From the NCBI GenBank assembly GCA_011526265.1, contig WTJN01000018.1, positions 1-33,216 of the forward strand: a DNA stretch of 33,216 bases, read 5' to 3'. Shown here piece after piece: positions 1-33,216 of the stretch. Under the pieces are notes generated by a model. The model saw nothing but the letters and a program-made list of their open reading frames with translations. It had not been told where the DNA came from and did not search any database. The stretch's first letter is position 1. Each line of letters begins with the position of its first letter. Made by a program: the position numbers and the translations under genes. The stretch comes from Candidatus Arcticimaribacter sp. Lineage in GTDB: Bacteria > Bacteroidota > Bacteroidia > Flavobacteriales > Flavobacteriaceae.

Positions 1-302
1 TGGTCGTACACTGCATCGGGGGCCGTGGCCAAAGGGGTGTCGTGTCCCGCTCGGGCAATGGCCGCATGAATGCTGTCCAAAGCCACCTTGTTGGCGTCGT
101 AGAGTACCATGAACTGGTGGGAAGGGATATCCCATTGGGCCGATTTAACCCCTTTGAGGGCATAGGCGGTTTTCTCGATACGGGCTTTGCACATGCCGCA
201 CACGCCTTTGACCTCGAATTGGGTTTTTTGAATGTCTTTTTTTTGTGCCATTAGCGAAAAAGTCGCCAAGAACAATAGTCCAAAAAGCAGTTGTTTTTTC
301 AT
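1..302 (-). CDS. Secreted heavy-metal-associated (HMA) domain protein, 3' end outside window
   Basis: Reverse-strand reading from ATG at 302: MKKQLLFGLLFLATFSLMAQKKDIQKTQFEVKGVCGMCKARIEKTAYALKGVKSAQWDIPSHQFMVLYDANKVALDSIHAAIARAGHDTP..., open to the window edge. It has a signal peptide and a CxxC HMA motif (CGMC). It is absent from the ORF track because it is partial. Confidence 0.9.
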   Translation of the reverse strand, partial: MKKQLLFGLLFLATFSLMAQKKDIQKTQFEVKGVCGMCKARIEKTAYALKGVKSAQWDIPSHQFMVLYDANKVALDSIHAAIARAGHDTPLATAPDAVYD

Positions 303-309
303 TTTATTG

Positions 310-2541
310 TTATTTTAAATTAACCCGCAAGCCGGCATAAATGACGCGTCCAAAGATAGGGGCAAAGACCAAACTGGCATCAAAATTTCTACCAAAAGGT
401 TGATCGACACCAATCAAGGGGTTTGCTTGTTGAATATTGGTGAGGTTTTCGCCGCCCACATACACCTCCATTTTCGGAGAAAATACACGAGTCCACTGTG
501 TTTGAAGCAACCCGTAGGGCGCAGAGCGGAAGCCTGCACCGTCGCGGGGGTTGTCGGGCAATCGCTGGGCTCCCACCTGATGCAAGGTCATGTCGGCCCG
601 CCAACCGCGCCCTGCACCATTGATATTGTTGTATTCCACATTCGCAAAAAAGCGGTGTCGTGGTTGCAAAGGCATTTGTTTTTTACCCGACCGATAGGTG
701 GTCTCCACACGATAGTTTTTATAGGCCAAACGCAAGGCCGTGTTGCGCAACGGCACATAGTCTACCGAGAGCTGCAGGCTTTGTGCTGTACTGGACCCGT
801 CGAGGTTGTAAAATTCAATGTAACGTGCGCGCTCCCAATCGACCACCACTTGGTTAACAAAATCAGTGATGTACAGGTCGAAGGTAACGTCCCCTTGCTG
901 ATTGAACAGGCTGAATCCTTGGCGGAAACTGCCGCCATAATTCCATGCAATTTCGGGGTCCAAGCCATAGATGTTACCGCCTTGTTGAGCAATCAGCACG
1001 CTGCGGTTGGTGGCAAAAAGCGGTTGATTTTCGGCAAAGATATTCGCCGCTTTGCGCCCCTGCCCCAGAGAAAAACGCAGCACCGAGCGCTCCCAAGGGG
1101 TATAGCGCAAGTGCAATCGAGGGGTGAGAAAAGTCCCTAGCCGGTTGTGATGATCGAGCCGCAGTCCTGCCACCAGCTGCACCGCTGTTCCCCCGTCGTA
1201 GGTGTATTCAAAAAATGCGCCCACCGAACGATCGGTCCGTTGATAGATTTGCGCATCGACGGTTTCGTCGAAGTGGTCCCAATAAAAACTAAGGCCCGAT
1301 TTGAATTTGTTGAGGGTATTGCCCAAAATAGAGTTGAACAAAAAACTGCTGAAAAAACTGCGGTGGGTGATGTCGTATTGCCGGAGACCAAAATAGGCCT
1401 CCTGCTCGTGCTGGCTATAGGCCATTTGCAGTCCCATGCTTTGGTAGGTAATCAACGGAAAAACATAGCCTGTTTTAAGCGCGGCATCCATGCGGCGGGT
1501 TTTGATTTCGCTTCCCCAATGGTTGGTGGTGAACCGATCGGTGGCTGGAGAAAAATCCAGCGCCCCGGTCTGCTTGTCGTCTGTGAGGTAGCGCCAATTG
1601 AAAAAACCCACGATCCCTTTTTCGGGATGGGTGTACTGCCAGCGATTCATCACATTGAATTGATTGGCCAGAGGCATGTCGAGAAATCCATCGGCATTGT
1701 TATCGGTGCGGCGCCCGCGTCGGTTGGCGTGCAGATAGGCCCCCGTGCTCCAGCGGGAAGACACCGTGCGGTTGAGATGCAGGTTGCCCTCCTGCCGGCC
1801 ATTGCCCGAGGTGAAAAGGTTGAGAAAGAAAGGACTGTCCGAAAAAGGTTTTTTCAATTCGGTATTGATTTGCCCAGCAATGCTTTCAAAACCATTGATG
1901 ACGCTTCCAGCGCCCTTGGTGATCTGAATGCTTTCGACCCAGGTGCCTGGCGTAAAAGTCATGCCGTAGACCTGCGCCGCTCCCCGTACCGAGGGGATGT
2001 TTTCCTCGGCAATCAATACATAAGGACTGGACAAGCCCAACATTTTGATTTGCTTGGTGCCGGTGAGTGCATCGGAAAAATTGATGTCGATGGAGGGGTT
2101 GGTCTCAAAACTTTCGGAGAGATTGCAACAGGCTGCTTTGAGAAGTTCGGCACTGCTGACCGTCATCACGTTTTGGGCCTCTAGATACGATTTCTGTAGC
2201 GTTTTTTTACGCTGAACAACTTCCACCTCGTTCAAGCTTTCACCCTTGTTGGGCGATAAATAGTGAATGATGGTATCGGTGGTATTGGTCACGACAAGCG
2301 TGGCCGTTTGAAACCCCAAGTATTGAATGACCAGCACATTGGTGTCGGGATGGCGGTTGATTTGAAAAGTGCCTTCCTCATCGGTGACGCCGCCAACAGC
2401 GGTAGATTGCCAATAGACACTGGCCCCCGCAAGGGGAATATCGGCTCCGTTTTCTTGGGTATAGACAACACCCCGGACCGTGGATTGTGACCACAGCGAG
2501 GCGGTCAAAAAAAAGAATATGATTGAAAAGTATGTATGCAT
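310..2541 (-). CDS. TonB-dependent receptor with N-terminal carboxypeptidase-regulatory-like domain
   Basis: ORF 310..2598. The internal ATG at 2541 gives a clean signal peptide (MHTYFSIIFFFLTASLWSQ). CarboxypepD_reg-like beta-sandwich, plug domain (GAGSVINGFESIAGQI) and C-terminal outer-membrane beta-barrel. Confidence 0.9.
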   Translation of the reverse strand: MHTYFSIIFFFLTASLWSQSTVRGVVYTQENGADIPLAGASVYWQSTAVGGVTDEEGTFQINRHPDTNVLVIQYLGFQTATLVVTNTTDTIIHYLSPNKGESLNEVEVVQRKKTLQKSYLEAQNVMTVSSAELLKAACCNLSESFETNPSIDINFSDALTGTKQIKMLGLSSPYVLIAEENIPSVRGAAQVYGMTFTPGTWVESIQITKGAGSVINGFESIAGQINTELKKPFSDSPFFLNLFTSGNGRQEGNLHLNRTVSSRWSTGAYLHANRRGRRTDNNADGFLDMPLANQFNVMNRWQYTHPEKGIVGFFNWRYLTDDKQTGALDFSPATDRFTTNHWGSEIKTRRMDAALKTGYVFPLITYQSMGLQMAYSQHEQEAYFGLRQYDITHRSFFSSFLFNSILGNTLNKFKSGLSFYWDHFDETVDAQIYQRTDRSVGAFFEYTYDGGTAVQLVAGLRLDHHNRLGTFLTPRLHLRYTPWERSVLRFSLGQGRKAANIFAENQPLFATNRSVLIAQQGGNIYGLDPEIAWNYGGSFRQGFSLFNQQGDVTFDLYITDFVNQVVVDWERARYIEFYNLDGSSTAQSLQLSVDYVPLRNTALRLAYKNYRVETTYRSGKKQMPLQPRHRFFANVEYNNINGAGRGWRADMTLHQVGAQRLPDNPRDGAGFRSAPYGLLQTQWTRVFSPKMEVYVGGENLTNIQQANPLIGVDQPFGRNFDASLVFAPIFGRVIYAGLRVNLK

Positions 2542-2578
2542 GATAAATGGTGTGAAGATGAAAAATGGGATGAAAAAC

Positions 2579-3010
2579 TCAACCGATTTTCTCTTCATAC
2601 ACCATCAAGGCACAGTAATAGAGGTATTTTTTTTCTGATTTTGGTGGTGGACGTAGTAGGCACTTCCCAAGTTTAGGGCGACGTAGAAGCGCAGGTGCAG
2701 GGACAAACAAGGGCTGTGCAATAACTCCCTGCTCCCCGAGGTCTTCAAAAGCTGTAATGTGCTGTGCATCGTCGTTTTGCGCGATGATCAATTCATCGGC
2801 ACAACAGGACTTTTGGGTCAATATTGGGGTAGGGCTTTCTTTCTCTCCTTCGGGGGCCTCCATGCCGCAATTCTTTGGATGAAAAGCGGAAGAAATCTGC
2901 GCCACATGCCCCCCACAATAGTGGATGTTGAACGCCACGCCCACCTTGCTCTGTAGGAAAAAAAACAAGAGTAAAAAAGCACGGAAAGTGTTCGGGTTCA
3001 GCCGTTTCAT
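2579..3010 (-). CDS. HYC_CC_PP family small secreted protein
   Basis: 143 aa with signal peptide, conserved HYCGGH motif, CC pair (QKSCCADE) and PPP near the C-terminus (RPPPKSEKK). This pattern gives the Bacteroidota HYC_CC_PP family its name. Confidence 0.75.
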   Translation of the reverse strand: MKRLNPNTFRAFLLLFFFLQSKVGVAFNIHYCGGHVAQISSAFHPKNCGMEAPEGEKESPTPILTQKSCCADELIIAQNDDAQHITAFEDLGEQGVIAQPLFVPAPALLRRPKLGKCLLRPPPKSEKKYLYYCALMVYEEKIG

Positions 3011-3014
3011 CGCT

Positions 3015-3022
3015 CAAAGATA
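3015..3022 (-). promoter_or_regulatory. -7 element TATCTTTG, 4 nt upstream of the HYC_CC_PP gene ATG
   Basis: Minus strand TATCTTTG-AGCG-ATG; exact TAnnTTTG match, no clear TTTG at -33. Confidence 0.5.
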
Positions 3023-3028
3023 GCGAAA

Positions 3029-3724
3029 TTACAACAATTGCACGCCCATGCCCAGGGCCATGAGCAGCATGAGGGAGTTTTCAATCAATGTAGCTTCGGT
3101 CATGGGCAACTTTAAGGCCGTGCCCAAACACGCACATTGAATGGTGGTTTTTTTGCGCAACTGTTGTATAACGCCCCAAGTGGTGGCGCCTAAAACAACG
3201 CCGGTGATGCCCAAAGCATAGGGCACGGCCCAAGCGTATAAAAAACAAAGGCCCAAAGCGGTTTCCAAAAAGGGATACAACCAGCCGTAGAAAGAAAAAC
3301 GGCGCGCAATGGGATCGTACATGGCAAAGGACGCAGGAAAGCCGCTGTAGTCCAAGAATTTGAAAAACGCAAAAACAAGATAAAACATCCCCATAAAGAC
3401 CCGCATAAATGCCGTTGCACCTTGTCCAAAAGTGAGCAGGAAAGTACTGACAAACAGATAACCAAAAATTAAAAAAAGCGGACGCAACTGTTGCCATTTT
3501 GCGGTGGAAGGGGACGCTTCTTCAGCGGCCGTCACCGTATACTTGGCGCCCAACTGTTGGGCAATGGTGGTTAACGGCACAGGGGCATCACTTTCAAAAG
3601 AAGCGGCGCCCGTAGACAAATCCACAGCCACGGCGTCGACCCCGGGCATCGCGGCTAACTTTTGGGTGACAGATTTTTGGCAATTGCCACAAGTCATCCC
3701 CGTGATATTGATGTGCTGCTTCAT
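3029..3724 (-). CDS. HMA domain fused to MauE/DoxX-like four-TM membrane domain
   Basis: N-terminal GMTCGNCQKSV HMA motif followed by a hydrophobic multi-TM domain and a C-terminal CACLGT motif. Confidence 0.8.
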   Translation of the reverse strand: MKQHINITGMTCGNCQKSVTQKLAAMPGVDAVAVDLSTGAASFESDAPVPLTTIAQQLGAKYTVTAAEEASPSTAKWQQLRPLFLIFGYLFVSTFLLTFGQGATAFMRVFMGMFYLVFAFFKFLDYSGFPASFAMYDPIARRFSFYGWLYPFLETALGLCFLYAWAVPYALGITGVVLGATTWGVIQQLRKKTTIQCACLGTALKLPMTEATLIENSLMLLMALGMGVQLL

Positions 3725-3805
3725 GGGATAAATGTACGGTTTTTGTTAGGAAAAAGTGGATAAGTTATTTTTCATGAATCGCCGTCTAAAAAGCGGGCTA
3801 TTCGC

Positions 3806-3813
3806 TATTTTTG
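3806..3813 (+). promoter_or_regulatory. -7 element TATTTTTG upstream of the GAF protein/purH
   Basis: Exact TAnnTTTG match 13 nt before ATG 3827 in a divergent intergenic region. Confidence 0.45.
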
Positions 3814-3826
3814 TTAAAATTTTTTA

Positions 3827-4288
3827 ATGATCGATTACGACGCTCTTCTCGACCAATGCGCCGTCCTTCTGCAGGATGAATCGGCCACCAACGATGTGCT
3901 GCTCACCAAGATCTGCGCCTTGCTCAAAAAAGAAGTGAACCACTACGACTGGGTGGGATTTTATTTTGCCGAGCACGCCACCAAAACGCTGCACTTGAAA
4001 GCCTTTGCAGGTACCCCAACCGATCATACAGTGATTCCTTTTGGCAAAGGAATCTGTGGACAAGTGGCGGAGTCCAACCAAACTTTTCTTGTTGAAGACG
4101 TCGCAGCACAAGACAATTACATCGCTTGTGATTTGCACGTCAAATCAGAAATCGTGGTGCCGCTGTTTGTAGAAAAAATGAACGTCGGGCAAATCGATAT
4201 TGATTCGAACACCATCAACGCCTTTAGCCCTAAAGACGCTGCTTTTTTAGAAGAACTCAACGCACTCATCGCACATACATTATTTTAG
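3827..4288 (+). CDS. GAF domain protein, free-methionine-(R)-sulfoxide reductase-like
   Basis: 153 aa. GKGICGQVAESNQTFLVEDVAAQDNYIACDLHVKSEIVVPL...GQIDIDS matches the fRMsr/YebR-type GAF signature. Confidence 0.8.
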   Translation: MIDYDALLDQCAVLLQDESATNDVLLTKICALLKKEVNHYDWVGFYFAEHATKTLHLKAFAGTPTDHTVIPFGKGICGQVAESNQTFLVEDVAAQDNYIACDLHVKSEIVVPLFVEKMNVGQIDIDSNTINAFSPKDAAFLEELNALIAHTLF

Positions 4289-4298
4289 ACATCCGCTC

Positions 4299-5834
4299 AT
4301 GACTACAACCAAAAAAATCACCTCTGCCCTGATCTCCGTTTTCGACAAAGACGGACTTGCCCCCATTGTGCAACAATTAGACGCGCAGGGCGTGACCATT
4401 TATTCCACCGGAGGTACCGAGAAATTCATACGTGAACTTGGTATTGCCGTGGTTCCCGTGGAAGATATCACTTCTTACCCCTCTATTTTGGGCGGGCGGG
4501 TCAAGACCTTACACCCCAAAGTCTTCGGCGGGATTTTAAATCGTCAACACGAGGCGCAAGATCAGCAAGAACTGGCCGATTACGCCATTCCGCAAATAGA
4601 CTTGGTTATTGTCGACCTCTACCCGTTTGAAAAAACCGTGGCTTCCGGGGCGGAAGAACAAGCCATTATCGAAAAAATTGACATTGGCGGAATTTCTTTG
4701 ATTCGCGCTGCTGCGAAAAACTTTGCCGATGTCCTCTGTGTGTCCAACAAAGAAGACTATGCCGCATTGTTGACGTTGCTTGAACAAAAAGAAGGGCGTA
4801 CCGAACTGGAGGACCGCAAGTATTTTGCCACAAAAGCGTTTGCCGAGTCATCGCATTACGACACGGCCATATTCAATTACTTCAACAGCGATACTGCGGC
4901 CAACGAAGATCTCAAGCTCAGCATAAAAACCAGCAAAGCACTGCGCTATGGCGAAAACCCCCACCAAAAAGGGCGTTTTTTTGGCCCGCTCGAAGAGCTG
5001 CTTGAACAAGTGCACGGAAAAGCCGTTTCCTACAACAACCTCTTGGACATTGACGCGGCGGTGAATTTGATGCTGGAATTCCAAAACGACGATCCCACCT
5101 TCGCGATACTGAAACACAACAACGCCTGTGGATTTGCCACACGTCCTCAATTGGCAGACGCCTATGCGGCGGCATTGGCCGGCGATCCCGTTTCGGCTTT
5201 TGGCGGAGTGCTCATTGCCAATCGACCCATTGATCTGGCCACGGCAACGCAAATCCACGATTTGTTTTGTGAAGTCGTTATTGCCCCCGGCTATGCCGAC
5301 GATGCACTGGCCGTACTGAAAGGAAAAAAGAACCGCGTTCTCTTGATTCAAAAGCCTGTTGCCCTTGACAGCCTGAGTGTGCGCACTTGTCTGAACGGGT
5401 ACCTCGTGCAAGAAAAAGACCAGCGCACCGATAAAGCAGCCGACCTAACCACCGTGACCAAAAAAGCGGCGAGTACCCAAGAAACCAGTGACCTGCTCTT
5501 TGCGTCAAAAATTTGTAAACACACCAAGTCCAACACCATCGTCTTGGTCAAAAATGGTCAGCTCCTCGCCTCGGGAACCGGGCAGACCTCTCGGGTCGAT
5601 GCCTTGCGACAGGCCATTGACAAAGCCAAGAGTTTTTCCTTAGACCTTGAAGGTGCGGTCATGGCCAGCGATGCTTTTTTTCCCTTTCCCGACTGTGTAG
5701 AAATTGCCCACCAATCAGGGGTCTCGGCCGTTATTCAGCCCGGTGGCTCGATCAAAGACCAACTCTCCATTGATTTTTGCGATGCCAATGCAATGGCAAT
5801 GGTATTTACTGGGATTCGGCATTTTAAACATTAA
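4299..5834 (+). CDS. purH: Bifunctional AICAR transformylase / IMP cyclohydrolase
   Basis: 511 aa. STGGTEKFIRELGI, GGRVKTLHPKVFGGIL, ALRYGENPHQKG, LKHNNACG, CVEIAHQSGVSAVIQPGGSIKD motifs. Confidence 0.96.
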   Translation: MTTTKKITSALISVFDKDGLAPIVQQLDAQGVTIYSTGGTEKFIRELGIAVVPVEDITSYPSILGGRVKTLHPKVFGGILNRQHEAQDQQELADYAIPQIDLVIVDLYPFEKTVASGAEEQAIIEKIDIGGISLIRAAAKNFADVLCVSNKEDYAALLTLLEQKEGRTELEDRKYFATKAFAESSHYDTAIFNYFNSDTAANEDLKLSIKTSKALRYGENPHQKGRFFGPLEELLEQVHGKAVSYNNLLDIDAAVNLMLEFQNDDPTFAILKHNNACGFATRPQLADAYAAALAGDPVSAFGGVLIANRPIDLATATQIHDLFCEVVIAPGYADDALAVLKGKKNRVLLIQKPVALDSLSVRTCLNGYLVQEKDQRTDKAADLTTVTKKAASTQETSDLLFASKICKHTKSNTIVLVKNGQLLASGTGQTSRVDALRQAIDKAKSFSLDLEGAVMASDAFFPFPDCVEIAHQSGVSAVIQPGGSIKDQLSIDFCDANAMAMVFTGIRHFKH

Positions 5835-5840
5835 ATTTCT

Positions 5841-5848
5841 TAACTTTG
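5841..5848 (+). promoter_or_regulatory. -7 element TAACTTTG upstream of mreB operon
   Basis: Exact TAnnTTTG match in the purH-mreB gap, 30 nt before ATG 5879. Confidence 0.5.
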
Positions 5849-5878
5849 ATTTCCACGTAAACATTTTAGGGGGTATTC

Positions 5879-6907
5879 ATGGGATTTTTTGACTTTTTAA
5901 CCGAAGAAATTGCAATTGACTTAGGAACAGCCAATACGCTAATCATTCACAAAGACAAAGTGGTGGTGGACAGCCCGTCCATTGTAGCGGTTGACCGCTC
6001 GACCAACAAGGTCATTGCCATTGGTCATGAAGCCAGTATGATGCAAGGCAAAACCCACGAAAACATCAAAACAATTCGCCCGTTGAAAGACGGTGTCATT
6101 GCGGATTTTAACGCTTCGGAAAAAATGATCAGCATGCTGATTAAAAGCGTTCCCACCCTAAAGAATAAAATGGTTACCCCGTCACTCAAAATGGTGATTT
6201 GCATTCCCTCGGGGATTACGGAAGTGGAAATGCGTGCCGTGCGCGAATCGGCCGAGCGGGTGAATGGCAAAGAAGTCTACCTCATCCACGAACCCATGGC
6301 TGCGGCCATCGGAATCGGCATCGACATCAAACAACCCAAAGGGAACATGATTGTCGATATTGGTGGAGGAACCACCGAGATTGCCGTGATCGCCCTTTCG
6401 GGAATTGTTTGCGATAAATCGGTAAAGATTGCAGGGGATGTCTTCACCAACGATATTGTTTACTACATGCGTCGCCAACACAACCTTTATGTGGGCGAAC
6501 GCACAGCAGAAAAAATAAAAATCAATATTGGTGCTGCCTTAGAGGATTTGGAAAATCCACCGGAAGAAATGTCTGTGCAAGGCCGTGACCTGTTGACCGG
6601 AAAACCCAAGCAAGCCATGGTGTCCCACCGAGAAGTCGCCCGCGCATTGGACAAGTCGATCTTGCGGATTGAAGACGCCATCATGGAAGCACTGTCACAA
6701 ACCCCTCCCGAATTGGCAGCGGACATTTACAACACCGGAATTTACTTAGCCGGCGGCGGCTCCATGCTCCGTGGATTGGACAAACGCATTTCGCTAAAGA
6801 CGGATCTCCCGGTCTACATCGCCGAAGATCCCCTGCAAGCCGTAGTTCGCGGAACGGGGATTGCCCTGAAAAATATTGATCACTACCGTACCATCCTTAT
6901 CAAATAA
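5879..6907 (+). CDS. mreB: Rod shape-determining actin-like protein MreB
   Basis: 342 aa. IDLGTANTLI, IVDIGGGTTEIAVI, GGGSMLRGLDKRI. Confidence 0.97.
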   Translation: MGFFDFLTEEIAIDLGTANTLIIHKDKVVVDSPSIVAVDRSTNKVIAIGHEASMMQGKTHENIKTIRPLKDGVIADFNASEKMISMLIKSVPTLKNKMVTPSLKMVICIPSGITEVEMRAVRESAERVNGKEVYLIHEPMAAAIGIGIDIKQPKGNMIVDIGGGTTEIAVIALSGIVCDKSVKIAGDVFTNDIVYYMRRQHNLYVGERTAEKIKINIGAALEDLENPPEEMSVQGRDLLTGKPKQAMVSHREVARALDKSILRIEDAIMEALSQTPPELAADIYNTGIYLAGGGSMLRGLDKRISLKTDLPVYIAEDPLQAVVRGTGIALKNIDHYRTILIK

Positions 6908-6916
6908 AGATAACCC

Positions 6917-7738
6917 ATGCAGTGGATCATCAATGCCATCCTCCGCTACAAGAACTTTATCCTTTATTTATTTTTACTTTTTTTGGGCTTGATTTTTTCG
7001 GGAACCCACAGCGGGTTGCACCGCAACAAGTTGGCGCAAACCAGTTTATTCATCGCGGGGGTTATCCATCAACCCTTTAAAGATTTGACCAACTACTCAC
7101 GGTTGATTCAACAAAACCAAGCGCTACTGCAAGAGAACAACACCTTAAAAAACTTGGTCCTTGAACGATTTGAGCAAAGTGAGTTTCTGGCTCTGGAAGA
7201 AACCAACTTGGCAGGGCCACAATTTTGGTCACTTCCGGCCAAAGTGATCCGCAACAGTTATACCCGATCGAAAAACATACTCTTGATCGACAAAGGGCGT
7301 GCAGACAAAGTAGCACCAGACATGGCCGTGATTGGACAAAAAGGGATTGTGGGCATTGTCAACCGTACCAGTAATGGCTATGCTTCGGTGTTATCCATCC
7401 TCAACCTCGACGTCAAAATCAATGCGAAGTTCAAGCATTCTAGTGTTTTTGGGTCTTTGCAGTGGAGCGGTAGACAACCCAACCTCATGCGCTTGGAAGA
7501 CGTATCGGTGATCAATCCCATTGCATTGGGCGATACCTTGGTCACGGGGGGGATGTCTGCCTATTTTCCAGAAGGCATTCCTATCGGCACCGTTGCAAGC
7601 GTTGATACTCCCGAAAATGGAGGGTATTATGACATTACCGTCGAATTGATCAATAACTTGACGGACCTTGAATATGTATATGTCATTGGCAACAAAGACC
7701 GAAAAGAAATCATTGAATTAATTGACGAAAACCCATGA
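6917..7738 (+). CDS. mreC: Rod shape-determining protein MreC
   Basis: 273 aa. N-terminal TM, coiled coil, GQKGIVGIVNRTSNGYASVLSILN; located between mreB and mreD. Confidence 0.93.
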   Translation: MQWIINAILRYKNFILYLFLLFLGLIFSGTHSGLHRNKLAQTSLFIAGVIHQPFKDLTNYSRLIQQNQALLQENNTLKNLVLERFEQSEFLALEETNLAGPQFWSLPAKVIRNSYTRSKNILLIDKGRADKVAPDMAVIGQKGIVGIVNRTSNGYASVLSILNLDVKINAKFKHSSVFGSLQWSGRQPNLMRLEDVSVINPIALGDTLVTGGMSAYFPEGIPIGTVASVDTPENGGYYDITVELINNLTDLEYVYVIGNKDRKEIIELIDENP

Positions 7739-8238
7739 TTCAATATTACACCCGTTTTTTTGCTTTTGCCTTGGGGCTTTACTTTGCTCAAATCCTGATT
7801 TTTGATCACGTGAATCTCTTTGGCTTCGCCAACCCAGCCGTCTATGTAGCGGTTTTGTTGTTGTATCGGTTAGACATGGATCAATTTGGTTTTCTCCTGC
7901 TCGCCTTTTTCTATGGTCTGCTTTTGGATCTGATTACACAAACTGCAGGGGCACACACCATTGCTTGCCTCACCACTGCTTTTGTTCGTCCCAAACTGGC
8001 ACAATTTAGTTTTGGCAATAATGTAGACAACCCAGCCACTTTGTTTACCCAAACCCTGACCAACAACCGCCTGTTGTACTTGGGGTTGATGCTTTTGATT
8101 CACCAACTTCTCTTCGCGTTCATGGCCTATTTTAGCTGGCAACACGCTTTCCGAATTGTACTCTATGGGGTGACCAATGCCCTTTTTAGCTTTCTGGTGA
8201 TCGCTCCTTCCATTTCCCTTTTTAGACCCAAAAAATAA
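7735..8238 (+). CDS. mreD: Rod shape-determining protein MreD
   Basis: 167 aa multi-TM protein; overlaps mreC by 4 nt (ATGA) in the canonical mre gene order. Confidence 0.88.
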   Translation: MIQYYTRFFAFALGLYFAQILIFDHVNLFGFANPAVYVAVLLLYRLDMDQFGFLLLAFFYGLLLDLITQTAGAHTIACLTTAFVRPKLAQFSFGNNVDNPATLFTQTLTNNRLLYLGLMLLIHQLLFAFMAYFSWQHAFRIVLYGVTNALFSFLVIAPSISLFRPKK

Positions 8239-10097
8239 TGCGCACCTATTTGTTACAAAGCATTACGGTAATTGTGGCGGGGATATTTCTCTATCGTCTG
8301 CTCGACCTTCAGGTGTTGAACACCAACTATCAAACCCTCTCGGAGAATAATGCCGTATTAGAAATCGCCGAATATCCCGAGCGGGGATTTATCTACGACC
8401 GCAACGGCACACTTTTGGTGGCCAACCAACCGGCCTATGATGTCATGATCATCCCGGAAAACGTCTCCCCATTTGACACCTTGAGTTTTTGCCAACTGAC
8501 TGGAATTTCTAAAAAACAACTCATCAAAAACCTGCGAAAGGCTCGGCGCTACTCCAAACGGCTCCCATCGGTCGTGGTGAATCAAATTTCAAAAGAAACC
8601 TATGCACGGCTGCAAGAACAAATGTGGAAGTTTGAAGGGTTTTTCATTCAAAAGAAATCCCTGCGCGAGTACCGCACCCAACACGGCGCCAATGTTTTGG
8701 GCTATGTGAGTGAGGTCAACAACAACGATATGCGCAAAGACCCCTATTATCGTCTGGGGGAAATTATTGGGCGACAAGGGGTAGAAAAATCCTACGAAAC
8801 TGCTTTGCGGGGAAGCAAGGGCAAAAAATTTCTGCAAAAAGACCGTTTCAATCGCATCATGGGCACCTACAAAGAGGGCAGTTACGATGTGCCCCCGGTT
8901 CCAGCACAGGACATTCAACTCACCATCGATGCTGCACTGCAAGCCTATGGAGAAAACCTGATGCAAAACAAACGTGGCGGCATTGTTGCCATCGAGCCCG
9001 CAACGGGCGAAGTGTTGGCCTTGGTGAATGCGCCTTCCTACGACCCCAGTATCTTGGTAGGAAGAAAACGATCGGCGAATTACCGCAAACTGGCCAACGA
9101 CAGCTTGGCCAAACCCTTGTTCGACCGTGGACTTTTGGCTCAATACCCGCCAGGGTCGCCTTTCAAAACCCTCAATGCCTTGATTGCTTTGCAAGAAAAG
9201 GTGATTACCCCAAAAACAAAATACCGCTGCAACAAAGGGCATTATTACGCCCGTGGGGCCTTTATGGAATGCCACTGCAAACGCGGCACCAAAAACGACC
9301 TGACCAAAGCGATCTATCGATCGTGTAATACCTATTTTTCCAATACTTATCGGGAGATTATCGATAAGTTCGACACCCCAGAGGAGGGAGTAGACCAATG
9401 GAAAGAACATTTAAAAAGCTTTGGACTGGGCAATTATTTGGGCTACGATTTGTCGATCGGTCGACCGGGACATGTCCCCGGTGCTGCCTACTACAACCGC
9501 GCCTACCAAAAAGGACAATGGAAAGCCCCCACCATTATCTCCAATGCCATTGGTCAAGGGGAACTCCTAACGACCCCCATTCAATTGGCCAATTTCACAG
9601 CAGCCATTGCCAATCGTGGGTACTACTACACCCCGCACTTTGTCAAGAAAATTGGGAAAGACACCGTGGCCAACCAACTGGAGCGTAAAACAACAAGTAT
9701 TGACCCGGAACATTTTGATGTCGTGATCGACGGCATGCATAAAGTGGTAGAGAAAGGCACCGCGCGCATTGCACGCATTCGCGGAATTGAGGTCTGTGGC
9801 AAAACCGGAACGGCCGAGAACTTCACGCGCATTGATGGAAAAATTACCCAGTTGACCGATCATTCCATCTTTGTGGCCTTTGCCCCCAAAGAAAACCCAC
9901 AAATCGCCATTGCCGTGTTTATTGAAAACGGCTACTGGGGAGCCCGATGGGCAGCGCCCATTGCCAGCTTGATGATCGAAAATTATTTGACCGGAGACAC
10001 CCGACGACCAAGCCTTGAGCAAAGAATGCTCAATGGCAGTTTGGAAGAAGAATATCTCAAACCCATTTCGGGACAACCCTTTGTCATCAATGAATAG
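8238..10097 (+). CDS. mrdA: Penicillin-binding protein 2 (elongasome transpeptidase)
   Basis: 619 aa. ERGFIYDRNG, PPGSPFKTLNALIAL (SxxK), SCNTYF (SxN), CGKTGTAEN (KTG). Confidence 0.95.
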   Translation: MRTYLLQSITVIVAGIFLYRLLDLQVLNTNYQTLSENNAVLEIAEYPERGFIYDRNGTLLVANQPAYDVMIIPENVSPFDTLSFCQLTGISKKQLIKNLRKARRYSKRLPSVVVNQISKETYARLQEQMWKFEGFFIQKKSLREYRTQHGANVLGYVSEVNNNDMRKDPYYRLGEIIGRQGVEKSYETALRGSKGKKFLQKDRFNRIMGTYKEGSYDVPPVPAQDIQLTIDAALQAYGENLMQNKRGGIVAIEPATGEVLALVNAPSYDPSILVGRKRSANYRKLANDSLAKPLFDRGLLAQYPPGSPFKTLNALIALQEKVITPKTKYRCNKGHYYARGAFMECHCKRGTKNDLTKAIYRSCNTYFSNTYREIIDKFDTPEEGVDQWKEHLKSFGLGNYLGYDLSIGRPGHVPGAAYYNRAYQKGQWKAPTIISNAIGQGELLTTPIQLANFTAAIANRGYYYTPHFVKKIGKDTVANQLERKTTSIDPEHFDVVIDGMHKVVEKGTARIARIRGIEVCGKTGTAENFTRIDGKITQLTDHSIFVAFAPKENPQIAIAVFIENGYWGARWAAPIASLMIENYLTGDTRRPSLEQRMLNGSLEEEYLKPISGQPFVINE

Positions 10098-11349
10098 CAA
10101 CTTTCGACTCGACTGGCTGAGCTTGCTGCTTTACCTTTGTTTGGTCACCATTGGCTTGGTCAACATCTACTCAGCCACCTATGATGAAGCAGCAACCTCC
10201 TTTATTGCATTGAGGAGTCCCATGGGCAAGCAAGTCTTTTTTCTATTCCTTAGCTTGGGCGCCATTGCCTTTATTCTGGCAGCGCCGTTCAAGTTCTTCG
10301 AACGCTTTTCCAGTCTCATCTATTTGGTGGTCATCATACTTTTAATCGGGCTTTTCCCTTTTGGAAGCACCATTTCTGGAGCACGGTCATGGTACTCCTT
10401 TGGTGTGATGAACCTTCAGCCGGCCGAATTGGCCAAAATGGCGGTCGCCCTTGCTGTGGCCAAGCTGCTGAGTGAAATTCAGGTTGATATTCGACGCTTT
10501 AAATCACTCCTACAAGTGGGCGGGGTGATTCTCCTTCCGGCCTTTTTGATTGTCTTGCAGCCCGATCCTGGGTCAGCCTTGGTCTTTGGAGCTTTTTTGT
10601 TTGTCCTCTTCCGCGAGGGCCTCTCCACACCCATCATGCTCACCATTGCGGGACTGGTTGTCCTCTTTATCCTCACCTTGGTCGCCCCACTTCCGTTTGT
10701 CTATGTCAGCATACTTTTTGTGGTGATTTCGTTGTACTTTTTTTCCAAACGCGTCAATGACAAAACACCACTACTCGCCTATATTCTCAGTGTATTGATC
10801 AGTATTGGGTACGTCTATTCGGTCGATTATATCTTCAATGAAATTTTTGAACAACGCCACCGCGACCGTTTCAATATTGTTTTGGGAAAAGAAGTGGATA
10901 CCCAAGGGATTGGGTATAATTTGAACCAATCTAAAATTGCCATTGGATCTGGTGGATGGGAAGGAAAAGGATTCCTTCAGGGCACACAAACCAAAGGTGG
11001 ATTTGTTCCCGAACAACATACCGACTATATTTTTAGCACCATTGGAGAAGAGTGGGGTTTTGTTGGCAGTGCCGCGGTTGTGCTTTTATTTACGCTACTT
11101 ATTCTTAGAATATTGGGGAGGGCAGAGCTGCAAAAAAATAAATTTTCACGGATTTACGCCTACGGCGTGGCGAGTATTTTCTTTGTACACTTTGTCGTCA
11201 ATATTGGCATGTCTATTGGCTTGGTGCCCACCATTGGGATTCCTCTGCCTCTAGTGAGTTATGGCGGGTCAAGTCTACTGGCCTTTTCGCTGTTACTGGG
11301 GATTTATTTGAATTTGGACGGCAATCGGCTCAACGAGACTTCGTTCTAA
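10090..11349 (+). CDS. rodA: Rod shape-determining SEDS protein RodA
   Basis: SEDS motifs GARSWYSFGVMNLQPAELAK and VPTIGIPLPLVSYGGSS. The ORF track start (10015) lies inside mrdA; ATG at 10090 (ATGAATAG overlapping the mrdA stop) gives the expected N-terminus MNSNFRLDWLSLLLYLCLVTIGLVNIYS. Confidence 0.95.
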   Translation: MNSNFRLDWLSLLLYLCLVTIGLVNIYSATYDEAATSFIALRSPMGKQVFFLFLSLGAIAFILAAPFKFFERFSSLIYLVVIILLIGLFPFGSTISGARSWYSFGVMNLQPAELAKMAVALAVAKLLSEIQVDIRRFKSLLQVGGVILLPAFLIVLQPDPGSALVFGAFLFVLFREGLSTPIMLTIAGLVVLFILTLVAPLPFVYVSILFVVISLYFFSKRVNDKTPLLAYILSVLISIGYVYSVDYIFNEIFEQRHRDRFNIVLGKEVDTQGIGYNLNQSKIAIGSGGWEGKGFLQGTQTKGGFVPEQHTDYIFSTIGEEWGFVGSAAVVLLFTLLILRILGRAELQKNKFSRIYAYGVASIFFVHFVVNIGMSIGLVPTIGIPLPLVSYGGSSLLAFSLLLGIYLNLDGNRLNETSF

Positions 11350-12382
11350 CATCCAACAGATCCCGCAAGCGATTGCCCAATAACATGAAAGACAATACAG
11401 TGAGCATAATGGCCAATCCTGGTATAAGGGCCATATAGGCTTTTCCCAAGAGCATGTAGGGAAAATGATCTTTGATCATTCCTCCCCAACTCGCCATGGG
11501 TGGTTGCACCCCTATACCGAGAAAGCTCAATCCGCTTTCGATGAGGATCGCACTGGCAAAATTGGCCGTTGATATGACGATTAGACTGGGAACGATCAAG
11601 GGAAAAATATGGTGTAGAAAAATCCTGAAATGGGAAAACCCAAGCACCGACGCAGCCGCAATAAAGTCTTCTTTTTTGAGGGCCAAAACTTGCCCACGGA
11701 CAAGGCGTGCCACATCCACCCACATCGTAAGGCCCACAGCAACAAACACCTGCCAGAAACCTTTCCCCAACGCCAAAGTGAGGGCGATGACCATCAGTAA
11801 ACTGGGAATGCTCCAGGTGACATTGATGAGCCATTGAATGCCTTGATCCAATCGCCCGCCCCAATAGCCAGCCATCCCTCCAAGTAGAATCCCTATGATG
11901 AGCGAAATAATGACCGCTACAAAACCAATGGCCAAAGACACACGCGCACCAAAAAGCATCCGACTTAGGAGATCGCGTCCAAATTTATCGGTTCCCCACC
12001 AAAAAGTTGTCGACTGAAAAAGTCGCTGACTGACCGTTGGTGTCGATTGAGCCGCACTAAATGCCACCTTGGGCAAGACATTGAAAAGGGTTTTGGGCTG
12101 GCCAATGGTATGATAAAACAAGGTGTCATTGCGCCAAAAAAATTCATCTATTGGACGATCTCCACCCTTTTGTTGGTTTATTTCATCAGCGACCATGAAA
12201 AAGCATTGAAACCCCGGGGGTTTCGAATGAATCTCCAAGTGCATTTGATTGGCGTTGGGTGAGTTGTCTGGAGCAATAGTCCCCGCCAATGCCGCAAGTA
12301 AAGCACACAAGACGATGAATCCGCCGCTCAGCAGTGCTAAGGGATCGCGTAATAGCTGTTGGACAACCGTTGGCAATTTCAA
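11330..12382 (-). CDS. ABC transporter permease, OppC/DppC-like
   Basis: 350 aa. WGTDKFGRDLLSRMLFGARVSL, binding-protein-dependent permease EAA loop region (EDFIAAASVLGFSHFRIFLHHIFP), ESGLSFLGIGVQPPMASWGGMI. Confidence 0.9.
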   Translation of the reverse strand: MKLPTVVQQLLRDPLALLSGGFIVLCALLAALAGTIAPDNSPNANQMHLEIHSKPPGFQCFFMVADEINQQKGGDRPIDEFFWRNDTLFYHTIGQPKTLFNVLPKVAFSAAQSTPTVSQRLFQSTTFWWGTDKFGRDLLSRMLFGARVSLAIGFVAVIISLIIGILLGGMAGYWGGRLDQGIQWLINVTWSIPSLLMVIALTLALGKGFWQVFVAVGLTMWVDVARLVRGQVLALKKEDFIAAASVLGFSHFRIFLHHIFPLIVPSLIVISTANFASAILIESGLSFLGIGVQPPMASWGGMIKDHFPYMLLGKAYMALIPGLAIMLTVLSFMLLGNRLRDLLDVRTKSR

Positions 12383-12388
12383 GGAAAA

Positions 12389-14512
12389 CTATTTTATACT
12401 AGCCACTGGCGCGGTGTTTTTTTGCAAGCGTTGCAAATCTTGCAGCACATTGATGGCTTCATCCACGTAGATGTCTTTTCCCAAACTCTCCTCCCAACGA
12501 CGTCTTTTTTCTATCGACACACTGTCCTTCTGTATGGCCGAAAGATCAGCCCTTAAGGGCGAGAATTGTAAGCCATTGACATAATCGTTCAGCTCCTTGA
12601 AACGTGCAGATAGCGAGTCCGTTTTTGCTTGCTTGGCCGTGTAGCGGTCGTAGTTGAGGCTATATTGGGTGTCTTCTTGGCGCGACTTGACCCATTGGGC
12701 TTGTTGATCAATCAGCTGGACAAAAGGATGGTCGCCCAAACGTTCTTTGCTCCGCTTGATGGCGTAATTGTACTGTTGCCCATCGGACCAAGTTTGATAC
12801 TCCGCTGGGGTAATCTTATCCCACGGCAAAGGGTTGTCTTGATCTTTCTCGCCAGTATCGATATAGGCGTAGCGGTTGGGGAAAACAATGTCGCTTTTCA
12901 CCCCTTCCAATTGTGTTGATCCGCCGTTGATGCGGTAAAATTTATCGGTGGTAACCTTGACTGCACCCAAGTCACCATAAGTATTCCCCGTGATCACTTG
13001 ATTGAGGTTGATGAGGTTTTGCACGGTTCCTTTACCAAAGGTTTGTTTGCTGCCCAAGACCACGGCCCGTTTGTAATCCTGCATGGCCGCCGCTAAAATC
13101 TCAGAGGCGGAAGCCGAAAATTCATTGACTAAGATCACCAAAGGGCCGTCCCATTCGATGTTGGGGTCTTTGTCTTTTAAAATTTGCTTTTGGCCGCCTG
13201 TAGATTTTACTTGCACCACGGGACCGTCTTCGATAAAATAGCCGGCCATGTCTACCACGGTTTGAAGCGACCCACCGCCGTTGTTGCGGAGATCCAAGAC
13301 AATCCCTTGTACGCCTGCTTGTTTTAATTTTTTGAGTTCTTTTTTGATGTCGGTGGCCGCATTTCGACTGCCGTAGTCGGTAAAGTCTACATAAAAACGA
13401 GGCAGATTGATGAGTCCAAACCGCTGTTGGTCTTTCTCAATCACCGTTGATTTGGCAAAGGCTTCCTCCAATTCGATGACATCGCGGGTGATGGGAACTT
13501 CAACAATGGACCCGTCCACTTTTTTGATGGTAAGAAACACTTGTGTTCCTTTGGGACCTTTGATGAGTTTGATCACATCGTCCAAACGCATGCCTACCAC
13601 ATCGACGGGGGTTTCGTTCACTTGGGCTACTTTTTGGATTTTATCGCCCGGTTCGATGATTTTACCGCGCCAAACCGGCCCTCCAGAAATGACCTCAACG
13701 ATCTCTATTTCTTGATTTCGCTTGGACAAACGCGCGCCAATGCCTTCAAATTTCCCTGAAATGTTTTGATCAAAACGGTCTTTCGCACTGGGGGCTAAAT
13801 AACTGGTGTGCGGATCAAATTGCAGCGCAATGGCATTGACGTAGATCGAAAAATAATCGTTGCGGTTTAAGTCGTCGCGGGCTTCGAAGAAGTAGCGCAT
13901 ATCCTCCTGAAGAATTTCACGGGTCTCCTGCTCAAGGGCAGCATCGCTTTTCATTGTATAGCTAGGGTCTTCTTCTTTCTTTTTTGTTTCGGTTTCTTTC
14001 AGCCCTGTGTAAATCCCCAGCGCATTGAATTTTAAATATTTTCGCCACACCTGTTTGAGTTCTGAAAGTGATGCTGCAAAGGGCTGATTTTCATAATCAA
14101 AGTCATAGGTCTCTTGCCGGGTAAAATCAAACGGCTTTTCCAACAAGGCGGGAAAAAATCCTTTGACTTGCGTCATGCGCTGCATGAATTTTTCAAACGA
14201 TTGGTTAAAAAAATCAATTTTAGCCGCTTTGATTTGATCATCTAATTTGTGCTTGTAGCTGCGAAAATTATCGATGTCTGCCTGTATGAAAAAATGATGC
14301 CGACCGTCCATTCCATTGAGGTAGTTCATGAACACATTTTCTGAAAAATCGTCATCGATATCGGCGGGAGAAAAATGTCCTCTGTTCAATACAAAGGCCA
14401 CCAACTCGATGAGTAGTTTGTCTTTGGACGGGTTGAGAGGGGTTACCGAGTTGAAAGCAAGCAAGCCTCCGAAGCCGGCGAGCAATAGGGCAAATCCAAA
14501 TTTCTTTTTCAT
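12389..14512 (-). CDS. prc: Carboxy-terminal processing (tail-specific) protease
   Basis: 707 aa with PDZ domain, S41 catalytic region LVNEFSASASEILAAAMQDYKRAVVLGSKQTFGKGTVQ. Confidence 0.93.
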   Translation of the reverse strand: MKKKFGFALLLAGFGGLLAFNSVTPLNPSKDKLLIELVAFVLNRGHFSPADIDDDFSENVFMNYLNGMDGRHHFFIQADIDNFRSYKHKLDDQIKAAKIDFFNQSFEKFMQRMTQVKGFFPALLEKPFDFTRQETYDFDYENQPFAASLSELKQVWRKYLKFNALGIYTGLKETETKKKEEDPSYTMKSDAALEQETREILQEDMRYFFEARDDLNRNDYFSIYVNAIALQFDPHTSYLAPSAKDRFDQNISGKFEGIGARLSKRNQEIEIVEVISGGPVWRGKIIEPGDKIQKVAQVNETPVDVVGMRLDDVIKLIKGPKGTQVFLTIKKVDGSIVEVPITRDVIELEEAFAKSTVIEKDQQRFGLINLPRFYVDFTDYGSRNAATDIKKELKKLKQAGVQGIVLDLRNNGGGSLQTVVDMAGYFIEDGPVVQVKSTGGQKQILKDKDPNIEWDGPLVILVNEFSASASEILAAAMQDYKRAVVLGSKQTFGKGTVQNLINLNQVITGNTYGDLGAVKVTTDKFYRINGGSTQLEGVKSDIVFPNRYAYIDTGEKDQDNPLPWDKITPAEYQTWSDGQQYNYAIKRSKERLGDHPFVQLIDQQAQWVKSRQEDTQYSLNYDRYTAKQAKTDSLSARFKELNDYVNGLQFSPLRADLSAIQKDSVSIEKRRRWEESLGKDIYVDEAINVLQDLQRLQKNTAPVASIK

Positions 14513-14532
14513 GGGTCAAACAATAATAGGAA

Positions 14533-14564
14533 CGAATATATCGAATTGCCCAAGGCTATACAAA
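14533..14564 (-). promoter_or_regulatory. -33/-7 promoter upstream of prc
   Basis: Minus strand TTTG (14564-14561), 20-nt spacer, TATATTCG (14540-14533; one mismatch to TAnnTTTG). Same spacer length as the tRNA promoter. Confidence 0.5.
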
Positions 14565-14634
14565 CAAGGGCCTGTTTTTGACGGGATTTTAACACGGAGG
14601 CCAACGAAATGTTTACCTTAGCAAAAAAAGCACC

Positions 14635-15411
14635 ATGAAACAACGACCATTGATTTTAGTCACCAACGATGACGGGATCACAGCCCCAGGCATCCGGCAG
14701 TTGATCGCGGTGATGAACACCATTGGTGATGTGGTGGTGGTCGCACCCGACAGCCCACAGTCTGGGATGGGGCATGCCATTACGATCAATTCAACGCTTT
14801 ATTTGACCAAAATCAAAGTAGACGACGGGCCACAGCAAGAATACCAATGCTCCGGTACACCAGCCGATTGTGTAAAACTGGCCATCAATGAACTCATGGA
14901 CCGCAAGCCCGATTTGTGTGTTTCGGGGATCAACCATGGGTCGAATGCCTCCATCAATGTGATTTATTCGGGCACCATGAGTGCCGCTATTGAGGCAGGG
15001 ATCGAAGGGGTTCCCGCGATAGGGTTTTCTCTGTTGGATTATCGCTGGGAGGCCAACTTTTCCATTTTAACTCCCTTCATTGAGAAGATTACCCGAAAAG
15101 CTCTCGAACACAAAATGCCCCACGACGTGGTGTTGAATGTCAACTTTCCCCGCTGCGAAGCCCATGAGATCAAAGGAATTAAAGTGGCACGGCAAGCCAA
15201 AGCGCACTGGGTAGAGAAATTTGACAAACGCCGCAGTCCCATGGGTAAAGACTATTACTGGTTGACCGGGGAATTCATCAACGAAGACAAAGGCGAAGAC
15301 ACCGACGAAGCGGCCCTCACGGAAAACTATGTTTCCATTGTGCCCACCCAATTTGATCTCACCGCACATCACGCCATACAACAGCTCAATACCTGGGGAC
15401 TCAATGAGTAG
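14635..15411 (+). CDS. surE: 5'/3'-nucleotidase SurE
   Basis: 258 aa. ILVTNDDGITAPGI, VVAPDSPQSGMGHAIT, SGINHGSNASINVIYSGTMSAAIEG-type motifs. Confidence 0.96.
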   Translation: MKQRPLILVTNDDGITAPGIRQLIAVMNTIGDVVVVAPDSPQSGMGHAITINSTLYLTKIKVDDGPQQEYQCSGTPADCVKLAINELMDRKPDLCVSGINHGSNASINVIYSGTMSAAIEAGIEGVPAIGFSLLDYRWEANFSILTPFIEKITRKALEHKMPHDVVLNVNFPRCEAHEIKGIKVARQAKAHWVEKFDKRRSPMGKDYYWLTGEFINEDKGEDTDEAALTENYVSIVPTQFDLTAHHAIQQLNTWGLNE

Positions 15412-15682
15412 TGAACGCATTTTGGGGATGCTTTTGACCTTTGGACTCACTGCCTTGGGCATGTTGCTCTTTACCCTTTATTTTTCAGAAGGAGGAATCA
15501 TCGAAAGCATAGAAGTGCTCTACAACGAGGGGAAACTAGGGGCATTGATTAGCCTTGGGGCATTGCTCAATCTGCCTGTTTTTTTCTATTTACTGCGGGA
15601 CAATCGGTTTGAGATGGCCTATGGCATGGTTACCCTCTTGCTGCTTTTGGCTGCATTAATTGCCTGGTTAAAACTCGCCTAA
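15404..15682 (+). CDS. Uncharacterised 92-aa membrane protein
   Basis: ORF 15329..15682. Internal ATG at 15404 (ATGAGTAG overlapping the surE stop) gives MSSERILGMLLTFGLTALGMLLFTLYF..., with about 3 predicted TM segments; abuts lpxB. Confidence 0.75.
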   Translation: MSSERILGMLLTFGLTALGMLLFTLYFSEGGIIESIEVLYNEGKLGALISLGALLNLPVFFYLLRDNRFEMAYGMVTLLLLLAALIAWLKLA

Positions 15683-16792
15683 ATGAAGTACTACGTCATT
15701 GCTGGAGAAGCCTCTGGAGACTTGCACGGTGCGAAACTCATTCAACAATTGATGGCCAATGACCCCCAAGCAACAATCCGTTTTTGGGGGGGAGATAAAA
15801 TGCAAGCGGCGGGAGGAAAGATGGTCAAACACTACAAAGAATTGGCCTTCATGGGCTTTTGGGAGGTCATCAAAAACCTTCGAACCATCCTGAACAATCT
15901 AGCCTTTTGCAAAAAAGATATTGCCGCTTTTTCTCCAGACGTTATCATTTATATCGACTATCCGGGTTTCAATATGCGGATCGCACAATGGGCGCGGGAG
16001 CAAGGCTACAGGAATCATTATTACATCAGTCCACAAATATGGGCATGGAAAGAAAACAGGATCAAAAAAATAAAGCGGGATCTGGATGAACTTTATGTTA
16101 TCCTCCCGTTTGAAACGGACTATTATCGGGAGAAACATCAGCACGACGTTACTTTTGTGGGGCATCCGCTGGTAGAAATTATTGCAGAGGAAGAGGAAAA
16201 ACCCTTTGATGATGCTTTTCCTTTTCTTCTTCCTGACCAGCAAGTTGTAGCGTTACTTCCGGGGAGTCGCAAACAAGAAATTGAAAAAATGATGCCGCTT
16301 TTTCTCGAGGTGGCCACCGCCTTTCCTCAGCACCAATTTGTCATTGCCGCTGCCCCTGGAATACCGGTTGAGTGGTACGCACAATTCACCCAGCAGGCGC
16401 AAATTCATTTGGTACACCAACAGACCTACAGCCTTCTTCGCATTGCCGATGCCGCGTTGGTGACCAGTGGAACCGCAACCTTAGAGACCGCTCTTTTTGG
16501 TGTTCCGCAACTGGTTTGCTATCGCAGCAGTTGGATCAGTTATTGGATTGCCAAACGCGTGGTGAAGCTAGAATACATCTCATTGGTCAACTTGATTTTA
16601 AACAAAGCGGTGGTCCCCGAATTGATCCAAGGCCAGTGCAATGTGGATGAAATCACCCAGCAACTGAATGCTTTGTTCACCGATGCGGTACAAACCAAAA
16701 TGAAGGCCGATTACGATCGCATCAAAACCGTACTGGGTAAAAACAAAGCCAGTGCATTGGTCGCACAAAAAATCCGCCAAGCACTCGATTAA
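15683..16792 (+). CDS. lpxB: Lipid-A-disaccharide synthase
   Basis: 369 aa. YVIAGEASGDLHGAKLI, AFMGFWEVIKNL, ISPQIWAWKENRIKKIK, LPGSRKQEIEKMMP, TSGTATLETALFGVPQLVCYR. Confidence 0.96.
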   Translation: MKYYVIAGEASGDLHGAKLIQQLMANDPQATIRFWGGDKMQAAGGKMVKHYKELAFMGFWEVIKNLRTILNNLAFCKKDIAAFSPDVIIYIDYPGFNMRIAQWAREQGYRNHYYISPQIWAWKENRIKKIKRDLDELYVILPFETDYYREKHQHDVTFVGHPLVEIIAEEEEKPFDDAFPFLLPDQQVVALLPGSRKQEIEKMMPLFLEVATAFPQHQFVIAAAPGIPVEWYAQFTQQAQIHLVHQQTYSLLRIADAALVTSGTATLETALFGVPQLVCYRSSWISYWIAKRVVKLEYISLVNLILNKAVVPELIQGQCNVDEITQQLNALFTDAVQTKMKADYDRIKTVLGKNKASALVAQKIRQALD

Positions 16793-16813
16793 AATTTTTC
16801 CTACCTTGGTGGC

Positions 16814-18805
16814 ATGCCTGCCAAATCTTTTCCAGCCACCCCGCTGTTCCTTGCCTACATCCTTGGGACTTATGCCGGGTATTTTGTCACCGATCATACG
16901 GCAGCTTACCCCCTTTTTCTCTGCTGCTGCCTCCCTTTCCTTTTTCCCATCTACCGGTGGAGTTTTGTGCAGCGAAGCCTATGCTGCACAGCATTTTTCC
17001 TCTTGGGAGGAGCAAACAGTTATTTTGATCAGCAATGGCCCGGAAATCATTATCATTTTGAATGGAACAAAGACACTTCCAATGTATTTCGCATTGCCCT
17101 CATTGAACCCCTTCGGGCGGGAAGATCATCACAACGCTTCTACGGAAAAGTCCTGACGGTAAACAAAAAGAAAGCACAAGGAAAGATTCTGGTGCAGTTT
17201 GACAATGATCGACTACACCCCACCTTTCGGTTGGGAGATATCATTGAAGGAAAGGGTGCATTAACGGCCATTCGACCCCCACTCAATCCTGGTGCTTTTG
17301 ATTATAGGGCTTATCTTTTCTCACAAAAGATTGCTTTCCAATGGAAGGCCGATCCTTCAACAGTGATCAAGATAGGGCGGACAAAAAATCCTTTTGTTCG
17401 GTGCAGAAGTTATCTTCAAAATCGCCTATTTGAAAGTAAGTTTCTCCTGACAACAAAACAACTGCTCAACACGCTACTCTTGGGCGATCGAAGTCAGATT
17501 GAACGCCCGACGCTTGAGCAATATGCTGCGGCCGGAGTCATGCATCTCTTTGCCATTTCAGGCTTGCATGTGGGACTGCTATTGCTGCTGTTGCGTTGGC
17601 TGTTCGACCCCTTACGCCGCATTCCCTATGGCCAAGGAATTGCCCAATGGCTGCCCCTGGTCTTCTTGTGGGGTTTTGCTTTTTTGGTCGGGGCAACAGC
17701 CTCTGTCATCCGGGCAGTGACCCTCTTCTCTGCCTTCGAATTCAGTCGTCTCATCCAACGACAACTGCCGGTGTCTTACTTGGTGTTACTCTCCATGTTT
17801 TTACTGGTTTTTTTCTATCCGCGATATGTTTTGCAGTTGGGGTTTCAGTTGAGTTATTTGGCAGTTTTTGGGATTGTTTTTATTACACCTTTGTTCCCAT
17901 TGTCTTCCCTGCCAAAACTTGTGCGAAAAGGTACTGAAGTGCTCGTGGTCACCTTGGCGGCCCAAGTTGGCGTAGCCTTGCTGAGTAGTTATCACTTCCA
18001 TCAATTCCCGGGACTGTTTTTATTGGGCAACATGGTACTTCTGCCGCTTATGGGGCTTATTTTGTACATGGTCTTGGGAGCATTGACACTATTGATTTTT
18101 ACTGCCCCTCCAACGTTTCTTGTGCACATGGTGGATGCGCTTTTCGCGGCAATGAACAGCTGGGTGTTTTGGCTCGCTAAACAGAAGAACTTCCTTTTTG
18201 ATGATCTCTACTTTTCTCCTTGGGGGTTGTTCTGGGGCTATGTTCTATTGCTTGGAATCATTGCACTAAGAAAACTCGGTATGGCAAAAAGCAAATGGAT
18301 GATCGGAGGGGCGTGTGCGGCCCTACTCGCTTTCATTTGGGTGTTTCCCTCTTGGGAAAAACCGTCACTTTGGGTGAGTCATCACTATGGACAAACCACG
18401 TTGGTGGCATTGCATTCAACTGCGGTCCATTTTTATAGCGACAAAAATGAGCTCTCCTCCTCGCTCGTTGCCGCATACAAACACCATGCTGGAAAGCGGA
18501 AACACCGAGTCGAAAAATTAAACCAAGCGTATTGGTGGGGTACACAGCCTTTGGTGGTCATCGATGACCGATGGGTCAATACCGCACCCCTTCCTGCCAA
18601 CGCCATTGTTGTACTATCGCATAATCCGAAAATAAACTTGGAACGCATCCTTTTGAACCACTGTCCCAAAATGGTGATTATTGATGGCTCGAATAGTTTG
18701 TACTTTGTCCGTAAATGGAGTAAGACCCTTCATGCCCTCGGGATACCCTATCACAACACTGCAGAAAAAGGGGCTTATGCTATTTTCCCCGGAACCGTGG
18801 AATGA
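16814..18805 (+). CDS. comEC: ComEC/Rec2-family competence membrane protein
   Basis: 663 aa. DUF4131-like N-terminus, HLFAISGLHVGLLLLLLRWL, ASVIRAVTLFSAFEF, LQLGFQLSYLAVFGI. Confidence 0.88.
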   Translation: MPAKSFPATPLFLAYILGTYAGYFVTDHTAAYPLFLCCCLPFLFPIYRWSFVQRSLCCTAFFLLGGANSYFDQQWPGNHYHFEWNKDTSNVFRIALIEPLRAGRSSQRFYGKVLTVNKKKAQGKILVQFDNDRLHPTFRLGDIIEGKGALTAIRPPLNPGAFDYRAYLFSQKIAFQWKADPSTVIKIGRTKNPFVRCRSYLQNRLFESKFLLTTKQLLNTLLLGDRSQIERPTLEQYAAAGVMHLFAISGLHVGLLLLLLRWLFDPLRRIPYGQGIAQWLPLVFLWGFAFLVGATASVIRAVTLFSAFEFSRLIQRQLPVSYLVLLSMFLLVFFYPRYVLQLGFQLSYLAVFGIVFITPLFPLSSLPKLVRKGTEVLVVTLAAQVGVALLSSYHFHQFPGLFLLGNMVLLPLMGLILYMVLGALTLLIFTAPPTFLVHMVDALFAAMNSWVFWLAKQKNFLFDDLYFSPWGLFWGYVLLLGIIALRKLGMAKSKWMIGGACAALLAFIWVFPSWEKPSLWVSHHYGQTTLVALHSTAVHFYSDKNELSSSLVAAYKHHAGKRKHRVEKLNQAYWWGTQPLVVIDDRWVNTAPLPANAIVVLSHNPKINLERILLNHCPKMVIIDGSNSLYFVRKWSKTLHALGIPYHNTAEKGAYAIFPGTVE

Positions 18806-19325
18806 AATTTTTCAAATAAATTTCAATGTCCTCGGGCTTACTGAATACGGCATAATCTCCCTGCTTGATCATTTTCAAATACGGTTCGAGTTGTTGCGGA
18901 TTATAGTAGCCCACCACTGGCATGATCGGGTCGCCGTCTTCGCTAAAAAACACCATGGTAGGATACCCGCTAATCCCCAAAAACTGTGTAAACTCGTGGG
19001 TAGAATTTCGCCCTCTTCGCGTAGGATCGTACTGGGGATTGGCAAAAGAACGGTCGTAGAAATCGATGGGCTCATTGCCCTCGGCATTGAATTTTACCGC
19101 ATAAAAATGGGTCGAGATATAACGCGCGACATCACGATTGGCAAAGGTTTTTTTATCGAGCAACTTACACGGGCCACACCACGTGGTGTAGACATCCATG
19201 AAGATTTTTTTTGGTACCGTTTTTTGCGCTTCAAGCGCCTCGGCTAGACTCATCCACTGGATCTCCTGTGCTTGGGTAAAGCCCGTGAATAACAACAAGA
19301 GAAAGAGGTAACTATTTTTTTTCAT
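18780..19325 (-). CDS. Secreted thioredoxin-fold protein
   Basis: 181 aa. Signal peptide, DVYTTWCGPCKLLDKKTF (WCGPC), GYPTMVFFSEDG cis-Pro region. Confidence 0.88.
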   Translation of the reverse strand: MKKNSYLFLLLLFTGFTQAQEIQWMSLAEALEAQKTVPKKIFMDVYTTWCGPCKLLDKKTFANRDVARYISTHFYAVKFNAEGNEPIDFYDRSFANPQYDPTRRGRNSTHEFTQFLGISGYPTMVFFSEDGDPIMPVVGYYNPQQLEPYLKMIKQGDYAVFSKPEDIEIYLKNFIPRFRGK

Positions 19326-19334
19326 AAATCATGA

Positions 19335-20861
19335 TTAATGTACGTCGCCCATCAACTTATTCAACAAAGGCGCAATGAGAAGAACCAAAACACCTGCTCC
19401 AATGGCGTAATTGGAAATCAGCGAGAAACCATCGATATAAATCGGAAGCGACACCAAACCGCTCACGACAGTATCGTTGCTTTCCACGGCCAATTGCTTC
19501 CCAATAAAGCCCACCAACTGGAATGCATAGGAAGAGGAAAGGAACCAAATTCCCATCATAAATGCAACAATGCGCTTGGGAGACAAATCCGTTATTTTGG
19601 ATAAGCCCACTGGCGACATGAACAACTCGCCTATAGAGATCAAGAAATACATGATCAACAGAAAAGAGAACGGAACCAAGCCCTCTGCGTTGGCGAATTC
19701 TCCACTGAGTTTAAGGACATAAAAACTGCATCCTGCCAACAATAGGCCAATCCCAAACTTGTAGGGTGTTCTCGGGTTTAGTCCTCTCTTACTGAGGTAA
19801 GTAAACAAAAGTGATATGGGAATGGAGAGCAAAATAATGAACATGGAGTTCAACGCATTGGTCTGCGAGGCATTGATGGTATCGAGCTGCACATTGCGGT
19901 CGGCAAAAAGGGTGATCACACTGCCTGAAAGTTCATGGAATCCCCAGAACAAAGTCATGAAGACCGTAATGAAAATAGCGACAATCAATTTTTTGCGTTC
20001 GGCAACAGTCGCTTGATAGAGAATAGAAGCAAGGTAAACCACCACGATAATACCAATGGCTTTGAAGAGCACATTGACCAAGTTTTGATCGCCGAAGAGC
20101 GTTTCTCCCCCAGCAATAGCTTCGTAAGAGGAAAGAAAAAAAGCCACCAAAGGAGCAGATAAAAAAGCGAGGAGGGATACCCATTGATCCCGGGAGAGTG
20201 GCCCCATTTTTTCGGCCAGTACAGCGGGCGCTGGAGGCAATCCTTCTTGCCCAAAGACCCCTGCTTTGATGCCTTGCCAGAAAAAGGCCAAGCCTGTTAA
20301 CATCCCAATGCCCGCCAAGCCAAAGCCGTAATGCCACCCATAGGCAGCACCGAGCCAGCCGCATAGCAAAGGAGCGACAAATCCTCCGATATTGATGCCC
20401 ATGTAGAAAATAACAAAACCTGCGTCTTTTCGGGGGTCATTGTCTTTGTACAAGGCAGCCACAAAAGTAGAAATGTTGGGCTTGAAAAAACCATTACCAA
20501 CAACAATGAGCCCTAGCGCCAAATAAAAGGTAAGGTCCGATTCTATGGCCAGAACAAAATGTCCCAACGCCATCAACACACCGCCCAAAAGGATGGATTT
20601 TCGAAAACCCAGAAGGCTATCGGAAATGCGCCCGCCGATCACCGTGGAGGCATAGACCAACGACCCATAGGACGCATAAACCGCTGCGGCGGCCATGTCG
20701 CGAGTAGCCAAGGCTTCAAAAATAACATTGACCATGTACAGGGTGAGCAATGCCCGCATGCCATAGAAACTAAATCGTTCCCACAGTTCTGCAAAAAAGA
20801 GATAAAAAAGACCCTTGGGATGCCCTAGCAGGGTTTGTTCATGTTCGGTTGTCGCACTCAT
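19335..20861 (-). CDS. POT-family peptide MFS transporter (proton-dependent oligopeptide symporter)
   Basis: 508 aa. GHPKGLFYLFFAELWERFSFYGMRALLTLYM, GGRISDSLLGFRKSI, FYMGINIGGFVAPLLCGWLG. Confidence 0.93.
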   Translation of the reverse strand: MSATTEHEQTLLGHPKGLFYLFFAELWERFSFYGMRALLTLYMVNVIFEALATRDMAAAAVYASYGSLVYASTVIGGRISDSLLGFRKSILLGGVLMALGHFVLAIESDLTFYLALGLIVVGNGFFKPNISTFVAALYKDNDPRKDAGFVIFYMGINIGGFVAPLLCGWLGAAYGWHYGFGLAGIGMLTGLAFFWQGIKAGVFGQEGLPPAPAVLAEKMGPLSRDQWVSLLAFLSAPLVAFFLSSYEAIAGGETLFGDQNLVNVLFKAIGIIVVVYLASILYQATVAERKKLIVAIFITVFMTLFWGFHELSGSVITLFADRNVQLDTINASQTNALNSMFIILLSIPISLLFTYLSKRGLNPRTPYKFGIGLLLAGCSFYVLKLSGEFANAEGLVPFSFLLIMYFLISIGELFMSPVGLSKITDLSPKRIVAFMMGIWFLSSSYAFQLVGFIGKQLAVESNDTVVSGLVSLPIYIDGFSLISNYAIGAGVLVLLIAPLLNKLMGDVH

Positions 20862-20872
20862 TTTGGTTGTTT

Positions 20873-23041
20873 TTAAAGTTTACTTTCAATAAAGTTGGTC
20901 ATTTTGGTATACAAATGCAAGCTGGTGTTGCCTCCATAAATCCCGTGATTCTTATCGGGGTAAATCATCCACTCGAATTGTTTGTTGGCTTGCACCAATG
21001 CTTCGACCATACGCATGGTGTTTTGCACATGGACGTTGTCATCGCCAGACCCGTGAATCAAAAGATAGTCCCCTTGGAGGAGATGGGCATAGTTCAGGGG
21101 AGAGTTATCGTCATACCCCGTTGGGTTTTCTTGGGGTGTGCGCATGAATCGTTCGGTGTAGATGGTGTCATAAAATCGCCAATTGGTCACCGGCGCCACG
21201 GCAATGGCCATGGCAAAAACATCGCTTCCTTTTAGGATGCAGTTGGTGGCCATGTGTCCGCCATAACTCCACCCCCAAATGCCAATCCTTTCGGCATCGA
21301 TATACGCGCGTTGACCCAGTTTTTTGGCGGCTGCAATCTGATCTTCAGTTTCGAGTTTGGTCAATTCCTTATAGGTTACTTTCTTGAATGCACTGCCTTT
21401 GAATCCTGTTCCGCGACCATCAACACAGGCCACGATGTAGCCTTTTTGAACCAAAAGTTGATGCCACAAGTCACGTTGTCCATGCCAACGGTCGGCAACA
21501 CTTTGTGAGCCCGGACCAGAATATTGAAAGAGCAAGAGGGGATATTTTTTTGCGGGATCAAAATCACGCGGTTTCATCATCCACATGTTCAGATCCTCAC
21601 CATTGATGGCAAGGGTGGAGAATGTTTTTTCGACCAGACCATACTCTTTTGCTTTTTCCACCAAAGCGGCGTTGTTCTCAATCTCCCGCACTAGGGCTGC
21701 GTTGGCGGTATTACGCAAGGTGTATATGCGTGGGGTTTGGGCATCCTCATAAGTGTGGATGAAGTAATTGAAATCGGCGCTGAAGGCTGCCCCGTTGGTG
21801 CCTTTGCGGGGAGAAAGGGCCCGTTTCTTTTTCCCATTCAATCCAATGGAGAACAGGGTGCGGCCAATGGACCCGTCTTCTACCGATGCATAATACAACT
21901 CTTTCTTTTTCTCATTGACCCCAAAAAATCGGGTCACCTCCCACGGCCCCTCGGTCAACTGTTTTTTCAATCGGCCATCGGCATGGTAATAATAGAGGTG
22001 GTTGTAACCGTCCTTTTCGCTGGTCCATAGAAAATCTCCTTTTGAAAGTACGCGAAGATTGTCGTGTACGTCAACATAGGTTGACGAAGTTTCGGTCAAT
22101 AATTTTTTGGCAACGCCCGATTGGGTGTCTACGTCCCAAAGGATCAACTCGTTTTGGAGACGATTCAGGCTTTGAATAAGCAATCGATTGGGTTGGGGAG
22201 CAAACTGCATCCGCGGAAGGTAATAAGGAGCGGTATCGCCCAAGGAAAGGGCTTTTGTTTGCTGATCGGCTAGGGTGTAGAGATGAAGGGAAACAACTGC
22301 ATTGGCTTCTCCGGCTTTGGGGTACTTGAAGGTGTAAGGAAATTGGTACAAGTCTTCACCATAAATATCCATAGAAAACTCGGGAACCAAGGTTTCATCA
22401 AATTGCAAAAAAGCAATGGCACTACTGTCGGCATTCCAATCGAAGGCGCGGACAAAGCCAAATTCTTCTTCGTATACCCAATCGGTCAGCCCGTTGATGA
22501 TGTCTGCACTCCCGTCGGTGGTGATTTGTTCCAAAGCGTTATTTTCCAAATCTTTGATAAATAAATTGCGTTGAAACACGAATGCTACCTTGGCTCCATC
22601 GGGAGAAAAAAGAGGTTGTTGAACTTTTTCGCCAAAGAGCAAGGAAACTTTTTTTGAGGTCAAGTCGTAGACCCAGTAGGTGGCCCGTTTTGACCGCCTG
22701 TAAATTCTTTCGGAGGCGGTTTCCAAAAGGATTTGATTTTCATCTTTGGAGAATTCATACCCGGTAAAGAAAGGGATTTGCGCCGAACTACTTGAATCGA
22801 CCAAAACGGCCAATTCATTGGCCGTGGCGTAATCGTATAAAACGATTTTGGAGGTTTGGGTCGCATAATCCACTTTGAGCACCGTGTAGGCACTCTGGTT
22901 TTTCATGGGATGAATTGACTCCAAACGTTCCTGAGCAAACTCCCAATTCCAAATGGCCTCATTGGTGAGCGGGCGAGTTTGAGCGTGAAGTGAAAAAGTG
23001 GAAAAAAAGATCCAAAAAACAAAGAAAGTATTCTTGCGCAT
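20873..23041 (-). CDS. S9-family dipeptidyl-peptidase IV-like secreted peptidase
   Basis: ORF to 23077. ATG at 23041 gives the signal peptide MRKNTFFVFWIFFSTFSLHAQ. DPPIV beta-propeller plus catalytic GWSYGGHMAT (Ser), LIHGSGDDNVHVQNT (Asp), DKNHGIYGG (His). Confidence 0.93.
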   Translation of the reverse strand: MRKNTFFVFWIFFSTFSLHAQTRPLTNEAIWNWEFAQERLESIHPMKNQSAYTVLKVDYATQTSKIVLYDYATANELAVLVDSSSSAQIPFFTGYEFSKDENQILLETASERIYRRSKRATYWVYDLTSKKVSLLFGEKVQQPLFSPDGAKVAFVFQRNLFIKDLENNALEQITTDGSADIINGLTDWVYEEEFGFVRAFDWNADSSAIAFLQFDETLVPEFSMDIYGEDLYQFPYTFKYPKAGEANAVVSLHLYTLADQQTKALSLGDTAPYYLPRMQFAPQPNRLLIQSLNRLQNELILWDVDTQSGVAKKLLTETSSTYVDVHDNLRVLSKGDFLWTSEKDGYNHLYYYHADGRLKKQLTEGPWEVTRFFGVNEKKKELYYASVEDGSIGRTLFSIGLNGKKKRALSPRKGTNGAAFSADFNYFIHTYEDAQTPRIYTLRNTANAALVREIENNAALVEKAKEYGLVEKTFSTLAINGEDLNMWMMKPRDFDPAKKYPLLLFQYSGPGSQSVADRWHGQRDLWHQLLVQKGYIVACVDGRGTGFKGSAFKKVTYKELTKLETEDQIAAAKKLGQRAYIDAERIGIWGWSYGGHMATNCILKGSDVFAMAIAVAPVTNWRFYDTIYTERFMRTPQENPTGYDDNSPLNYAHLLQGDYLLIHGSGDDNVHVQNTMRMVEALVQANKQFEWMIYPDKNHGIYGGNTSLHLYTKMTNFIESKL

Positions 23042-23147
23042 GACCAATAAATTAGCGTCCAAAATAACGAATTTCAATCATTCCCCTGCTATGTTAACAC
23101 AAAATGAAGGGATGAAAAATAGTATCTTTAACAAAAAATTTGCTTTT

Positions 23148-24461
23148 ATGTCCAAAGTAGTTCAGGGGTTTTCGAAGCTCAGTAAATCCGAAAAAATCGA
23201 TTGGCTCATCACCCACCATTTCCACAAGGACGAATCGGCACGTGGATTGATCACACAATACTGGCACAACGACGAGAAATTGCAAGGGTTGCACGATGAT
23301 TTTATTGAAAACACCGTCAGTAACTTTTTTCTTCCGCTGGGGGTGGCGCCCAACTTTAAAATCAATGATGAGATTTACACCCTCCCCATGGCCATTGAAG
23401 AAAGCTCTGTCGTGGCTGCAGCGGCCAAAGCTGCCAAATACTGGGGCAATCGTGGCGGGTTTCGTACTGAACTTCTTGGGGAAGAAAAGGTCGGTCAAAT
23501 TCATTTCTGTCTTCCTGCGTCCTACGATCGTTTGAACCCCTTTATCGAAAAAATCGCACCCCAATTGCGCCAAGACTTGCAGGACATTACCAAAAATATG
23601 GAGGCGCGTGGCGGCGGAATCCAAACCATTGAGTTGCGCGACAAAACCACGGCCTTACCCCATTACTTCCAATTGCATGTTACCTTCTTGACCGTCGATT
23701 CGATGGGCGCGAACTTCATCAACTCTTGTTTGGAAGAAATGGCCAAACGATTGAAAGTCTATCTCTCTAACGATGCACAATGGCAAGAGGAAGCCAAAGA
23801 CTTGGAAATCATCATGTGCATCTTATCCAACTATGTGCCCAATTGCTTGGCCAAAGCCACGGTTTCTTGCCCCGTTGAGGCATTGGAACAAGAGGAGGGA
23901 ATGAGTAAAAGAACCTTTGCAGAAAAATTTGTCCGCGCCGTTGAGATTGCTCAAAAAGAGCCTTACCGTGCGGTCACTCACAACAAAGGGATCATGAATG
24001 GCGTGGATGCTGTGGTGATTGCAACGGGCAACGACTTCCGGGCGGTAGAAGCTGGGGTGCATGCTTTTGCCGCGCGCGACGGACAATACCGCAGCCTTTC
24101 GAACGCTTATATTGAGGACGATCAGTTTTATTTTGAATTGACCTTACCGCTGGCGGTAGGTACAGTCGGCGGCTTGACCAAGCTTCATCCGCTGGTGCGG
24201 TGGGCGATTGATTTGTTAGGCCAACCATCGGCGCCCCAGCTCATGCAAATCGTGGCGGCAGCGGGCTTGGCACAAAATTTTGGGGCCATCCGATCGCTGG
24301 TGACCTCTGGGATACAAAAAGGACACATGAAAATGCATCTCCTTAATATCCTGAACCAAATGAATGCATCGGACCATGAAAAGGAAAAGGCCGTTGACCA
24401 TTTTAAAAGCCATACAGTAACACATGCTGCGGTCGTGGCCTTTATACAAGCACTTCGATGA
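23148..24461 (+). CDS. Hydroxymethylglutaryl-CoA reductase, class II (annotated 'degradative' type)
   Basis: ATG at 23148 (MSKVVQGFSKLSKSEKIDWL). LPMAIEESSVVAAAAKAAKYW, THNKGIMNGVDAVVIATGNDFRAVEAGVHAFA, GTVGGLTKLHPL, GIQKGHMKMH closely resemble Pseudomonas mevalonii-type HMGR. Confidence 0.93.
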   Translation: MSKVVQGFSKLSKSEKIDWLITHHFHKDESARGLITQYWHNDEKLQGLHDDFIENTVSNFFLPLGVAPNFKINDEIYTLPMAIEESSVVAAAAKAAKYWGNRGGFRTELLGEEKVGQIHFCLPASYDRLNPFIEKIAPQLRQDLQDITKNMEARGGGIQTIELRDKTTALPHYFQLHVTFLTVDSMGANFINSCLEEMAKRLKVYLSNDAQWQEEAKDLEIIMCILSNYVPNCLAKATVSCPVEALEQEEGMSKRTFAEKFVRAVEIAQKEPYRAVTHNKGIMNGVDAVVIATGNDFRAVEAGVHAFAARDGQYRSLSNAYIEDDQFYFELTLPLAVGTVGGLTKLHPLVRWAIDLLGQPSAPQLMQIVAAAGLAQNFGAIRSLVTSGIQKGHMKMHLLNILNQMNASDHEKEKAVDHFKSHTVTHAAVVAFIQALR

Positions 24462-25390
24462 ACAAATTCTACAGTCACGGGAAACTTTTGTTGACAGGAG
24501 AATACGCTGTTCTCGACGGTGTAAAAGCACTGGCTGTTCCCACCAAAAAAGGACAGTCGCTTTGTGTAACACCCACCTCGACAGGGCATATTGAGTGGAA
24601 AAGTTTTGGTCACGACGAAGGTTTGTGGATGGAGGCTATTTTTGATGAAAAAGGGAAATGCATTGCACCCAAGAGAACACCAAAACACTATATCGAACGC
24701 CTGGAACAAATCCTTGGTGTAATTCACTCCCATGCTCCGGCATCTTTGGGCAAAGGGGTGAGGATAGAGACTTTTCTTGAGTTTCCACAACAATGGGGCT
24801 TGGGATCTTCCTCTACGTTGATCAGTAATTTGAGCCAGTGGACCAAAATTAATCCCTACCTCTTGCTCGAAAAAACCTTTGGTGGAAGTGGATACGACAT
24901 CGCCGCTGCACAACATGACAGCGCTATTTTTTATCAAAGAAATTTCCACGCTCCACAGGTGGAAACGGTGCGCTTCTCCCCCCCTTTTCAAGGGCAATTA
25001 TTTTTTGTGTATCTCAACCAAAAACAAAATAGTCGAAACGCTATTGCAGACTACAGACAAAGCAGCGCCACCATCGACAAAGAAAACAGCTTTGCACGCA
25101 TCGCAGACCTTGGAACACAGCTGCCAAAAATCACCGACCAAAAGACCTTTAACGCCTGCCTGAAAGCACACGAAGCATGTGTGGGAGAACTTATTGGGCA
25201 ACCCCCCATCCAAGAACGCCTCTTTGCAGATTTTGACGGTCAACTCAAAAGTCTCGGCGCTTGGGGAGGTGACTTTATCTTGGCCTCGGGCAATGCAGAG
25301 ACACCCGCTTATTTTAGCAAAAAGGGATTTTCAACCATTTTTTCCTTCGCAGATTTTCTTTGGAGCAAAAAAAATCCCCTCCAAAACTAG
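24458..25390 (+). CDS. GYDIA-type GHMP kinase (mevalonate-kinase-like)
   Basis: 310 aa. KLLLTGEYAVLDGVKALAVPT, QWGLGSSSTLISNL, FGGSGYDIAAAQ; overlaps the HMGR stop by 4 nt (ATGA). Confidence 0.88.
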   Translation: MNKFYSHGKLLLTGEYAVLDGVKALAVPTKKGQSLCVTPTSTGHIEWKSFGHDEGLWMEAIFDEKGKCIAPKRTPKHYIERLEQILGVIHSHAPASLGKGVRIETFLEFPQQWGLGSSSTLISNLSQWTKINPYLLLEKTFGGSGYDIAAAQHDSAIFYQRNFHAPQVETVRFSPPFQGQLFFVYLNQKQNSRNAIADYRQSSATIDKENSFARIADLGTQLPKITDQKTFNACLKAHEACVGELIGQPPIQERLFADFDGQLKSLGAWGGDFILASGNAETPAYFSKKGFSTIFSFADFLWSKKNPLQN

Positions 25391-25399
25391 AGGGGATTT
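25367..25399 (-). terminator. Intrinsic terminator for the minus-strand ppiD-like gene
   Basis: Perfect 10-bp stem (AAATCCCCTC 25372-25381 / GAGGGGATTT 25390-25399), 8-nt loop, followed on the minus strand by an 8-T run (A run 25367-25374 on plus). Lies 25 nt past the ppiD stop. Confidence 0.8.
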
Positions 25400-25423
25400 A
25401 AGATCAAAATCTTAAGAATATTT

Positions 25424-27535
25424 TTAGTAATACAGAGCGCGGTTGTCTTCAATTTCACTCGAAGCTTCAAGCGCATTGACAATGGAAAGCACCAATTGGC
25501 TCGCAGCATCCTGGCTCAATTGCTGTGCATAGGCAGCATAATCTTCCCGTTCCTCGGCAATTTTCTTGTTGGACACTTGAATTTTAAAGACCCCTCTTTT
25601 TCCTGTAATGAAAGGAGACAATGTGTTCTCTGCAACGCCAAAGGCGGCACCAACGACAGCCGGTTCAAAACCTGCACCGACCAGTGTTCCACTTTTCTGA
25701 TTGACTGCAAGCGCTGTTTGTACTTCCAAACTGTTTTTAGCCGCAAGGTCTTCCAAAGAGGCAACGTCTTTGTTGTTCTCTTGTATCATCTTCGCCTTCT
25801 TCTCGTTGCGAATGATTTGCGCTACTCCAGGAGCTACATCGGCAGCACGTGCAAGACCTTTTTCACGAGCTTGGGTCATTTGCACAATGGCATACCCTCC
25901 GTAAGAAAGGCTAAAACGCTTGATGTCTCCAACTTGAGTGTTTTCTGAAAACGCCCATTGCACGATAGCGCGTTGGTCGGGTAGTCCGGGTAAGTTTTCA
26001 TCCAAAGCACCGACTGTTGCTACATTGCGCACATTTAAATTGCGTTCTTCGGCGATGGTACGAAAGTTTCCTTTTCCAGCATCCATTTCGAATTGTGTGG
26101 CTTCTCTAAAAATGCGGTTCGATGTCGCTTCGGAAGGAACAATCTCACGACTTACACTGGCGAGAAGAACAAGGTCTTGTTTGTCTTCGATCTTGACCAC
26201 GTGAAAACCAAAATCGGTTTGGATGACGCCAATGCGTCCCACACGGTTTTTGTTTACATAGTCAAAAAAGGCAGGATCCATGGCTCCTTCTTGGAAGTAG
26301 CCGAGGTCGCCTGCATTGTTTTTACTTGGGCCGTCAGAAAATTCCAACGCCAATGCACCAAAGCTGTCTTCGTCACGACGCACACGACGCAAAAGATCGT
26401 TGGCAAGGGTGTAGGCTTCGCTTTTTGAACGCGTAACAGTAGGTTGTGCACCTTTGGCGTCTTTATAAGCAATAAGGATGTGGCTGGCGCGAATGTTCCC
26501 GTTTTTTTTGCGATCCAACAGTTTTGAAATCTTTAAGCTGTTGATGTCTTTGTAGGGACCGAAAACTTCTCCAACGGACAAGTTATTTAAGATTTCGGCA
26601 TATTCTCCGGGTAATCTTCCTTTGGAGGTGTAGAGAGAATCAAAACTCTCTTCAGAGTGGCGCTCGATGAATTCAGACACATTGGTAGTGGTTCGAAGGC
26701 CGGGCACTGTATCGGTCAATTTTGATACGTCGTTGTACTCAATACGGTCTTCGAGGAGTTGTTCAAGTTCGCTGCGGATTGCATTTTCGTCCTCGTCGGT
26801 TGCTTGTTCTAAGAAAGCGATGTACTGGAGGCTTCTAGACGCTTCTCGCTCGTATTCCTTGGGGTGATCCTCAATGTATTGTTTGATCTCTTTATCGCTC
26901 ACAGCAACCAAGCTGTCGGGGATAGTACTGAAAGGAATTTGCACAAAATTGAAGTCCACATTATCTGCTTCGAGGTGGTACTGCAATTTGGCTTCCGCTT
27001 CTGTGATCGTGGTGGCCGACTTGATGAGGTCAAAGTAAATGCTCTCCTTGGCGGAAGCAATGATACTGGCCTCTTGTTGTTTCCAGTTTTCATAGGCTTG
27101 GGGATTGGTGTCCCGCATTTGGGCGATGAAATCAGTAAACATACCAAAGTCAAAAAATCCAGCTTCGTTGATGAATCGCTGGTCTGTAATGATTGACTCT
27201 GTTGAAGAAACGACTTGCTCGATTTGTTCTTTTCCCGCGTCGATACCTAGGGCTTCAAACTCTCCGGTGAAAAGTTGATTTCTCACGAATTGATTCCAGA
27301 CCGAATTGACCGCTTGCATGGTCGTATACCCATAGGTGCGCTCGGTTTGCTCGACCAGTAGTCGAAAGTTTTCAATGGGAATATCTTCTCCGTTGACAAC
27401 ACCGATGGGCTGGTTGGGCGCTGTGTCGCCTGAACCATTTCCAAAAGCGCCTGAAATGACAAACGCAAATAATGCCAGTCCGATGACTAGAATTAAAACG
27501 ATGGATCGTTGTCTAATTTTACCAAGTATGGCCAT
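25424..27535 (-). CDS. ppiD: SurA/PpiD-like membrane-anchored peptidylprolyl isomerase
   Basis: 703 aa. N-terminal TM (VLILVIGLALFAFVISGAFG), SurA_N-like domain, parvulin domain (IRASHILIAYKD...FSDGPSKNNAGDLGYFQEGAMDPAFFDYV...TDFGFHVVKI). Confidence 0.88.
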   Translation of the reverse strand: MAILGKIRQRSIVLILVIGLALFAFVISGAFGNGSGDTAPNQPIGVVNGEDIPIENFRLLVEQTERTYGYTTMQAVNSVWNQFVRNQLFTGEFEALGIDAGKEQIEQVVSSTESIITDQRFINEAGFFDFGMFTDFIAQMRDTNPQAYENWKQQEASIIASAKESIYFDLIKSATTITEAEAKLQYHLEADNVDFNFVQIPFSTIPDSLVAVSDKEIKQYIEDHPKEYEREASRSLQYIAFLEQATDEDENAIRSELEQLLEDRIEYNDVSKLTDTVPGLRTTTNVSEFIERHSEESFDSLYTSKGRLPGEYAEILNNLSVGEVFGPYKDINSLKISKLLDRKKNGNIRASHILIAYKDAKGAQPTVTRSKSEAYTLANDLLRRVRRDEDSFGALALEFSDGPSKNNAGDLGYFQEGAMDPAFFDYVNKNRVGRIGVIQTDFGFHVVKIEDKQDLVLLASVSREIVPSEATSNRIFREATQFEMDAGKGNFRTIAEERNLNVRNVATVGALDENLPGLPDQRAIVQWAFSENTQVGDIKRFSLSYGGYAIVQMTQAREKGLARAADVAPGVAQIIRNEKKAKMIQENNKDVASLEDLAAKNSLEVQTALAVNQKSGTLVGAGFEPAVVGAAFGVAENTLSPFITGKRGVFKIQVSNKKIAEEREDYAAYAQQLSQDAASQLVLSIVNALEASSEIEDNRALYY

Positions 27536-27588
27536 TTGTTTGGTTTTTAAAAAGTAGATTGCGAAAATACAATTTCCTAATCAATAAT

Positions 27589-27612
27589 AAAAGCCCGTGA
27601 AATGGCTTTATT
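27589..27612 (-). terminator. Candidate weak intrinsic terminator downstream of the CorC-like gene
   Basis: Minus-strand AAAGCC-ATTTCACG-GGCTTTTATTATT: 6-bp stem, 8-nt loop, T-rich tail. It sits between the corC-like stop and ppiD. Confidence 0.4.
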
Positions 27613-27640
27613 TCCTGCGGTTAGCATTTTGGGTGGGCGC

Positions 27641-28909
27641 TTATTCGGGCTTGATGACCAACCGGGCTCTTTCAATTTTGGTGGAAGAAACTTGGGTAAC
27701 GGTCAAGACCATATTGTCAACCTCCAGCGTAGAGTCAGGAGTGGGTATTTCACCAGTGTAATGCATGATCAATCCCCCTAAGGTTTCATAATTTTCGTCC
27801 TCAGGAAGATCAAGCCCATAGGTGGTATTGAGGTAATCGACTTCTAAACGTGCCGAGAATTCATATTCATTTTCATTGATTTGATGTTCGTAATGATCGA
27901 TATGATCGTGCTCGTCTTCAATTTCCCCAAAAAGTTCCTCCACAATATCCTCGATGGTTAGCAGACCGGCGGTTCCCCCGTATTCATCCAAAACAATGGC
28001 CAGGCTTTTTCTTTTTCGTGTCAGACGATTCAACACTTCTTGCACCAAATTGGGTTCATGCACAAATTCTACGGGAAGCAAAACTTCTTTGATGGATTTG
28101 GGTTGTTTCAACATTTCGAACGCATGAACAAAACCAATGATGTCGTCTACATCACCGTCGAAAACAGGGATTTTAGAAAACCCTGTTGACATAAATACCT
28201 CCGACAACTCCTCGATACTTTTCTCTTTTTCGATGGCCACCATTTCTGCGCGGGGCACCATGGCTTCACGCACTTTGACCTCGGAAAACGCCAGGGCATT
28301 CTGAAAAATTTGAATTTCTGGATCCAATTGGGCTTTGTTTTCCACCCCTTCTACTTGCGTTTCGATATAGTCGCCCAACTCTACTTTTGAAAAAGAAAGC
28401 TGCAATTCTTCGCTATCGGACTGAAAGAGCCAGCGCAACAAACCGTTGGTGAGCCGCAAGACAAACATGCTTATGGGAGAAAAAAAAGCGTGAAAAAAGG
28501 CCGCAGGTAGCGCAAAGAATTTGACCAAACGGTTGGCGTATAATTGAAAAAAAACTTTGGGTAAAAACTCTGCCGTTAAAAGAATTACTCCTGTTGATAT
28601 CAAGGTTTGGTAAAGTAAAATCAACAGCGGTAAATCATTATCAAGCTGATCTGGGAAAAACAATTGTATGATTTTTTCTCCCATAAAAATCCCATAAATA
28701 ACAAGGGAAATGTTGTTCCCCACCAGCATGGTGGTGATGAACCGTGAAGGATGTTTTGTGATGAAGTGTAGAAGGCGAGCCGTGAGATTCTTTTTGTTTT
28801 TTTCTATTTCAAGAAAAACCCGATTGGAGGAAACAAAGGCGATTTCCATGCCAGAAAAAAAGGCAGAAAGCGCGAGGCAAAGAAGAATAATACTATCGTC
28901 GAAATCCAT
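27641..28909 (-). CDS. CorC/HlyC-type CNNM-CBS domain membrane protein (hemolysin family)
   Basis: 422 aa. DUF21 TM domain, EAMVPRAEMVAIEK, CBS pair, DEYGGTAGLLTIEDIVEELFGEIEDEHD. Confidence 0.9.
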   Translation of the reverse strand: MDFDDSIILLCLALSAFFSGMEIAFVSSNRVFLEIEKNKKNLTARLLHFITKHPSRFITTMLVGNNISLVIYGIFMGEKIIQLFFPDQLDNDLPLLILLYQTLISTGVILLTAEFLPKVFFQLYANRLVKFFALPAAFFHAFFSPISMFVLRLTNGLLRWLFQSDSEELQLSFSKVELGDYIETQVEGVENKAQLDPEIQIFQNALAFSEVKVREAMVPRAEMVAIEKEKSIEELSEVFMSTGFSKIPVFDGDVDDIIGFVHAFEMLKQPKSIKEVLLPVEFVHEPNLVQEVLNRLTRKRKSLAIVLDEYGGTAGLLTIEDIVEELFGEIEDEHDHIDHYEHQINENEYEFSARLEVDYLNTTYGLDLPEDENYETLGGLIMHYTGEIPTPDSTLEVDNMVLTVTQVSSTKIERARLVIKPE

Positions 28910-29098
28910 CTAGGGTTTGCGCCGGTTAAATTTTTTGCGATAATACGACCGAAAGAAGTACATGAACAACGCTAAAAAAGCAAATCCCACATAGAGGTAA
29001 GCTTTATTGGGACGAAGGTCCCAAAGTTTAACGGCTTCAATTACCGAGACTACGGCAATGATGAGGTAAAGGATTTCTGAGATGCGGCTGGTTTTCAT
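28910..29098 (-). CDS. Uncharacterised 62-aa membrane protein
   Basis: MKTSRISEILYLIIAVVSVIEAVKLWDLRPNKAYLYVGFAFLALFMYFFRSYYRKKFNRRKP. About 2 TM segments; start overlaps the lptC-like stop (ATGA) and its stop abuts the next ATG (TAGATG). Confidence 0.75.
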   Translation of the reverse strand: MKTSRISEILYLIIAVVSVIEAVKLWDLRPNKAYLYVGFAFLALFMYFFRSYYRKKFNRRKP

Positions 29099-29661
29099 TC
29101 TTGGCTATTTTCTTCTTGGACGGCAACGGTTCCCGTAAGCTTACCCGTACTAAATTTAGTAAATTCTTTGTTGGTGTCCAACCTTGTGGCGGCCACATCA
29201 TAGTCTTGGTTGGAAAAGGTAAACGCTTTTTCGGTAAAAATCCACTCGGCATCGGCATCCCAATAGAGTTGTGGGGTTTTGAGTAGACTCCCGTCGCTGG
29301 CTTCGAGAAGAACATTGCCTTGCAAATCGATGATAGACGTTGCGTTATACAGGATACCTCGATCGGCGACCACGGTATTTTCCTGATTATTTTCGTCCAA
29401 AAAAACAACTTTCACCCCCTCTGGAAACTCAGAATATTGCAGCGATAAGTTGGTATAATCGTGGTGAACAGGGGCTGTTAAAATGGCTTTTACTTGGAGG
29501 GAATCGGTATATACCATGCGTATATCATAGGCAATGGCTAGAGGCTCTTGGTTGAGCGGGTCTTGCACCAAGGCTTCTTTTCGCCCGTTATCACACGAAC
29601 AAAAAAAGGTTATTGCCACAACAATAACCTTTTTGATATGTACACGGAATCCGCGAATCAT
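29095..29661 (-). CDS. lptC: LptC-like LPS export lipoprotein
   Basis: 188 aa. Lipoprotein-like N-terminus (VVAITFFCSCDNG), LptC/OstA-type repeats (GVKVVFLDENNQENTVVADRGILYNATSIIDLQGNVLLEASDGSLLKTPQLYWDADAEWIFTEKAF). Confidence 0.85.
   Translation of the reverse strand: MIRGFRVHIKKVIVVAITFFCSCDNGRKEALVQDPLNQEPLAIAYDIRMVYTDSLQVKAILTAPVHHDYTNLSLQYSEFPEGVKVVFLDENNQENTVVADRGILYNATSIIDLQGNVLLEASDGSLLKTPQLYWDADAEWIFTEKAFTFSNQDYDVAATRLDTNKEFTKFSTGKLTGTVAVQEENSQE
29601..29634 (-). terminator. Terminator-like hairpin inside the lptC signal-peptide coding region (candidate attenuator)
   Basis: AAAAAGGTTATTG (29603-29615) / CAATAACCTTTTT (29622-29634): 13-bp perfect stem, 6-nt loop. On the minus strand GGTTATTG-TTGTGG-CAATAACC is followed by a 7-T run. 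Confidence 0.65.
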
Positions 29662-29662
29662 C

Positions 29663-31051
29663 TTATAATTTTGGCACTTTTACGCTGGTGCCAATCCAAC
29701 AGTCAAATTTCACAGAAGCACCTTCTTTTCCTTCGGTAAAGATGTCTGTTTTACTGGGCGCTCGGCCTTCGTAACTCTTGGCGGCTTTGAGTGCCGATTT
29801 TTTAATGGATGCATCTACACTGGCGGCTTTTCTGGCCGTATTGGCTGCTAACCAGTAAACGGCACGCTTGTCGAACTGCGTTTGACCACAATCGTTGGCA
29901 CTGCTGGCGTAGAGATTGGCGATCAGCAAATAGGCCTTACCCAGCGAGGGTTGAAACTCTAGGGCTTTGCGCGCATAGCGGCGGGCCGAAGATTTACGCC
30001 CACGATCTTTGAACTTAAGCGCAATTTTATACAGAATTTTTGCCTTTTTGTAGGGGTCCTCTTCCAATGAAATTGATTCTTCGTAGTATTTCAACGCTCC
30101 TTCGCTGTTGCCTTGCTTGTCGTTGAGCAAGCCCAAGTAGTAGGCAGAATCTGCCGAGGGCTCGAGGGCGTGAAGCGCTTCTACCAAGGTCACAAACAAG
30201 GGATCATCAGAGCACTCTTTGCTGTCCATTCGCGAAGCGGCGCGCTTCAACCAAATTGTATTGGCTTTGTTTTCCTCGAAGTTGCGTTGGTACAACGGAA
30301 TCAAGTTTTCACAACTGGACTCTTTGGCAATAATGGCGTCCAAGTTTTTCAAGAAGATACCGATCGCGTTGGCGTTGGTGTCATATACACGACGACGCTT
30401 AAGGTCTTTGGTGGTGAGTGCAGCTCCACTCTCTTCTTTTTTCAGGATAACATCGAGTCGCTTGGCCAGGTTGGTGGCTTCGGTTTCGAACTTTTCAGAT
30501 ACTTCTTCGTACTTGTTAAAAAGGGCTTCTGTGGTGACGTTGCCTTCTGCTGATTTATAGATGTCATAGAGTGTTTTGAAATAGTTGTACAACCGCTTTG
30601 GATTGGTAAAACTTGCTTGGTCTTCGGCGTAAGCCTTATCAAAAATAGCATAGACTTCGGCAGGAGTCCCAATTTCAAAATCAATCATGCTTTGGGCCTT
30701 ACTTGAGAGGATATCTCCTACTTTGTTTTTTCCTTTCTTGGTGGGGAAGTATTGCATCCAGTCATCGTAGAGTGCCATCAATGCATCGCCTGCTTCGGCC
30801 TTGGTTTCGGGCGTTGCTTTTTTCAAACGGTCTTTTAGAATACGCTCACCATAGGAGTAAATCGCTACATTGAGTGACGGACAGGTTGAACGTACGGCTT
30901 GCCAAGGTGTGTAGGCAGCATCGTAGTTTTTCACTTTTGCATTTTCAGCAAAAATGGACAAATTTTGAAGACACTCTTGGTTGTCTTGCGCCCATACATT
31001 GGCCGTTGAAAAACCGAGTATCACATAGAGAAGGAATACATACTTTTTCAT
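29663..31051 (-). CDS. Periplasmic TPR-repeat protein
   Basis: 462 aa. Signal peptide (MKKYVFLLYVILGFSTANVWAQ), TPR-like repeats (DSAYYLGLLNDKQGNSEGALKYYEESISLEEDPYKKAKILYKIALKFKDRGRKSSARRYARKALEFQP). Confidence 0.8.
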   Translation of the reverse strand: MKKYVFLLYVILGFSTANVWAQDNQECLQNLSIFAENAKVKNYDAAYTPWQAVRSTCPSLNVAIYSYGERILKDRLKKATPETKAEAGDALMALYDDWMQYFPTKKGKNKVGDILSSKAQSMIDFEIGTPAEVYAIFDKAYAEDQASFTNPKRLYNYFKTLYDIYKSAEGNVTTEALFNKYEEVSEKFETEATNLAKRLDVILKKEESGAALTTKDLKRRRVYDTNANAIGIFLKNLDAIIAKESSCENLIPLYQRNFEENKANTIWLKRAASRMDSKECSDDPLFVTLVEALHALEPSADSAYYLGLLNDKQGNSEGALKYYEESISLEEDPYKKAKILYKIALKFKDRGRKSSARRYARKALEFQPSLGKAYLLIANLYASSANDCGQTQFDKRAVYWLAANTARKAASVDASIKKSALKAAKSYEGRAPSKTDIFTEGKEGASVKFDCWIGTSVKVPKL

Positions 31052-31066
31052 TTTCTTCGCTTTATC

Positions 31067-32350
31067 TTAATTATAAATTCTTTTTACAAACCATAGGTCA
31101 TTGAGGGAGAGTCCCAAACGGACGGCCCAATACCTTTCGCGGATCAGACCTCCAGTGTTGACCCCGCGTTCGCCAAGTTCAACCCCTATGTTGAGGTTGG
31201 AATAACCCGACACATTTGTGGCGCTATAAAAACCACCCAACGGTAAACTTAGACCAAAAGATATGCCAGTTTCTTCGAGTGATGTTCCATTGACCACAAC
31301 CCCGCTTAGTTCTTGACGGTAACCAAACCGGAAAGCAACCCGCTTGAGGTAGCTTGTGATGGACGCGTAATTGGGAATGAAAAATCCACCTACCGAGAGC
31401 CGCGTGGCATTCTCATAGCTAACGTTGTTGAGTCGAATAAAATCGTTTCGGAAATTCTCTGATTCGATTTGCGCATACTGCGCCCCGAGCATCCATTTTT
31501 TATCGACACCGAAACTGAAACCGCCCTCGTATTTTTGTCCAATGGACAGGGTCACTTCATCCAGCCCCGATTCACTGAGATCAACGAGTTGTTGTGCACC
31601 GAATGTCTGATTGGATACTCGACGAGTGAAATAGACTTGTTCGTTTTTTGAAATCAATTCATGTGCTGGACTATAGGTACCGAAGAGGTCTACGTGAAAA
31701 CGCTTGGTCAAGGGGATTTTGATGTGTGAACCCAATAAAAAATCGAAACCGGTTACCCGCGATTGACTGCTGAGGTAGGCACCATAATCGAGCGTGCTGC
31801 GCTGTTGAGAGGCTTCACTGCTGATGGTTCCGAAGTTATAGTTGGCTGTAGCACCAATATTGAACCCTTTGAATAGCCGTAAGCCAAGGGTGAAAAATGT
31901 TTTGTTTACTCCCCCTCTGCCTTCAAAACGGTCAAGGGTGATATCGTCCTCGGCGTTTTCCGTAACAGACTGTAATCGATAGCCCACCGAAGAATAGGGC
32001 ATGACTCCAAAACCAAAAACAAACCGCTTGGTGGGGAGGGAGACAGAAATGTAGTCCATGGCTCCTGCGGTCACATTTTCAGTATTATCCTCTGCGTTTA
32101 GTTCGGTGTTTTTGTAACTCAATCCCACAGAAAAAGTGGTGAGCTTAAGATCACCTAAACTGGCGGGATTGTTGAGATTCGCGTGGATGGAATCGGAATA
32201 GGCGTTGAGACCTCCCATCATTCTATTGATGGCGTTACCTCGAAAAGTGATGTCACCTAACCCCCCTAAGGAATAGGGAGAAGCGGTACTGTTTTGGGCC
32301 ACAGAAACACTGGCCAAAAAAAGAAAAAACAATCGGACTATTGTTTTCAA
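31067..32350 (-). CDS. OmpP1/FadL-like outer-membrane beta-barrel protein
   Basis: 427 aa. Signal peptide MKTIVRLFFLFLASVSVAQ, SPYSLGGLGD...MMGGLNAYSDSIHANLNNPASLG, repeated beta-strand pattern. Apparent start codon is TTG (32350-32348). Confidence 0.75.
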   Translation of the reverse strand: MKTIVRLFFLFLASVSVAQNSTASPYSLGGLGDITFRGNAINRMMGGLNAYSDSIHANLNNPASLGDLKLTTFSVGLSYKNTELNAEDNTENVTAGAMDYISVSLPTKRFVFGFGVMPYSSVGYRLQSVTENAEDDITLDRFEGRGGVNKTFFTLGLRLFKGFNIGATANYNFGTISSEASQQRSTLDYGAYLSSQSRVTGFDFLLGSHIKIPLTKRFHVDLFGTYSPAHELISKNEQVYFTRRVSNQTFGAQQLVDLSESGLDEVTLSIGQKYEGGFSFGVDKKWMLGAQYAQIESENFRNDFIRLNNVSYENATRLSVGGFFIPNYASITSYLKRVAFRFGYRQELSGVVVNGTSLEETGISFGLSLPLGGFYSATNVSGYSNLNIGVELGERGVNTGGLIRERYWAVRLGLSLNDLWFVKRIYN

Positions 32351-33075
32351 ATGCGTTGCGTATTGAATGTAAGCAGAAAATCGAGCCCTTCGGCAAGAAA
32401 ATTCGGCGCGACAAATATGCTATTTTTTACACTCTTAGACAAACGATGCGCATCCCCTCCTGTTAAAATTACTGTTAAAGCGGGGAAATCTTTCTTAAAT
32501 CGATCGATATGTCCATCGATTTCGTGGACCATCCCCCAAAACACTCCGGCTTGCAGAGCGGTGGATGTGTTATTCCCGATATTCGATACTGGGGTATCGA
32601 CAGTGACCAAGGGAAGTGAACCAGTGTAGTGCTGCAAACCTTTACAGCGCATGGCTAAGCCTGGGCTTATTGTACCACCAATATAGGTGTGATCAGCGGT
32701 GAGCAGATCGATGGTTAGGCAAGTACCCGCATCGATAACCACAACCGCCTTATCGGTTTGCAAACGTACTGCGGCGGCGACCAATGCAATGCGATCATCA
32801 CCCAAGGTTTGTGGTGTTGTGTATTGACTGTTGAATGGCCATTGAAGTGATTTGACCCCATAACAAGGGAGGGTACCAAAGACCTCAGCAACGCGAGCTT
32901 GATCGAAAAGCCCACTAACATCCGAAAAAATAATGGCGCTGAGTTGATTGCGATAAGGAGCGATGGCCTTTTTAATTTCTTCTATACCATTGCTTTTGTA
33001 TTGATCGATGCATTGACCATCGCGGAAGAGATGCGCCTTGATTTGAGTGTTCCCGATGTCCAGCGTTAAGTGCAT
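32347..33075 (-). CDS. coaX: Type III pantothenate kinase
   Basis: LTLDIGNTQIKAHLF, TLGDDRIALVAAA, VVVIDAGTCLTIDLL, GGTISPGLAMR, VILTGGDA. The ORF track start (33081) is TTG; ATG at 33075 is preferred. Confidence 0.93.
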   Translation of the reverse strand: MHLTLDIGNTQIKAHLFRDGQCIDQYKSNGIEEIKKAIAPYRNQLSAIIFSDVSGLFDQARVAEVFGTLPCYGVKSLQWPFNSQYTTPQTLGDDRIALVAAAVRLQTDKAVVVIDAGTCLTIDLLTADHTYIGGTISPGLAMRCKGLQHYTGSLPLVTVDTPVSNIGNNTSTALQAGVFWGMVHEIDGHIDRFKKDFPALTVILTGGDAHRLSKSVKNSIFVAPNFLAEGLDFLLTFNTQRI

Positions 33076-33078
33076 GAG

Positions 33079-33086
33079 CAAACTTA
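33079..33086 (-). promoter_or_regulatory. -7 element TAAGTTTG, 3 nt upstream of coaX ATG
   Basis: Minus strand TAAGTTTG-CTC-ATG; exact TAnnTTTG match in the coaX/tRNA-Phe divergent gap. Confidence 0.45.
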
Positions 33087-33121
33087 CATAAAATGAATGG
33101 GGTTCTTTTCCTTTTAAATGA

Positions 33122-33153
33122 TTTGTCGGGATAAAAAAAGGACATTATATTTG
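33122..33153 (+). promoter_or_regulatory. Bacteroidota-type -33/-7 promoter of tRNA-Phe
   Basis: TTTG (33122-33125), 20-nt spacer, TATATTTG (33146-33153): exact match to TTTG / TAnnTTTG. Confidence 0.8.
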
Positions 33154-33165
33154 CCACCACAATTG

Positions 33166-33216
33166 GGTACCTTAGCTCAGTTGGTAGAGCAAAGGACTGA
33201 AAATCCTTGTGTCCCT
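33166..33216 (+). tRNA. tRNA-Phe (GAA), 3' part outside window
   Basis: GGTACCT acceptor, TA, D-arm GCTCAGTTGGTAGAGC, anticodon stem-loop AAGGA-CTGAAAA-TCCTT with GAA at 33199-33201. Confidence 0.93.

Follow-up and report, generated by a model that had tools for sequence, protein, structure and literature searches.

A terminator-like hairpin within the first codons of lptC, maintained by paired base changes over much of the class Bacteroidia

Partial termination between the genes of one operon, which lowers the expression of the later genes, has been described in Methanococcus maripaludis under the name ioTTS (PMC10450193), and partial-termination transcripts, named '3'-PT', have been reported in Flavobacterium psychrophilum (PMC9723704). 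In Escherichia coli, intrinsic terminators located inside the rsxC and narY ORFs are exposed when transcription and translation are uncoupled, and ribosomes can hide them (PMC5021804). ORF-internal 3' ends have also been described in this species (PMC7815308).

In this work we analysed a stretch of 33,216 nucleotides from Candidatus Arcticimaribacter sp. (contig WTJN01000018.1, positions 1 to 33,216), hereafter called the window. The genomes nearest to that of the window are chiefly marine metagenome assemblies, several of which are also Candidatus Arcticimaribacter. An earlier note on this DNA had drawn attention to a hairpin in the signal-peptide codons of lptC and had interpreted it as a coupling-dependent attenuator. 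In a large part of the class Bacteroidia this hairpin is maintained via paired base changes, suggesting that operons of these bacteria have a step-down valve built into coding sequence.

The hairpin at the TPR-lptC junction

The hairpin lies on the minus strand within a run of genes that are all encoded on this strand, in the order coaX for a type III pantothenate kinase (32347-33081), an outer-membrane protein gene (31067-32350), a gene for a TPR-repeat protein (29663-31051), lptC for the LptC lipoprotein (PF06835; 29095-29661), a 62-aa ORF (28910-29098), a CNNM/CorC-type gene (27641-28909) and a gene for a SurA/PpiD-type chaperone. A tRNA gene on the plus strand (33166-33216) is cut off by the window edge. 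The TPR gene adjoins lptC on its 5' side, its stop codon TAA occupying 29665-29663 and the lptC ATG 29661-29659. The hairpin site is a gene junction within a single same-strand run, as would be the site of a step-down terminator, and by its geometry every full-length lptC transcript must pass through the hairpin.

The minus-strand sequence from 29634 to 29601 reads AAAAAGGTTATTGT-TGTG-GCAATAACCTTTTT-TT. The stem-loop (29603-29634) is composed of a 5' arm (29634-29621), a loop (29620-29617) and a 3' arm (29616-29603), forming 14 pairs including one T.G with the loop TGTG, which is the same as 13 perfect pairs with the loop TTGTGG. A run of seven T (29601-29607, minus strand) overlaps the end of the 3' arm and codes for the FF of the lipoprotein signal. 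Hairpin and T run are located 27-60 nt into lptC, corresponding to codons 10-21, and the stem starts 28 nt past the TPR stop codon. The codons involved specify KKVIVVAITFF, the core of the signal peptide. The earlier note was accurate on the stop at 29663, the ATG at 29661, the reading frame, the peptide and the distances, as well as on the perfect 13-bp stem with its T7 (29634-29601). It had also considered the hairpin to be probably truly coding, the next in-frame Met being expected to discard the lipoprotein signal; this Met is residue 49, beyond the lipobox, and both points were borne out.

A stable stem-loop with a T run directly after it has the shape of an intrinsic (Rho-independent) terminator. 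Folding of the region 29700-29560 yielded -43.2 kcal/mol, compared with -30.9 +/- 3.9 in dinucleotide shuffles (z = -3.2), and among the 11 terminator-like sites between 26 and 33 kb the lptC hairpin has the longest stem. A search of the window against Rfam 15 at gathering scores found no family at the hairpin; its sole match was the incomplete tRNA that the window edge cuts off. The lptC hairpin is a terminator by shape, from which we infer termination in the cell.

Conservation, covariation and codon pattern

In the window, the hairpin scored above all 60 dinucleotide shuffles of the surrounding sequence and was not reached by any of 300 synonymous recodings of its lptC N-terminal peptide. 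For this synonymous null the lptC N-terminus was recoded 300 times using the codon usage of the locus concerned, and it was run on 98 loci, comprising those with a TPR gene upstream and five others. Fifty-seven of them were at 3/300 or below, and 47 scored above every recoding. The null is conservative, because the stem may itself have shaped the peptide. As background, 160 terminator-like sites were counted in 800 kb (stretches of two relatives), of which 142 were intergenic and a single one, in rnc, lay no more than 120 nt into an ORF at least 90 aa long. The lptC hairpin is not due to chance.

The hairpin recurs at the same lptC position in 28 of 30 loci of the genus and family, with stem sequences as different as AACATAGTCATAGC/GCTATGACTATGTT in L021 and AAAAGTATTGCCATGGT/GCCATGGCAATACTTTT in L022. 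The two exceptions are L019, which is without the hairpin, and L009, which carries a decayed form; in L017 it is weak yet recognisable. The genus alignment has 94.4% of its cells paired and contains 29 double changes, where shuffles give 9.6. Its covariation score is 0.455 (0.294 when shuffled, 0.05-0.19 when slid), and shifting the partner by 1-3 columns abolishes the signal. At the family level, a codon alignment built from protein alone and blind to RNA, from which six rows were omitted (indels or no hairpin region), showed 92.4% pairing and 126 double-change cells, compared with a mean of 44 and a maximum of 62 in shuffles and with 15-28 when slid. Alignment of relatives had been proposed in the earlier note as a check; in neither alignment does the stem decay by synonymous changes, and it covaries in both.

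The RNAalifold consensus of 18 genus loci over 90 aligned columns consisted of the terminator stem alone, with no conserved antiterminator or upstream alternative hairpin in these columns. Selection acting on the RNA at the lptC hairpin is well supported.

The window's TTGGCAC/GTGCCAA repeat at the end of the TPR gene, as read by eye, is not complete in relatives. An operator palindrome at the DNA level was rejected as an account of the hairpin, pairing being kept while stem sequences vary between genomes.

Divergence at codon positions 1, 2 and 3 amounts to 0.446, 0.239 and 0.187 in the hairpin codons, and to 0.244, 0.178 and 0.526 in mature lptC. The order is inverted, third positions being the least variable in the hairpin codons and the most variable elsewhere in the gene; among 160 nine-codon windows of mature lptC, none had third-position divergence as low as that of the first position. 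The two Phe/Leu-Phe codons of the T run have T as third position in 17 of 17 genus loci, the second F codon being TTT in all 17 and never TTC. In the hairpin codons, nucleic-acid selection outweighs protein selection.

Genomic context and further embedded hairpins

We surveyed the context of 140 loci over the class Bacteroidia, counting terminators with a score of at least 20 near the junction. A junction terminator was found in 68 of the 93 loci with a TPR gene directly upstream, versus 5 of the 36 preceded by an outer-membrane protein gene (Fisher p = 1e-9, or 2e-8 without the other genus members; both values ignore phylogeny). The TPR stop and the lptC start abut in most family loci, with a gap of -1 to +4 nt, and the stem mostly starts 26-35 nt after the lptC ATG. 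Relative to the TPR stop, stem starts in the survey cluster at 28-35 nt. Ordinary intergenic terminators of the relative G032 are found at a median of 23 nt past the stop (10th-90th percentile 11-44), so that the hairpin position is near normal for a terminator of the upstream gene.

In family f30 the intergenic gap is 57-103 nt, and the terminator is located 18-23 nt past the TPR stop, before lptC, in all four genomes (L095, L096, L119 and L131). In f9 (L086 and L087) a gap of 38-48 nt follows the TPR gene, yet the hairpin is 33-34 nt inside lptC. Over f9 and the TPR-less members of the window's family (L046, L101, L116 and L132) together this distance is 30-35 nt, and a gap or some other gene is found on the upstream side. 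L085 also retains it inside lptC. L086, L087 and the TPR-less genomes preserve the distance between hairpin and lptC ATG, but not that between hairpin and upstream stop. Given the f30, f9 and TPR-less cases, the hairpin can be assigned neither to the TPR gene nor to lptC in a way that fits all loci.

Among 80 named close relatives found via the TPR protein, chiefly marine metagenome and single-cell genomes, only 26 retain a strong junction hairpin, and many are without it in spite of having the TPR gene. Many marine Flavobacteriaceae in the set L181-L260 are without the TPR-lptC hairpin, and several forms in this set resemble stepwise decay. Streamlined marine relatives often do without the hairpin, which is not essential.

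In L026 (1360-1500 in locus coordinates) the junction hairpin is kept and the lipobox Cys is gone (FFSF); a second signal peptide with a lipobox is found about 30-40 codons downstream in this lptC. A role specific to the signal peptide was considered and is weakened by L026, which has the hairpin without the lipobox Cys, and by rnc, which has no signal peptide. The link of the hairpin to the signal peptide looks incidental.

The rnc case, in which rnc follows acpP-fabF in G032, came out of the background scan. An embedded terminator-like hairpin in the first rnc codons after fabF, for example AAATTCCCGTT-loop-AACGGGAATTTTTTT, was found in 25 of 30 Flavobacteriaceae genomes, although the true rnc start may be one of the ATG, GTG or TTG codons that many species carry 3' of the hairpin. 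This hairpin (L166, 5472-5501 on the minus strand; L261-L290) is mostly 23-24 nt past the rnc ATG and about 30 nt past the fabF stop. Its stems have changed, its indels keep the frame, and the synonymous null gave 3/300 or less at 26 of 30 loci. The window's rnc lacks a hairpin of this kind. Over 1.2 Mb of G032, 14 terminator-like sites lie at most 75 nt from the first ATG of an ORF versus 23 in the remainder of ORFs, some of the fourteen probably reflecting over-long ORFs. Terminator-like hairpins are also seen at L299:3137, L303:2229 and L291:8391 in G032 and at L159:19712 in G009 (a ClpS-like ORF), in each case 27-39 nt into an ORF that closely follows the end of another; they may belong to this class as well.

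For codon bias we used G032, because ribosomal protein L2 was not found in the window's own incomplete genome. With a three-gene reference, codon adaptation was at the 96th percentile for the TPR gene, the 56th for lptC and the 12th for the CNNM gene; for acpP, fabF and rnc it was at the 100th, 73rd and 20th, acpP itself being part of the reference. By this codon-bias proxy from one relative, both junctions run from a gene of stronger bias to one of weaker bias.

Possible functions and comparison with known systems

The simplest reading is a partial step-down terminator, embedded in the start of lptC since the genes abut. We consider it probable that a partial intrinsic terminator at the TPR-lptC junction, within the first lptC codons, steps expression down. 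Some of the transcripts would stop shortly past the TPR gene, which is presumably highly expressed, and the remainder would read through, so that the output of lptC, of the small ORF and of the CorC-type gene would be reduced. The hairpin would be covered by a ribosome translating the early lptC codons, so that read-through may depend on re-initiation, and ribosomes re-initiating on lptC would partly suppress termination. Such translation-gated read-through appears plausible. More tentatively, the ORF-embedded junction terminators of Bacteroidia (lptC, rnc and others) might be translation-gated valves in general, with ribosome crossing setting the transcription of the later operon and with RNA selection having shaped residues of the LptC signal peptide.

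The attenuator of the earlier note goes further, in that the hairpin would terminate unless the TPR ribosome re-initiates at once on lptC, reporting the state of translation and regulating lptC and the later genes. The hairpin is coding and terminator-shaped, as this reading requires, and shows the covariation whose absence would have refuted it. The abutting stop and start fit it, as does the stem start, since the footprint of an initiating ribosome ends just short of it. The spacing to the ATG kept in f9 and the TPR-less genomes is also in its favour, but fits simple inheritance of the hairpin inside lptC as well. Intrinsic hairpins are known to be blocked by ribosomes (PMC5021804); however, the f30 terminator is outside lptC, beyond the reach of lptC ribosomes, the 90 aligned columns hold no conserved alternative structure, and there is no known signal. 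The f30 intergenic terminator, the association with TPR and the fabF-rnc case, which has no signal peptide, point to the plainer step-down role, and we regard the attenuator as doubtful. Selection of the hairpin for another role of the RNA, be it protection or processing of the mRNA 3' end, a delay in translation while the signal peptide is exported, or a small RNA, is unlikely: termination is deduced from shape, and a conserved structure alone does not tell which function was selected, but the T run is kept along with the stem, down to its third positions, rnc lacks a signal peptide, and 3'-end protection would in any case come with terminated transcripts. Coding alone could yield the hairpin as a by-product, with no selection on RNA, where AT-rich genomes encode a hydrophobic peptide prone to palindromes (V-T-x-x-x-V-T-x-F-F), and this peptide does favour repeats, recodings reaching high scores at some loci (6/300 at L023, 4/300 at L130). 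The 47 loci that exceed all recodings, the covariation in both alignments, the conserved third positions and the rarity of such sites at ORF starts in the background make this explanation very improbable, and it is strongly disfavoured.

If the step-down reading is right, operon expression ratios in a major bacterial class would partly be set by terminators that annotation misses, as they lie in coding sequence, and LptC and the later genes would be coupled to an abundant TPR protein at the level of transcription and perhaps also of translation. The lptC hairpin is also a clear case of RNA structure outweighing codon and amino-acid constraint. A literature search, largely of freely accessible papers, found none that describes a terminator in lptC or, for Bacteroidota, terminators embedded in coding sequence. 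Partial termination is already known; in the literature searched, no terminator was encountered that lies within the beginning of a coding sequence and covaries throughout a class.

Like ioTTS and the '3'-PT' transcripts, the lptC junction would rely on partial termination, here proposed from sequence; unlike ioTTS, described as intergenic, its terminator is contained entirely in the codons of the following gene and covaries against the codon pattern. With ribosome-mediated attenuation, as in the trp and pyrBI leaders, it has in common an intrinsic terminator hairpin that a translating ribosome may block, but the hairpin is within codons 10-20 of the structural gene itself, a leader peptide is absent, and the 90 aligned columns showed no conserved antiterminator. 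It resembles rsxC, narY and the ORF-internal 3' ends of E. coli in its place inside an ORF, where ribosomes can mask it, and differs from them in being fixed at the start of the gene, mostly 26-35 nt past the ATG, at an operon junction and with class-wide conservation.
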